DNA of 64,000 bases, taken from the NCBI RefSeq assembly GCF_000092405.1, contig NC_014220.1:2108001-2172000 (forward strand), read 5' to 3'. Within the stretch, counting starts at the first letter, position 1, and every line of letters begins with the position of its first letter. A program made the position numbers and the translations under genes. The notes beneath the pieces were generated by a model. The model ran no database searches. It was not told where the DNA came from and saw nothing but the letters and a program-made list of their open reading frames with translations. This DNA comes from Syntrophothermus lipocalidus DSM 12680 (GTDB lineage Bacteria; Bacillota; Syntrophomonadia; Syntrophomonadales; Syntrophothermaceae). Shown here in pieces: positions 1 to 64,000 of the stretch.

Positions 1-819
1 GTCGATACCGACTTCTTTGGGAGATACACCGCAAGCAACCGCTACCAGTTCGGTGATGTAATAAACGGGCAGGTTAAACTTGACCCCAAACGTTTTTTCT
101 ACCTGGCTTTGGCGCATGTCCAGGTTCATATGGCAGAGCGGGCAGGCGGTCACTATGCTGTCTGCCCCCTGCTCAACGGCGTTCTTAAGTATCGCGTAGG
201 TCATCTTGAGGCCTACATCCGGTCTCATGGTAACGAGCGAAGCCCCGCAGCACTCCGTCTGGTACGACCACTTGACCGGGTTCGCTCCCAAAACCTTCAT
301 TATTTTGTCCATGGACTGGGGGTACTCCGGGTCATCAAACCCCGTGTATTCGACCGGTCTTACCAAGAGGCAGCCATAGTAACAGGCCGGTTTCATCCCT
401 TTCAAAGGATTTGTCACCTTGGCAGCAATGGCCTCCAGCCCTACCGTCTGCACCAGCACTTCTAATATCGATAAGGTACGGTTGCTGGCAGTGTAAGGCA
501 TGCCTATGGCCTCCCGAACCCTCTCGGCCAGCTCCGCGTCCTCGCGCACCCGGTGTTCGGTAGCGCGGGACCGGCTGTAACAGGCGGCGCAAGGGGCCAA
601 AACATCCAGTCCTTCTTTTTCCGCTATGGCAAGATTCCGGGCGGGAAGAGCAACCGATAACAGTTTGGTGGTGCTGTGGGCCGAAGTCGCCCCGCAGCAG
701 CCCCAGCCCGGGATCTCCTCCAATTCCACCCCCAAAACCGATGCTGTTTTCTGGGTAGAAAGGTTGTACTCGATGGCACTGGCATCCAAGGAGCATCCGG
801 GATAGTAAGCCAGCTTCAA
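1..819 (-). CDS. hdrB: HdrB-like heterodisulfide reductase subunit B (3' end beyond window)
   Basis: The minus strand reads without a stop for 273 codons from a TTG start and runs off the left edge, so the last residues (family length about 290) are missing. Near the N-terminus it reads YYPGCSLDAS and then GWGCCGATSAHS; later come PCAACY, a second CCGAS motif and CPLCHMNLD. These are the two cysteine-rich CCG domains that hold the noncubane iron-sulfur clusters of HdrB. The TTG overlaps the TGA of hdrC (TTGA), so the two are translationally coupled. HdrB proteins reduce disulfides or act as electron-transfer modules with HdrA and flavoproteins. In a non-methanogen the partner is probably an electron-bifurcating or syntrophic redox complex. 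That role is inference, and any HdrA would lie outside the window. Confidence 0.9.
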   Translation of the reverse strand, partial: MKLAYYPGCSLDASAIEYNLSTQKTASVLGVELEEIPGWGCCGATSAHSTTKLLSVALPARNLAIAEKEGLDVLAPCAACYSRSRATEHRVREDAELAERVREAIGMPYTASNRTLSILEVLVQTVGLEAIAAKVTNPLKGMKPACYYGCLLVRPVEYTGFDDPEYPQSMDKIMKVLGANPVKWSYQTECCGASLVTMRPDVGLKMTYAILKNAVEQGADSIVTACPLCHMNLDMRQSQVEKTFGVKFNLPVYYITELVAVACGVSPKEVGID

Positions 820-1385
820 CTCCGGTCACCCCCCATCTGCCTTACCCGTTCAAATATGTTCTTCACTTCCTGCCTTCCTTTTACCGCAGCCGGCAGGAGG
901 TGTACCTTACCCCTTGTAAACATGGGCAGGCCTAAATCCATGTCCTTGAAAAGCTGACCGGTCTTCAGGTTGAACTGCAAAGTCAGCTCTACCTCGTGAA
1001 CTCTTCCGTACTTCTCAACCAGATTCAGGAATGCCTGGTTAAAGGATGCTACCTTTTTGTCGGTGACAACCCCCTGAGCTAAAGCCTCCCGGCGCATAGC
1101 GTCCATTAGAGATGCTATATCCACCCCGCGCGGGCACCGGGCAGTGCAGGTTTCGCAGGTCGCGCATATCCATATGCTTTCGGCCTTCAGAGCCTCATCT
1201 ACCAACTCAAGCTGCAAGAGTCTTATAACTTGCCGGGGCGTATAGTCCATAGCAAAAGCCACAGGGCAACCGGCCGCGCACTTGCCGCACTGGTAGCAGA
1301 GACTGACCTCGGTACCGCTCTCCCGCTCGATACGCCGGATAAATTCCTTTTTGGCGGGATTGGGAGCCACCAAGACCCTCTCCAT
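816..1385 (-). CDS. hdrC: HdrC-like heterodisulfide reductase subunit C
   Basis: 189-residue iron-sulfur protein with two [4Fe-4S] motifs, CYQCGKCAAGCP (about residues 31-42) and CATCETCTARCP (about 74-85), the hallmark of HdrC. The rest is helical and soluble, with no membrane segment, so it belongs to the cytoplasmic HdrBC type rather than the membrane HdrE-linked type. It starts at ATG 1385 with a purine-rich GGGAGAGAAGGAG stretch directly upstream, and its stop overlaps the hdrB start. It should pass electrons between HdrB and a flavin or ferredoxin partner. It is first in the visible transcript; about 600 bp of non-coding DNA separate it from nfnB. Confidence 0.92.
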   Translation of the reverse strand: MERVLVAPNPAKKEFIRRIERESGTEVSLCYQCGKCAAGCPVAFAMDYTPRQVIRLLQLELVDEALKAESIWICATCETCTARCPRGVDIASLMDAMRREALAQGVVTDKKVASFNQAFLNLVEKYGRVHEVELTLQFNLKTGQLFKDMDLGLPMFTRGKVHLLPAAVKGRQEVKNIFERVRQMGGDRS

Positions 1386-2002
1386 CTCCTTCTCTCCCTT
1401 CCGTAAATGTATTCAGCCCCAAATAGAGCATGATAGCCGGTACTTGTTAATTAATTCACAGATGCTCGATATATCGCGGGTTTTCATATATTAAGTATCT
1501 TAATTTAAGGTCCCGGCAATTGCAAGCTGTATACACCAACTATATGCATTATGCAATAAAAACGGGGAGAACCCGATCAGGTTAAACTCCCTCCTACATC
1601 AGCTACTTATGCATCATTGAAGCGGTTACCTTTGCTAAATTAGGCAAACTTGCTTTCGCAATACATGTTCAGTTGGTCGTTCTTCCACACGAGGCATTCG
1701 GCCACTTTGATGCCTATCCCAAGGAACAAAGCTTTGACAGCCCTAAAACTGACTCATGATTAGGAAAGACTTTAAGAACTCTTTCTCGTTGGTAAAATTC
1801 CTCAATTGGCCATTTTTGTAAAAACCACTGCATCAACAATAATGACGATAAAAGGGGGAGAATCGTAATGAGCTACCAGAGCCACGTCCGCTCTGGGGCT
1901 TTGGGCCAATATCATTTAAACTCTGGCCCTGTATTAGACAGTCATGCGGACTCAACTCACCATCCTCCCCACTCGATGAATTCACCAGTCTGCCTCTTTT
2001 CC
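1386..2002. other. Intergenic region, mostly empty
   Basis: No convincing intact gene. A plausible sigma-A promoter for hdrCB lies on the minus strand near 1490-1525 (TTGCCG then TACTTA at 16 bp), in an AT-rich patch. The segment 1640-1850 contains transposase-like peptide remnants (separate entry). A 7-bp dyad CCAGAGC/GCTCTGG at 1876-1896 has no T-run and is not called a terminator. Confidence 0.4.
1640..1850 (-). pseudogene. Possible transposase remnant
   Basis: One minus-strand frame reads MQWFLQKWPIEEFYQRER and ends at a TAG (1714-1716). A second frame continues with a short reading stretch to a TAA near 1646. The W-P-I-E-x-F-Y pattern recalls the C-terminal part of IS4/IS701-type transposases (RWPIE.F). 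Two frames and several stops make it non-functional if real. The match rests on one short motif, so it is a weak call. Confidence 0.28.
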
Positions 2003-3406
2003 TTATCCTTTGCTCTGAATGTACTCGTGTATAGCTCTAGCAGCTCTTTTCCCTGCCCCCATCGCTAAAATAACAGTAGCTGCCCCGGTGACTATGTCCC
2101 CGCCTGCAAAAACCCCTGGAATGGAAGTCTGCCCCGTGGTGTCATCAACTACTATATTCCCCCTCTTATTTGTTTTCAGGTTTGGGGTTGTTTGCTGTAT
2201 CAAGGGATTGGGGCCCTGCCCGATAGCCATTATTACTGTGTCTACTTGCATCTCGTATTCCGAACCCTTTATTGGTATGGGGCTTCTCCGTCCCGACTCG
2301 TCCGGCTCTCCCAGTTCATATCTCTGACATACCATGGATGTTACCCTTCCCTCTTCATTTCCTTTAATTTCTACAGGACTTGTGAGAATCTCAAAGTGCA
2401 CTCCTTCCTCGCGGGCGTGTTCGATTTCTTCACGGCGAGCAGGCATTTCTTCGAAGGAACGACGGTAGACAATATATGATTCCGCCCCCAAACGAAGAGC
2501 TGTACGGGCTGCATCCATTGCTACATTTCCTCCCCCAATAACCGCTACTCGTTTTCCTACTCTTATGGGAGTTAGGTATTCAGGGAATCTGTAGGCTTTC
2601 ATCAGATTGTTGCGGGTCAAGAATTCGTTCGCCGAATAGACTCCATTTAGGTTTTCTCCTGGAATGTTCATGAAGGATGGCAAACCCGCACCCGTTCCAA
2701 TGTACACAGCATCATATCCTTCCTGCAAGAGCTCGTCTACCCTACCTAGTTTACCTACCACATAGTTGGTTTTGATTTCCACGCCCAGCTCGACGATACT
2801 GGCTATCTCCCGGGCTACTATGGATTTGGGCAACCGAAACTCGGGAATCCCGTAGACAAGTACACCTCCCGGCATATGCAAGGCTTCAAAAACAGTTACC
2901 TTGTAACCCATAAGGGCGAGATCTGCCGCTGCCGTAAGTCCTGATGGTCCTGATCCCACTATAGCTACCTTCTTGCCATTGGGTTTTGCCTTCTTCACAG
3001 ACCGGCTTCCGTGCGCCATCTCCCAATCAGCCACAAATCGTTCCAATCTTCCGATGGCTACCGGTTCGTGCTTCTTGCCAACAGTGCATTTTTTCTCGCA
3101 CTGGTTTTCTTGAGGGCACACTCTTCCACAAATGGCGGGCAGATTGTTTTTCTCCTTAATGATGCTTATGGCCCCCGCGAAATCCCGCTCAGTTATCTTT
3201 TTTATGAAGGCCGGAATATTGATTTCTACCGGGCAGCCTTCCATACAAGGACTGTTCTTACACTGGATACAACGCTGGGCTTCTGCTACTGCAGTGTCTT
3301 CGTCATACCCCAGTGCCACCTCATTGAAGTTGTGGCAGCGTTCTTTCGCATCCTGGTGGGGCATAGGGTGCTTGGTAGGAATAATCTTTCTTCTTACTTC
3401 TGACAT
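2003..3406 (-). CDS. nfnB: NfnB-like subunit of NADH-dependent ferredoxin:NADP+ oxidoreductase (copy 1)
   Basis: About 467 residues of the GltD/NfnB family. The N-terminus carries cysteine motifs for two [4Fe-4S] clusters (CIQCKNSPCMEGCPV and CGRVCPQENQCEKKC). An FAD dinucleotide fold (GSGPSGLTAAADLALMG) and an NAD(P)H fold (GGGNVAMDAARTALRLGA) follow, and the C-terminal FAD motif GVFAGGDIVTGAATVI. With NfnA it bifurcates electrons from NADPH to NAD+ and ferredoxin, or runs in reverse. The ATG at 3406 is preferred over the one six bases upstream, because GGGGG lies at proper spacing and the second copy (30838-32244) has the same arrangement. It overlaps nfnA by 13 bp. It could be annotated as glutamate synthase small subunit, but no large subunit is present and the nfnA partner decides the call. 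Confidence 0.93.
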   Translation of the reverse strand: MSEVRRKIIPTKHPMPHQDAKERCHNFNEVALGYDEDTAVAEAQRCIQCKNSPCMEGCPVEINIPAFIKKITERDFAGAISIIKEKNNLPAICGRVCPQENQCEKKCTVGKKHEPVAIGRLERFVADWEMAHGSRSVKKAKPNGKKVAIVGSGPSGLTAAADLALMGYKVTVFEALHMPGGVLVYGIPEFRLPKSIVAREIASIVELGVEIKTNYVVGKLGRVDELLQEGYDAVYIGTGAGLPSFMNIPGENLNGVYSANEFLTRNNLMKAYRFPEYLTPIRVGKRVAVIGGGNVAMDAARTALRLGAESYIVYRRSFEEMPARREEIEHAREEGVHFEILTSPVEIKGNEEGRVTSMVCQRYELGEPDESGRRSPIPIKGSEYEMQVDTVIMAIGQGPNPLIQQTTPNLKTNKRGNIVVDDTTGQTSIPGVFAGGDIVTGAATVILAMGAGKRAARAIHEYIQSKG

Positions 3407-4233
3407 TTGCATCCCCCTTTACGGTGAAAACTCTGCATCGCTAATCGTTCCTCTTCAACAAACATCCTTGAACGCTGCAGTACCAATTCCCAATTCACCT
3501 GGTGGCCGTCGAATTCGGGTCCGTCCACGCAAGCGAACCTGGTAGCATCCCCTACCTCAACCCTGCACGCCCCGCACATACCAGTCCCGTCTACCATTAT
3601 CGGGTTAAGGCTTACCGTGACCGGAATCTCTTTCGGAGTAACCCGAGATACAGCGTGCATCATGACCACCGGACCGATAGCCACCACCTTGTGCACCTTT
3701 TCCCGGGCCAATACGTCGGTGAGTACATCGGTTACAAATCCTTTACGGCCAGCGGTCCCATCATCTGTGGCTACGTGCAGTTCGGAACTTATCTGTCGCA
3801 TCTCGTTTTCCCAGATAAGCATGTCCCGAGTACGTGCACCGATTATGGATATCACCCGGTTCCCGGCTTCTTTCAGGGCACGGGCGATAGGGTATACCGG
3901 TGCTACTCCTACTCCACCCCCTACGCATACCACCGTGCCAAAGTTTTCTATCTCCGACGGACACCCTAAGGGGCCTACGAAATCAAGGATGCTGTCGCCT
4001 TCCCGAAGTTCACCCAGCAATTCGGTAGTCTTACCAACTTCCTGGAATATAATGGTAATTGTGCCGACATTTGTGTCGTAATCGGCAATGGTAAGAGGTA
4101 TTCTTTCTCCTTCCTCGTCAATCCGTAGTATAATGAACTGGCCGGGCCGGGCCTTACGTGCGACTTCCGGCGCCTCGATTTTAAATAGCTTGATCTTTGG
4201 TGCCAGTTCCTCCCTGAACACTATTGCGTACAT
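3394..4233 (-). CDS. nfnA: NfnA-like FAD/NAD-binding subunit (copy 1)
   Basis: 279 residues from ATG 4233, chosen because GGAGGG lies 7 bases upstream and the paralogue at 32220-33059 starts at the equivalent Met. The protein has a ferredoxin-reductase fold: an FAD-binding barrel with RPGQFIILR and RIPLTIAD, and an NAD-binding half with VCVGGGVGVAPVYPIA. Near the C-terminus CGACRVEV and a later Cys mark the [2Fe-2S] site typical of the SudB/NfnA/PyrK-like family. It forms the NfnAB transhydrogenase with the downstream gene. nadK lies upstream, which is a logical pairing because NAD kinase makes the NADP+ that Nfn uses. A 227-bp gap separates nadK from nfnA, so read-through from the nadK promoter is possible but not proved. 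Confidence 0.93.
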   Translation of the reverse strand: MYAIVFREELAPKIKLFKIEAPEVARKARPGQFIILRIDEEGERIPLTIADYDTNVGTITIIFQEVGKTTELLGELREGDSILDFVGPLGCPSEIENFGTVVCVGGGVGVAPVYPIARALKEAGNRVISIIGARTRDMLIWENEMRQISSELHVATDDGTAGRKGFVTDVLTDVLAREKVHKVVAIGPVVMMHAVSRVTPKEIPVTVSLNPIMVDGTGMCGACRVEVGDATRFACVDGPEFDGHQVNWELVLQRSRMFVEEERLAMQSFHRKGGCKCQK

Positions 4234-4428
4234 CTTACAACCCTCCATTCGTCACATGTAATGGTGAAATGAAACAAGGAGTTATCAAACATATCCGTAT
4301 AACAGTAACACCTCCTTTGCCCTCCAGAAACGTAAAGGAATCGAGCATATTTCTCCTTCTACGCGTACTTTGAGTGCTCTTGTGTTTTAGTCCTGTCGGT
4401 CGGAATCCTTCTACTAACCTTCACACCC

Positions 4429-4445
4429 GTGTACCGTTCCGACAC
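4429..4445. promoter_or_regulatory. Weak activator-site-like dyad GTGTA-N7-GACAC
   Basis: The site resembles the GTGTCC-N7-GGACAC dyads found upstream of the sigma-54 promoters. It lies between nadK and nfnA, but I find no -24/-12 promoter at the expected distance downstream, so it may be chance. Confidence 0.25.
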
Positions 4446-4459
4446 ATATGGAAGACGGT

Positions 4460-5317
4460 TCAGGGTGTTTGATTATGAGACACTAACCGGAGGGTTTCTT
4501 CTACACTACCCATACGCTGCCATAGTTTTGTAAGCTGGCCAACCGGTTTGAGTTGGACGAAGCGGGCCACCTCACTGGCTCGCTCAACCAGAATCTTGTC
4601 CTTGCTAGCAAGAAACAAGGTTTCTTCCCCATCGATAGAAAGGGTGGTCTTCCGGTCAGAGTCAACTACAAACCCGAGGCGCGAATCGGCGCCGACCACG
4701 AGGGACCTAGCACTGCCAAATTGGGGGCTGATAGGTGTAATTACAATCGCTGCCACGGATGCACTTAAGATTGGCCCCCCTGCCGACAACGAATACCCAG
4801 TAGACCCCGTAGGAGTTGCACAAATAACTCCGTCGCCTCGGTAACTAACGAGAGTCTTACCATTGAGCTGCAAGTTTAGAGTAACGATATGCGGCGTAGC
4901 AGACCTGATGACCACGTCGTTGAGGGCTACCGCCCTTAATAGTGCTTTTTTGTTTTTAATAACCACGGCTTGCAGCATGAGCCTTTCTTCAAGGACATAC
5001 TCCTGCCTTAGAATTTTGTCCAGGGAAGCCATGACTTCTTCCGGTTCCACACTGCTCAGAAACCCGACTTTCCCCAAATTAACACCCAGTATAGGAGCAC
5101 TGAGCCGGCTGAAATGCCGAGCAGCCCTCAGTACAGTCCCATCTCCTCCGAGCACAAAGACTACTTCCGCCCCGTAATTATAGTTTGGCAGGTCTTGGCT
5201 TGTGAGAACAGTGACATCAACCCCTTTGGTGCAGGACAGCCGGGCATGTAAGTCCCTTGCCAGCAAAGTAGCCCGGCAGTCATTCTTGTAAACAATAACT
5301 ACCTGCACTCGGCCCAC
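4460..5317 (-). CDS. nadK: NAD kinase
   Basis: 285 residues. The family motif GGDGTVLRAARH (about residue 56) supplies the phosphate-binding and catalytic Asp. GDGVICATPTGSTGYSLSAGGP is the second conserved block of ATP-NAD kinases, and NLGKVGFLSS is also typical. It phosphorylates NAD+ to NADP+ in the cytosol. The first start is GTG 5317; an in-frame GTG at 5308 has GGGGTGG at better spacing and may be the true start. A perfect sigma-54 -24/-12 sequence lies 32-47 bp upstream, unusual for a housekeeping kinase, which normally sits with recN/argR. Followed by nfnAB, it looks recruited to an inducible NADP(H) module. Confidence 0.95.
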   Translation of the reverse strand: MGRVQVVIVYKNDCRATLLARDLHARLSCTKGVDVTVLTSQDLPNYNYGAEVVFVLGGDGTVLRAARHFSRLSAPILGVNLGKVGFLSSVEPEEVMASLDKILRQEYVLEERLMLQAVVIKNKKALLRAVALNDVVIRSATPHIVTLNLQLNGKTLVSYRGDGVICATPTGSTGYSLSAGGPILSASVAAIVITPISPQFGSARSLVVGADSRLGFVVDSDRKTTLSIDGEETLFLASKDKILVERASEVARFVQLKPVGQLTKLWQRMGSVEETLRLVSHNQTP

Positions 5318-5348
5318 CCCTACATAGCACTTGCTACGGTACGCTTAA

Positions 5349-5364
5349 TGCAACTTTCGTGCCA
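5349..5364 (-). promoter_or_regulatory. Sigma-54 promoter for nadK
   Basis: On the minus strand the sequence is TGGCACG-AAAG-TTGCA, a full match to the -24/-12 consensus with exactly 10 bp between GG and GC. Predicted transcription start near 5339, just upstream of nadK. GTGCC-N7-GACAC at 5359-5375 overlaps the -24 box; a good upstream dyad at the usual distance was not found. Confidence 0.85.
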
Positions 5365-5765
5365 CACTCTGACACAATTAGATTCCAGGTGGTAAATATC
5401 CACGACGTTATGAGTTTTCTCCATTACTTTAGGTAGGTTCTGGACCAAGCACCCCGATACCCGAATAGCTACGCTTCCCTTATCGCGCCGATGACGAGAC
5501 GCGTTATAGGACCTAAAACAACTCCCGCATGGGACTCAAACGCCAAACCCAAACGTACCTTACGGGCACTTATGAGTTGATATGCGGAACAAGAGGCATA
5601 ACAACATAGCAAAGGCACAAACCGAAATGCATATTTCGGATGGAGGTCTCCCGGATCAAGCTGAAACACTCAGCCGTTGGCATAGTATCTTCGCGAGTAC
5701 ATAGGTGGTACATACACCCAGCACCTAACTAATTTGCGCGAAGCACCAGCACGGATGAGTCAGTC
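5365..5765. other. Intergenic region between nadK promoter and ferredoxin
   Basis: Beyond the nadK promoter nothing clear is seen. A 66-codon minus-strand reading frame (5469-5669) shows no recognisable motif and is treated as chance. Confidence 0.4.
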
Positions 5766-5942
5766 TTATTCACCCGGAAGCTTCGGAGCTCCCGTAGGAC
5801 AGGCGTCGACACAGGAACCACACTCCGTACACAGTTCGGGGTCAATAATGTACTTGTCTTCATGCTCTGTTATAGCCCCAACAGGACACTCATCCACACA
5901 AACACCACAAGCAACACACTCATCTGTAATAACGTATGACAT
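5766..5942 (-). CDS. Small 2[4Fe-4S] ferredoxin
   Basis: 58 residues. It contains CVACGVCVDECPVGAI and CTECGSCVDACPTGA, the two CxxCxxCxxxCP motifs of a clostridial-type ferredoxin, with almost nothing else. GGAGG lies 6 bases before the ATG. It is a soluble low-potential electron carrier, a likely partner for Nfn, AOR or the ferredoxin-linked ETF in this window. About 150 bp upstream is a near-consensus sigma-54 promoter with an activator dyad 97 bp further up, so it is probably in the same regulon as nadK and the beta-oxidation genes. Confidence 0.95.
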   Translation of the reverse strand: MSYVITDECVACGVCVDECPVGAITEHEDKYIIDPELCTECGSCVDACPTGAPKLPGE

Positions 5943-6089
5943 TGTCTTCCTCCCTTGTTATCCGTGATCGCTGATTGAACTAGAAAAACCATGTCTCTTG
6001 TTCCGCTTGTCTTAGTGACCACCACTCTTCATACCCCACATCGCCCTCACGCAAAGCAAAAAAAGCAGTGTGCTCTGCTGGCAGGTCGT

Positions 6090-6105
6090 AGCAAGAATCA
6101 TGCCG
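6090..6105 (-). promoter_or_regulatory. Sigma-54 promoter for the small ferredoxin
   Basis: Minus strand CGGCATG-ATTC-TTGCT: GG and GC are 10 bp apart, and two positions differ from the consensus. The predicted start near 6080 gives a leader of about 140 nt. The activator dyad at 6202-6220 sits at the same distance as for uspA, which supports the call. Confidence 0.65.
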
Positions 6106-6201
6106 AACTCGACATATCAGGGTTATACCCTCGGTTCGAAGGTAAATTTTAAGCTGCTAAAAGTGCTACCGGATACGATCCGGTACATTTAATTAGGGTC
6201 A

Positions 6202-6220
6202 GTGACCCGAGATGGGACAC
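6202..6220. promoter_or_regulatory. Putative sigma-54 activator site (GTGACC-N7-GGACAC)
   Basis: An 11-of-12 match to the dyad GTGTCC-N7-GGACAC. Its centre is about 131 bp upstream of the predicted ferredoxin transcription start. Confidence 0.65.
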
Positions 6221-6762
6221 CCAGGCTATTGTACGGTGTTCAGATTTACTGCACGTGCCGTACAATACGGTCTTTTGCACTGTGATGGAACCGAACGGGC
6301 AATAGCCTCATAGTCGGGTCTCATGGAAGGGATAATTATGCGGGGTGCCGTGTTTGCCCCTCTCTCCCACCAGCGTCAGTGATTTGTATGGAGCAAACAA
6401 TGCGCACCTCTCACACATTTGAGGAAGAAGTCCGGCCTGTCTATCGTATAAATGTAAGGGCTAGGGAACATGCAGGGCCATAATAGCAACAATGTTGCAG
6501 ATTACGGCTCTTCTTGCGGCGTGTTTATAGGCAACGCGCTTGGAAGGAGCTTCCTGTGTGACATGAAGGGGTGGAAGTTGGAGATATAAACTTGTTGTCC
6601 ATTATCTGAGATTTACGTTCTCCGGGTTTTGTCCGGGAGCATGTCTGCAGCCCTCTTAGCTTACGAAAACATCCTGACCGTATATAATAGGCAGGCGACG
6701 GCGGATTACGGCTTACATTGAGGCGGTACAGGCTTCCATAGAATTACCGGGAATTTCGACCC

Positions 6763-6792
6763 AAATAAAAACTGCGACCGTCACAGTCGCAG
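6763..6792 (-). terminator. Rho-independent terminator of the activator gene
   Basis: On the minus strand CTGCGAC, a 7-base loop and GTCGCAG are followed by TTTTTATTT. It lies 47 bp past the stop of the sigma-54 activator gene. Confidence 0.85.
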
Positions 6793-6838
6793 CAAACGCA
6801 GATAATAATTTCCCCAATGTAACTAGAGAGTTGCAACT

Positions 6839-8797
6839 TCATACAATACTGTACTTTTGCATTTTTCGATACAGGCTACTCCTCGATATCCCAAGTTCTT
6901 TGGCGACACGACTCTTATTATCTTTAAACTTCCGCAGGTAGTTTCTTATGAGTTGCTCTTCTACGTTATCCCGGGAAGGCGTCTTTTCCCATACAGGAAT
7001 ATACCCTTCTTGGCTTTGGATTATATCGAAGGGCAGAACATCTACTGTTATTACCTCTCCAAGCATCATACTAATTGCCCGTTCTATTACATTGCTCAGT
7101 TCCCTGACGTTACCAGGCCAATCATACCCTAGAAGCACATCCATAGCTCTGTCCTCAATTCCGGCAACTTTCTTTCCCATCCTCGGACCTATGGTCTTCA
7201 TAAAATGCTCGACAAGTTCCGGGATATCTCCTTTTCTTTCTCTCAACGGAGGTATCTGTATAACAATTACGCCAAGGCGATAGTAAAGATCCAGTCGAAA
7301 GCGGCCTTTCCTTACCTCATCCATGAGATTTTTATTAGTGGCTGCAATTACCCGCACGTTAACAGGAATTACCTCCGTTCCCCCCAATCGGACAACGTTA
7401 CCTTCCTCCAGCACCCGTAGCAACGATGCCTGAAGATCTAGCGCCATTTCTCCAATTTCATCCAAAAAGATCGTACCCTGGTCTGCGAGTTCAAATTTGC
7501 CTGGGTTGCCTCCTTTGCGAGCTCCCGTAAAGGCGCCTTCTTCATATCCAAACAATTCACTGCTAATAAGTTCTCTGGGTAGAGCAGCACAATTTATAGC
7601 AAAAAAGGGCTCACCCGCTCGGCTACTCGCATTGTGAATGGCTTGGGCAAGCAGATCCTTCCCCGTTCCGCTTTCTCCTAATAGCAACACATGTGAATCA
7701 GAAGTAGCCGCCCTTTCTGCCTGCCTTACCGCACTTTTGAAATTGCTACTGCTCCCAACGATGTCATCAAACGTGATCTTCGCCCGTGCTCCTGCTACCC
7801 GTTTTATCAGTCGCCTGTACTGCTGCATGGCTTGAAGAATAACCACCTTACCAAGTACCTTGTCATCGCGATTCACCAAGGGGGTAGAACTGACCGCCAG
7901 CTTAACCGTTTCATCCGTTTTTCGCAGAATCAACGGTTCGCTGCACAGTTTTTTGTTATCGGCCAACTTGGCTAAGAACAGCCTGTTTCCTGATGGAACT
8001 AGAGAGCACAACCTCTTACCCAGTGCCGTCCGGGGATCGAGGCCCAACATTCGGGCTGCCAGGCCATTCATATGCGTTACTTTTCCCTCTCGGTCCAAGG
8101 TTATAACTCCGTCCGACATAGAGTCCATGATAATGCTTTTGTACATGTTGGCCATCTCACTCTCCTGGCAAGCCTGGTACAAGGCAAGCTGCCTCTCTAT
8201 AGACCTCGCTGCGGCTACAGCCATTCCCAATGTATGACGGTTGACAAGCTCAAACGGACCCGTGATGTCAAGCACCCCGATAACGTTACCATCACTGTCA
8301 AATATGGGCGAGGCCGAACAGGTAGTTATGGTCGCACACAGGCAGTAATGTTCGTAGCCGAATACCTGCACCGGTTTGCCCAGGGCCAGTGCCAACCCCA
8401 CTGCATTAGTACCCATGACTTGCTCCGACCAGTTCGCTCCTTCGCTAAAGTTGGCCCCGGCTGTGAATTCCAGTTCCCACTTGTCGCCTATCCTTTTGAG
8501 GAGGTACCCGTCTCCATCCGCCAGTGTAAAAGCAAACCCTGAACCTTCAGTGAACTTGAACAGGTTCTGCATGCTCACCGTAGCCTCTTCGAGTAGTGCC
8601 CGGTTTTTTATGCGCCTTTTCTCCAACTCTTCTGCACTAAGGACATGATGATTCTTGCGTTTAAACGGGTCTACCCCATAAGCCCGGCTCCTGGCCCAGG
8701 AATCCCGTATCTCCTGGGATACTATAATTCCCTCACACTCCCCCTTTTCCCGCAACACCTTCCAGATACGAATCATTTCCTTTTTGTCCCCGTGCAT
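6839..8797 (-). CDS. AcoR-like sigma-54-dependent transcriptional activator (GAF-PAS-AAA-Fis)
   Basis: 652 residues. A GAF-like sensor region covers about 70-205 ([13 protein letters not shown], then [14 protein letters not shown]). A PAS domain lies at about 220-320 ([16 protein letters not shown]). The AAA+ domain covers about 345-580, with Walker A GESGTGKD, the sigma-54-contacting loop EGAFTGA, Walker B FLDEIGEM and the arginine-finger region [11 protein letters not shown] Fis-type helix-turn-helix is at the end ([16 protein letters not shown]). The order matches AcoR/DhaR-type regulators that sense a small metabolite with no kinase partner. GGAGGG is about 10 bases before the ATG. It sits among promoters of the class it would activate and is the only such activator visible, so it is the best candidate regulator of the beta-oxidation, ferredoxin, nadK and uspA units. 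The ligand is unknown; an acid or acyl-CoA is a guess. Confidence 0.95.
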
Positions 8798-9239
8798 CCG
8801 TCTATTCTCCCTCCTTTCCAGAATTCCTCAACAACCCCCCCCATCATGCGAATTATTTCGGCCGCACAGACACATTCCGCCTAGTCCCATTATAGCATGC
8901 TTCTGTTTTCGACATTAAACTACAACAACGGAAAGGCTACGAGTACCCACCTGATAGCCCAACCGGAACAAGAAACTGCAGCATATGAACTCACTTTTTT
9001 GCGAATCTCGCCAAATACCTATATATTGCCAAAACCTGCTACTTATATAAAAGACAGGCTGAACGATTGCATGGGAGCGCACGGTTCCGTAATGTGGGCG
9101 CTAGACTCTTTAGCTATTCAGGGGAAGTAAATTGACAACTTATCCCAAACGGTTTCTCCTTATGCTTATTAGCCCATAAGATACCAATGGGAGAAGAGAC
9201 ACAACCGTTCAGCCATCTTTAATTTCCATCTTTGCGGTC
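8798..9239. other. Intergenic region upstream of the activator gene
   Basis: No gene is supported. A plus-strand frame of 77 codons (8897-9130) lacks a ribosome-binding site and any familiar motif. The activator promoter must lie here, but no clear sigma-A boxes stand out. Confidence 0.35.
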
Positions 9240-9494
9240 CTACATCTGTCTTCTGACTACCACGAACACCATAAACAACATCACTGCCATGCATACTAAG
9301 TAAATAGACCAGTAAATGAGACTATCCACCAAAGGTACATTACCTGCTGGGAAATTTGAATAGAAAGTTGAGGTCACTCCCACAGCTATGATCGCAGCCG
9401 CGATCCTGTACGTCCATGAATTAACAACATTCTTCCACTTAGGCTTTGACTTCACCATATTATCACCACCAAGCGACGCTATGACCCGTATCAT
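9240..9494 (-). CDS. Small two-helix membrane protein of unknown function
   Basis: 84 residues. A basic N-terminus (KSKPKWKN) is followed by two hydrophobic segments at about 29-47 and 57-80, ending VVVRRQM. It resembles small accessory membrane proteins found beside transporters, but I recognise no family. An in-frame ATG at 9458 preceded by GGTGGTGATAAT could be the real start, giving 72 residues. It lies 155 bp downstream of the MFS transporter on the same strand, after a GC-rich hairpin, and may share its transcript. A role in assembling or assisting the transporter is speculation. Confidence 0.6.
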   Translation of the reverse strand: MIRVIASLGGDNMVKSKPKWKNVVNSWTYRIAAAIIAVGVTSTFYSNFPAGNVPLVDSLIYWSIYLVCMAVMLFMVFVVVRRQM

Positions 9495-9601
9495 TGGTTG
9501 TACAGTCCTTTTCCCAACTTAAGACCAACGCTCACACCCACCATTGCCACATCCTTGTTTCCGACCCTTGGGGGGACCCGTGTGTTGTCTCAGTGTAGAG
9601 T

Positions 9602-9633
9602 GTGTGGCCCCAGCACACTTCTGCGGGCCACAC
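9602..9633 (-). repeat. Inverted repeat downstream of the MFS gene
   Basis: GTGTGGCCC and GGGCCACAC pair perfectly over 9 bp with a 14-base loop, 17 bp past the transporter stop. There is no U-run, so it is more likely an mRNA-stabilising hairpin or weak terminator than a canonical one. Confidence 0.5.
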
Positions 9634-9649
9634 GCTCCAATCTTTTCCG

Positions 9650-10927
9650 CTAAGCGCCTGCGCCAGACGATACCGCCCGTTGTCCCACCTTTTTGATAGT
9701 CTCTGGAAGGAGAGCAAGGGGCACCAACGAACACAGGTACAAAACCGCCGTAAATCCTATGGCCACGGTCATTGAAGTGGCGGCAGCGATAGCACCCATA
9801 ATATAAGGCATAAAGAATGACGTCATCCGAGCCAAGTTGTAGATGCCATTCACCGCCGTAGCCCGAACCTCAGTCGGGAAGAGCTCAGACATGTAGCCGC
9901 CGTACATGCCAAATATCGGATAGGTGATAAAAGCATATATCGGTGCAAATGCCAGCAGTGTTGAGCCGCTCTTAATGGATACAAATATCAACACTGCCAC
10001 GAAGGATGCTGCGAGGGCGAAATAGGCGGGCGGCTTCCGTCCCCACCTGTCCGCAATAAAGGCAAAGACGATGTAACCTACGACGCCGCCACAGTTCAAC
10101 ACTAACAGGTAGTTCATAGCCTTAACAATATCTAACCCTCTGTCAGTGGCGAGCCAGTTGGGTATCCAACTCATTGAACCCCAGTAGGCCAGTAGTGTAA
10201 ACCACACTAAACCGAACGCACATATGGTACGCCGGCGTAGTTCAGGAGAGAAGAGCTGGGCAATATTGCCAAGTTTGACCAGCCCCTGGTGGGCTTCGTG
10301 TCTTTTCTTCAGCCAAGCTTCAGGCTCGGGAATTACTATCTTAGCAAGAATAGCAATGACAACGCCAATAGCTCCGAAATAGAACAAAGGCCTCCAGCCG
10401 TAGCTGGGGATTACCACTTTAGCAAGCTGCGCCGCCAACATCGGACCAAAAGCAAAACCCGTTTGAATCACTGCCGAACACATGATCCGAAGGCGAGCCG
10501 GCATAATCTCGGCAACCAGGGTATTACCCACACCCCATTGGGCCCCCAACCCGATACCAACCATTAGCCTTAGAAACAGCATCATACCTAGGGAGTTTGC
10601 AAAAGCGAAACAGACTGTGAAGATTGAATACCATAACAGGCAGTAAAACATCACGTTTACCCTGCCAAACTTGTCGGACAACCAGCCAGACAACAAGCCA
10701 CCGATTCCCGCACCCAGCAGAGGAAACCCAAGAACCAACCCTAAAGAAGCCGCCGGAATCTTTAGGTCGGCCATCATCGCGGTGGCGGATACTGACACGA
10801 GCTGCCAGTCCATAACGTCCAGGATGAGGGCTATCCACGCGAAAATCCAAACTACAACCTGGATAGCTTTTAACGGAGCATGCTCATCGGGAATAGGAAT
10901 ATACCTTTGACCGTACGCGCCTTCCAC
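9650..10927 (-). CDS. MFS transporter, organic acid:H+ symporter type
   Basis: 425 residues with twelve predicted membrane helices. The loop after helix 2 carries the MFS signature GWLSDKFGRVN, and the equivalent in the second half reads FAIADRWGRKP. The overall pattern, including DVMDWQLVSVSA in helix 1, is that of the metabolite:H+ symporter group (AAHS/SHS-like) that imports carboxylic or aromatic acids. The start is GTG 10927 with GGAGGAG 9 bases upstream. It is the last large gene of the run from maoC down through thiolase, CoA transferase and acyl-CoA dehydrogenase. It therefore probably imports the acid that those enzymes activate and oxidise. The substrate cannot be read from sequence. 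Confidence 0.85.
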   Translation of the reverse strand: MEGAYGQRYIPIPDEHAPLKAIQVVVWIFAWIALILDVMDWQLVSVSATAMMADLKIPAASLGLVLGFPLLGAGIGGLLSGWLSDKFGRVNVMFYCLLWYSIFTVCFAFANSLGMMLFLRLMVGIGLGAQWGVGNTLVAEIMPARLRIMCSAVIQTGFAFGPMLAAQLAKVVIPSYGWRPLFYFGAIGVVIAILAKIVIPEPEAWLKKRHEAHQGLVKLGNIAQLFSPELRRRTICAFGLVWFTLLAYWGSMSWIPNWLATDRGLDIVKAMNYLLVLNCGGVVGYIVFAFIADRWGRKPPAYFALAASFVAVLIFVSIKSGSTLLAFAPIYAFITYPIFGMYGGYMSELFPTEVRATAVNGIYNLARMTSFFMPYIMGAIAAATSMTVAIGFTAVLYLCSLVPLALLPETIKKVGQRAVSSGAGA

Positions 10928-11114
10928 TGCACCATCTCCTCCTTACCAAGTTGATTGTTGCAGAACCCTTTGTGCTTTTACCAACCTATCTCCCCCCTCC
11001 CTTCCCGCTCCCTGTATCTCAGTACAGCCCAACGGGCGGTTACAGCTCCGCCGCTAGGCCGTACCGATTACCGTATTTTTGGGGCCTTTGAATACCTCAC
11101 GCTGTGATAACGAT

Positions 11115-12257
11115 CTAGGCAAGTATTCTTCCTGAGATGACTACCCTTTGTATCTGCTGGGTCCCCTCGTAGATCTGCAGGATCTTGGCGTCTCGCATCA
11201 GCTTCTCCACCGGGTATTCTTTCATATATCCATACCCACCGAGAACCTGTACTGCGTCAACCGCAACCTTCATCGCTACGTCTCCCGCATACAGCTTAGC
11301 CATAGCTCCGAGCTTCGGGTCGGGGTTGCCATGGTCAATCTCCCAAGCCGCCTTCCAGACCAAGGCACGGGCGGCCTCGATTTCCGTTGCCATATCCGCG
11401 AGCATGAAGGCGATAGCCTGCTGGCTGGCGATGGGCTTACCAAATTGAACCCTTTGCTTGGCGTAGTTCAGTGCTTCTTCGTATGCTCTTCGCGCAACCC
11501 CGACCGCCGCTGCACCGATGCTCATCCTGGTTCTGTCCAGCGTTTGCATAGCGATCTTAAATCCTTCTCCTTCTTTACCGAGAAGGTCTCTAGCAGGTAC
11601 CCGCACTTCATCAAAAATGACCTCAGCAATGTGGGACGCCCGGTCGCCCATCTTGTCCTCCACTTTACCCATGGAAAGGCCCGGGGCATCTCCAGGCACC
11701 AGGAACGCGCTGATTCCCTTAGTCCCTTTGACAGACCGGTCAGTTTTCGCGAAGACAGTGTACATGTTGGCGATTCCCCCGTGGGTAATGAAGCACTTAG
11801 TACCCGTCAGAATGTACTCGTCACCCACCTTTCTCGCGAAGGTGTTCATGCTCGAAGCGTCAGACCCAGCGTTGGGCTCGGTTAGGCAAAACGCTGCTAA
11901 GACCGGAGCCTCTCCAAACTGCGGCAACCACCGGTCCTGTTGCTCCTCCGTGCCAGCAATGAGGATAGGGGTGAGCGCGAGGGTGTTACCGTCCCAGGCT
12001 CCACTGACTCCAAGACATCCATAGGCAATTTCTTCTACGAGGATTGCCTCGGTTACATGGTCCAGTTCTAGACCGCCATACTTGGCGGGGAGGTTGAAAT
12101 TCCACAGACCGATTTCGAAAGCCTTCTTTATGATGTCCCACGGCATTTCACTCTTGCGGTCTAATTCGGCCGCCACCGGAATTATTTCATTCCTGGTAAA
12201 CTTGCGGGCCAATGCCTGCATTTCTTTTTGTTCGTCAGTAAGTTCAAAGCTGATCAA
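11115..12257 (-). CDS. Acyl-CoA dehydrogenase
   Basis: 380 residues from TTG 12257. This start (ISFELTDEQKEMQ) is preferred over GTG 12266 because GGAGG lies 8 bases upstream of it and would overlap the GTG. The FAD-binding and substrate signature AFCLTEPNAGSDASS is at about 120-135. FITHGGIANMYTVFAKT, the QAIAFMLADM segment and the C-terminal signature QVLGGYGYMKEYPVEKLMRDAK are all present; the EGTQQIQR motif near the end holds the usual catalytic Glu of short-chain dehydrogenases. It introduces the alpha-beta double bond and hands electrons to an ETF. It lies directly downstream of the CoA transferase, so it likely acts on the thioester that enzyme makes. Confidence 0.93.
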   Translation of the reverse strand: MISFELTDEQKEMQALARKFTRNEIIPVAAELDRKSEMPWDIIKKAFEIGLWNFNLPAKYGGLELDHVTEAILVEEIAYGCLGVSGAWDGNTLALTPILIAGTEEQQDRWLPQFGEAPVLAAFCLTEPNAGSDASSMNTFARKVGDEYILTGTKCFITHGGIANMYTVFAKTDRSVKGTKGISAFLVPGDAPGLSMGKVEDKMGDRASHIAEVIFDEVRVPARDLLGKEGEGFKIAMQTLDRTRMSIGAAAVGVARRAYEEALNYAKQRVQFGKPIASQQAIAFMLADMATEIEAARALVWKAAWEIDHGNPDPKLGAMAKLYAGDVAMKVAVDAVQVLGGYGYMKEYPVEKLMRDAKILQIYEGTQQIQRVVISGRILA

Positions 12258-12296
12258 AACAGCCACCTCCGTTAATGAATACCTTTCCGCGAATCC

Positions 12297-13517
12297 TCAT
12301 TTCTTTCTGGTAATGAACCCGTCACCAATGACACCGTCTTTCAGCATCTGCTCTACGTCCGCCTCGCTGTACCCTAATTGCAGAAGCAGCTCCTTCGTGT
12401 GTTGCCCCTTAAATGGCGGAGGCAGCTCCGCTATTGCTTCGTATGCTCCGAATTTAATAGGATTCCCAGGCACTTTCACTTTTCCAGCTGTAGCATGTTC
12501 ATACTCAACTAGCATGTTCCGGGCTTTAGTATTTTCGCTTTCTACAATTTGCGGTACGTCCAGAATCGGCGCCACCGCCACCCTGGCGTCCCTTAGTATC
12601 TTCACCACTTCATCCACGGTATAATTAGCCATCCAGTTATTGATAATAGCGGTCATTTCCTCGATGTTTTCCAGTCGGGCGGCATTACTGTTAAATTTGG
12701 GGTCGGTAGCAAGTTCCGGACGTCCCATAGCCTGGCACATGTTACCCCACAGCTTTTCATTGGACGCTACTACTCCTACAAACCCGTCTTTGCAAACATA
12801 AACGTCATAGGGTCCCCCATCCGGGTGTCGGCTCCCCATGCGTTGCGGGACCCGGCCACATATGGTATAGGCCGGTACGGCGTTTTCCAGACAAGTAAAG
12901 ATACAGTCTACCAAAGCGATATCGATGTGCTGCCCCTCCCCGGTCAGACTGCGGTAGTGAAGAGCTCCTAGGATTCCGATGCAGCAGTATAGACCTGCAA
13001 TTACATCGCCAATAGACGAGCCCACCCGCAGCGGCATGTCAGGGTATCCCGTAATACTCATCAACCCACCCATCGCCTGGGCTAACATGTCGTACCCGGG
13101 GAGCCTGCTTAGAGGACCATATTGACCAAACGCTGAAGTAGACGTGTATATAATATCTGGCTTCACGGCCTTGCATGCTGCATAACCTATTCCCAGCTTG
13201 TCTGCTACCCCGGGAGCAAAATTCTCCATCACCACGTCAGCCTCGGCAATGAATTTAAATGCTATCTCGCGAGCTTTTTCGTACTTCAAGTTCAGCTCTA
13301 TACTCTTCTTCCCCCGATTAAGGCCGATGAAATACGTGCTTTCCTCCGTCCCGGGTGCGAAGGGCGGCCAGCTGCGCTCATTGGTGTTAGGGCCGGTATC
13401 CTCGATCTTTATAATTTCGGCACCCATGTCTGCAAGAATCTGTCCCGCAAACGGACCGGTATACACCCTAGTAAAGTCAACTACCTTTATTCCTTCAAGG
13501 ATCTTGGTCTTGGCCAC
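12297..13517 (-). CDS. CaiB/BaiF family CoA transferase (class III)
   Basis: 406 residues, the usual family length. It starts KILEGIKVVDFTRVYTGPFAGQILADMGAEIIKIE, here split by family signature elements VYTGPFAG and LADMGAEIIKIE. RGKKSIELNLK and VVMENFAPGVADKLGIGY follow; the Asp in SITGYPD-type context is compatible with the catalytic Asp of formyl-CoA transferase relatives. It moves CoA from one acyl-CoA to a free acid, so it activates without spending ATP. GTG start with a GGAGG upstream. It sits between thiolase and acyl-CoA dehydrogenase in the catabolic run. The acid is unknown; carnitine, bile-acid, aromatic and dicarboxylic acid enzymes all belong to this family. Confidence 0.93.
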   Translation of the reverse strand: MAKTKILEGIKVVDFTRVYTGPFAGQILADMGAEIIKIEDTGPNTNERSWPPFAPGTEESTYFIGLNRGKKSIELNLKYEKAREIAFKFIAEADVVMENFAPGVADKLGIGYAACKAVKPDIIYTSTSAFGQYGPLSRLPGYDMLAQAMGGLMSITGYPDMPLRVGSSIGDVIAGLYCCIGILGALHYRSLTGEGQHIDIALVDCIFTCLENAVPAYTICGRVPQRMGSRHPDGGPYDVYVCKDGFVGVVASNEKLWGNMCQAMGRPELATDPKFNSNAARLENIEEMTAIINNWMANYTVDEVVKILRDARVAVAPILDVPQIVESENTKARNMLVEYEHATAGKVKVPGNPIKFGAYEAIAELPPPFKGQHTKELLLQLGYSEADVEQMLKDGVIGDGFITRKK

Positions 13518-13616
13518 AGGTCTTCCTCCTCCCTTTTCAGGCTTTCGTCTAATCGGGAAGGCTGGTAGCCCCCAAAAAGGAGGCCCCCACCTTCCGCAGG
13601 GCTATGGATGAGGTCG

Positions 13617-14924
13617 TTATTCAACCCAGATTATGCAACCTGCTCCTTGAGTCAGCCCGCCGCATATTGCACACGCAGCGTAGCCGCCCCCGTTTTCCTT
13701 CAAGTTATAGGCAGCAGTCATCATGATGCGTGAACCACTGGCCGTATTAGCATGCCCCACCGCAATGGCACTGCCGTTGACATTTAGCTTGCTCTTCAAT
13801 TCCTGGTACTTGCTATCGTCGTTATCTAGGATGGGCTTGGTCGACGCTTCCTTAACCATCTCGTTGTAGTCGCTAGTCAGGAACCTCTGGTTGGACAGGA
13901 GTTTTGTTGCCACCAGTGGAACGCAAGCAAAGGCCTCGTTAATCTCGATGAACTTCATATCGTCGATGGTTAACCCGGTCACGTCCAAGCACTTTTTGAT
14001 CGCAAATGCCGGGGATACGGGCATAATCCGGGGTTGAAGCGCTATTGACGACATGGCTACCACTGTATACAGGACGTCCAGCCCTAACTGTTCGGCCTTT
14101 TCCCGCTTCATGAAGATTTGTGCGCAAGCCCCGTCGTTCATGCCCGGGGCGTTACCCGCCGTTACCGTAGGATTGCCAAATATAGGCTTTAACCTGGCTA
14201 GTTCTTCAATTTTGACGTCAGGGCGATATTGCTCGTCAATCTCCAAAACCTTTTTAGACACTACATTCCCTTTCTTATCCTTCTTGACCAATTCCAGCGG
14301 AACCATTTCCTGCTTGAAGAAACCCCGTTCGTAGGCCTTGCCGTACTTAACGTGACTGGCCACTGCGAACTCATCCTGTTCCTCTCTGGATACTCCGTAT
14401 TCAACAGCTACGTCCCCAGAGTCAACTGCCACCGGAGCGTAATCCTTGTATCCTAGAGGAATTATGGGATCCTCCACTAGAAATGACGTGTGACGTTTTC
14501 CTTCCCACCGTATGCCGCGGAGAAGGAATGGAACCGTACTAAAGCTAGTAGCACCACCAGTCATGACAATCTCGGCTTCACCCAGTTGTATGCTCCGGCC
14601 TCCATATTTCACCGCATCCATCCCAGAGATGCAGGCTTGGTCAAACGTTACAGACGGCTTTTCCGGTGGAATACCGGCTTTCAACATGCTTTGCCGAGCA
14701 ACAACCGGGGTGTAGGGGTCTTTACAGTTAGTGGTATCGCCACACCCCCACCAGACTTCGTCGATCAACTCGGGGTCCATTTTTATCCGCTCTAGGGCGT
14801 TCTTCATGGCAATGGCGCCTAGGTCATAGATATCGATGTCTCGCATTGACCCGCCAAAACGACCGAACGGAGTCCTTACCGCTGATACACATACTAGGTC
14901 GTCCTTGCTCTTCTTAAAACTCAT
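13617..14924 (-). CDS. Thiolase family protein (acetyl-CoA acyltransferase)
   Basis: 435 residues, about 40 longer than typical thiolases. The nucleophilic Cys is in TFDQACISGMDAV (about residue 95). EINEAFACVPLVA, the block VGHANTASGSRI and the C-terminal CAICGGLTQGAGCI supply the rest of the active site. The His block normally reads GHPxGASG; here it is GHANTASG, a conservative departure that keeps His. Extra length lies around 225-260 (VPLELVKKDKKGN region), as in trifunctional-type FadA/FadI relatives. It cleaves 3-ketoacyl-CoA in the last step of beta-oxidation. The IS481-like element sits immediately upstream and separates it from the rest of the operon. Confidence 0.92.
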   Translation of the reverse strand: MSFKKSKDDLVCVSAVRTPFGRFGGSMRDIDIYDLGAIAMKNALERIKMDPELIDEVWWGCGDTTNCKDPYTPVVARQSMLKAGIPPEKPSVTFDQACISGMDAVKYGGRSIQLGEAEIVMTGGATSFSTVPFLLRGIRWEGKRHTSFLVEDPIIPLGYKDYAPVAVDSGDVAVEYGVSREEQDEFAVASHVKYGKAYERGFFKQEMVPLELVKKDKKGNVVSKKVLEIDEQYRPDVKIEELARLKPIFGNPTVTAGNAPGMNDGACAQIFMKREKAEQLGLDVLYTVVAMSSIALQPRIMPVSPAFAIKKCLDVTGLTIDDMKFIEINEAFACVPLVATKLLSNQRFLTSDYNEMVKEASTKPILDNDDSKYQELKSKLNVNGSAIAVGHANTASGSRIMMTAAYNLKENGGGYAACAICGGLTQGAGCIIWVE

Positions 14925-14944
14925 TCACTTCCATCTCCTGACAA

Positions 14945-16144
14945 AGTTCAGACACATGTGAAACAGGTAGAGGGAAAGACAAGGCAAGGAAGGGGGTATA
15001 GTAGACAAGAAGGTGTGGGGCCCTTTATCCTAGGTTTTGAGAAAGAAAACCGAAGGATAGAAAGGAGGACTCCCACACCTACCATGAAGCTTAGCTTATA
15101 CAGCGAAAAAAGTCTACGGGTTCATGGAAGTGGAGCTTCCATGAGGATAGGCAGAATTATTCCGTTATCGACGAAAGGGTTTTCGAGGATCAAAGAGATT
15201 TCGAAGGAAGCGAAGGTTAGGCTTAAGTTTTTGGAATTTGCCAGGACTCATCCGGTGTCCGTAACATGCAGGAGATTCGGGATATCCAGGTCCACATACT
15301 ACAGGTGGAAAAAGAGATTTGACCCACGCAATCTAAGGAGTCTTGAAGATAGGTCGAGGAGGCCTAAGAGGGTAAGGAAGCCGGCATGGTCGGTAGAATT
15401 GATAGAAAGGGTCCGGGAATTAAGAGAAGAATACCCGCGATGGGGAAAAGCGAAGTTGGTAGTGCTGCTAAAGAGAAAAGGTTTTGAGGTATCAGAGTCG
15501 ACGGTAGGGCGTATTCTCAGGTATTTGAAAAGAAGAGGGGTATTAAAGGAGCCGGTAAAGAAGGTCAAAGCAAGGGGAGTAGCGAAAAAGCGTATATACG
15601 CCACGCGCAAGCCCAAGGAATACAGAGTAGAAAAGCCTGGGGATATGATTCAAATTGACACCCTTGACGTGCGGCCGGACCCCGGGTGTGTGTACAAGCA
15701 ATTTTCGGCAGGAGATGTGGTATCTAAATGGGGATTTGCGGACGTAAGGAGCGCAGCTACGGCTTTTCTGGCCAAGGAGTTTTTAGAGGAACTCATAAAG
15801 GAATGCCCGTTTGAAATAAAGGCCATACAGGTGGACGGAGGAAGTGAATTCTACGCTGATTTCGAGTTGGCCTGTAAAGAACATGGGATAAGGCTGTTCT
15901 GTCTGCCACCGCGAAGCCCTAAACTGAATGGAGTGGTGGAGAGGCTCAACCGAACGTACAGGGAAGAATTCTGGTCGTGTTACGAAGGCGATGTAAGGCT
16001 GGATGCGATGCGGCCGGAGTTGAAGCGATGGACCTCCAAGGTCTATAATGACTTCAGACCTCATCAAAGCCTGGGATACATAAGCCCCACCCAGTTCTTA
16101 CAACAATACTGCGCTAGCCCATAATGTCTCACATGTGTTGAACT
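14945..16144 (+). mobile_element. IS481-like insertion sequence
   Basis: About 1.2 kb carrying one transposase gene. The ends form imperfect terminal inverted repeats: the left starts AGTTCAGACACATGTGA (14945) and the right, read inward, AGTTCAACACATGTGAG (from 16144), differing by one base insertion. I cannot identify a certain target duplication. The element lies between the SDR gene and thiolase, opposite in orientation to the catabolic genes, so it probably interrupts or reshapes their transcript. Confidence 0.8.
15084..16124 (+). CDS. IS481-family DDE transposase
   Basis: About 346 residues from ATG 15084, which follows AAAGGAGGA; a GTG at 14958 lies inside the terminal repeat and an ATG at 15141 is also possible. 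An N-terminal helix-turn-helix (TCRRFGISRSTYYRWKKRF) is followed by a second HTH segment and an integrase core. The catalytic triad is Asp in MIQIDTLDV, Asp in AIQVDGGSEF and Glu in LNGVVERLNR. The C-terminal YNDFRPHQSLGYISPTQ is typical. The gene is intact, so the element may still be active. A dyad ATGGAAG/CTTCCAT at 15123-15141 around the possible third start could affect translation. Confidence 0.93.
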   Translation: MKLSLYSEKSLRVHGSGASMRIGRIIPLSTKGFSRIKEISKEAKVRLKFLEFARTHPVSVTCRRFGISRSTYYRWKKRFDPRNLRSLEDRSRRPKRVRKPAWSVELIERVRELREEYPRWGKAKLVVLLKRKGFEVSESTVGRILRYLKRRGVLKEPVKKVKARGVAKKRIYATRKPKEYRVEKPGDMIQIDTLDVRPDPGCVYKQFSAGDVVSKWGFADVRSAATAFLAKEFLEELIKECPFEIKAIQVDGGSEFYADFELACKEHGIRLFCLPPRSPKLNGVVERLNRTYREEFWSCYEGDVRLDAMRPELKRWTSKVYNDFRPHQSLGYISPTQFLQQYCASP

Positions 16145-16297
16145 AGTACATCTCCTTTCGAAACGTTGCTAAAAGGGTTATAATAAACACCAACCCTACA
16201 TATGAGATAAGGGGAGGGTGGGGTACCAGCGTTAGAACCATCCCTTAACGGGTATGACAACCATGATACCCCATCTCTTTGGAAGGAGGGCTCCAGG

Positions 16298-17077
16298 TCA
16301 CATCGCCACCCAGCCACCATCGACGCTTAACACCACGCCTGTGCAGTAGCTTGCCCCGGGAGAAGCGAGAAACAGGGTGGCAGCCTTCAATTCATCATCG
16401 CCACCAAAACGGCCCATGGGGATGTACTCTAACATGAGTTGCTCGCTCTTGTCCAACGTCCCCTGGGTCATTTTGGTAGGAAACCATCCAGGGGCAAGCG
16501 CGTTAACGGTGATGTTGTACTTGGCCCACTTGACTGCCAGATCCTTAGTCAGGCCAGCGATGGCCGCTTTACTGGCTTGATACGCCACCGCGTCCATAAT
16601 TTCAGCCTTGGCGCCTACAAATGCTGCCAGGGAAGCCAGATTAATTATTCTTCCATACATTTGCTTGGCCATGATTTGACCTGCTTTCTGGCACATAAGC
16701 CACGAACCGGTCACATTTGTATTAATGACCTTGTTCCAACCATCGATCGGGTAATCCAAGGATGGGGCCCCCCACGTGGCTCCAGAATTATTTACCAAAA
16801 TATCCACTCGCCCGAATTCTTTCATGACCTGCTCATAAAGAAGATCAATTTCTTCGGCCTTACTAACGTCACACCGGGCCGGCATCACCTTGACCCCTAG
16901 TTCCTTTTCCATCCGTTGGGCTGCTTCTTCACAGCGGTCGAGCTTGCGGGCAGCTATGACTAGGTTGGCCCCGGCCTCTCCCAGCGCGTAGGCCATTTGA
17001 ACTCCTATCCCTGCCGCTCCTCCGGTAACAATAGCCACCTGACCGGACAGGTCAAACAACTCCTTGACGTTTCTCAT
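16298..17077 (-). CDS. Short-chain dehydrogenase/reductase (SDR)
   Basis: 259 residues. The start at ATG 17077 has AAGGGGGGT 6 bases upstream and is preferred over ATG 17095. The Rossmann motif is VTGGAAGIG (about 17-25), followed by the NNSGAT block, the active-site Tyr and Lys in YQASKAAIAGL, and LAPGWFPTKM. It is a classical NAD(P)-dependent SDR of the 3-oxoacyl reductase/3-hydroxyacyl dehydrogenase kind. In this operon, which also has Hbd, it may oxidise a hydroxyl of opposite stereochemistry or on a branched or cyclic substrate; the MaoC-type hydratase at the operon start would supply R-hydroxyacyl-CoA. That pairing is inference. Confidence 0.92.
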   Translation of the reverse strand: MRNVKELFDLSGQVAIVTGGAAGIGVQMAYALGEAGANLVIAARKLDRCEEAAQRMEKELGVKVMPARCDVSKAEEIDLLYEQVMKEFGRVDILVNNSGATWGAPSLDYPIDGWNKVINTNVTGSWLMCQKAGQIMAKQMYGRIINLASLAAFVGAKAEIMDAVAYQASKAAIAGLTKDLAVKWAKYNITVNALAPGWFPTKMTQGTLDKSEQLMLEYIPMGRFGGDDELKAATLFLASPGASYCTGVVLSVDGGWVAM

Positions 17078-17110
17078 TCGGTTACCCCCCTTCATTACGA
17101 CATATAGCGC

Positions 17111-17956
17111 TTAATACTCATAGAATCCCTTGCCGGTTTTTACGCCCAGCAAGCCGGCCAGGACTCTCTTCTTTAGCAGAGGATGCGGTTTGTATTTAGG
17201 GCCAAAATCTCGTTCCATAGTCTCCATGCCATGCATCGCAATTTCGGCTCCCACCAAGTCCAGCAGCTTACAGGGACCCATCGGGTGACCCGCACACAGT
17301 TGCATAGCTTTATCAATTTCTTCAGGTTTGTTGCCTTCTTCCATCAGCTTTACGGCCTCGTTCATGAGTACGTCTAGCAACCGGCTGACGATGAAGCCTG
17401 CGTAGTCTACAGCAATAGCTGGTTCTTTCCCAATCTTCTTGATGTATTCCAGAGTGGTTTCCATGGTTTCATCTGACGTGAGCTGCCCGCGAATGATCTC
17501 TACACCCTTCATAAGAGGCACCGGATTCATAAAATGAATGCCTATAACCTTGTCTCCTCGCTTGGTTACGCTGGCAATCTCCGTGATAGGCAGAGCAGAC
17601 GTATTGGTGCCAAGGATAGCCTCGGGTTTGCACAGCTTTTCGAATTCTTGGAACATTTTCTGCTTGAGTTCAAGATTCTCAAATACGCACTCGATAATCA
17701 GTTCAGCATCTCGGCAGGCTTCCTCAAGCACCGTGGTAAACGTGATGCGCTCCATGGCGGCCTTCATGTCAGCCTCACTCAATTTCCCTTTGCTAACCAA
17801 TTTCCCCAAGCTCTTCTCAATAGTACTCTTGGCTTTGTCAAGGGCAGTGCTGTAGATGTCCTGCAGGACCACGTCGTAGCCAGCTACAGCGCTTACTTGC
17901 GCTATTCCGCTACCCATAGCACCAGCACCGATGACGCCGATGTTCTTCACTTCCAT
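17111..17956 (-). CDS. hbd: 3-hydroxyacyl-CoA dehydrogenase
   Basis: 281 residues, the usual size of the single-function Hbd/PaaH family. The NAD-binding motif is GVIGAGAMGSGIAQVSAV at the N-terminus. The catalytic His is in IGIHFMNPVP and the Glu of the dyad in the following VEIIRG region; the sequence ends GVKTGKGFYEY as in clostridial Hbd. It oxidises (S)-3-hydroxyacyl-CoA to 3-ketoacyl-CoA with NAD+. A good AAAGGAG precedes the ATG. It is 20 bp from the hydratase gene upstream and forms a standard ech-hbd pair. Confidence 0.95.
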   Translation of the reverse strand: MEVKNIGVIGAGAMGSGIAQVSAVAGYDVVLQDIYSTALDKAKSTIEKSLGKLVSKGKLSEADMKAAMERITFTTVLEEACRDAELIIECVFENLELKQKMFQEFEKLCKPEAILGTNTSALPITEIASVTKRGDKVIGIHFMNPVPLMKGVEIIRGQLTSDETMETTLEYIKKIGKEPAIAVDYAGFIVSRLLDVLMNEAVKLMEEGNKPEEIDKAMQLCAGHPMGPCKLLDLVGAEIAMHGMETMERDFGPKYKPHPLLKKRVLAGLLGVKTGKGFYEY

Positions 17957-17976
17957 AGTCAGTCTCCTTTCTCAAC

Positions 17977-18768
17977 TTATTTGTCCTTGAATGCGGGTTC
18001 GCGTCGCTCTATAAACGCGGACATGCCTTCAGTGTGGTCGTCCGTACCAAAGCACTCAGCAAAACATTCGATCTCAAACTGCAGCGCCTTGTCCAAATCC
18101 ATACTAAAGCCATGATTAAAGGCAACCTTTGCTAACATCAAAACGGGCATGGACTTGCTGGCGATTTTAGCTGCTAGCCCCAAAGCTTCCGACATTAATG
18201 CTTCTGCTGGTACGACTTTGTTGACAAGACCTATCTCATAAGCTCGTTGCGCGTCAATTATCCCTCCGGAATACACGAGTTCTTTGGCTCTTCCCAGCCC
18301 GACTAACCGCGCCAACCTCTGCGTGCCACCACCACCAGGAATTATCCCTAGATTGATTTCCGGTTGACCGAACTTGGCATTCGAAGAAGCAATTCTTATA
18401 TCGCATGCCATGGCTACCTCGCAGCCCCCACCTAACGCAAAGCCATTAACGGCCGCGATAACTGGCTTGGGAAAAGTCTCAATTTTCCCTTGTGTTCGGT
18501 TAGCCAGCATGGCGAACTCTCTGGCCTCCAACACTGAACACTCTTTCATCTCGGTAATGTCTGAGCCGGCCGCAAAAGCCTTTTGTCCTTCGCCGGTTAG
18601 GACAACCACTCTAGCGCGAGGGTTGTCCCTCAGTTCGTCGAACACTTTGCCAAGTTCTGTGAAGACCTCGCGGTTAAGGGCATTCAGAGCATGCGGCCGA
18701 TTAATAGTTACGATTGCTATACCCTGGTCATCAATGCTACACTTAACAGACTTTTGCTTGTCCTCCAT
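17977..18768 (-). CDS. Enoyl-CoA hydratase (crotonase family)
   Basis: 263 residues. The oxyanion-hole motifs AAGSDI and GFALGGGCEVAMACDI are present, and the two catalytic acids are expected in the segment PEINLGIIPGGGGTQRL (Glu retained). It hydrates trans-2-enoyl-CoA to (S)-3-hydroxyacyl-CoA. Start ATG 18768 with AGGAGGTGA about 9 bases upstream; it overlaps the end of the MaoC-like gene by 26 bp. Its neighbours make it the second step of a beta-oxidation spiral. Confidence 0.95.
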   Translation of the reverse strand: MEDKQKSVKCSIDDQGIAIVTINRPHALNALNREVFTELGKVFDELRDNPRARVVVLTGEGQKAFAAGSDITEMKECSVLEAREFAMLANRTQGKIETFPKPVIAAVNGFALGGGCEVAMACDIRIASSNAKFGQPEINLGIIPGGGGTQRLARLVGLGRAKELVYSGGIIDAQRAYEIGLVNKVVPAEALMSEALGLAAKIASKSMPVLMLAKVAFNHGFSMDLDKALQFEIECFAECFGTDDHTEGMSAFIERREPAFKDK

Positions 18769-19183
18769 CTACACGACTCACCTCCTTTCTCGGCATCATT
18801 AGGGCTTCACCATCCATGACAATGACGCCATCCTGGTTTTGGCACCAAGTTCTCAAGCGAACTTTATTCCTTTGAGCATCCTTTTCTATCACCTCCACCA
18901 TCGCGGTGATAGTGTCTCCAACGTATACAGGTTTGGTAAACTTTATAGACTGTTGCACATAAATGGACCCCGGCCCCGGCAACTGGGTACCCAGGACATT
19001 GGAGATTAAACCTAACCCGAGAACGCCGTGGGCTATGGGTTTCCGAAATGGGGTCTCCGCGGCGAATTCACGGTTGACATGTACCGGGTTCATGTCACCC
19101 GTGATACCAGCAAAAAGGTAAACGTCAGTCTCACTCACTGTCTTGCTGAACGCAGCCTTTTCCCCAACCTGTATCTCGTCCAT
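18743..19183 (-). CDS. MaoC-like (R)-specific enoyl-CoA hydratase
   Basis: 146 residues from ATG 19183 (MDEIQVGEKAAFSKTV). Single hotdog domain with the hydratase motif: the catalytic Asp and His lie in FAGITGDMNPVHVN, followed by PIAHGVLGLGLISNVLGTQLPGPG. It hydrates enoyl-CoA to the R-hydroxy isomer, or removes water. A TTG further upstream (19231) is unlikely, as the predicted transcription start is only about 9 bases before it. It is the first gene behind a perfect sigma-54 promoter and heads the catabolic operon. Together with the S-specific crotonase it may epimerise hydroxyacyl-CoA. Confidence 0.9.
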   Translation of the reverse strand: MDEIQVGEKAAFSKTVSETDVYLFAGITGDMNPVHVNREFAAETPFRKPIAHGVLGLGLISNVLGTQLPGPGSIYVQQSIKFTKPVYVGDTITAMVEVIEKDAQRNKVRLRTWCQNQDGVIVMDGEALMMPRKEVSRVDGGQAKVC

Positions 19184-19249
19184 CGTTTTGCCGCCCAACC
19201 CTCTCGGCCCCCTTTCTGATGTTATAAACAAATCGTCGCTTTTGGTTTG

Positions 19250-19265
19250 TGCAAGAAGCGTGCCA
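19250..19265 (-). promoter_or_regulatory. Sigma-54 promoter of the maoC catabolic operon
   Basis: Minus strand TGGCACG-CTTC-TTGCA, a perfect -24/-12 match with 10 bp between GG and GC. Predicted start near 19240, 57 bp before the MaoC-like start codon. Confidence 0.88.
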
Positions 19266-19584
19266 ATCGTTACTTATGTTTAACACCAAACCGCATACTG
19301 TGTATCGTCTCCGCGCGCAAAAGTCTAATCTTATGAATGTGTTTCTTTCTGATACATAGTGATTGTGTCAACATGTTTCATCTGTCCGCCATGTTAATGA
19401 GCCGCATTTTACCCAAATAGCTACTGTATATAGCAACGTTTTGGAACCCTGTGCGCGCATACTCTTTTCCGCAAGTACCTGTCCAATTGTCAAGGTGACT
19501 ATATCTAATGCAAGGTCCTTGCCAGTCCCATCCCGCGCGTCAAGGTACGTACTTTACGGGGCTGTCAATACTTGGCGGATAGAG

Positions 19585-19601
19585 ATGTCTCAAAGCGACA
19601 C
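19585..19601. promoter_or_regulatory. Activator-site-like dyad ATGTC-N7-GACAC
   Basis: TGTC-N7-GACA symmetry as in the other sites, but about 350 bp upstream of the maoC promoter. Enhancer-type sites can work at that distance. A weaker half-conserved site at 19365-19381 is at the usual -133. Confidence 0.4.
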
Positions 19602-19682
19602 AGTCGGGCATTGTCAACTATGGCCCGTAATGCCACAAAGCGGGCGATTCCTTGCTAAACTCAGAAAAAGAATTGGTTAAAT

Positions 19683-19713
19683 AAAAAAGCCGTCTTCGTT
19701 CCTCGAAGACGGC
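19683..19713 (-). terminator. Rho-independent terminator of uspA
   Basis: Minus strand GCCGTCTTCG, 5-base loop, CGAAGACGGC, then TTTTTTATTT. Perfect 10-bp stem 28 bp past the uspA stop. Confidence 0.92.
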
Positions 19714-19740
19714 ATCTCGATCCACCTGAAAACAAATCTG

Positions 19741-20190
19741 TTAATGTACGATAAGTACGGGACAAGAAGCTAATTGCAGAACCCGGTTGCTGACACTTCC
19801 TAGTAATAACCCACCTAGACCTCCCACACCGCGTCTACCCATAACGATCAATTCGTAATTGCCCTTCTCTGCCGTATCACAGATCACCTGAGCGGGATCC
19901 CCCATCCCAACCTCAATAGTAGTCTGTACGTCTTCCGATTCTACCTCTTTACGGGCCTTGTCAAGGATAAGTTGCCCAACTTTGCTCCACTCATCTATCA
20001 AATAATCGGGAATCTCAGGCGGCAACATAGACCCCGTAAAGTCAACACCTGAGTAATCGAAAGCAGGTGGGCGGACAACATGTAGCAAATGTATCTCACC
20101 GCCGTTCTTACTCGCGATATCGATCGCAGCGCGTGCCGCCTTAACTGATTGTTCCGAGCCATCAATGGCTACCAATATCTTTTTGAACAT
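19741..20190 (-). CDS. Universal stress protein, UspA family
   Basis: 149 residues from ATG 20190 (MFKKILVAIDGSEQS), chosen because GGAGGGG lies about 10 bases upstream; an earlier ATG at 20229 adds 13 atypical residues. A single Usp domain with the ATP-binding signature GMGDPAQVICDTAEKG followed by GRRGVGGLGGLLLGSVSNRVL, close to the G-2x-G-9x-G-S/T pattern of nucleotide-binding Usp proteins, and C-terminal CPVLIVH. It is a cytosolic stress or energy-state protein. It has its own probable sigma-54 promoter and activator dyad, so it appears to be co-induced with the catabolic genes next door. Confidence 0.93.
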   Translation of the reverse strand: MFKKILVAIDGSEQSVKAARAAIDIASKNGGEIHLLHVVRPPAFDYSGVDFTGSMLPPEIPDYLIDEWSKVGQLILDKARKEVESEDVQTTIEVGMGDPAQVICDTAEKGNYELIVMGRRGVGGLGGLLLGSVSNRVLQLASCPVLIVH

Positions 20191-20424
20191 AGACAATCGC
20201 CCCTCCTTTAGTTTCGGAATATTTTTCATTGCCAGCTAAATCACGCTATATACACACCCCCTTCTATTTCACAATATTACCCGTCAGTATCTACCGCACG
20301 GATACGATCGACCTCTACTCCGGGAGGAAAAGCTGACCTAGCCAGGAAAACCCGGTATAACGTAGCGTTTGTAATTTATGCAGACACTCTTCTTAGAAAT
20401 AGTCCTGGCTTATACAGTCCTGCA

Positions 20425-20440
20425 TGCAATTCTCTTGCCA
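20425..20440 (-). promoter_or_regulatory. Sigma-54 promoter for uspA
   Basis: Minus strand TGGCAAG-AGAA-TTGCA, one mismatch to consensus and correct 10-bp GG-GC spacing. The predicted start near 20415 gives a leader of about 225 nt. The best dyad of the set lies 98 bp further up. Confidence 0.72.
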
Positions 20441-20537
20441 TACGTCGGTCTTTCTCTTAACCTCTGTTCGAAACACCATTTTAAAAGTATGCAAACCCGC
20501 CTGCGTCCCACAACAGTACACCTAATATCGTCTATTT

Positions 20538-20556
20538 GTGTCCTAGCACGGGACAC
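20538..20556. promoter_or_regulatory. Putative sigma-54 activator site (GTGTCC-N7-GGACAC)
   Basis: A perfect 6+6 dyad with a 7-base spacer, centred about 132 bp upstream of the predicted uspA transcription start, in the gap between the chemotaxis-type gene and uspA. Confidence 0.75.
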
Positions 20557-20592
20557 TCCATTAACAACGCGGCACGCATGCGTGCAAGTATT

Positions 20593-21426
20593 TTATAGCC
20601 GTTTGGCAATATCTAGTAACCCATTGGTGGTTGCTTCAATCTCCTGGAGGGATGAGGACAGCTCTTCGGTGGAAGCCGCCTGGCGAGCAGTAGAATCACC
20701 GGCTTTAATAGCCGCGGTAATCATATCTTTTACCTGTTCCTCAACATTAACCAGGGTATGATTAATGTCTTGGGTGAGATGCCTGACGCCGTCCGCCAGC
20801 TTTCGTATTTCCTCTGCGACAACGCCAAATCCCCGTCCCTGTTCTCCGGCGCGAGCAGCCTCTATAAGCGCATTAATTCCAAGAAGTTTCGTCTCTTGCG
20901 AGATTTCTCCAACGCGCTTTAATAATGTCTTGATCTCATTGACCGCGTCACTTACCCGGTTAGCTAGATTCGAAATGTTCTGAGATTGCACCGCGACCTC
21001 TTCAGCGCCTGAAGCCACCTCCTGTGAGGCGAGGTTTAACTGCTCGATAGAGGCATACAGCGTCTCGGAAATATTGACTATGGCTACCTGGTTCTTGAGG
21101 CTCCGGGACTGTCCAAGTACACCTACAGGCTCGTACGGGTTGTCCGGGTCGAACAAGGGTACCGCAATTACATTTGCCTCAACCCCATAAACCTCACGTG
21201 GAACAAATCTGCTCACCGCTCTCTTGCTTCGCAAGGCCTCGAGTGCCGCTCCGCCTTCCTGAAGAGGATCCCCAACTCCGAAGAATTCTCCAGGTGAATC
21301 TTCCCCCTTGACCATTCCGACAAATTTTTCGGTATTGGTAACCCATATGCAGATGCCTGTTGTACAAAAAGGCCTGAGTTGTTCAAGCTTATTGCAAAAG
21401 TCTTCCACTATTGAGGTCACTGGCAT
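20593..21426 (-). CDS. Soluble methyl-accepting chemotaxis-type protein
   Basis: 277 residues from ATG 21426, which has AAGGAGGG 6 bases upstream. The N-terminal 110 residues form a small sensory domain without membrane helices ([35 protein letters not shown]). The rest is a shortened MCP signalling coiled coil with the conserved hairpin tip [23 protein letters not shown] and [15 protein letters not shown]. There is no membrane anchor, so it senses something in the cytosol and signals to a CheA or acts locally. It lies downstream of the AAA+ ATPase gene in an operon with a sigma-54 promoter. The N-terminal domain resembles those of many short clostridial MCPs of unknown ligand. Confidence 0.88.
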
Positions 21427-21478
21427 TTCACCCTCCTTCAAACTCGTTCCCATGTTCTTGCTCTTAACAGACGCGAGG

Positions 21479-22588
21479 TTATCCTGCCGACCCAGCCTCC
21501 CCCGTCTCCTGCTTTCTTCCGAGCAGGTTCAGTATTCTTTTTCTTGGAGATTCGTAGGTCAGGCTATTAGTGACCTTAAGAAAAGTATCACCATCTACCC
21601 GGTGCTTGAGCGCCAGCGGAACCATGTCGATCACATCACTGATGGTAACCTGCTTCCGTTTGTGCAGTACACTGTACAGAATGGCCCCTTGCTGGATAGC
21701 TTCGACAGCCCGCAGGCTCTCCAGGTTGTGCTTGACATACATCCGGGCGATAAAGTCGCGGAGATAGTCCGGCATCTCCGCCACCTCGTACATCCTGGCC
21801 ATCTCAACTATCTTCTTACGGTACTCGGCGTTAGCCGAGTTTACTTCTTCGGCATCCACTCCCGTCTTGGTCTTCCGGGTACTCAACAGCATTTGCGCGA
21901 CTACTTCCACCGACCCCGCTCTTCCCATGTAGTAGACCATGTCAAATCGGTCCGATAGCTGCCTCCGCACCTCTTCCAGGGGCCCCGGTTCCTCGTCAGG
22001 GTTGGAAGCCGCCCACACCGATACCGTGATGGGAATTTCTACTACTGGGAGGCCCGCTTCCTCGATCTGTAGCCTGCCCGGCTTGTTACCCATTACGTCC
22101 AGCAGGATATCGGTTATCTCCGGTGAAGTGTCAGCTAACCGGTTTATCTCGTCAATGAAAAGTATCCCTCTGTGCGCCTGCGGTATGATGCCGGGCAAAA
22201 GAGCCGCCTGCGGTTTGACCTGGTCGGTTATCTTCGCCAAGTCGATACTCCCCGCTACCGTCCCCACTTTGGCGGAATGCGATATCTCCAAAAAAGGCAT
22301 TGGTATTTCCTCTATCCCAAGAGACTGTATCTCTTCCGTTCCCAGGTGCCTGTGTACTGGACAGTGCGGATTCTCCGGGTCACAGTTATATATACAGTCC
22401 TTAATCCTTCTAATCTTCGGTAATATGTCCCGGGCCGCCCGCATTATCGTGGTTTTCCCTGCTCCCCGCACTCCTTCGGCATGCAGGTGAAAAGCTTCCC
22501 CGCAGTAGGTAGATATGATAGACATCTCAACCAGGTCAAATAGCATCCGGTTCCCTTCGTGCCTGGCAAGTTTAAAATACGATTTCAT
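21479..22588 (-). CDS. AAA+ ATPase, magnesium-chelatase ChlI/MoxR-like
   Basis: 369 residues. Walker A is [11 protein letters not shown] (about 41-51), Walker [14 protein letters not shown], sensor 1 [12 protein letters not shown] and the arginine region [11 protein letters not shown]. The C-terminal helical lid includes [21 protein letters not shown]. This pattern fits the ChlI/MoxR clade of chelatase-like remodelling ATPases. A cysteine-bearing insert after Walker A ([15 protein letters not shown]) could hold a metal. Such ATPases usually work with a VWA-domain partner, but none is visible nearby. It sits between the small membrane protein and the chemotaxis-type gene under a sigma-54 promoter. 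Its target is unknown. Confidence 0.85.
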
Positions 22589-22623
22589 AACATCACTCCG
22601 TTCCTATCAACCTGGTGCCCCAT

Positions 22624-22854
22624 TTATAGATACGGGACTATTATGTATATAAGCGCTACAACGAGAGCACCCAACAACAGGTAGATGCTCAGTCGAAGGA
22701 TATCCACTGAATATCTCAGTATTCCGTCAAGGTCGTGTATGGTTACCTCTCTCTCCTCTTGCCCATCGTCACCAATCTCCCAGTCATCGTGCACAATCTC
22801 TTCAGATGTAATCTTCTTTACCGCCGTCCCGTCCCAAATTTTCCAGTCCTTCAT
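22624..22854 (-). CDS. Small protein with C-terminal membrane anchor, unknown function
   Basis: 76 residues from ATG 22854, which has GGAGGTG 6 bases upstream; an earlier ATG-like start at 22878 is less likely. The first 45 residues are acidic and soluble (EEIVHDDWEIGDDGQEERE). One hydrophobic helix follows near the C-terminus (IYLLLGALVVALIYIIVPYL), so it is a tail-anchored type membrane protein. I recognise no family. It is the first gene after a perfect sigma-54 promoter with an activator dyad and is followed by the AAA+ ATPase gene, so the two may work together at the membrane. Confidence 0.75.
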   Translation of the reverse strand: MKDWKIWDGTAVKKITSEEIVHDDWEIGDDGQEEREVTIHDLDGILRYSVDILRLSIYLLLGALVVALIYIIVPYL

Positions 22855-22933
22855 ACGTGCCACCTCCTCTGCTGGCATTCGGCCATGTACGCTGCAATTT
22901 TGTGCGTTCAGCGATCACTTCTTCCAACGGTTA

Positions 22934-22949
22934 AGCAATATACGTGCCA
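22934..22949 (-). promoter_or_regulatory. Sigma-54 promoter of the membrane protein/AAA+/chemotaxis operon
   Basis: Minus strand TGGCACG-TATA-TTGCT, a perfect consensus match. Predicted start near 22924, about 70 bp before the first start codon. Confidence 0.88.
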
Positions 22950-23040
22950 ATGGTCACCCGAAGAACTGGCAAAGAAAGTCTAAACTTAGCGTATTTCACT
23001 TTTGGCTACTAATACTTCATGCCCATTTGTCGGAACGCGT

Positions 23041-23057
23041 GTGTCACACGTGGACAC
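23041..23057. promoter_or_regulatory. Putative sigma-54 activator site (GTGTC-N7-GACAC)
   Basis: Perfect dyad centred near 23049, about 125 bp upstream of the minus-strand start at 22924 and about 160 bp upstream of the plus-strand start near 23209. Confidence 0.72.
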
Positions 23058-23073
23058 TTGTACTAGAGTCTCT

Positions 23074-23092
23074 CTGTCCCATTTCAGGCCAT
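23074..23092. promoter_or_regulatory. Second activator-site dyad (CTGTCC-N7-GGCCAT)
   Basis: Nine of twelve positions match GTGTCC-N7-GGACAC. Its centre (23083) lies about 126 bp upstream of the predicted plus-strand start, the same distance as seen for the minus-strand units, so each divergent promoter appears to have its own site. Confidence 0.5.
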
Positions 23093-23182
23093 ATTGTTTC
23101 TGCAAGCTGGTGGGCATACTGGACCGTCTCGAAGATAGCGCATGTACATTCCTATCTCGAAACGTGCCATAACAGGGGAGTT

Positions 23183-23198
23183 TGGCACGATTTTTGCT
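23183..23198 (+). promoter_or_regulatory. Sigma-54 promoter reading towards the orphan HTH gene
   Basis: Plus strand TGGCACG-ATTT-TTGCT, a perfect -24/-12 match. The predicted start near 23209 is about 148 bp before the HTH gene; no other reading frame lies between. Confidence 0.8.
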
Positions 23199-23356
23199 GA
23201 AGATTACCCTATGTGTGGAATGTAAAGGGGGAATAGCTAACTTATTCGATCGGGTTTCTAGCAGACCCCTCGAAGTGCGCAGCGATTCGCCATAATCAAC
23301 AGGGCTTTAGCCCCCTTTTCCCACTATCCTGTCTTAGTCCCGGGAGGAACAGCAGC

Positions 23357-23650
23357 ATGACCGTAAAGCAAAAAGCGTACACCGCCAACCAAAAGGTGGA
23401 CCTCATACTCCAATTTTTGAGCTCAGGAAAAAGCCTTTCCGAGTTCTGTGCCCAACAGCAAATAAAGCAGGATGAATTCCGGACGTGGAAAAAGCAGTTT
23501 TTCCAAGCCGGGCGCGACTCCCTGCGCTACGGGATAAGCTTCAGCACTTACAGGAAGCGTATTCAGGAGTTGGAGGAAAAAATCGAGCGTTTGGAACTGG
23601 ACAATATAATCCTCCAGGCCACTATACGTTTTCTGAGAGAACGCGGCTAG
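23357..23650 (+). CDS. Transposase-like helix-turn-helix protein (orphan OrfA type)
   Basis: 97 residues. It resembles OrfA of IS3/IS66-type elements: a helix-turn-helix (SLSEFCAQQQIKQDEFRTWKKQF) written here as SLSEFCAQQQIKQDEF and RTWKKQF, then a leucine-zipper-like tail (IQELEEKIERLELDNIILQA). GGGAGGAAC lies before the ATG. No OrfB with a DDE domain follows and no terminal repeats were found, so it is either an IS remnant or a protein kept for another use. A perfect sigma-54 promoter upstream supports the second view, because IS elements do not normally carry one. It could be a DNA-binding regulator in this circuit; that is speculation. Confidence 0.75.
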   Translation: MTVKQKAYTANQKVDLILQFLSSGKSLSEFCAQQQIKQDEFRTWKKQFFQAGRDSLRYGISFSTYRKRIQELEEKIERLELDNIILQATIRFLRERG

Positions 23651-23699
23651 CAACGGTCCTGAGCAAGCCAAACTTGCCCTGGAAAATAGCAACACAAGT

Positions 23700-23804
23700 A
23701 GCGTGGTTCTCAATCCACAGCTTCACCATGATTTGCAACGTTTCATCGTAACGTCGCTCGCCAAGTTTTTCCAGTTCTACCCAATAGTCATCTTTAATCT
23801 TACG
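23700..23804 (-). pseudogene. Possible 3' remnant of a solute-binding protein gene
   Basis: An open minus-strand frame without a start reads DDYWVELEKLGERRYDETLQ, which is like the C-terminal end of family-1 extracellular solute-binding proteins. It is short, has no start and abuts the hairpin at 23805, so it can only be a scar. Weak call. Confidence 0.22.
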
Positions 23805-23833
23805 ACAATAGAGGGGTAGTACCCCTCTATTGT
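23805..23833. terminator. Perfect hairpin, possible bidirectional terminator
   Basis: ACAATAGAGGGGT and its exact complement flank a 3-base loop. It stands between convergent genes (the HTH gene on plus, the radical SAM remnant on minus). There is no long T-run on either side. Confidence 0.5.
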
Positions 23834-23869
23834 TCTTAATCTAAGTTACGGCTGTTAATATCCCGCCCT

Positions 23870-24760
23870 TTACAGGCAGCGTTCTGCCCACAGCAGCTCC
23901 GCTTGGTTTGCCCACTTGGACGCATACTCATCCAGACCGTTGGCTAGTTCCTCGACATCAACCGGCAGTACTTGTGTTGAACTCGCCTGGCTTTCTTTGA
24001 CACACTCCACCAAACTGCGTGGATTATCGATCAGAGGACAGGGACGAAGATGGTTGGAATTAAACGGTTGTCTCCGCTGATAGGCTAAGAAGAGGGGATT
24101 CCCGAGTGCCTCCCTTATATTCGTATTTCTGACGTTACAGCAGGAATAGTGTATAAAGGCGCACGGTTCCACATCCCCCGCTGCATTAATGTGAAAATAC
24201 CTCCGTCCACCGGCGATGCACCCGTTTACAGTCTCCCCATCGTTCCAAAAGTCAGCCAGGAAAATAGGCTTTGACTGCCGCAACTCCTTAATACGCTTGT
24301 ATGCGTACCCCCGCTGCTCCGGGGTTGCCATGAAATCCAGGTCTGAGTTGGCCCCCACTGGAACGTACGTAAAAAACCAGCCAAAACGGAATCCTTTGTC
24401 GATGAGCATATCGATGAAGCTGTCAGAGGTTACTTCTTCGACGTTATGGCGATGATAAGTGGTAGAAAAACCAAAAATTAGTCCATGCTCCTTCAAAATG
24501 TCGGCCGCTCGCATGATTTTGGAAAATGTTCCTTTTCCCCGCCGCAGGTCATTGGTCTTTTCAAACCCATCGATGCTGATGGCAAAGGTTAGATTCGCGA
24601 CGTCCACACATTCCCTGGCGAATTGTTCATCAATGAGAGTCCCGTTGGTAAATAGAAGGATTATTCAGTAGAATGAATTTTTGGTATCATTTCAATTAAC
24701 TTGCCGAACCCTCCAAAAAAATTCTACAACCGCTGATGGTCAGGGAGCGAAATACGTGAA
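23870..24760 (-). pseudogene. Broken radical SAM/SPASM protein gene
   Basis: The readable part (23870-24607, from GTG) gives 245 residues: TFAISIDGFEKTNDLRRGKG, a TIM-barrel half, then a SPASM-like Cys region (GCIAGGRRYFHI, DVEPCAFIHYSCC, RPCPLID). Upstream in the same frame is LLFTNGTLIDEQFAREC, ending at a TGA near 24669. In other frames come KLIEMIPKIHS and RSLTISG, which are the expected preceding motifs, so at least two frameshifts have occurred. The N-terminal CxxxCxxC that binds the catalytic cluster is absent. The piece lies just beyond the terminator of the AOR cluster. It is a decayed gene and its former substrate cannot be told. Confidence 0.8.
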
Positions 24761-24766
24761 GCACAG

Positions 24767-24796
24767 AAAAAAGGCCTGCACTTTTCGGTGCAAGCC
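24767..24796 (-). terminator. Rho-independent terminator of the AOR/Nuo-like operon
   Basis: Minus strand GGCTTGCAC, CGAAAA loop, GTGCAGGCC, then TTTTTT, 17 bp past the stop of the last gene. Confidence 0.9.
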
Positions 24797-24812
24797 GCTA
24801 TTACAAGCGTCC

Positions 24813-25556
24813 TCATTGCCGACTGTACTCTTTCAAGTGCCCGGCTGCCTCGCGCCGGCGGCAGGTCTCACACAGTTCGTAGTTGGGTGTCTTCCACCCC
24901 AATTTGCCTTTAAGATAATCTGACTGCTCCTTCGTTCCCACTACTCTCCCGCATTCCTTACACCGCACCAGCTCAAAATCCCGGTGCCAGATAGTGCGGG
25001 TGTCCAACGTTTCCCGAACCTCGATGGCTCCTGTAGGGCAAACCTGGGCACAGGCCGCACAGCCGATGCAGTCGGCTGAAGCCTCGTCGTAAGGAGTCCC
25101 GATGCGCTTGCTGGTACCACGAAACACGGCGGATATGGCGCTAGCCCCCATTTTCTCGCAGGCTTTGACGCACAGCCGGCACAGAATGCAGCGTTCTCCC
25201 TCATTAGGCTCGAGCAAGTTGGCCTCGCACCCGTACTCAACATACATTTTCTGCATGATTTCGCTGGCGGGAGCCTCTTTATAGAGGAGCATGACGATAT
25301 TCTGCCTGATCTTTTCCACAACCGGGGTCCTGGTCTTGACCTCTACTTCCTCGTTGATGGGATAGGTACAGGACGCAACCAGTTTCACCTCGGCTCCTTT
25401 TCTTACTTCGACCAAGCACATCCGGCAGTGCCCCTGACCTCCGAAAGCTTCATGGTAGCAAAGGGTCGGGATGTTGATCCCTGCTCTTCGGGCAGCGTTT
25501 AGCAGTATCTCTCCTGGCTGGACTTCGAGTTCTATGCCGTCAATCTTAACCCTCAT
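24813..25556 (-). CDS. NuoG/HoxU-like iron-sulfur subunit
   Basis: 247 residues. An N-terminal [2Fe-2S] ferredoxin domain has CYHEAFGGQGHCRMCLVEV and a later Cys. Next is a pair of [4Fe-4S] motifs, CILCRLCVKACEKMGA and CIGCAACAQVCPTGA. The C-terminus carries two more CxxC pairs (CKECGRV, CETCRRR), possibly a zinc or extra cluster site. There is no molybdopterin or hydrogenase domain, so it is the electron-entry piece only, like the shortened NuoG of bifurcating hydrogenases and formate dehydrogenases. It is last in the operon with NuoF-like, NuoE-like, MoaD, AOR and ferredoxin genes, so it should wire the AOR to NAD and ferredoxin. Confidence 0.9.
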   Translation of the reverse strand: MRVKIDGIELEVQPGEILLNAARRAGINIPTLCYHEAFGGQGHCRMCLVEVRKGAEVKLVASCTYPINEEVEVKTRTPVVEKIRQNIVMLLYKEAPASEIMQKMYVEYGCEANLLEPNEGERCILCRLCVKACEKMGASAISAVFRGTSKRIGTPYDEASADCIGCAACAQVCPTGAIEVRETLDTRTIWHRDFELVRCKECGRVVGTKEQSDYLKGKLGWKTPNYELCETCRRREAAGHLKEYSRQ

Positions 25557-25568
25557 ATCCCTACCCCC

Positions 25569-27386
25569 TTACCTCACCTTGACTGCCTGGAACTTACAGT
25601 TGTTTATGCACTCGCCGCACTTGATGCACCGGTCCTGGTCGATAACGTGTACTTCCTTGATCTCACCGGAAATGGCATCAGCCGGGCAATTCTTCTTGCA
25701 GAGCCCGCAACCGGTACAAAGGGAAGCGTCGATGTAAAACTCGGTCATGGATCGGCAGACCCCGGCCGGGCAACGTTTTTCTACGATATGCGCCACATAC
25801 TCATCCCTAAAATACCTCAGTGTAGACAAAACCGGGTTAGGAGCAGTTTTCCCTAGCCCGCACAAAGAAGCGACCTGTAATGTCTCACCTAGGCTGGACA
25901 GAATTTCCAGGTCCTCGGGGTGGCCCTGAGCGTTGCAGATTCTCGTCAAAATCTCCAGCATGCGTCTAATCCCTTCTCGACAAGGCACGCACTTGCCGCA
26001 AGATTCACCGGCCAGAAAATTCAGGTAATACCTCGCTACCTCCACCATACAGGTCCGGTCGTCCATGACAATCATGCCCCCGGATCCCATCATGGAACCG
26101 ACGCTGGTCAGTGAATCGAAGTCCACCGGAAGGTCGATGAGGCTGGCGGGGATGCACCCTCCCGATGGTCCTCCGGTTTGTACCGCTTTGAACTGGCGGC
26201 CGTTGGGTATACCCCCGCCAATATCGAAAATTATCTCGCGCAAGGTCGTCCCCATGGGCACCTCAACCAAGCCGGTGTTGTAAACCTTGCCTACCAAGGA
26301 AAAAACCTTCGTCCCTTTGCTCGTCGCCGTCCCTACCCTAGCCCACTCGTCGGCTCCCCGGTTAATTATTACCGGCACGTTTGCCCAGCTCTCAACGTTG
26401 TTGATGACTGTAGGCTGCCCCCATAGACCCTTTTCCGTCGGATAAACGTATTTGTCCCGGGGCTCCCCAACATTCCCCTCGATGGAAGCGAGGAGCGCCG
26501 TTTCCTCGCCACAGACGAAGGCCCCACCGCCCCGAACTATTTCGATGTCAAAAGAAAACCCGCTCCCCAGAATGTTGTCTCCCAGATAACCGCTCCTGCG
26601 CGCGTCTTCGATGGCACGTCCTAGGTTGACCACCGCCAGGTCGTACTCGTCTCGCACGTAGATAAAACCGGCCGCGGCCCCTACCGCGTAAGCACCGATG
26701 ATCATGCCCTCGATAACGCTGTGCGGATCTCCTTCCATTATACTGCGGTCCATGAAAGCACCGGGGTCGCCTTCGTCCCCGTTACATACCACATATCGCG
26801 GTTCTGCCGCCTGTGAAGCGCAGGCTTTCCACTTAAGACCGGTTGGGAAACCCGCTCCCCCCCGCCCGCGCAAGCCCGAGCGCTGAACCTCGTCGATGAC
26901 CTGCTCCGGACTCATGCTTTTCAACACTTTTGCCAAAGCCTGGTACCCGTCTCGGGCAATGTAGTCCTGGATATTCGCCGGATCTATCTCCCCGATATTA
27001 CGAAGAGCCACTTTAAGTTGCTTGGTATAAAAGCTGATCTCCCGGTGAGATTTGAAGTACTTCTTGGTCTTAGGATCCCGGTAAAGAAGCTTCTTCACCA
27101 CTTCCCCTTTTTTCAGCGTTTTATCCACTATGGCTGGAACGTCACTTGCCTTGACGTTACAGTAAGTTATATCATCGGGCACTATTTTCACCAGAGGACC
27201 TTTTTCGCACCAGCCGTTACATCCTGTAGCCTTGGTATAGGTGCGGACTTGAAACTCGCCTCCTTCAGTCTCCAACTGCTTCTGCAACGCCCGGAAGACG
27301 TCCATGCTGCCGTTGGCCAAGCACCCGGTCCCGCAACAAACCAAGACTGTCCTGATGTTTGGTTCAAGCATCGCTCGTTGGTCCAT
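25569..27386 (-). CDS. NuoF-like NAD(H)- and FMN-binding subunit (HymB/HydB type)
   Basis: About 605 residues from ATG 27386, which has GGAGGG 8 bases upstream. Domain order: a thioredoxin-like [2Fe-2S] region at about 10-100 (VCCGTGC, TGCNGWC); the NADH/FMN core with GRGGAGFPTGLKW and CNGDEGDPGAFMDRS; an SLBB region; the [4Fe-4S] site ESCGKCVPCREG; and a C-terminal 2[4Fe-4S] ferredoxin domain (CTGCGLCKKNCP, CIKCGECINNC). This is the layout of HydB/HymB, the flavin subunit of electron-bifurcating enzymes, longer than a respiratory NuoF (about 430). It would exchange electrons between NAD(H) and ferredoxin while coupled to the AOR. It overlaps the NuoE-like gene by 23 bp. Confidence 0.92.
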   Translation of the reverse strand: MDQRAMLEPNIRTVLVCCGTGCLANGSMDVFRALQKQLETEGGEFQVRTYTKATGCNGWCEKGPLVKIVPDDITYCNVKASDVPAIVDKTLKKGEVVKKLLYRDPKTKKYFKSHREISFYTKQLKVALRNIGEIDPANIQDYIARDGYQALAKVLKSMSPEQVIDEVQRSGLRGRGGAGFPTGLKWKACASQAAEPRYVVCNGDEGDPGAFMDRSIMEGDPHSVIEGMIIGAYAVGAAAGFIYVRDEYDLAVVNLGRAIEDARRSGYLGDNILGSGFSFDIEIVRGGGAFVCGEETALLASIEGNVGEPRDKYVYPTEKGLWGQPTVINNVESWANVPVIINRGADEWARVGTATSKGTKVFSLVGKVYNTGLVEVPMGTTLREIIFDIGGGIPNGRQFKAVQTGGPSGGCIPASLIDLPVDFDSLTSVGSMMGSGGMIVMDDRTCMVEVARYYLNFLAGESCGKCVPCREGIRRMLEILTRICNAQGHPEDLEILSSLGETLQVASLCGLGKTAPNPVLSTLRYFRDEYVAHIVEKRCPAGVCRSMTEFYIDASLCTGCGLCKKNCPADAISGEIKEVHVIDQDRCIKCGECINNCKFQAVKVR

Positions 27387-27906
27387 CGGCAAGCCCTCCA
27401 TACTGCTTTATGATTTCCCTCATTGCCGCCGGAGTCACTTTGGGATGTACTTTTTGATTGGCTACCAGCACCGGCGCCAAGGCACATGCCCCCAAGCAGT
27501 TGACGGTTTCCAGCGAAAACTGGCCATCTGGTGTGGTTTCCCCAGGCCTGATACCTATACACTTGTGGATTTCATCTAGTATCACCTGGGATGACTTGAT
27601 GTGACAAGCAGTGCCGTCACACATCCTGAAATGAACCCGCCCCCTGGGCACCAAGCTGAAAGCCTTGTAAAAAGTAGCCATGCTGTAAACCAGGCTTACA
27701 GGTGCACCGACGTAAGCCGCAGCTATTTCCAGGGCCTCTTTGGGCAGGTAGTTAAACCTCTTTTGAATATCCTGCATAATAGGAAGAATATACCTCTTTT
27801 CGGCCGGGTATTTATCGATGATAGGCTGAACGTCACCGCGGATCCCTTCGCGCGTCTCTTCTCCCATGTTTGCTTCATCCCCCCAGTCCCACAAAAGTAT
27901 TGCCAT
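27364..27906 (-). CDS. NuoE-like [2Fe-2S] subunit
   Basis: 180 residues, or 167 if ATG 27867 is used. It has the thioredoxin-fold [2Fe-2S] ferredoxin pattern: CDGTACHIKSS and later CLGACALAP. The N-terminal part is helical with YILPIMQDIQKRFNYLP, typical of NuoE/HydC. The upstream MoaD gene ends one base before the first ATG, so the two are tightly coupled. It should form a heterodimer with the NuoF-like subunit and help tune electron flow in the bifurcating unit. Confidence 0.93.
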   Translation of the reverse strand: MAILLWDWGDEANMGEETREGIRGDVQPIIDKYPAEKRYILPIMQDIQKRFNYLPKEALEIAAAYVGAPVSLVYSMATFYKAFSLVPRGRVHFRMCDGTACHIKSSQVILDEIHKCIGIRPGETTPDGQFSLETVNCLGACALAPVLVANQKVHPKVTPAAMREIIKQYGGLADGPTSDA

Positions 27907-28176
27907 CTAGCCCCCGGCCAGCCGGGGGAAGATGGCAATAGTGTCATCCTCATTTACAACAGCTTTTGACCCGCCTAAGTGTTCTACCGCATGACCATTT
28001 ATCATTACCATTACATCGCGGCTTAACTGACCATCGGGAAACACCTTTTCTTTAAACGCGGAACCGTACCTCGCTCCGAGTTCCCGTAAAACCCCCTCTA
28101 GATCAGCTGGTCCGTGGACCTCGGTTTCAGTACAACCTGTTACTTTACGCAGAGTAGCAAAAAACAGCACCTTCAT
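27907..28176 (-). CDS. MoaD-like ubiquitin-fold sulfur carrier
   Basis: 89 residues from ATG 28176 (MKVLFFATLRKVTG). It ends FPRLAGG, the exposed di-glycine that is thiocarboxylated in sulfur carriers. Pterin-dithiolene assembly for molybdenum or tungsten cofactor needs such a protein, and MoaD-like genes often sit beside AOR genes. It is 18 bp downstream of the AOR gene and directly upstream of the NuoE-like gene. It is likely a dedicated paralogue for the tungsten cofactor of this AOR, though general MoaD function is possible. Confidence 0.9.
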   Translation of the reverse strand: MKVLFFATLRKVTGCTETEVHGPADLEGVLRELGARYGSAFKEKVFPDGQLSRDVMVMINGHAVEHLGGSKAVVNEDDTIAIFPRLAGG

Positions 28177-28194
28177 AAGCGTCACTGCTTCTTT

Positions 28195-30000
28195 CTAGGC
28201 TAACCCTAACTGCTCCAGCTTGGCCGGAGTCGGCACCCCGTTTTCGTCCCATCCCCGGAGTTCGTAATATTCTTTAAGCATGTCTTCGAGCCTTACCACC
28301 TGTCCAGCATGAGGACCACCTTTCATCGGCTCTTCCAGGAGTCGTTTGGGCAAAACATCGTCTTTCCCAGTAAACCCGGCCTTGAGGTTGAACAGCCGTT
28401 CCAGGTTCCATATGCGCTCTCCTGCAAGTAATACAGATTCCTCCGTGTAATCAACCCCGGTTGCAGCTCGCATCTCGGCTGTCAGTTCCGGAATCCCTAT
28501 GGCAAAGGTAGCAAACAAACAGGTACCGGATGAATCGCACACAGCCGTTATATCTTGAAAAGCCTTGGTCCAAGCAGCTTTGCCTTCGGTGGTATCTGGG
28601 TCCAGCTTCTCCGGAATACCCAACACCTCCACCGAAGTCATATACCCGCGCACATGGCAGCCGCCGCGGTTGGAGGTAGCGTAGTTCAATCCGATCCCCT
28701 GCAAGGCCCGTGGATCGTAGGCAGGCAGTTCCTGTTTCTTCACGGTCATCGAAAACTCAGGATGACCAAAAGACTCAGCCAAACGGTAGGAGCCTTCAGC
28801 CAACTGGTTGCCAAACCCTTGCCTTAAAGCCGTCTTTTCCGCCAGGTCTACGACCGCGTCCATGTTACCCCAGACCAGATCCCAGCCCACCGTACCTGCG
28901 TCCAGATAACCTTTTTCGTACAGTTCCATAGCGCAGGCGATGGTACCGCCAAAGGTGATAGGATCCATCCCCATTTCATTACATAGGAAATTGATTTTAG
29001 CTATCGCTTCAAAATTGTCATTTCCAAGGTTAGAGCCCAAAGCCCAGGTAGCTTCGTACTCAGGCCCTTCCCCGAACCCTTTGAACTTTCCAGCCGGCAC
29101 CTTAGTCACCCGCCCGCAACCCATGTTGCAGCCAAAACAGCCTTTGTTACGGACTAGATACCGTTCGGCATGATACTCTCCGGATATCTTCTCCGCATAA
29201 TCACAAGTGGCAGCCTGGCTGAAATTCTGAACCGGCAAGCCGCCGTGCTGGTTCAGGATATTGATCAAAACATTTGTCCCATAAAGAGCCAGCCCTTGTC
29301 CGGTAACCGGGTGCTGGGCGAGCATCTGCCTGGCCTTGTCGATAGCCTGCTTAAAACTATCCGGATCCGCTACTCTTACTCCTCTGGTCCCGCGCACGGC
29401 AACAGCTTTCAGGTTCTTGGAACCCATCACCGCCCCAACACCTGAACGGCCCGCTGCCCGAGAATACTCGTTAATCACACCAGCGAACTTGACCAGGTTC
29501 TCTCCAGCCGGACCAATACAAGCCACTTTCGCCTCTTCGTCCGTTTCTCCTTTAATGAGGTCGGTGGCCTCGGACACGGTTTTTCCCCAGAGCCTGTCTG
29601 CCCTGCGTAATTCAACTTTCTCGTTCTCAATCCATAAATACACGGGATAAGGAGATTTGCCTTCAAAGATGATGCCGTCATACCCGGCAAACTTGAGTTC
29701 CGGTCCCCAGAATCCTCCGGAATTAGAAGCGGCAATAGCTCCAGTAAGGGGGCCTTTACAGATGACGTTGTACCTGCCAGCTGACGCAGCGGCGGTACCG
29801 GTAAGAGGACCGGTCATAAAGATGAGCTTGTTCTCGGGAGCGAGGGGATCAACCAACGGGTCTACCTCACGAACAAAGTACCTGGTGCCCAACCCGCGCG
29901 CCCCTATAAAATCTTGGGCGTCCTTTCTCGATAAAGCTTCCTTCTGGATGGTTCCATCGGTCAAATTAACCCGCAGGATTTGTCCAGTCCAACCGTACAT
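28195..30000 (-). CDS. aor: Tungsten-type aldehyde ferredoxin oxidoreductase
   Basis: 601 residues, the standard length. It starts [14 protein letters not shown] and has the AOR N-domain with [13 protein letters not shown] and MTGPLTGT. The bound [4Fe-4S] cluster is held by CFGCNMGC (about residue 285-292) and a Cys near 490 in [10 protein letters not shown]. Pterin-binding DxxGL/C-type motifs lie in the middle and C-domains. It oxidises aldehydes to acids, or runs backwards to reduce acids, with low-potential electrons. It is followed by MoaD and three NuoEFG-like genes and preceded by a poly-cluster ferredoxin, so the unit likely couples aldehyde oxidation to both NAD and ferredoxin. Confidence 0.95.
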
Positions 30001-30002
30001 AA

Positions 30003-30482
30003 CTAGACCACCTCCCGGAACAGTTCCCTAAACTTGCTCGCTGCCAGCCTCTTCTTAGCAGTATTTGCCGCCGTATCCGGCACATAACTTATAGCTCCGG
30101 AAGGGCAGTACTTAGCACACTGAGGATCTCCGCCACAAAGGTCGCATTTCAGTATCCGATCGAGCTCTAGGTCGAAAGTGTTGTTACCAAACGGGCACGC
30201 GTTAGTGCACATCTTGCAGCGTATGCAACGGCTGTGGTCGACCATAACCGCTCCGGTCGCGAAATCACGGTATACTGCTCCTACGGGGCATACCTGCATA
30301 CAGGCAGCATTGCTACACTGCAAACACATCATGGGAACTGAGAATCCATCCTTGTCCCAGGTGATAACCGTGACCCGCGCGCGAGCCGGATTAAACTCTT
30401 TCTCATGGAAGAAGGAACATACCAGCTCGCAAGTCCGGCACCCGGTACACTTTTCAGGAGCAATCGTGAGTATTTTGTTCAT
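30003..30482 (-). CDS. Polyferredoxin electron-relay subunit of the AOR complex (AorA-like)
   Basis: 159 residues with four cysteine groups: [43 protein letters not shown] and [18 protein letters not shown]. This is the four-[4Fe-4S] DMSO-reductase-B-like fold used as an electron wire in AOR-type complexes. The stop lies 2 bp before the AOR start, so they are co-translated. It heads the operon. Its start codon ATG 30482 is fixed by an in-frame stop just upstream, and it is separated from a strong Shine-Dalgarno sequence by a perfect hairpin (next entry), an unusual arrangement. Confidence 0.93.
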
Positions 30483-30488
30483 ACAGTC

Positions 30489-30515
30489 CTGATTTCAATG
30501 TAAAATTGAAATCAG
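30489..30515 (-). promoter_or_regulatory. Perfect 11-bp hairpin between Shine-Dalgarno and start codon
   Basis: CTGATTTCAAT and ATTGAAATCAG with a 5-base loop. The strong AGGAGG lies upstream of the stem, 39 bases from the ATG. With the stem folded the distance falls to 12 bases. It could also be an operator for a DNA-binding protein. Confidence 0.7.
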
Positions 30516-30743
30516 TCTTCACCTCCTCGTTCGGGTGTGTTTCTTAGCTACGACCCCGGACATTTAAAAGGTACCTGCAGCGCCATCACCTCCCTTTACG
30601 GGCCGCTCAGTTCAGCAACCGCCGACGTCTCCGGTTTAATAAGCGCATGCAAGTTACTAACTGAGCCCTTTCCTATGACGACGAAAGCTTGTTATTAACA
30701 TTCTAGCACCAAAGCTTGCAATGTGTCTTACAATTTTATCCCA
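30516..30743 (-). promoter_or_regulatory. Structured leader and promoter of the AOR operon
   Basis: On the minus strand TTGCAA and TTAATA are 17 bp apart (near 30683-30711), a possible sigma-A promoter. Downstream, GCTCAGTT (30605-30612) can pair with AACTGAGC (30659-30666), enclosing a smaller AACCG/CGGCGGTT stem. A molybdenum- or tungsten-cofactor riboswitch is an obvious possibility for this gene, but I do not recognise the known consensus. Confidence 0.35.
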
Positions 30744-30799
30744 TAAAAAAACCCCGGCACTGACCAGCGACGGGAATCCATCGCCCAGTACCGGAGCGA
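30744..30799 (-). terminator. Rho-independent terminator of the second nfnAB operon
   Basis: Minus strand CCGGTACTG ... CAGTGCCGG stem (one G-U pair) followed by TTTTTTT. It lies about 40 bp past the nfnB stop and separates nfnAB from the AOR operon. Confidence 0.85.
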
Positions 30800-30837
30800 A
30801 AACCGGTTTCAACCTGAGACTAATTGAGGAAGCAACA

Positions 30838-32244
30838 TCATCCCTTATTCTGCAAATACTCGTGGATGGCCCGGGCAGCTTTCTTGCCTGCCCCCATCGC
30901 TAAGATGACGGTCGCAGCCCCGGTAACTACATCTCCCCCGGCAAATACCCCAGGCATCGAGGTCTCGCCGGTTTCCTCCTTTGCCAGGATGTTGCCCCTG
31001 CGATTGGTCTTTAATTCTGGAGTGGTCTGTGGAATGAGGGGGTTTGGTCCCTGCCCAATAGCCATGACTACCGTATCTACCGGCATCTCGAACACCGCCC
31101 CCGGTATGGGTACCGGGCTCCTTCTTCCTGACTCATCCGGTTCCCCCAGCTCGTACCGTTGACAAATGATAGACGTGACTCGCCCTTCTTCGTTCCCCTT
31201 GATCTCGATGGGACTTGCCAGGAGCTCGAATTTTACCCCTTCCTCGCGGGCGTGTTCGATTTCCTCCCTCCGGGCCGGCATCTCCTGGAAAGTGCGGCGG
31301 TACACGATATACGCCTCAGCACCGAGGCGCAGCGCGGTACGCGCCGCATCCATAGCCACGTTGCCCCCGCCGACTACCGCTACCCGTTTCCCCACCCTGA
31401 TAGGGGTTAGGTACTGGGGGAATTTGTAGGCTTTCATCAGGTTGTTTCGGGTCAGAAACTCGTTGGCCGAGTATACCCCGTTCAGGTTCTCTCCTGGAAT
31501 ATCCATGAAATAAGGTAAACCCGCTCCTGTGCCTATGAACACAGCGTCGTAGCCCTGCTCCAAGAGTTCCCCGACACTGGCCAGTTTTCCTACCACGTAG
31601 TTGGTCCTGATCTCAACCCCCAGCCGGGTGATGTTCTCAATTTCGCGAGCGACGATAGCCTTGGGCAAGCGAAACTCCGGGATCCCGTAAACCAGTACTC
31701 CTCCCGGTATATGGAGGGCTTCAAACACCGTAACTTTGTATCCCATCAGAGCCAGGTCCGCTGCTGCCGTCAACCCCGCCGGCCCGGACCCGATCACCGC
31801 TACCCTCTTCCCTAAGGGATTAATTGCCTGAACCTGGATTGGCTCTGGCTGGGCCATTTCCCAGTCCGCCACGAACCGCTCCAGTCTTCCAATAGCCACC
31901 GGTTCGTGCTTCTTGCCCAAAGTGCACTTGCTTTCACACTGGTTCTCCTGAGGACAAACCCGGCCGCAGATAGCAGGCAGATTGTTCTTTTCTTTTATCT
32001 TCTTTATTGCCCCGGCGAAATCTCTTGCTGCTATCATTTTAATAAAAGCTGGGATATCAATCTCTACCGGGCATCCTTCCACGCAAGGGCTGTTCTTGCA
32101 CTGTATACAGCGGTTGGCCTCGGCTACCGCCGTCTCTTCCGAATACCCCAGCGCCACCTCGTCGAAGTTACGGCAACGCACGGCAGCTTCCTGCTCTGGC
32201 ATCGGGTGCTTTTGGGGAATTATCTTCTTGCGTTCTCCTGACAC
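30838..32244 (-). CDS. nfnB: NfnB-like subunit (copy 2)
   Basis: 468 residues from GTG 32244, matched to copy 1 by the shared GGGGGATGCA leader before the start; an upstream in-frame ATG at 32319 lies inside nfnA. It is close to copy 1 (2003-3406) over the whole length, with the same cysteine clusters (CIQCKNSPCVEGCPV, CGRVCPQENQCESKC), FAD fold GSGPAGLTAAADLALMG and NAD(P) fold GGGNVAMDAARTALRLGA. It forms a second transhydrogenase with the upstream nfnA. Its base composition is GC-richer than copy 1, which suggests divergence after duplication or separate acquisition. It lies beside the AOR operon and may recycle its NAD(P)H and ferredoxin. Confidence 0.93.
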   Translation of the reverse strand: MSGERKKIIPQKHPMPEQEAAVRCRNFDEVALGYSEETAVAEANRCIQCKNSPCVEGCPVEIDIPAFIKMIAARDFAGAIKKIKEKNNLPAICGRVCPQENQCESKCTLGKKHEPVAIGRLERFVADWEMAQPEPIQVQAINPLGKRVAVIGSGPAGLTAAADLALMGYKVTVFEALHIPGGVLVYGIPEFRLPKAIVAREIENITRLGVEIRTNYVVGKLASVGELLEQGYDAVFIGTGAGLPYFMDIPGENLNGVYSANEFLTRNNLMKAYKFPQYLTPIRVGKRVAVVGGGNVAMDAARTALRLGAEAYIVYRRTFQEMPARREEIEHAREEGVKFELLASPIEIKGNEEGRVTSIICQRYELGEPDESGRRSPVPIPGAVFEMPVDTVVMAIGQGPNPLIPQTTPELKTNRRGNILAKEETGETSMPGVFAGGDVVTGAATVILAMGAGKKAARAIHEYLQNKG

Positions 32245-33059
32245 CTGCATCCCCCTCTTTCCATGGCTATTCTTTCTTCCTCCACGAACATCTTGGACCG
32301 TTTCAGAACCAGTTCCCAATTCACCTGATGCCCGTCGAATTCGGGTCCCTCCACGCAGGCGAACCTGGTCTTGCCCCCCACTTCAACCCGGCAAGCTCCA
32401 CACATACCGGTGCCGTCGACCATTATCGGGTTGAGGCTGACCACAGTCGGTATGGACTCCGGGGTAACCCGGCACACCTCGCGCATCATGACAGCAGGAC
32501 CGATAGCCACGACCCGGTCTACCTTCTCCCGACTCAAAACCCCTGTTAGAATATCGGTAACAAACCCTTTAATCCCGTAACTGCCGTCATCGGTTGCGAC
32601 GAGAAGCTCTGAGCTCACGTTTCGCATCTCGTCTTCCCAGATCAGCATGTCGCGGGACCGGGCTCCGATTATCGATACTACCCGGTTACCCGCCTCCCCC
32701 AGGGCTCGGGCTATGGGGAACACCGGGGCCACGCCGACCCCGCCGCCAACACAGACTACAGTTCCGAATCTTTCAATCTCGGACGGACAACCCAGCGGTC
32801 CGACAAAATCCAGGATGGAGTCACCGGCCTGTAACTCTCCCAACAGCTCAGTCGTCTTCCCGACTTCCTGGAATATGATAGTAATAGTCCCTTTTTTTTG
32901 GTCAAAGTCCGCTATAGTTAAGGGGATCCGTTCCCCCTCCTCGTCTACGCGCAGGATTATAAATTGTCCGGGACGCGCTTTCCGCGCGATCTCCGGCGCC
33001 TCCACATCAAATAACTTGATGCGAGGAGCAAGCTCTTTCTTGGCAACGATTCGAAACAT
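32220..33059 (-). CDS. nfnA: NfnA-like FAD/NAD-binding subunit (copy 2)
   Basis: 279 residues, the same length as copy 1 and closely similar. It has RPGQFIILRVDEEGERIPL, VCVGGGVGVAPVFPIARAL and the C-terminal CGACRVEVGGKTRFACVEGPEFDG region, which is split here as CGACRVEV and FACVEGPEF. GGGAGGG lies before the ATG. It overlaps nfnB by 25 bp. A 29-bp perfect palindrome (33173-33232) lies upstream of it. As in copy 1, it should bind FAD and NAD and couple to the NfnB partner. Confidence 0.93.
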   Translation of the reverse strand: MFRIVAKKELAPRIKLFDVEAPEIARKARPGQFIILRVDEEGERIPLTIADFDQKKGTITIIFQEVGKTTELLGELQAGDSILDFVGPLGCPSEIERFGTVVCVGGGVGVAPVFPIARALGEAGNRVVSIIGARSRDMLIWEDEMRNVSSELLVATDDGSYGIKGFVTDILTGVLSREKVDRVVAIGPAVMMREVCRVTPESIPTVVSLNPIMVDGTGMCGACRVEVGGKTRFACVEGPEFDGHQVNWELVLKRSKMFVEEERIAMERGGCRCQENARR

Positions 33060-33172
33060 CAGTTTCCCTCCCGTTCACTGGCCAGCACCTGCTCGTCCGC
33101 AGGCCTTTAAAGGGTATTATATTACCGCCACCCGCTACCTGCAACAATGTCCACAGTATACTTCTTCTCGAT

Positions 33173-33232
33173 CACGGGGACGGTTCCTTTGTGCCTACTT
33201 GGTCAAGTAGGCACAAAGGAACCGTCCCCGTG
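33173..33232. repeat. Perfect 29-bp palindrome (REP/MITE-like)
   Basis: Two 29-base arms, beginning CACGGGGACGG and CAAGTAGGCACAAAGG on the plus strand, pair exactly around a 2-base loop. GGGGACGGTTC-type sequences are known as dispersed repeats in several anaerobic bacteria. It lies between nfnA and cobU, downstream of cobU's stop. It may act as a terminator; there is no T-run. Confidence 0.8.
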
Positions 33233-33247
33233 TGCTAGTGCTCTGTG

Positions 33248-33892
33248 CTATTTTATCCGGACGGGGATGCCGCAGACCACCAGGTATACTTCATCCGCTT
33301 CCGCGGCAACTAACTGGTTCATCCTGCCGCAAACATCGCGAAATAAACGACCTAACGGGTTATCGGGAACCAAGCCCATACCCACTTCATTGGTCACGAT
33401 TACCGCGGTGCTTTCTATCTCGCGTAAGGCTTTGACCAATGACACAACTTCCTGCTCAATAGCTTTCTCCACGGTTTCCGCTTCTTGCGGGGTTACGCGG
33501 TCAAAGTCCTTCACCGCATCCAAAAGCAGGTTGGTCACCATTATGGTGAGGCAGTCGAGCAGAACTGCTTCTCTGAACAGCCGGGTCTCCCGGATGAGAC
33601 GAGCCAGCCCGGAGTATCCTTCTAGGGTCCGCCAGTGCGGTGGCCTCCTCGTCCTGTGCCTGTTTATACGGTCTTGCATCTCTTCGTCGATGGGCAGAGC
33701 GGTGGCGACGTACAAGACCCCGCCTCCTTGTTCCTGCAAAAGATACTCGGCCCACCTGCTTTTCCCGCTCCGCGCCCCTCCGGTCACCAAGACCAGCCGG
33801 TTTTCCGTTTTCGCCTCCTGCCTCTTGGGTGCCGGCAAAAACAAACGGTCACTGCCTTCAAGACCAAAAGGACGCTGCTCCCCCTTTGACAC
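33248..33892 (-). CDS. cobU: Adenosylcobinamide kinase / adenosylcobinamide-phosphate guanylyltransferase
   Basis: 214 residues. The P-loop is VTGGARSGKSRWAEYLL, and DCLTIMVTNLLLD and VTNEVGMGLVPDNPLGRLFRDV are standard CobU motifs. It phosphorylates adenosylcobinamide and forms the GDP-derivative in the nucleotide-loop assembly of B12. The GTG start at 33892 shares its G with the TAG stop of cbiB and has GGGAGGG about 6 bases upstream, so about 30 residues precede the usual start region; a shorter start is possible. Longer in-frame extension upstream overlaps cbiB and is rejected. Confidence 0.92.
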   Translation of the reverse strand: MSKGEQRPFGLEGSDRLFLPAPKRQEAKTENRLVLVTGGARSGKSRWAEYLLQEQGGGVLYVATALPIDEEMQDRINRHRTRRPPHWRTLEGYSGLARLIRETRLFREAVLLDCLTIMVTNLLLDAVKDFDRVTPQEAETVEKAIEQEVVSLVKALREIESTAVIVTNEVGMGLVPDNPLGRLFRDVCGRMNQLVAAEADEVYLVVCGIPVRIK

Positions 33893-34863
33893 TACCAACC
33901 CTCCCTTATCCCAATGAGACCAAGACCAAAACTTAAAGCCAAAAGTGACGTTATGTACATGAGTAAGATGGCTTTCGGTATATGTTTCGGTTGTACCGCA
34001 CCTAACCCTGACCCGATGACCGGGTGTTCTACCAGTCGCCCCTGGTAGCGGCAAGGTCCCCCCAGCTGTACCCTCAGGGCCCCGGCAAAAGCCGATTCTG
34101 GGTGAGCGCTGTTAGGGCTTTCGTGCTTTGCGCGATCCCTCTTTACCGTTTTCACGCTTAACAGAAAATCCTGCCCGCTCACAAGAGCCGACAAAGGTAC
34201 CAACAGCCAACCAGTTAAACGGGCAGGAATAAAATTCGCCAGGTCATCCAGGCGGGCTGAAGCCCAGCCTAAGTACAAGTAACGCTCATTTTTGTACCCC
34301 ACCATCGAGTCCAAGGTGCTTACTGCCTTGTAAGCGATACCCAAGGCCGGTCCACCTAAGGCCAGAAAAAAAATAGGAGAAACCACAGCGTCTACCGTAT
34401 TCTCAGCTATGGTTTCGACCGCCGCCCTGGCCACCTCGTTCTCGTCGAGCTCCGCTGTGTCCCTGCCCACCACATTCGCCACCAGCTTCCTCGCCCGCTG
34501 CAAATCCCCTCTTACGAGTTCCCGGTAAACCACCCGCGTTTCCTGGTCCAGACTGCGGGTAGCCAGTACGGTGTAAACAATCCACACGCTTAAACCGTGA
34601 AAAAGCCAGGGATGGATACGGCCAGCACAAAATAGCAAGAAGGCCACCGAAAAATAAGCGAAACCCACTACACTTACCGTTAAAATCACTCCTGCTAACC
34701 GCTCGCCCCCTGGGGACGGTGGAAATACCCGGCGCAGTAGGCCTTCCGCCCGGGCTATGACTCTTCCCAATAACCTAACCGGGTGCGGCATCCACCGGGG
34801 ATCACCTAAGAAAATATCCAGCAGGTACCCGGCTATGAGATGGGCCATGGCAGTAGAAAACAT
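33892..34863 (-). CDS. cbiB: Adenosylcobinamide-phosphate synthase
   Basis: 323 residues from ATG 34863, preceded by GGGAGAAGGG. A membrane protein with several hydrophobic helices. The family blocks DIFLGDPRWMPHPVRLLG, the loop KLVANVVGRDT, NTVDAVVSPIFFLALGGPALGIAYKAVSTLDSMVGYKN (split as NTVDAVVSPIF and STLDSMVGYKN) and RAKHESPNSAHPESAFAGAL are present. It attaches aminopropanol phosphate to adenosylcobyric acid. It is immediately upstream of cobU and belongs with cobQ. The symbol cobD is used for the same gene in some genomes. Confidence 0.93.
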   Translation of the reverse strand: MFSTAMAHLIAGYLLDIFLGDPRWMPHPVRLLGRVIARAEGLLRRVFPPSPGGERLAGVILTVSVVGFAYFSVAFLLFCAGRIHPWLFHGLSVWIVYTVLATRSLDQETRVVYRELVRGDLQRARKLVANVVGRDTAELDENEVARAAVETIAENTVDAVVSPIFFLALGGPALGIAYKAVSTLDSMVGYKNERYLYLGWASARLDDLANFIPARLTGWLLVPLSALVSGQDFLLSVKTVKRDRAKHESPNSAHPESAFAGALRVQLGGPCRYQGRLVEHPVIGSGLGAVQPKHIPKAILLMYITSLLALSFGLGLIGIREGW

Positions 34864-35237
34864 GAAAACCCTTCTCCCTGCATGAGCCACAGATTAACAC
34901 AGACCCGGCACTCAACCTGAAGCTCAACAACGAACCTTGACATTGAGCCCTTACCGGGCAACACAATGGCTTTGGGTCCGTTGAGTGCCGGGCAGATGCA
35001 CACAGATAACTCAGAATTGAGACGAGTGTTAGCCGAATCGAGTAACGTATGACTCGCCAGCCCAACACCCTCTCATTTTCGTTCTCTAGTGGTAACACTG
35101 TTAAGCTTCATAGAGGTCTGCGCCTTACCTACAGGGCAGTCCTGGGTCTTTCTGCGTTAATCAGCGTCTAACAAACATCTGTGCAAATCTGTGCTCATCT
35201 GTGTGCATCTGTGGCCGTTACTCAAATTTTTCGTTAA
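34864..35237. repeat. Repeat-rich intergenic region between cbiB and cobQ
   Basis: No gene is seen. It has a 13-bp inverted repeat CCCGGCACTCAAC/GTTGAGTGCCGGG (34904-34916 and 34980-34992), a direct repeat CGTTAATCAGCGTCTAA (35155-35171 and 35232-35248, the second reaching into the cobQ stop) and four tandem TCTGTG units at a 10-bp period (35178-35214). It looks like a dispersed repeat element that has inserted or expanded here. Confidence 0.7.
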
Positions 35238-36779
35238 TCAGCGTCTAAAAATCAATTCAAAAACCCGGTCCATGTCCAGGCTGGCAGCCACGATATCGGC
35301 CCATCGCTGGTATTCCCGTTCCTTCGCCGACCGGTAGTCTAAACTACCGCAACTTATCTCCTGCCACCCGCGGCTGCGCCGGACATGGTTAACGATCTCA
35401 GCGGCTATGACCGGGTCATCGAAAAGACCATGCACGTAGCTCCCCAGCACCCGGCCATCAGTACTGAAAGTCCCGTCTTCGTAGAGAGAGCCATCGTTTT
35501 TGACACAGCACAATAGCGGCCTCGCTTCCGGGCCCAAATGACTCACCCCCATGTGAATTTCGTAGCCCCGGAAATGCCGCCGGGCTAGTTTTTTCGTCCA
35601 CGGACAGCCGGAAGGCAAGAAATGGCCCTGCACCTGAGCCGTTGTCTTCTGCGGCGCAAAAACGGTCACAATGTCTAAAAATCCTAATCCTTTTATCTTC
35701 TCTTGCTGGCTCTCCGTATGGTGAGGATCGTGTATCTCTTTGCCCAGCATCTGGTAACCGCCGCACACCCCTATAATGAAACCGCCTTCACGGTAATGCC
35801 TCATGATAGCCTCTACAAACCCGGCGTTTTCAAGGTAAGTCAGGTCACCGATGGTATTCTTACTCCCGGGCAGGATCACGATATCGGCGTTCTCCAGCTG
35901 GGAAGGATGATTGGCATAAACCACAGAGGTATCAGGGAGGTGAGCAAAAACATCGAAGTCGGTGAAATTGGAAATATGAGGCAAGCGGATGACGGCTACC
36001 ACCGTGTTTTGCCCTGTCTCGTCCATTCTGAAAACCGGTATAGCCGTACGGTTGTCCAAGAGTTCTATCGCTCCGTCCTCTTCATCTAAAGCAAGCTTAA
36101 CGTGCGGTATCACTCCTAGGCAGGGGATGCCCATCATCCGTTCCAGATCCTTTATCCCCGGTTCGAGTATAGGTAATGATCCCCTGAATTTGTTGATAAC
36201 CCAACCCTTGACCCGTTTCCGGTCTTCCTCAGGGAGCAGCGAAACTGTACCAAAAATTGATGCAAAAACCCCACCTTTTTCGATATCCCCTACCAGGACT
36301 ACCGGGGCGTCTACCATCCGAGCCATACCCATGTTAACCACATCCCGGTGATAGAGGTTTATCTCGGCAGGGCTGCCGGCCCCCTCCAAAACTATGACAT
36401 CGTACTGGGCTGCCAGTTCTTGATAGGCTCGTCTCACCGTTTCTACTAGTTCTGGAACCACTTTATAATACTCTTCGGCCCCTAGCTGCCAGTAAACTTT
36501 CCCCAAAACTATTACCTGGCTACTCATGTCCCCGGTAGGTTTAATCAATATTGGGTTCATCAAAACCGAGGGTTCGATCCCGCTGGCTTCGGCCTGCACG
36601 ACCTGAGCCCGACCCATTTCTCCCCCTTCAGCGGTGATATAGGAGTTCAGGGACATGTTCTGAGCTTTGAATGGAGCCACTTTGTAACCGGCGCTCTTAA
36701 GTATCCGGCACAAACCGGCAACGATAAGGCTCTTGCCCACGGAAGAGCCGGTTCCCTGTACCATTATGTTCTTGGCCAA
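35238..36779 (-). CDS. cobQ: Cobyric acid synthase
   Basis: 513 residues from TTG 36779 (AKNIMVQGTGSSVGKSL, the usual CobQ N-terminus); GTG 36791 is an alternative. The ATP-binding domain has GTGSSVGKS and EGAGSPAEINL. The C-terminal glutaminase half has GVCGGYQMLG with the nucleophile Cys, and YEIHMGVSH. It amidates side chains of adenosylcobyrinic diamide in B12 assembly. With cbiB and cobU it forms the late cobalamin segment; the earlier corrin genes are outside the window. Confidence 0.95.
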   Translation of the reverse strand: MAKNIMVQGTGSSVGKSLIVAGLCRILKSAGYKVAPFKAQNMSLNSYITAEGGEMGRAQVVQAEASGIEPSVLMNPILIKPTGDMSSQVIVLGKVYWQLGAEEYYKVVPELVETVRRAYQELAAQYDVIVLEGAGSPAEINLYHRDVVNMGMARMVDAPVVLVGDIEKGGVFASIFGTVSLLPEEDRKRVKGWVINKFRGSLPILEPGIKDLERMMGIPCLGVIPHVKLALDEEDGAIELLDNRTAIPVFRMDETGQNTVVAVIRLPHISNFTDFDVFAHLPDTSVVYANHPSQLENADIVILPGSKNTIGDLTYLENAGFVEAIMRHYREGGFIIGVCGGYQMLGKEIHDPHHTESQQEKIKGLGFLDIVTVFAPQKTTAQVQGHFLPSGCPWTKKLARRHFRGYEIHMGVSHLGPEARPLLCCVKNDGSLYEDGTFSTDGRVLGSYVHGLFDDPVIAAEIVNHVRRSRGWQEISCGSLDYRSAKEREYQRWADIVAASLDMDRVFELIFRR

Positions 36780-36891
36780 TATCGAGTACACCCTCCCTCA
36801 GCCATCTTGATCACGCAGTTCTCTCTCTGTTCTACCCCTTAGAAAGCTCAATACTAAAAGGTTGCCTTTACAAAACTGACCATAGCCAGCT

Positions 36892-37092
36892 CTACTGATC
36901 GGAAATCCTACCCCTTGGCGGTATTATGATGTCTTCAAACTCTATTCCCAAGGCCCTCAAACATTTAGGACATACCTGACTGTACCCTACGCTCAAGGCC
37001 ATATCTAGGCACTCCAAACATATCGGTGTCCAGCACAGCTTGCACTGTTCACAGGTCTCTTCTCCCGGATGGTACCTGCATTCCAATCCCAT
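36892..37092 (-). CDS. Small B-box-like zinc protein of unknown function
   Basis: 66 residues from ATG 37092; TTG 37107 would add five. The pattern is C-R-Y-H-P, CEQCKLCWTPICLECLD and CPKCLRALG, with Cys and His spaced as in B-box zinc fingers. These small proteins occur in many anaerobes with no known role; metal binding is likely, function unknown. It stands alone between cobQ and the acyl-CoA dehydrogenase unit on the other strand. Confidence 0.75.
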   Translation of the reverse strand: MGLECRYHPGEETCEQCKLCWTPICLECLDMALSVGYSQVCPKCLRALGIEFEDIIIPPRGRISDQ

Positions 37093-37492
37093 CACCCCAC
37101 ATCCCAACTAAATCAAACGATTCAACATAGTACTTGGGAGAATACCAGCACCGCTATACAGCAGGTATTCTTTCCTAGCTTTGCTGATATAATAATAGCC
37201 TGCTTTAGGCGGAGTAACAAGCTAAAATTAGGACCAATCGCTCGCACCCGCACTCCACAAAGTTGCAACTCGCTGGGCCATGCGCAGACAGCGCCCTAGG
37301 TCTAGCAGGATATCAAGTGTAGCCTGGAGAAAATCCACTGGGGGCTTCCTTAACCAAATCGAAAAACAGGAGGTGACTATGTAGCAAGTCGGTTTACAAG
37401 GCTTCATTAACCAAATAGCTGGAAAACCGAAATAGATAGAGGTTTATCCAGCGGTGCTATCCTAACTCTTTTCAGTGGGGGAGGTAAGACCA
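37093..37492. other. Upstream region of the acyl-CoA dehydrogenase/ETF operon
   Basis: No gene is supported. A TATAAT at 37186-37191 may be a -10 box. A direct repeat GGCTTC(C/A)TTAACCAAAT occurs at 37343-37359 and 37400-37416. Between them AGGAGGTGACT is followed by ATG and an immediate TAG (37379-37384), a start-stop element. Confidence 0.45.
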
Positions 37493-38659
37493 GTGGATTT
37501 TGCATTGTCGCTTGATCAAAAGACCTTGATGAAAGATATTGAGGAATTTTCCCGCCGTTATCTTGCCCCTATCGCTGCAGAGTGCGACGAGAAGCAAGAG
37601 TTCATACCAACGCCCATATGGCGAAAAATGGCTTCGCTCGGCTATTGCGGCCTCCCGATTCCTACCGGTTACGGAGGTGCCGGATTAGGGGCCCTCGACA
37701 CTTACATGTGCTTGGAAGCAGCGGGACGCGGTGGAGCTGCTGCCGGTCACCTGTTATCCTGGGCAGTCAGCATGGTTCTCGGTTCGGTAGCCCTTATCAA
37801 ATTCGGTACCGAAGAACAAAAGAAGCGCTACCTGCCTCGGATTGCCAACGGCGACCTTATATGCGCCTTCTGCCTAACCGAACCGGATGCCGGGTCGGAT
37901 GCTGGCAGCATTAGAACCCAAGCCGTCCGCCGGGGTGATTATTACATCCTAAATGGCACTAAGTCATTTGTTACCAACGGGCCGATTGCTGACCTGTGCC
38001 TGGTTTTTGTCTCTACCAATCCTGATATGGGACCCCGTGGTATCAGCGTTTTCTTGGTGGAAAGTTCTTTCCCTGGATTTTCTCGAGGCAAGAAGCTAAA
38101 TAAGCTCGGAGTCCGCAGTTCCCCTACCTCAGAGCTCATCTTCAGCGACTGCGAAGTTCCCGCAGAAAACCTGCTCGGTGCCGAGGGTGAAGGGTTTAAG
38201 ATAGTAGCCCACCAGATTCTCGAATGGGAACGAGCCAACTTTTCGTTCTTTCTTGGAGTGATGGACTATAACCTCCAAACTTGCATCAAGTACGCCAGAG
38301 AAAGGATACAGTTCAAGCGGCCAATCGCGGAATTTCAGGCTATCCAGCACATGCTGGCTGAAATGAAGGTAGAACTGGACGCAGCGAAGCTTATGTGCTA
38401 CCGGGTGGCATGGATGATAGATCAGGGCATGGTCCCGGCCCCAATCGAGGCCTCATCGGCCAAATACTTCCTGGCCCAGGCTCTGAAGAAAAACGCCGAT
38501 TATGCCGTGCAGATCCACGGCGCCAATGGGATGATGAAAGAGTATCCGCTTGAGCGTTCGCTCAGAGATTATAAAATCCTAGAGATTGGCGGGGGCACCA
38601 CGCAGATCCAGCTGGACATCATCGCTAGGAATTTGTTGGGCGGGGGTGTAAGTCGATGA
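37493..38659 (+). CDS. Acyl-CoA dehydrogenase (CarC-like)
   Basis: 388 residues from GTG 37493, which has GGGAGGT 8 bases upstream. The FAD/substrate motif FCLTEPDAGSDAGS, FVTNGPIADLCLVF and the C-terminal HGANGMMKEYPLERSLRDYKILEIGGGTTQIQ region (split as GANGMMKEYPLERSLRDYK and EIGGGTTQIQ) are standard; the catalytic Glu position is in EIGGGT rather than EGT. It is the first gene of a unit with EtfB and a ferredoxin-EtfA fusion, the same order as carCDE (caffeyl-CoA reductase) of acetogens. It is therefore probably part of an electron-bifurcating complex, reducing an enoyl-CoA or oxidising acyl-CoA. Confidence 0.92.
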   Translation: MDFALSLDQKTLMKDIEEFSRRYLAPIAAECDEKQEFIPTPIWRKMASLGYCGLPIPTGYGGAGLGALDTYMCLEAAGRGGAAAGHLLSWAVSMVLGSVALIKFGTEEQKKRYLPRIANGDLICAFCLTEPDAGSDAGSIRTQAVRRGDYYILNGTKSFVTNGPIADLCLVFVSTNPDMGPRGISVFLVESSFPGFSRGKKLNKLGVRSSPTSELIFSDCEVPAENLLGAEGEGFKIVAHQILEWERANFSFFLGVMDYNLQTCIKYARERIQFKRPIAEFQAIQHMLAEMKVELDAAKLMCYRVAWMIDQGMVPAPIEASSAKYFLAQALKKNADYAVQIHGANGMMKEYPLERSLRDYKILEIGGGTTQIQLDIIARNLLGGGVSR

Positions 38660-39438
38660 AATGGATTGTATGTATCAAGCAAGTTCCGAACACATCTGAT
38701 ATAAAATTAGACCGTCAAACCAACAACCTTCTGCGCGAAGGCGTCCCGTCTATCATGAACCCTTATGATCTTCATGCTCTGGAAACCGCTTTTGACCTGC
38801 AGGAAAAATTCGGTGGAAGAGTAGTCGCCATTTCTATGGGCCCGCCGTCAGCAGAAGAGTGCCTGCGTGACGCCCTGGCGATGGGAGCTGACGAGGCCAT
38901 TCTCCTCTCCGACCCCGCCTTTCGGGGATCAGACACTTTAGCAACCTCCTATACACTGGCTGCAGCCATAAGACAATTGCAGCCTTTTGCGTTAGTTATC
39001 TGTGGTAAACAAGCGGTAGACGGTGATACCGCCCAGGTAGGCCCTGAACTGGCGGAATGGTTGGGTATTCCTCAGCTGACGGGCGTGGATCGTGTCATTA
39101 TAGAAGGCAACGACATACGCGCGTGGCGGGAGCAAGAAGGCGGTCATCTAGAGGTACATGCTTCTCTCCCTGCCTTGGTAACTGTCACCAAGAACATCAA
39201 CGAACCCAGGCTGCCGACCATAAAGGGAAGAATGGCCGCCAATCGAGCACACGTTACGGTCTGGACTAAGAATGATATCATGGTTTACCGGGAACGCGTG
39301 GGACTGGCTGGCTCTCCGACGCAAGTGCGTAGGATTTTTTATCCTGACCATTCCCGGCGAGGGCAAATCCGCCAAGGAGGTCCACAGGATCTAAGTGACT
39401 GGCTGTTCAGTATCTTAACCGAACAAGGCGTCTCCTGA
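38656..39438 (+). CDS. etfB: Electron-transfer flavoprotein beta subunit
   Basis: 260 residues, starting KWIVCIKQVPNTSDIKLD. The family signature DGDTAQVGPELAEWLGIPQL is present, and VTKNINEPRLPTIKGRMAA follows. The start overlaps the dehydrogenase stop (ATGA), so they are translated together. The FAD/AMP site near DPYDLHALE-type residues (here NPYDLHALETAFDL) fits bifurcating ETFs. It partners the EtfA at 39553. Confidence 0.95.
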   Translation: MKWIVCIKQVPNTSDIKLDRQTNNLLREGVPSIMNPYDLHALETAFDLQEKFGGRVVAISMGPPSAEECLRDALAMGADEAILLSDPAFRGSDTLATSYTLAAAIRQLQPFALVICGKQAVDGDTAQVGPELAEWLGIPQLTGVDRVIIEGNDIRAWREQEGGHLEVHASLPALVTVTKNINEPRLPTIKGRMAANRAHVTVWTKNDIMVYRERVGLAGSPTQVRRIFYPDHSRRGQIRQGGPQDLSDWLFSILTEQGVS

Positions 39439-39552
39439 GCATTAACCCAGCCACAGGCGACACTCGATTTTGGCCCCTGCCTGTGTGAATCCACGGCCTG
39501 CGTCAACGCCCGGTTTGGAGAATTCGGGTTTTAGAAACTACGGAGATAGAAG

Positions 39553-40746
39553 GTGAGTAACTTGATTACCATAGACGAGACTTTGTGCATAGGTTGTGGT
39601 ATTTGTGTCGAAACGTGTCCTTTTGGCTCTATCACCCTGGTTAACAACGTGCCAGTGGTTTCGGATACCTGTACCCTTTGTGGGTCCTGCGCCCACGATT
39701 GCCCAGTTGGGGCTATCGTGATTACGCGTCCCGAAACGAAAGCGAAGGTTGCCTCTGAGGCTGAAGACGTGTGGGTCTGGCTGGAAATCTCAGATAACCA
39801 GATTAAACAGGTTAGCCTTGAGTTACTAGGTATTGCCAGAGAACTGGCCGATACCCGCAAAGAGAACGTGGCCGGCATTTTAATCGGCGATGAACTTGAA
39901 GGTTTGGCTGAGATAGCTATCGCCCATGGCGCCGATAAGGTATGGAGGATTTCTTCTCGAGAGCTGAAATACTACGAAACCGGGTTATATACAGCAGCAG
40001 TCGTTGAATTGGCCAAGCGTTATCATCCCTCAGTTATACTATTCGGTGCCACGTATAACGGTCGGGACTTGGCTCCCCGTGTGGCCGCCAGGCTGCGAAC
40101 CGGATTAACCGCCGACTGCACCGGCCTTGCTATAGAACCTTCCACCGGGCATCTCCTGCAAACCCGGCCCGCTTTCGGCGGAAACATTATGGCCACCATC
40201 CTCACCCCTAACCACAGGCCTCAGCTGGCCACGGTCCGCTCAGGAGTTATCAAGAAGCCTTCTGCCGATTACTCACGGGCAGGAGAAATTATAGATTTAC
40301 CATGTCCAGAGCCGCGGTTTCGCTTGTCGAATATCCTGGGATTCATCCCTTCGAGCAAGCCTGTTGTAAGACTCGAGGAAGCCGACATCATCGTAGCCGG
40401 GGGACGCGGTGTTGGCGGATCCAAGGGGCTAAAGCTCCTGGAGCAACTGGCCCAGGTTTTGGGCGGGCAGCTTGCGGTTTCTCGAGGCCCGGTGGATGAA
40501 GGGTGGATATCGTCCGAATACCAGGTAGGACAAACCGGCAAAATCGTAGCCCCCAGGCTGTACATAGCCTGCGGTATTTCGGGTACCGTACAACACCTGG
40601 TAGGCATACAGTCTGCAAGTACTATCGTCGCCATCAACAAGGATCCAAGGGCTCCAATCTTCAAGGTTGCTGATTACGGGCTTGTCGGTGACCTGTTTGA
40701 AATAGTGCCCCGTTTGATCAACAAGCTCTCCAATTTGGAGGTTTGA
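39553..40746 (+). CDS. etfA: Electron-transfer flavoprotein alpha subunit with N-terminal ferredoxin domain
   Basis: 397 residues, about 70 more than a plain EtfA. The extra N-terminus holds two [4Fe-4S] motifs, CIGCGICVETCPFG and CTLCGSCAHDCPVG. The C-terminal FAD domain has the signature GGRGVGGSKGLKLLEQLAQVLGG and the block YIACGISGTVQHLVG. The same fusion occurs in CarE and LctC, whose complexes bifurcate electrons to ferredoxin. A 114-bp gap follows etfB; GGAG is 7 bases before the GTG start. Confidence 0.95.
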   Translation: MSNLITIDETLCIGCGICVETCPFGSITLVNNVPVVSDTCTLCGSCAHDCPVGAIVITRPETKAKVASEAEDVWVWLEISDNQIKQVSLELLGIARELADTRKENVAGILIGDELEGLAEIAIAHGADKVWRISSRELKYYETGLYTAAVVELAKRYHPSVILFGATYNGRDLAPRVAARLRTGLTADCTGLAIEPSTGHLLQTRPAFGGNIMATILTPNHRPQLATVRSGVIKKPSADYSRAGEIIDLPCPEPRFRLSNILGFIPSSKPVVRLEEADIIVAGGRGVGGSKGLKLLEQLAQVLGGQLAVSRGPVDEGWISSEYQVGQTGKIVAPRLYIACGISGTVQHLVGIQSASTIVAINKDPRAPIFKVADYGLVGDLFEIVPRLINKLSNLEV

Positions 40747-40804
40747 GCGTGGATATTCCTTAGAGGTATAGAAGCAATTTTCTTATAGTTTTTTGTGCCA
40801 GATG

Positions 40805-40833
40805 TGTGAGAAACAGGTTATAATTATCTCACA
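40805..40833 (+). promoter_or_regulatory. Inverted repeat over a -10 box upstream of the thioesterase
   Basis: TGTGAGA and TCTCACA flank a TATAAT-like sequence (40819-40824), 26 bp before the start codon. It may be an operator. No regulator is identified. Confidence 0.4.
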
Positions 40834-40858
40834 AATCTTGCCCTCGGAGGGTCTGGCC

Positions 40859-41347
40859 ATGAGCAGAACGGTTAATCTGCGCCATATTGAAGCGCTGATC
40901 CCTCTTTTGAACCGCAGTCCATACTTTCAATTGTTGTCCATGAGGATGTGTGCCCTAGGTAAAGGCTTTTGCCGTCTTGAAGTAGACCTGGAAAGAAAAC
41001 ACTTTAATCCCTTTGGCAGCGTGCACGGTGGGCTTTGCGCTTCGCTCATCGACACCGCTGCCTACTGGGCCGTTTACTGTGATTTGCCGGAAGAAATAGG
41101 TATTACTAGCCTCGATGTTACCGTAGATTTTGTCGCGCCGGCCCAGAAAGGAAGACTAGTAGTTGAAGGGAAAAGTATCCGCTGTGGTAAGACGGTATGC
41201 CTAGCTTTGGCCTCAGTAAACGATCAAGATGGCAAGTTAATAGCTCGAGGTAACTCGAAAATGATCGTGCTTGCCGGAAGATCAATTTCGGCCGACGTAG
41301 TTTCTTTTTTAGAGTCTGATCCCTTGCCTCCTAAGTTCTTGTCATAA
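40859..41347 (+). CDS. PaaI-type hotdog thioesterase
   Basis: 162 residues from ATG 40859, which has GGAGGG 8 bases upstream. A single hotdog domain with the motif FNPFGSVHGGLCASLIDTAAYWAV, written in part as NPFGSVHGG and LIDTAAYWAV; the HGG and Asp are the usual PaaI/YbgC active-site elements. It hydrolyses an acyl-CoA, perhaps one leaving the dehydrogenase/ETF unit upstream, for CoA recycling. Substrate unknown. It may have its own promoter with a dyad operator. Confidence 0.85.
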   Translation: MSRTVNLRHIEALIPLLNRSPYFQLLSMRMCALGKGFCRLEVDLERKHFNPFGSVHGGLCASLIDTAAYWAVYCDLPEEIGITSLDVTVDFVAPAQKGRLVVEGKSIRCGKTVCLALASVNDQDGKLIARGNSKMIVLAGRSISADVVSFLESDPLPPKFLS

Positions 41348-41362
41348 CTAGCAAAGACAGTA

Positions 41363-41392
41363 CAAAAAAGAGCTGTACCCGAGGACAGCTCT
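41363..41392 (-). terminator. Rho-independent terminator
   Basis: Minus strand AGAGCTGT, 8-base loop, ACAGCTCT, then TTTTTTG. It serves the small flavin-binding protein gene and may also stop plus-strand transcription from the thioesterase. Confidence 0.85.
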
Positions 41393-41422
41393 ATTCTAAG
41401 GTTCATCAGCTCGTTGCTGCTC

Positions 41423-41722
41423 TTACAGCAGCGAATCCACCTTTTCCACTTTTAAGATGACTTCTTTGTCTTCCGAGTACCCTTTCCCACTGAAACGGTA
41501 ACCCTTTTTGCCGACTACTGCTACTGCTTGCATGATTCCGGTTTCGGCTAGGTTCTGTCTGGTCTTTACCATCTTGTAAACACCGAAAACCAAGGTGTCG
41601 TCGCCCCTAATCTCTTTTACTTTACCTGCCACGATCAGGTGGGGTTGTCCATCCTTGGAGACCGTGGTGATCGGAATGAAAGGCGACTGGGTAACAACAT
41701 CTTTGATTTCTTGAGTCAACAA
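41423..41722 (-). CDS. Pyridoxamine-phosphate-oxidase-like FMN-binding protein
   Basis: 99 residues from TTG 41722, with GGGAGGTG upstream. It has the split-barrel pattern of small flavin-binding proteins: PFIPITTVSKDGQPHLIVAG and a VYKMVKTRQNLAETG segment for FMN phosphate. It is close to the PNPOx-like group of anaerobes, usually of unknown redox role. No operon partner. Confidence 0.8.
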   Translation of the reverse strand: MLTQEIKDVVTQSPFIPITTVSKDGQPHLIVAGKVKEIRGDDTLVFGVYKMVKTRQNLAETGIMQAVAVVGKKGYRFSGKGYSEDKEVILKVEKVDSLL

Positions 41723-42017
41723 CCCGTTTCACCTCCCTCGCCAGAATATTAATATGTCTCATAATGCTAATTATAGTATAAACAATTGTCCTCTTGCAAA
41801 AATTATTAAGTTATCATCGATGATCCAGGTTGGTTGTAAGCCGACAATTGAAACAGACCTCATAGTGATTGATATTGAACTGTCTTGAGAGATGCTGCTG
41901 CCCCGGGCATTTAACCGTATCTCCGTCTATCCAAAACTCGAGCAGGATTTTCGGTTGCCGTCGCGAAATAGGTCACACGGGAGTATTGTTTAATCATCAA
42001 GCGAGGGAGGGATGAGG
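41723..42017. other. Intergenic region with no visible feature
   Basis: Nearly 300 bp separate two small genes that diverge. It is AT-rich near 41745-41820. I see no convincing promoter, RNA or repeat. Confidence 0.3.
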
Positions 42018-42236
42018 GTGGCCGAATATCGGGTAAAGAAGCAGAAGGTTTTAACGGAGGACCTGTACTGTGAGAACTGCGGGGAGTGGGTTTACTGCCC
42101 GGACATGAACATGACCTCGGTAGATGCCCAGGGTAAAGAAGTGGTTACGGTAGGCGAAGGTTGTCTCCACCAAGACGATAAAGGCGAATACATCGAATGC
42201 CCGGGCTGCAACGCCCGCTACTACATCGAGGACTGA
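42018..42236 (+). CDS. Small zinc-ribbon-type protein of unknown function
   Basis: 72 residues from GTG 42018, which has GGAGGG 6 bases upstream; ATG 42012 is too close to that site. It has CENCGEWVYCPD near the N-terminus and CPGCNARYYIED at the end, so two Cys pairs likely bind zinc. Between them is VTVGEGCLHQDDKGEYIE. I recognise no named family. Confidence 0.7.
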   Translation: MAEYRVKKQKVLTEDLYCENCGEWVYCPDMNMTSVDAQGKEVVTVGEGCLHQDDKGEYIECPGCNARYYIED

Positions 42237-42247
42237 CCTGCCCTTTA

Positions 42248-42281
42248 CAGCGTGACGGGGAGCCGCTTTCCTGTCACGCTG
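42248..42281 (+). terminator. Terminator-like hairpin
   Basis: CAGCGTGACGGG and CCTGTCACGCTG pair over 12 bp with one G-U pair and a 10-base loop. Only a weak U-rich tail (TGCTCATTT) follows, 11 bp past the zinc-ribbon stop. Confidence 0.6.
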
Positions 42282-42452
42282 TGCTCATTTCCAAGCCTTA
42301 TCTCAGTTTCCCACCAACGCCCCCGTAGAAGCCCTGAAATCATGGATCCCGGGAAACCTATCACACAGGAACGGAGAAAAACCCCCTTTTGACATCATCG
42401 CCAAAACCATCATTCGGACTTTTGCGCGGCATGAAAAACTTCCTGAATATTA

Positions 42453-43931
42453 TTGCTGATGCCGGGCAAAACAAGGCTAGAAGAGGTGGTTAAACTGAGC
42501 ATTATGCGCTGCAAGCAGATAGATTTCCGGAAACAAAACGACCCTGCTTACCGTAATCTCTCCAAAAGCCTGGGGGTTCTGGATCTGACCGCTCTGGGAA
42601 TAGGGGCTACAATCGGAACCGGGATATTTGTCCTGACCGGAATCGCTGCTGCCCGCTACGCTGGCCCGGCCGTGGTCTTGTCCTTTGTAACTTCCGGTTT
42701 TGCGGCTGCCCTAGCAGCACTGGTGTATGCGGAGATGGCAGCCGCCGTACCCTCAGCCGGCAGTGCCTATACGTACGCCTACGTTACATTGGGCGAGTTT
42801 CTAGCATGGATGGTAGGTTGGAGTCTTGTCTTGGGATACGGAGTAGCTGCCGGAGCAGTCGCTTCGGGCTGGTCTGCTTACCTCGCCAGCCTCCTCGCCG
42901 CCGCCCGGATTTACCTGCCAGCCGGGATTATGTCTTCGCCAGCCCAGGGAGGCATTATCAATCTTCCTGCAATCCTGCTCCCTCTCTTCATGACCTATTT
43001 CTTGATACGCGGGGCTCGGCAAGGTGCTGTCTTCAATAGAGTTGTAGTTATGATTAAATTAAGCGTAGTACTAGTTTTCCTAGCAGTAGGCGCGTCTCGA
43101 ATCAACCCGTCTAACTGGCAGCCTTTTTTCCCCCTAGGCGTACTGGGTGCCATCAAGGGTGCTGCCGTTGTCTTTTTTGCCTATATAGGGTTCGATGCCG
43201 TGGCTACCGCAGCCGAAGAAGTCAAGGACCCGCAGCGCAACCTTCCTGTAGGGATCATCGCTTCGCTTGGCATATCCACCATACTATACATCTTAGTGGC
43301 CCTTGTGCTGACCGGTCTCGTCAGCTACAAGTACCTTGACACAGCTGCTCCTATCGCGCAGGCCCTGCTTGTGGCAGGGATCCGCTGGGGCTCACTCCTG
43401 GTTTCCCTAGGCGCCCTGGCCGGCCTTGCGAGCGTCCTCTTTGCCACCATATTCGCGCAGAGCCGTATATTGTTCGCCATGGCACGGGATGGCCTACTGC
43501 CGTCATGGCTGGCTGCCGTACACGCTGTTTAGCAAAGTCCCTACCGCATAACCATCGGGGTCGGACTCTTCGTCTCCCTAGTAGGCGGCTTCCTCCCCAT
43601 AGCCACTATAGCCGAAATGGCCAACATCGGAATACTCAGTGCCTTTTTCATTACCTCTCTGGCGGTTCTAGCCCTGGAAAAGAAGATCTCTCCTGAAAAG
43701 CTGCCATTCCACACTCCGTTTAGTCCATATCTTCCTGTTCTTTCAGCCCTTGTGTCCGCATACCTGGCCTTCAATCTTTCACGCCTGACCTGGATAAGGT
43801 TCACGGTGTGGCTTGCATTAGGAATCGTTATCTACTTTGGGTATGGCTATAAATACAGCCTATTAAACCAAACCAATGAATTGTCATCCGCGCGCACACA
43901 AATCCGTCCGGTCTTTAAACGCCGGCCCTGA
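42453..43931 (+). pseudogene. APC-family amino acid permease with in-frame amber codon
   Basis: The reading frame 42453-43931 is open except for TAG at 43530-43532. The first part (359 codons) shows the APC transporter start LGVLDLTALGIGATIGTGIFVLTG and several helices to ILFAMARDGLLPSWLAAVH. After the TAG the same frame continues through YRITIGVGLFVSLVGGFLP to a normal C-terminus. One base change (for example from TGG or CAG) explains it, since no frame shift has occurred. Without readthrough it is a truncated protein of about ten helices. The best start is uncertain (TTG 42453 or ATG 42504). A diverged copy of the 3' end is at 45638-45883. Confidence 0.85.
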
Positions 43932-44238
43932 GATATTTCGCGTAATTATAATTGTGCTCTCTTCGTGAAGCAAGACCGTTGCCCCTGTATCTTTATACCT
44001 GCTTTCTTCAGCCCGTGTATTAAAGAGTTAAACGCAAATACGAATACACTGTCGGATTTCAATCCCCTTTTAGCATCCTTGCGCTGGATCAGGGGAGCGA
44101 CGGTCCAACGGCTTTTTCAGTTATGAACCCTAGCAGGATCGGAAAATCGACCCGGCTTGAAACCTCGCAGAGGCTGGTCTCGCTGGGGTTTCTGCAAATG
44201 CATTCCGGACCTAGTTTAAGTCCCCTTCCGTGGCCCCA
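43932..44238. other. Intergenic region holding a dispersed repeat copy
   Basis: The segment 44001-44070 resembles 61713-61810: both contain GCTTTCTTCAGC, a GTTAA-CGC stretch and ATACGAATACACT followed by TCGGA. No gene is seen. Confidence 0.45.
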
Positions 44239-45492
44239 CTAGTCCATTTCCAGAAGCGTATCCTTGAAATCGTCCATCATCATGTAATCGGCAACGCACA
44301 CCTCACACCCCAGCAACGAAAACAGCTTTGAGACCGCCAAAACCTTTAGGGGATCGCTGACCATGACCACCCTGGGACGCCGCCTAAGACCCCTGATGGT
44401 TTTGACCACAAACCCTGCAATATCCGCTTGCTCACGGTAGACTAAGTTAAAATCCAGCATTAAGCCGGTCTCGTGATCGCATATAGCTAACATCAACGGC
44501 CGCACCGGAACATGGTGCTTGCTCTCCTGTACCGGCATGGGACTGTAAAACCAGTCGAGCTCCCATATCCCTTGACAAAGAGGTACTTCCTTTCTCACCT
44601 TTTTGAGCAGGATCTCATCGGCTGGTATAATTTCAATTTTATGCCGCACCTCCGGCAAGGGCGTCCACCGCAGTTTCTTCTCCATTTCCTCCAGGCTACA
44701 GCCCGCCACACACCACGGTATCTTATCCTGCTCTATCTTGTTGTTCCACTGGCGACGGTGTTTCTTGCAGTGCAGGGCAAATTGGATGCTCTGTTCTAAA
44801 ACCGCGGTTGCTAGCAGCATTTCATCGGCAGTCAGTTTCCACACATAATAACCCGGCCTGTAGCTTCGGAAAACCGGCCAGGCTTCCCGGCCCCGGAACC
44901 TGTAGTCCAGTTCCTTGTAAACCTTCCGTTCCTCGGGCAAAAGCTCGTCCCGATTACCCAAGCTGAGCAGAAGGCTGGGCCCTAGATCCTCGAACATACT
45001 CAAATGCCCCTTTCCCTCTACTGCCCGCTGCCGAAGGTAATACTGAATACCGTCGTCTCCAGGGTATATGGCCAATCCGAATACAACTCCCGCATTGCCG
45101 AGAATACACGCATAAGTGAGCTCTTCCTCGCCGGGAACCTGGACGGCAAAAAGATCTATGTCGCTCATCCACTCCCAGGGCTTTAGCTCCACGAACCTCA
45201 AAAAAGCCTTAACCAAACCGTCCATTACCTGCGGATTAATCTTTTCATCCAGCCTGGCCTCAGCCATTCCCACCGTCGCTTGATATTCTTCGCTTGCCTG
45301 TCCTTCCATAAGGTCCATCAAGCACTCCTCCAGCTTCTTCTCCCACAAATTTTCAAACAGGCTTAGCTGCTCCCCGAACTCCCCTGTTTGAACGACCGTT
45401 TCCTGCCTCTCCTCCTCCTGCTTCAAGCAGCAGTTCTTGTACTTTTTACCCGAACCGCATGGGCAAGGCTCGTTACGCCCTATCTTTCCCAC
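44239..45492 (-). CDS. SEC-C motif protein of unknown function
   Basis: 417 residues. The N-terminus is IGRNEPCPCGSGKKYKNCCL, a SEC-C metal-binding motif also found at the end of SecA. The remaining 390 residues match no family that I recognise; it is mostly mixed helix and strand, with LRGLRRRPRVVMVSDPLKVLAV near the C-terminus. It starts ATG 45492. No operon partner, and it lies between the two related permease fragments. SEC-C proteins often bind zinc or act in protein or plasmid-type functions; nothing more can be said. Confidence 0.75.
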   Translation of the reverse strand: MGKIGRNEPCPCGSGKKYKNCCLKQEEERQETVVQTGEFGEQLSLFENLWEKKLEECLMDLMEGQASEEYQATVGMAEARLDEKINPQVMDGLVKAFLRFVELKPWEWMSDIDLFAVQVPGEEELTYACILGNAGVVFGLAIYPGDDGIQYYLRQRAVEGKGHLSMFEDLGPSLLLSLGNRDELLPEERKVYKELDYRFRGREAWPVFRSYRPGYYVWKLTADEMLLATAVLEQSIQFALHCKKHRRQWNNKIEQDKIPWCVAGCSLEEMEKKLRWTPLPEVRHKIEIIPADEILLKKVRKEVPLCQGIWELDWFYSPMPVQESKHHVPVRPLMLAICDHETGLMLDFNLVYREQADIAGFVVKTIRGLRRRPRVVMVSDPLKVLAVSKLFSLLGCEVCVADYMMMDDFKDTLLEMD

Positions 45493-45637
45493 TTTATTAC
45501 CTCCTGACGCCGACCTGATCTTGACAGTCTACTTCCTGATGCACATAACTTTTCGCTTCCATTATACCCGATTCCCCCATCAAAATTGTCCCTGAAACCG
45601 AATTCTGTCAAATCTAGGTTCACGATTCAGCAATTCC
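45493..45637. other. Intergenic
   Basis: Short region upstream of the SEC-C gene; no feature beyond the likely promoter. Confidence 0.3.
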
Positions 45638-45883
45638 TTCCCACCCGAAAAGCTGCCTTTCCGCGTCCCCTTCAGTCCCTACCTTTCCTTTCTTTCGGCC
45701 CTCGTGTCCGCATACCTCGCCCTCAACCTTTCGCCCCTGACCTGGGTGAGGTTCCTGGCTTGGCTGGCAATAGGAGTCGCGGTTTATCTAGGGTATAACT
45801 ACAAACACAGCCGCCTTAATCTAATGGCCGAGTTTTCGTCCGGCTACAAACAAATCAGGCCGGTCTTCAAACACCGGCCCTGA
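45638..45883 (+). pseudogene. Diverged 3' fragment of an amino acid permease gene
   Basis: The frame reads FPPEKLPFRVPFSPYLSFLS, LVSAYLALNLSPLTWVRF and ends QIRPVFKHRP. It is clearly homologous to the end of the permease at 43690-43931 (KLPFHTPFSPYLPVLS ... QIRPVFKRRP), and the DNA just past the stop is also alike. It has no start or upstream part, so a segment was duplicated or a second gene deleted. Confidence 0.85.
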
Positions 45884-46201
45884 AATACTTCTTGTAGTTA
45901 TAATCGCAGTCAACGCCTTCCACCACCAAAATCGAGGTGCCTTTTTACTGTTGTCGATGTAATAGTAATCCGCGCCTCTTCTGAGGCGGGAGTCACCCCA
46001 AGGCTAATTGGGGCAGTGATCCTTGAAATCAGCACCAATTGGGCACACGGCCGACGGTACTTGTAGACCATTGATTACCTCGAATGGTGACAAGCCCACC
46101 CATTGCCATTCCTGACACCAGGTATCTTAACACCTGACCACCCACCATTTTGATCGGTTAAGTCGTGTTAGATTGGCGGGTCGGCTGAAACCGGGAACCG
46201 C
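45884..46201. other. Intergenic region downstream of glnK
   Basis: Over 300 bp without a gene. CCGCGCCTC/GAGGCGGG (45974-45993) and ACCCC/GGGGC pairs can fold, but I assign no function. Confidence 0.3.
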
Positions 46202-46540
46202 TTAGATCGCGCTCTCCCCCGTCTCTCCGGTGCGAATTCTAATTACATCCACTACCGGCGTGATGAAGATCTTTCCATCACCGGGCTCTCCGGTTCTGGC
46301 TGCTTTGATTACAGTCTCTTTAACCCTTTCCAGATCGTTTTCCCTGATTAAAACCTCTATCTTTCTCTTGGGAAGAAAGGGAATCGTGTAAGCACGCCCA
46401 CGGAATTGCTCCTGCAACCCCTTTTGCTGACCCCGCCCCTCGATTGAGGCAATCGAGAGCCCTGGGTAACCGACTTCGCCGAGTGCTTCAATGACTTCCT
46501 CAAGTTTTTCTTCTCGGACGATGATTTCTAACTTAAACAA
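46202..46540 (-). CDS. glnK: Nitrogen regulatory protein P-II (GlnK/GlnB type)
   Basis: 112 residues. The T-loop reads RGQQKGLQEQFRGRAYT, with the Tyr at the position uridylylated in proteobacteria. TGEPGDGKIFI and the B/C-loop region ERVKETVIKAARTG are typical. It binds 2-oxoglutarate, ATP and ADP, and should close the AmtB channel when nitrogen is plentiful. It follows amtB by 38 bp and shares its promoter and leader. Confidence 0.95.
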   Translation of the reverse strand: MFKLEIIVREEKLEEVIEALGEVGYPGLSIASIEGRGQQKGLQEQFRGRAYTIPFLPKRKIEVLIRENDLERVKETVIKAARTGEPGDGKIFITPVVDVIRIRTGETGESAI

Positions 46541-46578
46541 GAAAAGCCCTCCTTTCTCCCATATTTGATTTCAAACCC

Positions 46579-47979
46579 TTACGATGCATTTATCAGAGTC
46601 GTGCGCCGGTGTTGAAACTCCGGATAGGCAGGAGTCCCATGCTCCAGGACATCCAGACCAGCCAATTCCTCCTCAGGAGATACCCTGATGCCGAAGATCA
46701 TATCCATCACTTTGAACAGTATATAACCTAATCCGAAAGCCCATACCACCACAACCACTACACCGATGAGCTGGGCGATTAGTTGGCCGAAACCTCCGCC
46801 GTAGAAGAGTCCGGTAACGAAGGGCTTTTCGATTGAATAAACACCGTAAGTACCGTCTGCAAATAATCCGACGCTTAACAGGCCCCAGATCCCGTTGAAA
46901 CCATGAACGCTCACCGCGCCCACAGGGTCGTCGACCCCCCGGGATTCCAAAAAGTATACTCCTCCCACAACAATAAGCCCTGCAATCACTCCGATAACCA
47001 CGGCTGCCCAGGCCTCTACCCAGGCTGCAGGCGCCGTAATGGCTACAAGACCGCCCAGGGTACCGTTCAAGGCCATGCCCAGGTCCCACTTCCGGGTTTT
47101 GACGTAAACGGTAATGAGTGCCGTCAGGGCACCTGCCGCCGCTGCAAGGTTCGTATTTACGGCCACAACAGCGATCCTGAGGTGGTGCGCGCTGAAAGTG
47201 CTGCCCGGGTTAAACCCGAACCAACCAAACCACAGAATGAAGGTACCCAGCGCGGCGAGCGCCATATTATGTCCAATAATGGGGCGCGGTTTGCCGTCAC
47301 GCCCGTACTTGCCGAACCGCGGCCCGAGTACCATGGCACCAGCCAGGCCAACCATACCGCCGATGGTATGGACCACACCAGAGCCTGCAAAGTCCAAATG
47401 CCCCAATCCAAAAGGCAGCTTAGAAAGCCAACCGCCGCCCCATACCCAGTGGGCATAGATGGGGTAAATAATCAGACTGACAAAAAAGGTGTAGATCAAG
47501 TAAGCAGGGAACTTAAGCCGCTCGGCAACCGCTCCGGAAACGATCGTTGCAGCCGTACCACAGAACACAAGCTGCCAGAAGAAATCCAGGTAAATTCCCA
47601 CATCATAGGAATCCCCATGCAAAAACCAGTTTCCCATTCCTATAAATCCAGCCACGTCCGTCCCCTTGAGGAATCCGTATCCTAGAGCAAACAACGCAAG
47701 AGAAGCTACCACGAAGTCAATCAGGTTCTTGCTCAGCAGATTCGTAGCATTTTTGGCCCGGCAAAACCCAGCCTCCACCATCGCAAATCCCGCCTGCATA
47801 AAGAAGACTAGAAATCCAGAGACAAGCACCCACACGTAGTCTACAGGGGCTTCCGGGTTTTCCTTTAAAGTTTCCGCTCCGGTGGGATCGGCCGCCAGGG
47901 CAATCGAGGCAAAGCCGAAAAGGAGTAGTCCCACAAGAAGGATATTCAAGATTAACAGAAAGGTTCGCGCCTTTTTCAT
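46579..47979 (-). CDS. amtB: Ammonium transporter AmtB
   Basis: 466 residues from ATG 47979 (GGGGGT is 7 bases upstream). A signal peptide (LLILNILLVGLLLFGFASIALAA, split as LLILNILLVGLLLFG and FASIALAA) is followed by eleven membrane helices. The pore region has the signature DFAGSGVVHTIGGMVGLAGA and the His pair partner in VSVHGFNGIWG. It takes up ammonium when it is scarce. The long leader carries an attenuator-like element and shares its operator with nifH. Confidence 0.95.
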   Translation of the reverse strand: MKKARTFLLILNILLVGLLLFGFASIALAADPTGAETLKENPEAPVDYVWVLVSGFLVFFMQAGFAMVEAGFCRAKNATNLLSKNLIDFVVASLALFALGYGFLKGTDVAGFIGMGNWFLHGDSYDVGIYLDFFWQLVFCGTAATIVSGAVAERLKFPAYLIYTFFVSLIIYPIYAHWVWGGGWLSKLPFGLGHLDFAGSGVVHTIGGMVGLAGAMVLGPRFGKYGRDGKPRPIIGHNMALAALGTFILWFGWFGFNPGSTFSAHHLRIAVVAVNTNLAAAAGALTALITVYVKTRKWDLGMALNGTLGGLVAITAPAAWVEAWAAVVIGVIAGLIVVGGVYFLESRGVDDPVGAVSVHGFNGIWGLLSVGLFADGTYGVYSIEKPFVTGLFYGGGFGQLIAQLIGVVVVVVWAFGLGYILFKVMDMIFGIRVSPEEELAGLDVLEHGTPAYPEFQHRRTTLINAS

Positions 47980-48185
47980 CTTTTTACCCCCTTCAAGACA
48001 AATTGCACCGTGTATTAATTGACAGAGTATCCAGCCCCCCCTTCTTCCGATATTCTTTATGATGCCCGCTAATTCCAAATCCCCCCTTTCAGGGCCAAGG
48101 TTTTTCCCAAGCAAACCTCAGTCAGAGACACCATCGTTCCCTGACAGAGCATCGCTAACCTCACTGTTTATGCCGCGATGCTAAA

Positions 48186-48366
48186 AAGTGAAAAACCCCT
48201 GTTTTAGGAACCTCTGCGTTCCTAAACAGGGGCATCACTGCCTGGCCGGTTCCGCTGCTGTGCGGACTCCGGTGTAAATGTTTGGCCAATGCCGACGGTG
48301 GAAATGCAAAATCCCCGAATTTTTCGGGGACTTCCTCATCCCAATAGCCGGCTACCTCGCCGGATG
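48186..48366 (-). ncRNA. amtB leader RNA with terminator-like hairpin (candidate attenuator)
   Basis: On the minus strand CATCCGGC is followed by GGGATGAGGAAGTCCCC, a GGGGA stem, a middle region and GATGCCCCTGTTT. It ends in a strong hairpin (48196-48232: CCCCTGTTTAGGAAC, loop, GTTCCTAAAACAGGGG) followed by TTTTTC. The order of these blocks is repeated upstream of nifH. amtB begins about 210 bp further on, so this could be a premature terminator controlled by a protein or ligand. Confidence 0.65.
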
Positions 48367-48421
48367 GAATAATTTACATAAAATAATACTCGATTATCTC
48401 AGAAATACAACCCTTTTTTAC

Positions 48422-48439
48422 AAGTATACACGTATACTT
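48422..48439 (-). promoter_or_regulatory. Palindromic operator GTATAC-N2-GTATAC at the amtB promoter
   Basis: AAGTATACACGTATACTT is a near-perfect 18-bp palindrome. Just downstream on the minus strand is TTGTAA, then GATAAT. The same palindrome lies upstream of nifH (58458-58475). Confidence 0.75.
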
Positions 48440-48456
48440 TAGAGAATTTCGATAAA

Positions 48457-49197
48457 TCAGTTCGTGGGTCTGGTACCACGCAAGACTTCTTCGACGTTAT
48501 TGAGTAAAAGCTCCTGGAAGGGCCGGATCTTTTCCCATCGCAGCCTAGTTTCCTGAAGAATTCTGTCCGCTGCTCCCGGACCACCGAAATCGGCAAGCTC
48601 GTCGGCATTAAACTTTACCCACTCCTCGATCATTTCTGGGGATATTTCCGGGTGGAATTGAAGCGCCCATGCGTAACCGCCGTAAGCATGCGCCCCGTAG
48701 ACGAATGCCTGGTTAAAGCACGAATCACCGGTGGCAAGCAAAAACGCACCTTTGGGTAAAGCAAACGTATCGCCGTGCCACTGAAAAACCAACAACTCGG
48801 GCGGCATGCCAGTGAATAGCGGCACCAGCCGGCCTGCCGAAGTCAAGCGAACCTTGTACCAGCCGATCTCCTTGACCGGGTTCGGCTCCACTTTTGCTCC
48901 CAGCGCCCGGGCAATCAGCTGGCCACCCAGGCAGATTCCCAGGGCGGGTAGGCGTAGTGCTACCGCTTCCCGTATCAACTCCTGCACCCGGAGAAGATAA
49001 GGATAACTCTCTTCCTCGTAAGCTCCCATCGGCCCCCCAAGAATCACGAAGGCATCATGGTTCCCCACGCTTTCCGGCAGATTTGCCCCAGGCTGGTCCA
49101 TGCACCTGATGTCAAGACCCCAGCCCTTTCCAACAAGTACATCCTGAAGCAACCCTGGGCCTTCGCAGGCCACATGCTGCACTACTAATGCTTGCAC
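48457..49197 (-). CDS. Class I glutamine amidotransferase-like protein
   Basis: 246 residues from GTG 49197, chosen for AAAGGAGG 7 bases upstream. The nucleophile Cys is in ALGICLGGQLIARALGA, and the His-Glu pair in LQFHPEIS. FVILGGPMGAYEEE is typical of stand-alone GMP-synthase-like GATases. It removes ammonia from glutamine for an unknown acceptor, or acts as a hydrolase on a related amide. It overlaps modC by 13 bp and is last in the nif-mod run, so its link to nitrogen or molybdenum metabolism is by context only. Confidence 0.8.
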   Translation of the reverse strand: MQALVVQHVACEGPGLLQDVLVGKGWGLDIRCMDQPGANLPESVGNHDAFVILGGPMGAYEEESYPYLLRVQELIREAVALRLPALGICLGGQLIARALGAKVEPNPVKEIGWYKVRLTSAGRLVPLFTGMPPELLVFQWHGDTFALPKGAFLLATGDSCFNQAFVYGAHAYGGYAWALQFHPEISPEMIEEWVKFNADELADFGGPGAADRILQETRLRWEKIRPFQELLLNNVEEVLRGTRPTN

Positions 49198-49859
49198 AGG
49201 ACATCCTCCTTTCTTTCTGCCCAACTCACGTTATCCGGGCCCTGCAAAGGCCGCAGAATTTTATCCGCCAGCTGCTCTTCACAGCAGCAATGGGTTACAA
49301 GGATAAAAGGGATCTGCCATGCGCGATGCAGCTCCCGCAGTTCCTGCCGCATTTTTTCTCGCAAGCGCCTGTCCAGGGCCGCCAGCGGTTCATCCAGCAA
49401 CAGGATCGAAGGTCTGGTCATCAGCGCCCTGGCCAGTGCCACCCTCTGCCTTTCACCGCCTGACAACTGAATGGGGTAGCGGTCCATCAGGTGGACGATC
49501 CCCATCCGTTCCAAAACCGCAGGAAGCCGTTCGTCTCTTCCCGTACCGCGGGTTCTTTTTACGCCATACAGGATATTATCCTTTACCGTCATATGTTCAA
49601 AAAGAGCATAATCCTGAAAAATATACCCGATTCCGCGCTCGGAAGGAGGAAGATTGATCCTCGCATCGGATGAATATAAAATCTTGTCGTTCAGGAGGAT
49701 TCTGCCTTCCTCCGGTTTTTGCAGCCCGCACAGGCATTCCAGAATGGTGGTCTTGCCGGAGCCGGAGGGGCCCGCCAAAACCAGGACCTCTTCCTCAACG
49801 GCGAAGTTGACGTTTAACGTAAAGTCAGGCAACCTTTTACGGAAACAGGCAGTCAACAT
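49185..49859 (-). CDS. modC: Molybdate ABC transporter ATP-binding protein
   Basis: 224 residues. Walker A GPSGSGKTTILECL, ABC signature LSGGERQRVALARAL and Walker B ILLLDEPLAALD. It lacks the C-terminal molybdate-binding TOBE domain of the longer ModC. It powers import through ModB. The stop overlaps the amidotransferase start. Confidence 0.92.
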   Translation of the reverse strand: MLTACFRKRLPDFTLNVNFAVEEEVLVLAGPSGSGKTTILECLCGLQKPEEGRILLNDKILYSSDARINLPPSERGIGYIFQDYALFEHMTVKDNILYGVKRTRGTGRDERLPAVLERMGIVHLMDRYPIQLSGGERQRVALARALMTRPSILLLDEPLAALDRRLREKMRQELRELHRAWQIPFILVTHCCCEEQLADKILRPLQGPDNVSWAERKEDVLCKH

Positions 49860-49862
49860 GCT

Positions 49863-50558
49863 TCATCCCATCTTTCTTTCCGTATAACACCAGAATTTCC
49901 TTTTCAACCAGATTTTCAACCAAAGTATCGCGCCAAGCGAAATCAAGGCGGTGGCTGCTACCAGGGGAACGGCAACACGGTAATTCCCCGATTCCACCGC
50001 GAAGTAGATGGCCATGGGAACGGTTTGAGTCTTACCCGGAATATTCCCGGCCACCATCAGAGTTGCGCCGAATTCCCCGTAGGCACGGGTGAACGCTAGT
50101 ACCAGACCTGACAGGATACCAGGCCACGCCTGTGGCAATGTAATCGTAAAGAAAACCCTGAGCTCCCCTGCTCCCAGTGTTCGTGCAGCCTGTTCCTGCC
50201 TGGCATCAACCTTTTCAAAAGCTGCTCGGGCGCTCTGGTACATCAGGGGGAAGGCCACGATCGCGGCAGCTATCACCGCTGCACCCCACGTGAAAAGCAC
50301 CTGTCCTCCGAATAGAAAACGGGTAAGCACTCCCAAAGGACCGTGTTTGCCAAAAAGAACCAAAAGACCGAACCCTGTAACCGTCGGGGGCAACACCATC
50401 GGGAGAAGGAGCAGTGACTCGATTACTTCCTTTCCAAAAAAGTTTTGTGTTAGCAGCAGACGAGCCAGGAACACGCCCCCCACAAAAACACACGCCGTAG
50501 CGACCAGGACTATTTTTAAAGATAGGAGGATTGGAATCAAGACATCTTCAACCATCAT
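49863..50558 (-). CDS. modB: Molybdate ABC transporter permease
   Basis: 231 residues from ATG 50558 (GGGG 8 bases before); earlier starts overlap modA. It has five to six membrane helices and the permease loop EQAARTLGAGELRVFFTITLPQAWPGILSG, given in part as QAARTLGAGELRVF. With ModA and ModC it imports molybdate (or tungstate) into the cell. Confidence 0.92.
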   Translation of the reverse strand: MMVEDVLIPILLSLKIVLVATACVFVGGVFLARLLLTQNFFGKEVIESLLLLPMVLPPTVTGFGLLVLFGKHGPLGVLTRFLFGGQVLFTWGAAVIAAAIVAFPLMYQSARAAFEKVDARQEQAARTLGAGELRVFFTITLPQAWPGILSGLVLAFTRAYGEFGATLMVAGNIPGKTQTVPMAIYFAVESGNYRVAVPLVAATALISLGAILWLKIWLKRKFWCYTERKMG

Positions 50559-50592
50559 GTTCTTAACCCCTTGGGCAACAGTTACGAAAATC

Positions 50593-51360
50593 TCACTGTT
50601 GAACAGATATGGGGGAAAAGCCGTACTTGGCAAAGACGCTCGCAGCCTCCGCCCCTGTCAGGTAGTGAACAAAATCCGAGGCGGCTTTTTGATTACGGCT
50701 ATTGTTCAGAATAGCAATTGAATAAACAATTTCTTGGTGCAAATCCTTGCCGGCAATAGCGGCCACTCTCACCTTCCTTGAAGAATAAGCGTCAGAAAGG
50801 TACACGAGCCCGGCATCAGCACTGCCGGTTTCAACGTAATGCAGAACCTGGCGAACATCTTTGGCTAAGACCAGCTTGTGTTTCAGCTCATCCCATAGAT
50901 TCAAACTGTGCAGTGTCTGCCTGGCGTATTTACCCGCAGGCACAACTCCAGGATCGCCTATAGCGATTTTCTCGACTCCCGCCTTCAACAAGTCGCTGAA
51001 GTTCTCAACTATCTTGACGTCTTTTGGGGTGACGAGCACCAGTTCGTTAGTAAGAAAGTCTTTCCGCGAGGAAGGGTCAACAAGCCCTTTCCCTTCCAGA
51101 TCTTTCATCCGCTCCTGGTCGGCTGTTATGAGCACGTCAACAGGCGCTCCTTGTTCAACTTGATGTTGTAAAACCCCTGACGCACCGAAGTTCAAGTTGA
51201 TCACGACATTTTTGGCCGGATAACCTTTTTTGGTTTCCTCCAATGCATCCTTCAAGCTCATAGGTGCCGATACCGTAACCTCTTCTTTCCCCTGTCCGCA
51301 TCCCGCCGTTGTGAAAAGAAGGACCAAGACTAACGCATGCCAGGCTTTAATTCTCACCAT
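50593..51360 (-). CDS. modA: Molybdate-binding lipoprotein
   Basis: 255 residues from ATG 51360. A lipoprotein signal (LVLVLLFTTAGC, lipobox Cys) is followed by a type II periplasmic-binding domain: VTVSAPMSLKDALEETKKGYP and NFGASGVLQHQVEQGAPVDVLITA, given here as SAPMSLKDALEE and FGASGVLQHQVEQGAP. It captures oxyanion outside the membrane. In this operon it supplies metal for the FeMo cofactor. Confidence 0.93.
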   Translation of the reverse strand: MVRIKAWHALVLVLLFTTAGCGQGKEEVTVSAPMSLKDALEETKKGYPAKNVVINLNFGASGVLQHQVEQGAPVDVLITADQERMKDLEGKGLVDPSSRKDFLTNELVLVTPKDVKIVENFSDLLKAGVEKIAIGDPGVVPAGKYARQTLHSLNLWDELKHKLVLAKDVRQVLHYVETGSADAGLVYLSDAYSSRKVRVAAIAGKDLHQEIVYSIAILNNSRNQKAASDFVHYLTGAEAASVFAKYGFSPISVQQ

Positions 51361-51457
51361 CAAGTGTTCACCCTTTCCCTGCTGACCGCCATATCCCCCC
51401 ACCAAGCATCAGGACACCGGGAAGGGACAATACCCAGGTGCTACCCGATCTCCCAAC

Positions 51458-52279
51458 TCACAACAGCATACCCACCGCGTCGGACCTGCACTGGCGACAG
51501 TGATCTATTTGTCCGATAATGCGAGCTAGATTCCGTCGGGTAAGCCGTATCTGTTCTCTGTCGGGATGCGGCAGTCCCGCGAACTCGCCCTGGGGGATAA
51601 GCGGCATCACGTTCATGATTTGTGCTCCTGCTGCCTTTACCGACTTGGCCACCTCCACCAAGTGGTAGTCGTTAATCCCGGGAATGTACACCGTGTTTAT
51701 CTTCACAACCATACCCACCTCCACCGCCATTCTTATCCCCGCCCGTTGCGCCTCCATAAACAGATCGACGCCCGAACCGCCGCGGTAGATCTCGCCATGG
51801 TGGCAAATATCGCCGTAAATAAAAGACGCAACTGTCCGGTTAACCGCGTTTACAGTCACGGTAACCGCTTTTACCCCCACAGCCTTGAGCAGGGGCAGGC
51901 ACTCCTCCAACAAAAGGCCGTTGGTGCTGACACACTTGATTAAATGAGGAAATCGCTCGTGTACCAGATCCAACGTTTCAAATGTCTCAGGATTAGCCAG
52001 GGGATCACCGGGGCCGGCTATCCCTACCACCCGGAGGCGAGGGTCGCGCTCAACCGCTTCCGTGACCAGGTGCAGTGCCTCGCCGGGACCAATAATCCGG
52101 CTGGTTACACCGGGACGGTTTTCGTTGGCGCAGTCGTAGACCCTGGTGCAATAGCGGCACCTGATGTTGCATTCCGGCGCCACCGGCAGGTGGATGCGAC
52201 CGAACCACTTGGCTGCCGCTTTATTCAAACACGGGTGTTCGTGAACAATATCTTGCTCAATATCGCTGTACATACTCAT
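51458..52279 (-). CDS. nifB: Nitrogenase cofactor maturase NifB (radical SAM)
   Basis: 273 residues. The radical SAM site is CNIRCRYC (about 37-44) and the C-terminal CRQCRSDAVG holds further Cys. HPCLNKAAAKWFGRIHLPVAPECN (split as HPCLNKAA and RIHLPVAPECN) is typical of NifB. It lacks the C-terminal NifX domain seen in proteobacterial NifB, as in many Firmicutes and archaea. It builds the NifB-co precursor of FeMo-co. The ATG overlaps the nifE stop (ATGA). Confidence 0.95.
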   Translation of the reverse strand: MSMYSDIEQDIVHEHPCLNKAAAKWFGRIHLPVAPECNIRCRYCTRVYDCANENRPGVTSRIIGPGEALHLVTEAVERDPRLRVVGIAGPGDPLANPETFETLDLVHERFPHLIKCVSTNGLLLEECLPLLKAVGVKAVTVTVNAVNRTVASFIYGDICHHGEIYRGGSGVDLFMEAQRAGIRMAVEVGMVVKINTVYIPGINDYHLVEVAKSVKAAGAQIMNVMPLIPQGEFAGLPHPDREQIRLTRRNLARIIGQIDHCRQCRSDAVGMLL

Positions 52280-53622
52280 CCCTCCGCTGTTTGCAAAGTA
52301 CGGTAATATCTTTCACACCTCGCCAGCCGCCATACGGGAGCGCCAACCAGACCCGCCGCCTCCCGCGCCAGGTTCACAAACCCCCGGAACCCGGCGAAGG
52401 AACTCATCTCCTGAGGAAAAACCAGAAAGGGAACTCCTAGTTTCGTGGCAAGGTACTTCTCCTTTGTGCCCCCCACGAACAGGTGGGGCCTGTATTTCCT
52501 GATGAACTCTTCCAGTTCCTTTTCTGGGGGATCGTCGATCAGAACCGTACCCGCCCGCACCCTGGCCCCGGCATCCCCGTAATCTTCCAGGCAACCGAAC
52601 TGGGACCCGATCATGACCACCTCCATCCCCAGTTCGGCGAAGGCCCTGGCCATCGTTCCTATCCGGGAAGCTCCGAAAAACAGGGCCACCCGTTTGCCGG
52701 CCAGTTTCTTCAAAAAGGGAGCCGCGTTCCCAACTTCCCGGCGCCCTTGCTCCACGATCTCCTCCACCCCGGCCGATCCGAAAAACTTTCCGATGGAGTG
52801 CAGGGCAGATGCAGTCTCCTCAAAACCGAAAAAGGAAACCTTCAACTGCGGCGTGCCGAACCTTTCCTGCATGGCATCGGCCAGTCTCTGCCCGGTGCGA
52901 CGGCAGTGAACTATGTTGAGCCTGGCGCGGTGGGCATCGGCCATAGCCGTCGTCGCCGCCCTGCCGGAGAAGGCGCAGAGAATTCTCAGACCCAACTGTT
53001 GCAGCAGCCTCTCGATCTCCCCCAGGTCCCCCATCACATCAAACTCGCCCAGGAGATTCACACCGTTGGCAACCGGTTCCTGTGCCTTCCCGGTACCGAT
53101 GAAATGCTCCAGCAGCACCCCGGCGGCTATATCGTGCCCTGCCGCCTGGCTGTAACCGCAAAAACCGGGGGAATTCACCGGTACGACAGGGCGGCCGACA
53201 GCCCGGGCGGCACGCCTGCAGATGCCGTCCAGATCGTCTCCGATCAGCCCGGCGGTGCAGGTAGCGTAGACCAGAACCGCCCTGGCGCCGGGAGCAGCTG
53301 CGACGGCCTCCAATATCGCCCGGTAGAGTTTTTCCCCTGCTCCGAATACGATGTCGCTCTCCTCTAGTTGGGTGGAAAACACCCGGTAGCTCTTCCGGCG
53401 CACGATGCCCCCGAAATAGGCGCACCCTGCCGGGCCGTGCACCAGGTGAATAACGTCGGGAATGGCTCCCAGCATCCAACGTGCCCCGTAGAAGGCGCAG
53501 GCACGCTCCGACACCAGCCCCGGTACGGTAGGCCTGCCGCATTCCGGAAGAACCGCCGTACCATCACCTTTGGTTACCACATGCCTCCGCCGTTCGGGTA
53601 AAAGCCTCTCTACGCCCGGCAT
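52276..53622 (-). CDS. nifE: Nitrogenase cofactor scaffold NifE
   Basis: 448 residues from ATG 53622, with GAGGTG 6 bases upstream. The pattern CAFYGARWMLGAIPDVIHLVHGPAGCAYFGG, given in part as AIPDVIHLVHGPAGCAYF, and YATCTAGLIGDDLDGI place it in the NifD/NifE clade; it is shorter than NifD and lacks the FeMo-co His region, so NifE is preferred. Normally NifE works with NifN as a scaffold, but nifB follows directly with no nifN. Confidence 0.9.
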   Translation of the reverse strand: MPGVERLLPERRRHVVTKGDGTAVLPECGRPTVPGLVSERACAFYGARWMLGAIPDVIHLVHGPAGCAYFGGIVRRKSYRVFSTQLEESDIVFGAGEKLYRAILEAVAAAPGARAVLVYATCTAGLIGDDLDGICRRAARAVGRPVVPVNSPGFCGYSQAAGHDIAAGVLLEHFIGTGKAQEPVANGVNLLGEFDVMGDLGEIERLLQQLGLRILCAFSGRAATTAMADAHRARLNIVHCRRTGQRLADAMQERFGTPQLKVSFFGFEETASALHSIGKFFGSAGVEEIVEQGRREVGNAAPFLKKLAGKRVALFFGASRIGTMARAFAELGMEVVMIGSQFGCLEDYGDAGARVRAGTVLIDDPPEKELEEFIRKYRPHLFVGGTKEKYLATKLGVPFLVFPQEMSSFAGFRGFVNLAREAAGLVGAPVWRLARCERYYRTLQTAEG

Positions 53623-53646
53623 TTTCTTCACCTCGCTCTTACAGCA

Positions 53647-55128
53647 CTAAAGCTGCTGCGTACGGTCGTCCGGATAGCGGTAGTCCAGGAGTTCGTTAAC
53701 TATTTCGTAAAGCAGCAGTTCCGCCCCCCGGTACCCCACCACCGGTTTCTTCTGGTAGCCGAACCGGTCGTAGATCGGGAAGCCGACCCGCACCAGGGGA
53801 ATTTCCAGTTCTCTGGAGATGTCAACCCCTTTTGAATGGCCGAGGATCAAGTCGATCTGCGGCAGGGTTTTTAAATACTCCTCGAACTCAAACAGGTCGC
53901 CGCCGTTGAACACCCTGGGCTCCGCCAGGAACAGTTCCCGGTATTCTCTAAATATTGACTCTATCTCCCCTTCAAAGGTTTTGCTCGGGGTTCCCGACGA
54001 CACCGCCACGGGCGTCATGCCCAGTTCACAGGCAAACCTGGTCATCCCGATGACCACATCCGGGTCGCCGAAGATGGCGACACGCTTCATCATGGTGTGG
54101 TGCAGGGTATCGGCCATGGCATCTACCAGGCGCCCGCGCTCGTCTCGCAGGGACGCCGGTATCTCACGCCCCGTAATCCGGCTCAAGTTTTGAAGAAAGG
54201 CATCGGTGGCAGCTACCCCGATCGGGACAGGCCCGATGAAAGCGGGTATACCGAATTTTCGTTCCAGGTAGCGCGCCCCGCTTCCCCCGGCATGAGGCTG
54301 CAGGGCAAAGGTCGCCCGGGCATTGGCCATCTGCCTGATCTCGGACACAGGGGTGCCCCCAGGCGGGTAATAAGGGATCTCCTGCGGAGGGTTCAGGGGT
54401 GCATCCAGGGTATCGGAGATATCGAACAGGACCGTCCCTTCCACATTCATCTCCTCAAGCAGGTGCCTGATCTCCCGGATGTCACCCGGGTACAACATCC
54501 CCGGGATGATGTTCACCCGTTCCGAGAGCACGTCCCTGGTGGTTGCCAGCGATTCCAAAAAAGCTTTGGACGCCCGGTCGTACCCCTCCACGTGGGAACC
54601 GGCAAAGCTCGGGGTGTTTATCAGGACGATGGGGATTTCCTCCGTCTTTTCTCTCCCAATCTCCCTGCTCAGCCGCGCCCGCGCCTCTTTCAAGAAGCTC
54701 ACCATGTCATCCCCCATGATCTCGCTGGAGCAGGTGGTCACAACCCCGATGAGACCCGGCCAGTACCGTACCACCAGGTTGCGGATCCCCTCGATCACAT
54801 TCTTACGCCCCCCGAAAACCGCCGCGTCCTCGTGGAAGGAAGCGGTGGCAATAGTGGCAGGCTCTTTGAAGATCCGGCAGAAGGTGTAGCGGGCGTAGGT
54901 GGTGCAGCCCTGGGCCCCCTGAACAAAGGGGATTGCCCGGTGTACCCCGAGCACCGCCCACATGGCCCCGATCGGCATGCAGATACGGTTCGGGTTTACA
55001 ACCACCGACCGGTTTGATGCCGGTACCAGTTCTGGATCGCGCGCGATGTACTCGGGCGCAGCGGGAATCTTCTCGACACACAGCCTGTCGTATGGAATGC
55101 CGTCTACCGGTATTTCTCGCAACCTCAT
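53647..55128 (-). CDS. nifK: Nitrogenase molybdenum-iron protein beta chain
   Basis: 493 residues. The P-cluster ligands are Cys in RICMPIGAMWAV, GAQGCTTYARYTF and VVTTCSSEIMGDD. NTPSFAGSHVEGYD is the usual motif near Ser188. It pairs with NifD to form the alpha2-beta2 MoFe protein. ATG 55128 overlaps the nifD TGA (ATGA). Confidence 0.95.
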   Translation of the reverse strand: MRLREIPVDGIPYDRLCVEKIPAAPEYIARDPELVPASNRSVVVNPNRICMPIGAMWAVLGVHRAIPFVQGAQGCTTYARYTFCRIFKEPATIATASFHEDAAVFGGRKNVIEGIRNLVVRYWPGLIGVVTTCSSEIMGDDMVSFLKEARARLSREIGREKTEEIPIVLINTPSFAGSHVEGYDRASKAFLESLATTRDVLSERVNIIPGMLYPGDIREIRHLLEEMNVEGTVLFDISDTLDAPLNPPQEIPYYPPGGTPVSEIRQMANARATFALQPHAGGSGARYLERKFGIPAFIGPVPIGVAATDAFLQNLSRITGREIPASLRDERGRLVDAMADTLHHTMMKRVAIFGDPDVVIGMTRFACELGMTPVAVSSGTPSKTFEGEIESIFREYRELFLAEPRVFNGGDLFEFEEYLKTLPQIDLILGHSKGVDISRELEIPLVRVGFPIYDRFGYQKKPVVGYRGAELLLYEIVNELLDYRYPDDRTQQL

Positions 55129-56573
55129 TCTGTTTCAACCTCCTCTTCCACCTCCGGCAGGCCGCCCTGGAAGCGCCACACCGGTGAGTAAATGCCCTGG
55201 TAGATGTCCCGGGCAAAATTCACCATACCGGCAAACCCCGCGTATGGCCCCTTTTCGTAGGAGTGGGAGTTTACCGTGGGAATCCCCATCTTGCGGGCCA
55301 GGTATTTCTCCTTAAGTCCGGTCAAGAAGAGGTCAGGCTTGAGGGTAACCAGCATCTCCTCGATTTCGAACTCGTTCGGGGCGTCAATGACCAAGATCCC
55401 CCCCTTGTGCCGGACGTTGATCTTTTCGTAGTCATCCTCGTGGGCAAAGGTGCAGGCACCGGCCACAACCTCCATGCCCAGCTCCTCCAACAGCTTAATC
55501 CAGTGCCAGACCCGCGGGCCGCCTACATAGACGGCGATCCGCTTGCCAGCCAGCTTTGCCCTGTAAAAGGCCAGGGCCCTTTCCACGCGGGCCTTCTCCT
55601 CGGCAATGACCTGCTCCGCTCTGTCCTCAAGGCCAAAGAAAGCCGCCACCTCGCGCAGGGCCTCACTGGTCTGTTCAATACCGAAAAGAGAAACCCGTAT
55701 GAACGGGGTATTATACCCGTCTTTAATCATCTGGGCGATGTATTCCGCAGAGCGCTGGCAGTGAACAACGTTGAGCTTGACATCCAGCATCTTGATCAGG
55801 TTCTCGATGCGTTCATTTCCCGAGAACACTGCAGCAACGCGCACACCGATCTTTTCAAAAAGCGGACGGATGGCCTGCAGGTCCCAGTCCATGTTGTACT
55901 CACCGATCAGGCAGATGTCGTAGGGAGTTTTTTCCTCTTCCCGCATCTTCAGCTCCGGGCGGCGCTCCCGCAGAGCGTTAATCTGGCGGTAAAACTGGAT
56001 ATTAAAGTCGTGGTGGCCCTTGGACTGGCTCACCCCGGAACACCCGGGAGACTCGGCAGTGAACACCGGCTTTCCGACCTCCTTTTCCACCTGTCTGGCC
56101 ACTCCCTGGACGTCGTCCCCTATGAGTCCGGTGGTACAGGTGGTAAAGATGATCATGCCGCGCGCTTCCGGAAAGAGCCTGAAGGCTTCCAGGCAGGAAG
56201 CCTTCAGCTTCTTGATCCCGCCGAACACCACGTCCTTCTCCTGCATGTCGGTAACAACACAGTAGCGGCGGTTGAAGGCGACATTGGTAAGCCGAGTCGG
56301 CGTCGCCCAGGCATGGAGATCGGACAGGTTGCGCCGCGACCCCCAGGTGAACCAGGCGCACCCCACCGGAGCGTGCACCATACAAATGACATCTTTGATC
56401 GGCCCTCCGATGACGCCCCGGGAGCCTGCGAAAGCACACCCGCGCTCGGTCATATCCCCTGGGATCGTCCTGATGTTACAGGCTGGAATTACTGGGTTGT
56501 CCGGATCGTGTATGTAGATGTGCTTCCCCCGTTCTGGGATCTTCTCATCACACTTCATGTTGACAAGAGGCAT
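55125..56573 (-). CDS. nifD: Nitrogenase molybdenum-iron protein alpha chain
   Basis: 482 residues from ATG 56573, with GGAGGTAG about 7 bases upstream. P-cluster Cys are in TERGCAFAG, HAPVGCAW and FTTCTTGLIGDD. FeMo-co ligands: Cys in LNVVHCQRSAEY and His in TVNSHSYEKGPY. GHHDF holds the active-site His. HAPVGC replaces the common HGPVGC, a small departure. The sequence is of the Firmicutes/methanogen type and also resembles VnfD and AnfD, but no vnfG/anfG gene is present. Confidence 0.93.
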   Translation of the reverse strand: MPLVNMKCDEKIPERGKHIYIHDPDNPVIPACNIRTIPGDMTERGCAFAGSRGVIGGPIKDVICMVHAPVGCAWFTWGSRRNLSDLHAWATPTRLTNVAFNRRYCVVTDMQEKDVVFGGIKKLKASCLEAFRLFPEARGMIIFTTCTTGLIGDDVQGVARQVEKEVGKPVFTAESPGCSGVSQSKGHHDFNIQFYRQINALRERRPELKMREEEKTPYDICLIGEYNMDWDLQAIRPLFEKIGVRVAAVFSGNERIENLIKMLDVKLNVVHCQRSAEYIAQMIKDGYNTPFIRVSLFGIEQTSEALREVAAFFGLEDRAEQVIAEEKARVERALAFYRAKLAGKRIAVYVGGPRVWHWIKLLEELGMEVVAGACTFAHEDDYEKINVRHKGGILVIDAPNEFEIEEMLVTLKPDLFLTGLKEKYLARKMGIPTVNSHSYEKGPYAGFAGMVNFARDIYQGIYSPVWRFQGGLPEVEEEVETE

Positions 56574-56586
56574 AGCTCTACCTCCT

Positions 56587-56952
56587 TCACGAAATCGCTT
56601 CTGACGATCTTTCCTGCGTCCGGATCCGGGCAGCATCGTCTACCGGACAGACGAAGATGCGGCCATCACCGATTTCGCCGGTTCGGTTCACCTTGATGAT
56701 GGCAGCGACAACCAGGGGGACGTCCTCATCCTCTACAACCAGGGAAATGAACCTCTTGGGGACAAATTTCATCCCTCCGCCCTGCTTCATCAGCTCCGGG
56801 TGGACCTCGAAGGAAACCTCACCGGCAAGCCCCTTCTGTTTTCCCCGCCCCAGCACCCTCCAGGCGGTTAGGGCGGGAAAACCTAGGGCAGCCAGCACTT
56901 CCTTGGTTCTGGTCATCTGCTTCGGCCGGATAATCGCCATTATTTCTTTCAT
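56587..56952 (-). CDS. nifI2: NifI2 (PII-like nitrogenase regulator)
   Basis: 121 residues from ATG 56952, with GGAGG 9 bases upstream. PII fold with GEIGDGRIFVCPVDDAARIRTQE (in part TGEIGDGRIFVCP). Its T-loop differs from GlnK and carries a Gly-rich GGGMKF stretch. With NifI1 it inhibits nitrogenase when ammonium is present, known from methanogens. Confidence 0.93.
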   Translation of the reverse strand: MKEIMAIIRPKQMTRTKEVLAALGFPALTAWRVLGRGKQKGLAGEVSFEVHPELMKQGGGMKFVPKRFISLVVEDEDVPLVVAAIIKVNRTGEIGDGRIFVCPVDDAARIRTQERSSEAIS

Positions 56953-56971
56953 TTGGGTCAACCTCCAAACT

Positions 56972-57289
56972 TTATAATCCCTTACATCCCGTCCTGATAG
57001 TATAGGCTTCGTCTACAGGACTGACAAATATCTTTCCATCACCGATATTTCCAGTAAACGCCGCCTGAGTGATGATCTGCATAACCTTCTCCACATTTTC
57101 GTCATCGGTAACCATCAGAATCATAACCTTGGGGAGTTCGTCATAGTAAACGCTGCCGACGTGAATCCCCTTTTGTTTTCCCCGGCCGACGACGTCCATC
57201 TTAGTCAGGGCCACAAACCCCGCCTCAGCAAGGGCGTCGACCACATCCTCGGCCTTTTCCGGCCGTACGATAGCGCGTATCATTTTCAT
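56972..57289 (-). CDS. nifI1: NifI1 (PII-like nitrogenase regulator)
   Basis: 105 residues. PII fold with RGKQKGIHVGSVYYDELPK (short T-loop) and TGNIGDGKIFVSPVDEAYTIRTG. Lies between nifH and nifI2, the standard order in anaerobes. Confidence 0.93.
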   Translation of the reverse strand: MKMIRAIVRPEKAEDVVDALAEAGFVALTKMDVVGRGKQKGIHVGSVYYDELPKVMILMVTDDENVEKVMQIITQAAFTGNIGDGKIFVSPVDEAYTIRTGCKGL

Positions 57290-57301
57290 AGCAATTCCCT
57301 C

Positions 57302-58392
<1,091 letters not shown>

Positions 58393-58457
58393 TCTTTGCG
58401 GTTGTATTATGATTTCATTTTATTCACTACTCACCCAAAAGACAATATCTCCTTGAC

Positions 58458-58475
58458 AAGTATACGTGTATACAT
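58458..58475 (-). promoter_or_regulatory. Palindromic operator GTATAC-N2-GTATAC at the nifH promoter
   Basis: AAGTATACGTGTATACATT matches the amtB copy except in the outer bases. It lies at the start of the nifH leader, where the promoter must be. Confidence 0.75.
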
Positions 58476-58569
58476 TAGGTCCGTTAGCGAAGCAAGCCCA
58501 AAGCCACCGTCGGCCGAACGTACCTTATAAGTAAATACTGTCTTATAAAACCGCCGCACTAAGCCTCCA

Positions 58570-58683
58570 CTAAGCCTCGGGGTGAGGGCCCAGTTCCAAC
58601 ACTCCTTTTTTCAGTCTCTTGACCTGGCCGTTTGACAGGCCAAGGATGCGGGCGGCCTCGTTAATGGCCTGGTTAATAGTCAT
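58570..58683 (-). pseudogene. Short transposase-like HTH fragment
   Basis: 37 codons reading MTINQAINEAARILGLSN and GQVKRLKKGV. This is like the N-terminal HTH of ISNCY-type transposases (LGLSERQVKRLKK). No ribosome-binding site or further sequence, so it is a remnant. Confidence 0.6.
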
Positions 58684-58735
58684 TATTAATAAGGTTACAA
58701 TATCACAGATCGATAACAAGCCACCGTTATTACCC

Positions 58736-58765
58736 TTGACTCTAAATGAAGATTTCTGCTAAAGT
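58736..58765 (+). promoter_or_regulatory. Sigma-A promoter of the chemotaxis-type gene
   Basis: TTGACT and TAAAGT, 18 bp apart. The predicted start near 58772 leaves about 20 nt before the terminator-like hairpin. Confidence 0.6.
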
Positions 58766-58793
58766 TGAATCGAAGTGAGAGAAGGCAAAGGTG

Positions 58794-58837
58794 CCCCTGT
58801 TGGGCCCACGACGGGCCACACAGGGGTTTGTTTTTTT
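58794..58837 (+). terminator. Terminator-like hairpin in the leader of the chemotaxis-type gene
   Basis: CCCCTGTTGGGCCC and GGGCCACACAGGGG pair with one bulge around an ACGAC loop and are followed by TTTGTTTTTTT. It lies between the promoter and the gene (start 58867), so it can act as an attenuator. GTGCCCCTGTT is shared with the nif-type leaders. Confidence 0.75.
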
Positions 58838-58866
58838 GGAGTGCAGAGGAAAAAGGAGTTGGTACT

Positions 58867-60372
58867 ATGCAGCACCCCGTTTACCCTTTATCCCACGTTT
58901 TACCAGTTGCATCCCCCGGCTGCGTGTGGGTCAGCGGCATCTCATCTTGGGAAGCAGCCTTTCCGTGGCAGGTAATCACGATAGTTTTGGCCATAATTGT
59001 CATTTCAGCACTATTGCCCCGGCTTACATCGTATCTTGCGCGGTTGGAACGCTGTCGTTTGGCAAGACTTCCCGAGCCTTATCAGGAGAACGTGTTAGGC
59101 GAAACCGAGACCTCAGCCGTGTCTTCCGGGTGCTGTTCGGCCCCAGAAGCAGAGGAACTTAAGAGCAAACTTGCAGCATTCGCTGGTGACTACCAAGTCA
59201 CGGCCAGCCAGATCCTGTCCTCTGTTGACCAAATGAAACTAGTTACCGAAACTGCTTCTCAAGCCATCACGGCCTTCGATTATGTTCAACGTGCTGCTGA
59301 CGTGATTGGCGCATTGGGCGAAAAACTAACTCAGCAGGTTGAAGAAACCACTAGTTCCACGCGACGAGCCCGCGAGGCCTTGGTGCAGACTCTCGCGCTT
59401 ACCGAACGTGTTTGTCTTGACACCGATAATACTTACCGAGAGATGTCATCTCTCGAAGAGGCTGTAAGAAAAGTAGACGGTATTCTAACCAGTATCGGAG
59501 AAATATCACGCCAAACCCGGCTTCTAGCGTTGAACGCCTCCATCGAAGCCGCGCGGGCTGGACAACACGGCAGAGGTTTTGCAGTAGTCGCCGATGAGGT
59601 AAAAAAGCTGTCTCTTCAAACCGAAAAGGCAGTGGGGGAAACTGGCAGAATTCTCACAGACGTGAAGAACAAAGTAAAACAAATGGAGCAATCTGTTCAG
59701 ACCGGGCAGCGTGGTGTAAATCTCGCTGTTCAGGCGATCGATGAAATAAGAACAGAGCTCCATGGTCTCGAGCAACAGGTTGAGATTATGAGCCAAAGCG
59801 TTTGGACAGCACACCGCGAGATCCGAGAATACTTCGGCCGCTTAAAAGCCGCGGGACAACAGATAAAACGCAGCTTTGCCAGCATCCAGGCAGTTGCGGA
59901 AATGTTGACTAATGTGGCTCAAATAGTGCAAGCAAATGCCGGGAGTTTTACTCTGGTGAAGCCCAAGTCACTTTCGATGGAGGAATCTGGTTTTAACGGT
60001 GATGAGCAGGTTCACAAGGTGCTCGAGTCTTTACTTGTACTCGCTCGCGAACCAAGATTAAAGGAGCTTAAGCCTGAGCTTCATGGTCCGGTTCTCCGCA
60101 GATGGATGGCCGAGAGACCCGAAGTAGAAGCGGTTTATTCCAATCGGAGAGACGGCACCTTCATATTTTCAGAACCACCGGCTGCACTGGCCAACGCAAG
60201 AATACGTCCATGGTGGCAAAAGGCTATAGCGGGCGAGAACTATGTTTCACCTGAATATATTTCTGCCATTACTCGCCTTCCGTGCCGAACCGTGTCCGTA
60301 CCCTTAAGAGACAACACAGGCGAAATCGTAGGTACTCTGGCAGCAGACATGGTCGTCGGCAGAATCACCTGA
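58867..60372 (+). CDS. Membrane-bound methyl-accepting chemotaxis-type protein with C-terminal sensor
   Basis: 501 residues from ATG 58867, with AAGGAG 10 bases upstream. One membrane helix ([18 protein letters not shown]) near residue 38. Coiled coil and MCP hairpin with [20 protein letters not shown] and [18 protein letters not shown]. The last 125 residues form a Cache/PDC-like domain ([48 protein letters not shown]). In most receptors that sensor is outside and N-terminal; here it would be inside, after the signalling domain. It may sense a cytosolic small molecule. Confidence 0.88.
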
Positions 60373-60476
60373 TGGGCGCTTAAGACAAAGTTCGCAGGTT
60401 AAGGGCGAAATGACGAGAACCAGTATCTACCGATCTCGGTTCTGGCTTGAGTCTGTACCAAAGAAGGGATGCTTAT

Positions 60477-61667
60477 ATGAGTCACCGATTGGGAATGGAC
60501 GACGTTTTTCCCTTCTTTCAACCTGTACTCGCGGCGGATACATGCGATGTATGGGGATACGAGGTATTGGGACGGGTGTCAACTCCGCACGGGCCGAAAA
60601 GCCTGGGCCCGTTTTTTCACGACCCAACAGTACCGGCAAGGGAGAAACTCGAGGTCGACCGTCTCATCCGAGAAAAAGCTCTGAAGGTACTGATGCAGGC
60701 AGGCCCAACGCGGTTTACGCTTCTTCTAAACATTCAACCGCAGTGGCTCTTGCCTTTCCTCGACAACCGAGAACGGTTTCTTACCCTGCAATACATCGAG
60801 TCCTTTAGAATTGATCCCGAAAAGATAGTCATCGAAATAAGCGAGACCGAATTCAGCGGAGATATGGAGCAACTTGCCCTATTGGTGGACAAATATCGGC
60901 AAGCGGGGTGTAGAATTGCAATCGATGACGTGGGTTGTAGACTAAGCAACTTCGACCGCATAGCCGCGTTAAAGCCCGACATCCTTAAGGTGGATACCCG
61001 CCTAGCCCTGGCGTCTGGTTATGACCAAACTGCCCAAAACGTTCTCGATATCCTGGGTTTCTTCGCTGCAAAAGCAGGCATAGACGTAGTAATGGAGGGA
61101 GTTGAAACGGCTGAGGTCCTCCGAACAGGACTCAAGGCCGGGTTTCGTTATTATCAGGGCTTCTTGCTCGGGTCTCCTGGTCCTCGTCCCAGCATTTGTC
61201 CCAACATTCGCACGCTTATGCGTCGTGAACTGGAGCAGTTCGCAGACCAAGAAACCGCACGACGTAAGAGTCAATTTACTGTGATGGAGCGGCTTGAAAC
61301 GGTTGTCAGGATGTACAGTCTATCCACAACCCCTTCGGAGCTGGAATCCATACTTATTGATGCCGTTTATGATCTTCCCGTGAACTGCTATCGCGTGTAC
61401 GTTTGCGATCGTATGGGATACCAGATAACGCCAAACTTCACCCGCGACGACCGGGGAGAATGGAAGGTCGATACAAGCTATCGTCGACGCAACTGGGCAT
61501 GGCGTCCGTATTTCTATCCAACCGTTACTCTGTGCAGGTACTTCGGCCGTGGAGTCGTCTCTGATCAGTACCTTGACCTGGAATCAAGACGTGCTACGCA
61601 AACCGCATGTTTTCCTCTGAAAAATGATTTGTTCTTGTTTGTTGACGTTGACGTCACCTGTCAGTAG
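60477..61667 (+). CDS. EAL-domain protein with YkuI-like C-terminal domain
   Basis: 396 residues from ATG 60477. EAL domain at about 10-250: the signature reads YEVLGR (EVL instead of EAL), then LNIQPQWL, IEISETE, IAIDDVGCR, DILKVD, VMEGVET and YYQGFLLG. The metal-binding Glu, Asn, Glu, Asp-Asp, Lys, Glu and Gln positions remain, so c-di-GMP phosphodiesterase or binding is plausible. The last 130 residues match YkuI_C/PDC-type sensor folds (RVYVCDRMGYQITPNF). It lies 105 bp after the chemotaxis-type gene. Confidence 0.88.
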   Translation: MSHRLGMDDVFPFFQPVLAADTCDVWGYEVLGRVSTPHGPKSLGPFFHDPTVPAREKLEVDRLIREKALKVLMQAGPTRFTLLLNIQPQWLLPFLDNRERFLTLQYIESFRIDPEKIVIEISETEFSGDMEQLALLVDKYRQAGCRIAIDDVGCRLSNFDRIAALKPDILKVDTRLALASGYDQTAQNVLDILGFFAAKAGIDVVMEGVETAEVLRTGLKAGFRYYQGFLLGSPGPRPSICPNIRTLMRRELEQFADQETARRKSQFTVMERLETVVRMYSLSTTPSELESILIDAVYDLPVNCYRVYVCDRMGYQITPNFTRDDRGEWKVDTSYRRRNWAWRPYFYPTVTLCRYFGRGVVSDQYLDLESRRATQTACFPLKNDLFLFVDVDVTCQ

Positions 61668-62020
61668 AATCTAGCAACGAGCAAAACCCTCGACCTCGTG
61701 TCTTTTATGCTCGCTTTCTTCAGCAGTGCATCGAAGGAGTTAAGCGCCAATCCTGCCAGCCCGCTTAAAGACGAAATACGAATACACTATCGGAATTCAA
61801 CCCACTTTTTGCGTCGCAGTTGAGCTAGCTAAAAGATAAAAAGGACAAATGACTACCCGGCATAGTGGTCGAAGTTTCTCTTCACAGAGCAATAGGATTT
61901 GGAGTAGTCAATTTTCTCACCGGCCAACACGCTCGCCAAGACGGCAATCGCTATAGACCCCATCAATAAGTCTTGACCTTTTTTGTTTATCTGTTATAGT
62001 TTGGCGTGGGGTGACATATC
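61668..62020. other. Intergenic region with dispersed repeat copy
   Basis: 61713-61810 resembles 44001-44070. The rest shows no feature until the vapBC promoter. Confidence 0.4.
61973..62000 (+). promoter_or_regulatory. Sigma-A promoter of the toxin-antitoxin pair
   Basis: TTGACC and TATAGT at 16 bp, 20 bp before the antitoxin start. GGGGTGA serves as ribosome-binding site. Confidence 0.75.
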
Positions 62021-62221
62021 ATGAAGACTACGCTATATGTTGATCGGAAACTCTTGCAAGAAGCCATGCAAATGGCAGGAACGAAAGGGATCACAGAGAC
62101 AATCGATACTGCCCTTAGAGAGTTCGTACGCCGCAAACGCCTGGAAAAACTGGCGGCAACTCTGGGAAAAGTTGACCTGGCGATGAGCGACGAAGAACTC
62201 GGGGAGACGCGCGAAAGATGA
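62021..62221 (+). CDS. vapB: VapB-like antitoxin
   Basis: 66 residues. It starts KTTLYVDRKLLQEAMQMAG, a ribbon-helix-helix DNA-binding domain, followed by ETIDTALREFVRRKRLEKLA and a flexible acidic tail. It should bind and neutralise the toxin and repress its own promoter. The stop overlaps the toxin start (ATGA). Confidence 0.9.
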   Translation: MKTTLYVDRKLLQEAMQMAGTKGITETIDTALREFVRRKRLEKLAATLGKVDLAMSDEELGETRER

Positions 62222-62631
62222 GTGAACGATTTCTGGTGGATACGTCGGTGTGGATCGAGGCCCTTCGCCCGAGAGGGAAGCCAGAGGTAGCTTCTTGGCT
62301 AAGAGAAGCTCTGATCCGGGACGCAGTCGTGCTCATTCCCCTGGTCAAAGAAGAAATTCTTATGGGCGCTCGTGACGAAAAGCAGTTTTCTGAGCTAGAA
62401 GAGATGCTGGGAGCCCTGCCCCTGCTGAAAGAAAAGCCGGAGATCTGGGAGAGGGTTGCGTCCATCGGGTTTTCCCTGCGCAGGCAGGGACTGAGGATTC
62501 CAACATTGGATCTTCTCATTATTTGCTGGGCCCTTACCTATGAATGTACTCTCGCTCACCGTGACCACCATTTCACGCTGGCAGCGGAAAGAATTCCTGG
62601 GCTGAAAACCGTGACCCTACTGAGCAGTTGA
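62218..62631 (+). CDS. vapC: VapC-like PIN-domain toxin
   Basis: 137 residues. The four PIN acids are Asp in FLVDTSVWIE, Glu in LVKEEILMG, Asp in PTLDLLIICWA and Asp in AHRDHHFT. It is probably a ribonuclease that blocks translation unless held by the antitoxin. The pair may help keep a nearby segment stable. Confidence 0.92.
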   Translation: MSERFLVDTSVWIEALRPRGKPEVASWLREALIRDAVVLIPLVKEEILMGARDEKQFSELEEMLGALPLLKEKPEIWERVASIGFSLRRQGLRIPTLDLLIICWALTYECTLAHRDHHFTLAAERIPGLKTVTLLSS

Positions 62632-62690
62632 GAAATGTACCGTGATTCACATCATGAGAAACTTATAGCTTCGAGTAGAAATTGCTCCGT

Positions 62691-62730
62691 TAAAAACCGG
62701 GGCGAGGTTTTCTCAATCCCTCGCCCTGGT
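62691..62730 (-). terminator. Rho-independent terminator of glmS
   Basis: Minus strand ACCAGGGCGAGG, loop and CCTCGCCCCGGT (one mismatch), then TTTTTAAC. It lies about 70 bp past the glmS stop. Confidence 0.85.
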
Positions 62731-62801
62731 TGCTTAAAACCACCCCTTCGCTCCGCTTCAACAAAACAAGCCCTGGCCCTCTTCCTTTCTCAATTCTACT
62801 C

Positions 62802-64000
62802 TTACTCCACCGTCACGCTTTTGGCCAGGTTTCGCGGTTTGTCGACATCGCAGCCGCGTTTGACCGCCATGTAATAAGCAAAGAGCTGCAAGGGGACCAC
62901 GGTCAGCATCGGGGTCAAGAGAGAGTCTTCACCGGGAATAACGAAAAGTTCGTCTGTTTCCTCTTCGATGCCAGCGAGCCCTTCTTTTGCTATGCCAATC
63001 ACTTCGGCCCCGCGGGCTTTGACCTCTTTAATGTTAGATATCATCTTGTCTTGGAGTTCGTCCTGGGTTACGATGGCGATGACCGGCACCCCTTTTTCGA
63101 TTAGGGCTAGGGTTCCGTGCTTGAGCTCGCCCGCAGCATAGGCTTCGGCATGGACGTACGATATTTCTTTGAGCTTGAGAGCACCTTCTAAAGCCACGGC
63201 GTAATCGAGCCCCCGCCCAATAAAGAAAGTGCTCGCGGTAGCGGCATATTTCTCAGCTATCGCTTCCACTGCACCGGCTTTTTCCAGGATGGCTTCTACC
63301 TTGTCCGCGATACCTCTCAGCTCCCGAACAGTAGAGGCTATCACTTCCTCGGGCAAAGTGCCCCGCTTCTGCGCCAGGTACAGGCCGAGAAGGTACATGA
63401 CCAGGAGCTGGGTAGAATAAGCCTTGGTCGAAGCTACCGCGATCTCAGGACCGGCCCATGTGTAGATCACCCTGTCGGCCTCTCTGGCTACCGAGCTCCC
63501 CACCACGTTGGTTACGGCCAGCACCCTGATGCCCTTTTTCTTAGCTTCGCGCAGGGCGGCCAGGGTGTCGGCGGTTTCGCCCGACTGGCTTATCACGATG
63601 AGCAGAGATTTATCTCCCCACAATACATCGCGGTACCTGAACTCGGAAGCGATGTCTACTTCCACCGGCAGGCAGGCCAACCGTTCTATGACGTGTTTAC
63701 CCACCACCCCCGCGTGGTAGGCGGTACCACAGGCCACGATAAATACCTTTTCCACCCCATCCAAGCAGCAGTCGAGATCCACGTCCGAAAACTCAACCCG
63801 CCCCCCTTGAATCCGCCCGCGAAGGGTATCCCGTAAAGCCTGGGGTTGCTCCATTATTTCTTTGATCATGAAGTGGGGATACCCGCCTTTTTCCGCCGCC
63901 TCGGCACTCCACGTAACAGTGAACATGTCTTTGGCTACCCTCTTTCCTTCCCCGTTGGAAATGGCAACCCCGTCCCGGGTGAGGACCGCCATTTCCCGGT
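62802..64000 (-). CDS. glmS: Glucosamine-fructose-6-phosphate aminotransferase (5' end beyond window)
   Basis: The last 398 codons are visible; the N-terminal glutaminase domain (about 200 residues) lies outside. FMIKEIMEQPQALRDTLRGR leads into two SIS isomerase domains with ISQSGETADTLAALREAKKKG and ASTKAYSTQL. It ends KPRNLAKSVTVE, the typical GlmS C-terminus. It makes glucosamine-6-phosphate for cell-wall synthesis. Confidence 0.97.
   Translation of the reverse strand, partial: REMAVLTRDGVAISNGEGKRVAKDMFTVTWSAEAAEKGGYPHFMIKEIMEQPQALRDTLRGRIQGGRVEFSDVDLDCCLDGVEKVFIVACGTAYHAGVVGKHVIERLACLPVEVDIASEFRYRDVLWGDKSLLIVISQSGETADTLAALREAKKKGIRVLAVTNVVGSSVAREADRVIYTWAGPEIAVASTKAYSTQLLVMYLLGLYLAQKRGTLPEEVIASTVRELRGIADKVEAILEKAGAVEAIAEKYAATASTFFIGRGLDYAVALEGALKLKEISYVHAEAYAAGELKHGTLALIEKGVPVIAIVTQDELQDKMISNIKEVKARGAEVIGIAKEGLAGIEEETDELFVIPGEDSLLTPMLTVVPLQLFAYYMAVKRGCDVDKPRNLAKSVTVE

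Follow-up and report, generated by a model that had tools for sequence, protein, structure and literature searches.

A predicted divergent sigma-54 control region between a MoxR/ChlI-type ATPase operon and an OrfA-like gene in Syntrophothermus lipocalidus

Divergent sigma-54 promoters are known from hycA/hypA of E. coli and Salmonella, where, according to a passage of PMC3844500 that cites Lutz et al. 1990, both promoters are FhlA-dependent. From a different quarter, the OrfA protein of IS2 (InsA) binds near its promoter and represses it (PMC3299598). Here we describe a locus that recalls both systems in Syntrophothermus lipocalidus TGB-C1, a syntrophic fatty-acid oxidiser (PMC3035303) whose genome is a single contig of 2,405,559 bp. 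The window analysed is a stretch of 64,000 nucleotides (positions 2,108,001 to 2,172,000 of NC_014220.1), numbered from its first letter, in which a sequence-only reading had claimed two perfect, divergent sigma-54 promoters with two tandem activator sites between them in a tidy symmetric layout. Little is understood of how syntrophic fatty-acid degraders regulate their genes, and the locus provides a control region open to testing in such an organism. Its promoters and genes are as follows.

22934..22950, minus strand (22950->22934): sigma-54 promoter TTGGCACGTATATTGCT, 13/13 consensus, predicted +1 at 22923
23182..23198, plus strand: sigma-54 promoter TTGGCACGATTTTTGCT, 13/13 consensus, predicted +1 at 23209
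22624..22854, minus strand: 76-aa protein, encoded first in the minus operon, with a hydrophobic stretch at its C-terminus
21479..22588, minus strand: AAA ATPase of the MoxR/ChlI type, cobalto-/Mg-chelatase subunit I-like, under NCBIfam cut-offs
20593..21453, minus strand: soluble protein with an MCP signalling domain (PF00015, E 1.4e-20)
23357..23650, plus strand: 97-aa standalone IS3-OrfA-like protein with a helix-turn-helix (HTH) and a coiled coil, with a GGGAGG ribosome-binding site

Promoters were scored on 13 consensus positions, with GG and GC fixed, and the predicted starts were counted from the C in the GC element, taken as -12. The GG/GC spacing is correct at TTGGCACGTATATTGCT and TTGGCACGATTTTTGCT, both of which carry the sigma-54 (-24/-12) sequence TGGCAC-N5-TTGCW; within the window both belong to the top score class, as does a third site, at 19250 (minus), and a fourth, at 5349 (minus, 12/13), has a perfect core. 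This core occurs 19 times in the S. lipocalidus genome vs once for the reversed-pattern control, so that ~18 of the 19 perfect-core sites should be non-random, and the genes that follow such sites genome-wide serve mostly beta-oxidation, CoA-transferase, redox or transport functions. When 19 sites are placed at random, ~1.2% of placements give a perfect pair that diverges within 300 bp, and 0.005% give, as in this genome, two divergent pairs within 600 bp. The first genes, each with a ribosome-binding site, begin ~69 nt (minus) and ~148 nt (plus) past the predicted starts, and the genome holds 15 strong/full-domain sigma-54 activator domains. By sequence standards, both promoters are confirmed as genuine. 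Elsewhere in the window, the 13/13 site at 19250-19266 (minus) stands before a MaoC/enoyl-CoA hydratase/hydroxyacyl-CoA dehydrogenase cluster, the 12/13 site at 5349-5365 (minus) lies directly before an NAD kinase-like gene, and a DhaR/AcoR-like sigma-54 activator gene (6839-8797, minus) occupies the end of a fatty-acid cluster.

We found the region in one other genome only, that of the Syntrophomonadaceae MAG AS02xzSISU_72 (hereafter G001), so the depth of conservation is that of one comparison. Both promoters have counterparts there.

L063:202-218: minus promoter in G001, 16/17 identical, 13/13 consensus
L063:448-464: plus promoter in G001, 16/17 identical, 13/13 consensus

Conservation of both promoters in a related genome was the main test that the sequence-only reading had set for itself, and at the level of conservation its claim of a perfect divergent pair holds: the two are kept together in G001 with their orientation and with a spacing of 246 bp, vs 248 bp in S. 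lipocalidus. All 26 consensus positions are retained vs 76% identity (175/231) across the inter-promoter interval, which corresponds to p ~7e-4 on the assumption of independent positions. On one G001 contig we find, in order, the start of the small membrane-protein gene, the minus promoter, the interval, the plus promoter, the 97-aa gene and a convergent radical SAM gene. The S. lipocalidus radical SAM/SPASM gene (23870-24664, minus) is 5'-truncated: of the 447 residues of the intact G001 protein, 184-447 are left. The G001 gene has a 13/13 sigma-54 promoter of its own (L074:2640-2656). A divergent sigma-54 control region is a well-supported prediction for this locus.

Three inverted repeats in the interval between the promoters were considered as putative activator sites. 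Because the sequence-only reading gave no dyad coordinates, we took as its pair the two whose centres, 23049 and 23083, fit its statement that they lie 34 bp apart.

23041..23057, centre 23049: dyad GTGTC-N7-GACAC, -126 from the minus start and -160 from the plus start, conserved
23075..23091, centre 23083: dyad TGTCC-N7-GGCCA, 126 bp from the plus start, weak
23134..23156, centre 23145: dyad GATAG-N13-CTATC, -64 from the plus start, conserved

The first dyad pairs at 5/5 arm positions and keeps 10/10 arm bases in G001, with 2/7 spacer bases changed; the second pairs at 4/5 and loses one more pair in G001 (TGTGC...GGCCA). One of the two proposed tandem sites is retained, while the other is imperfect and decaying, which leaves the claim of two tandem activator sites half supported. 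The symmetry of ~125 bp is real when measured from the predicted starts (126 bp each) but falls to ~100 bp from the promoter boxes, and the tidy arrangement is broken by the dyad at 23145, which that reading overlooked and which, with 10/10 arm bases kept in G001 around a diverged spacer, is better conserved than the one at 23083. The interval contains 3 perfect 5-bp inverted repeats vs a shuffle mean of 2.97, with no excess, and chance could account for the dyads taken by themselves; the first dyad as a functional site is moderately backed by its conservation, not by rarity. A perfect 13-bp palindrome, CGTGTGTCACACG (centre 23044), was set aside, as it is not kept in G001.

Genome-wide, TGTC-N7-GACA is not enriched (24 matches per strand vs 36 in the control) and GTGTC-N7-GACAC does not recur near most other sigma-54 promoters, and we rejected the latter as a genome-wide activator signature. 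Among perfect promoters it occurs here only, the one exception being a 9/10 match (GTGTC-N7-GACAT, 19585-19601) that lies 328 bp before the 19250 promoter. Conservation between the promoters is highest in the block 23031-23100, which is so positioned that it could serve both, and GTGTC-N7-GACAC, at a distance normal for an enhancer, is the best candidate for a shared activator site. A second divergent sigma-54 pair, at L071:8317-8637 (8317 minus, 8621 plus; thiolase / acyl-CoA dehydrogenase), has GTTTCACGATTGAAAC and GTGAAA...TTTCAC dyads (GTTTCA/TGAAAC-type included) between its promoters and is a clearer tandem-dyad case than the 22934-23198 region.

For the small protein of the minus operon, the ORF list gives a start at 22878; however, AGGAGGTG lies just before the ATG beginning at 22854, and the start is probably this one, giving 76 aa. 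The N-terminal part of the protein is conserved in G001, and a related small protein adjoins some AAA paralogues. Relatives of the AAA ATPase occur in 55/63 genomes of the order. No strong sigma-54 promoter was found upstream of the AAA paralogues of S. lipocalidus and related genomes, and we accordingly discarded sigma-54 control of the paralogues elsewhere; the absence of such sites suggests that sigma-54 control of the present copy is lineage-specific.

The plus-strand protein matches HTH_Tnp_1 (PF01527) at 34.5 bits, above the curated cut-off of 24.1, and also NF033516. Its predicted model has helices at residues 10-23, 27-33, 38-57 and 62-96, that is, an HTH followed by a long helix, and a fold search with the OrfA-like model returned weak matches only, mostly to HTH proteins. 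Comparison of the S. lipocalidus and G001 orthologues demonstrates purifying selection on the predicted protein (dN/dS = 0.15 over the full ORF). The family has five members, two in S. lipocalidus and three in G001, all standalone; beyond these, a search of 398 genomes of the phylum returned weaker IS-like matches only. Inspection of the ORFs adjoining the five genes showed no OrfB catalytic domain, and no IS3 insertion sequence could be assigned there. Neighbours of family members include thiolase/acyl-CoA dehydrogenase and CoA-transferase genes. All five have a sigma-54 site 118-226 bp before the start, scoring 11 to 13 of 13, where the background is ~1.8% of 200-bp windows in the sequences compared; none of 15 distant transposase-like relatives has a site scoring at least 10. 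A palindromic dyad with 4-bp arms common to three or more of the OrfA-like genes was sought and not found.

Based on the promoters, their conservation and the interval, we consider it probable that this is a genuine divergent sigma-54 region in which one enhancer-binding protein, acting at the dyad(s), activates both directions. The protein, probably among the genome's 15, would bind one or more inter-promoter dyads, most likely 23041-23057, and would loop to sigma-54 polymerase on both sides, so that the operon for the small membrane protein, the MoxR/ChlI-like AAA ATPase and the MCP-like protein would be switched on together with the 97-aa gene. We infer promoter activity, one common activator and this choice of dyad as binding site; no activator gene adjoins the region. 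The promoters might instead be independent, each with its own activator, the 23049 dyad serving the minus promoter and the 23145 dyad or another site the plus promoter. Two different conserved dyads are indeed present, and the other OrfA-like genes lack the GTGTC dyad, one of them (L072) having a GTTTCA...TGAAA-type site upstream instead; on the other hand, the 23145 dyad, ~64 bp from the plus start, is nearer than a usual enhancer, and the best conserved block of the interval, 23031-23100, is positioned for both promoters. We regard separate activators as unlikely.

Far less probable still is that the minus operon alone is regulated and that what is left of an insertion sequence accounts for the plus promoter and the OrfA-like gene, a reading suggested by the transposase ancestry of the gene and by the truncated radical SAM gene adjoining it in S. 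lipocalidus. It is already strongly disfavoured: the full ORF evolves at a dN/dS of 0.15, position and promoter are the same in G001, no second transposase ORF accompanies the gene, its paralogues stand alone, each with a sigma-54 site, and the genome has no close full-length element. We also rejected a sigma-54-driven small RNA ending at a hairpin at ~23301-23318, which has a fold z-score of -0.35 and no Rfam family; the hairpin is altered in G001, and at its position the plus strand is not called as a terminator. Under the preferred reading of a shared control region, the OrfA-like protein may be a regulator, perhaps with feedback, a role suggested by analogy only with the repression by IS2 OrfA of its own promoter. 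We tentatively suggest, at somewhat less than even odds, that Syntrophothermus and a close relative have taken over this transposase-derived family of small DNA-binding proteins as regulators under sigma-54 control, and that it may feed back on sigma-54 promoters. The family is lineage-specific and linked to sigma-54 promoters and, if the suggestion is true, would clearly exemplify the recruitment of a mobile-element gene into a regulatory network.

As in the sigma-54 regulons of Clostridiales (PMC6615313, a paper in which a word search finds neither Syntrophothermus nor Syntrophomonas), sigma-54 and enhancer-binding proteins occur here in Clostridia. The divergent layout itself is already known, and what is more unusual is the tie of the OrfA-like genes to sigma-54; we found no paper on that family or tie in the open-access literature. 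The 97-aa protein shares an N-terminal HTH and a coiled coil with IS3-family OrfA proteins such as IS2 InsA, but its gene differs from IS3 OrfA in having no OrfB and no surrounding element, in being conserved in place and in having a sigma-54 promoter ahead of it. Like hycA/hypA of the formate hydrogenlyase system, the region has two sigma-54 promoters facing apart, although the promoter boxes lie ~115 bp apart there (PMC3844500) vs 232 bp here; unlike that system, it involves neither FhlA nor hyc/hyp genes, and its shared activator is putative.
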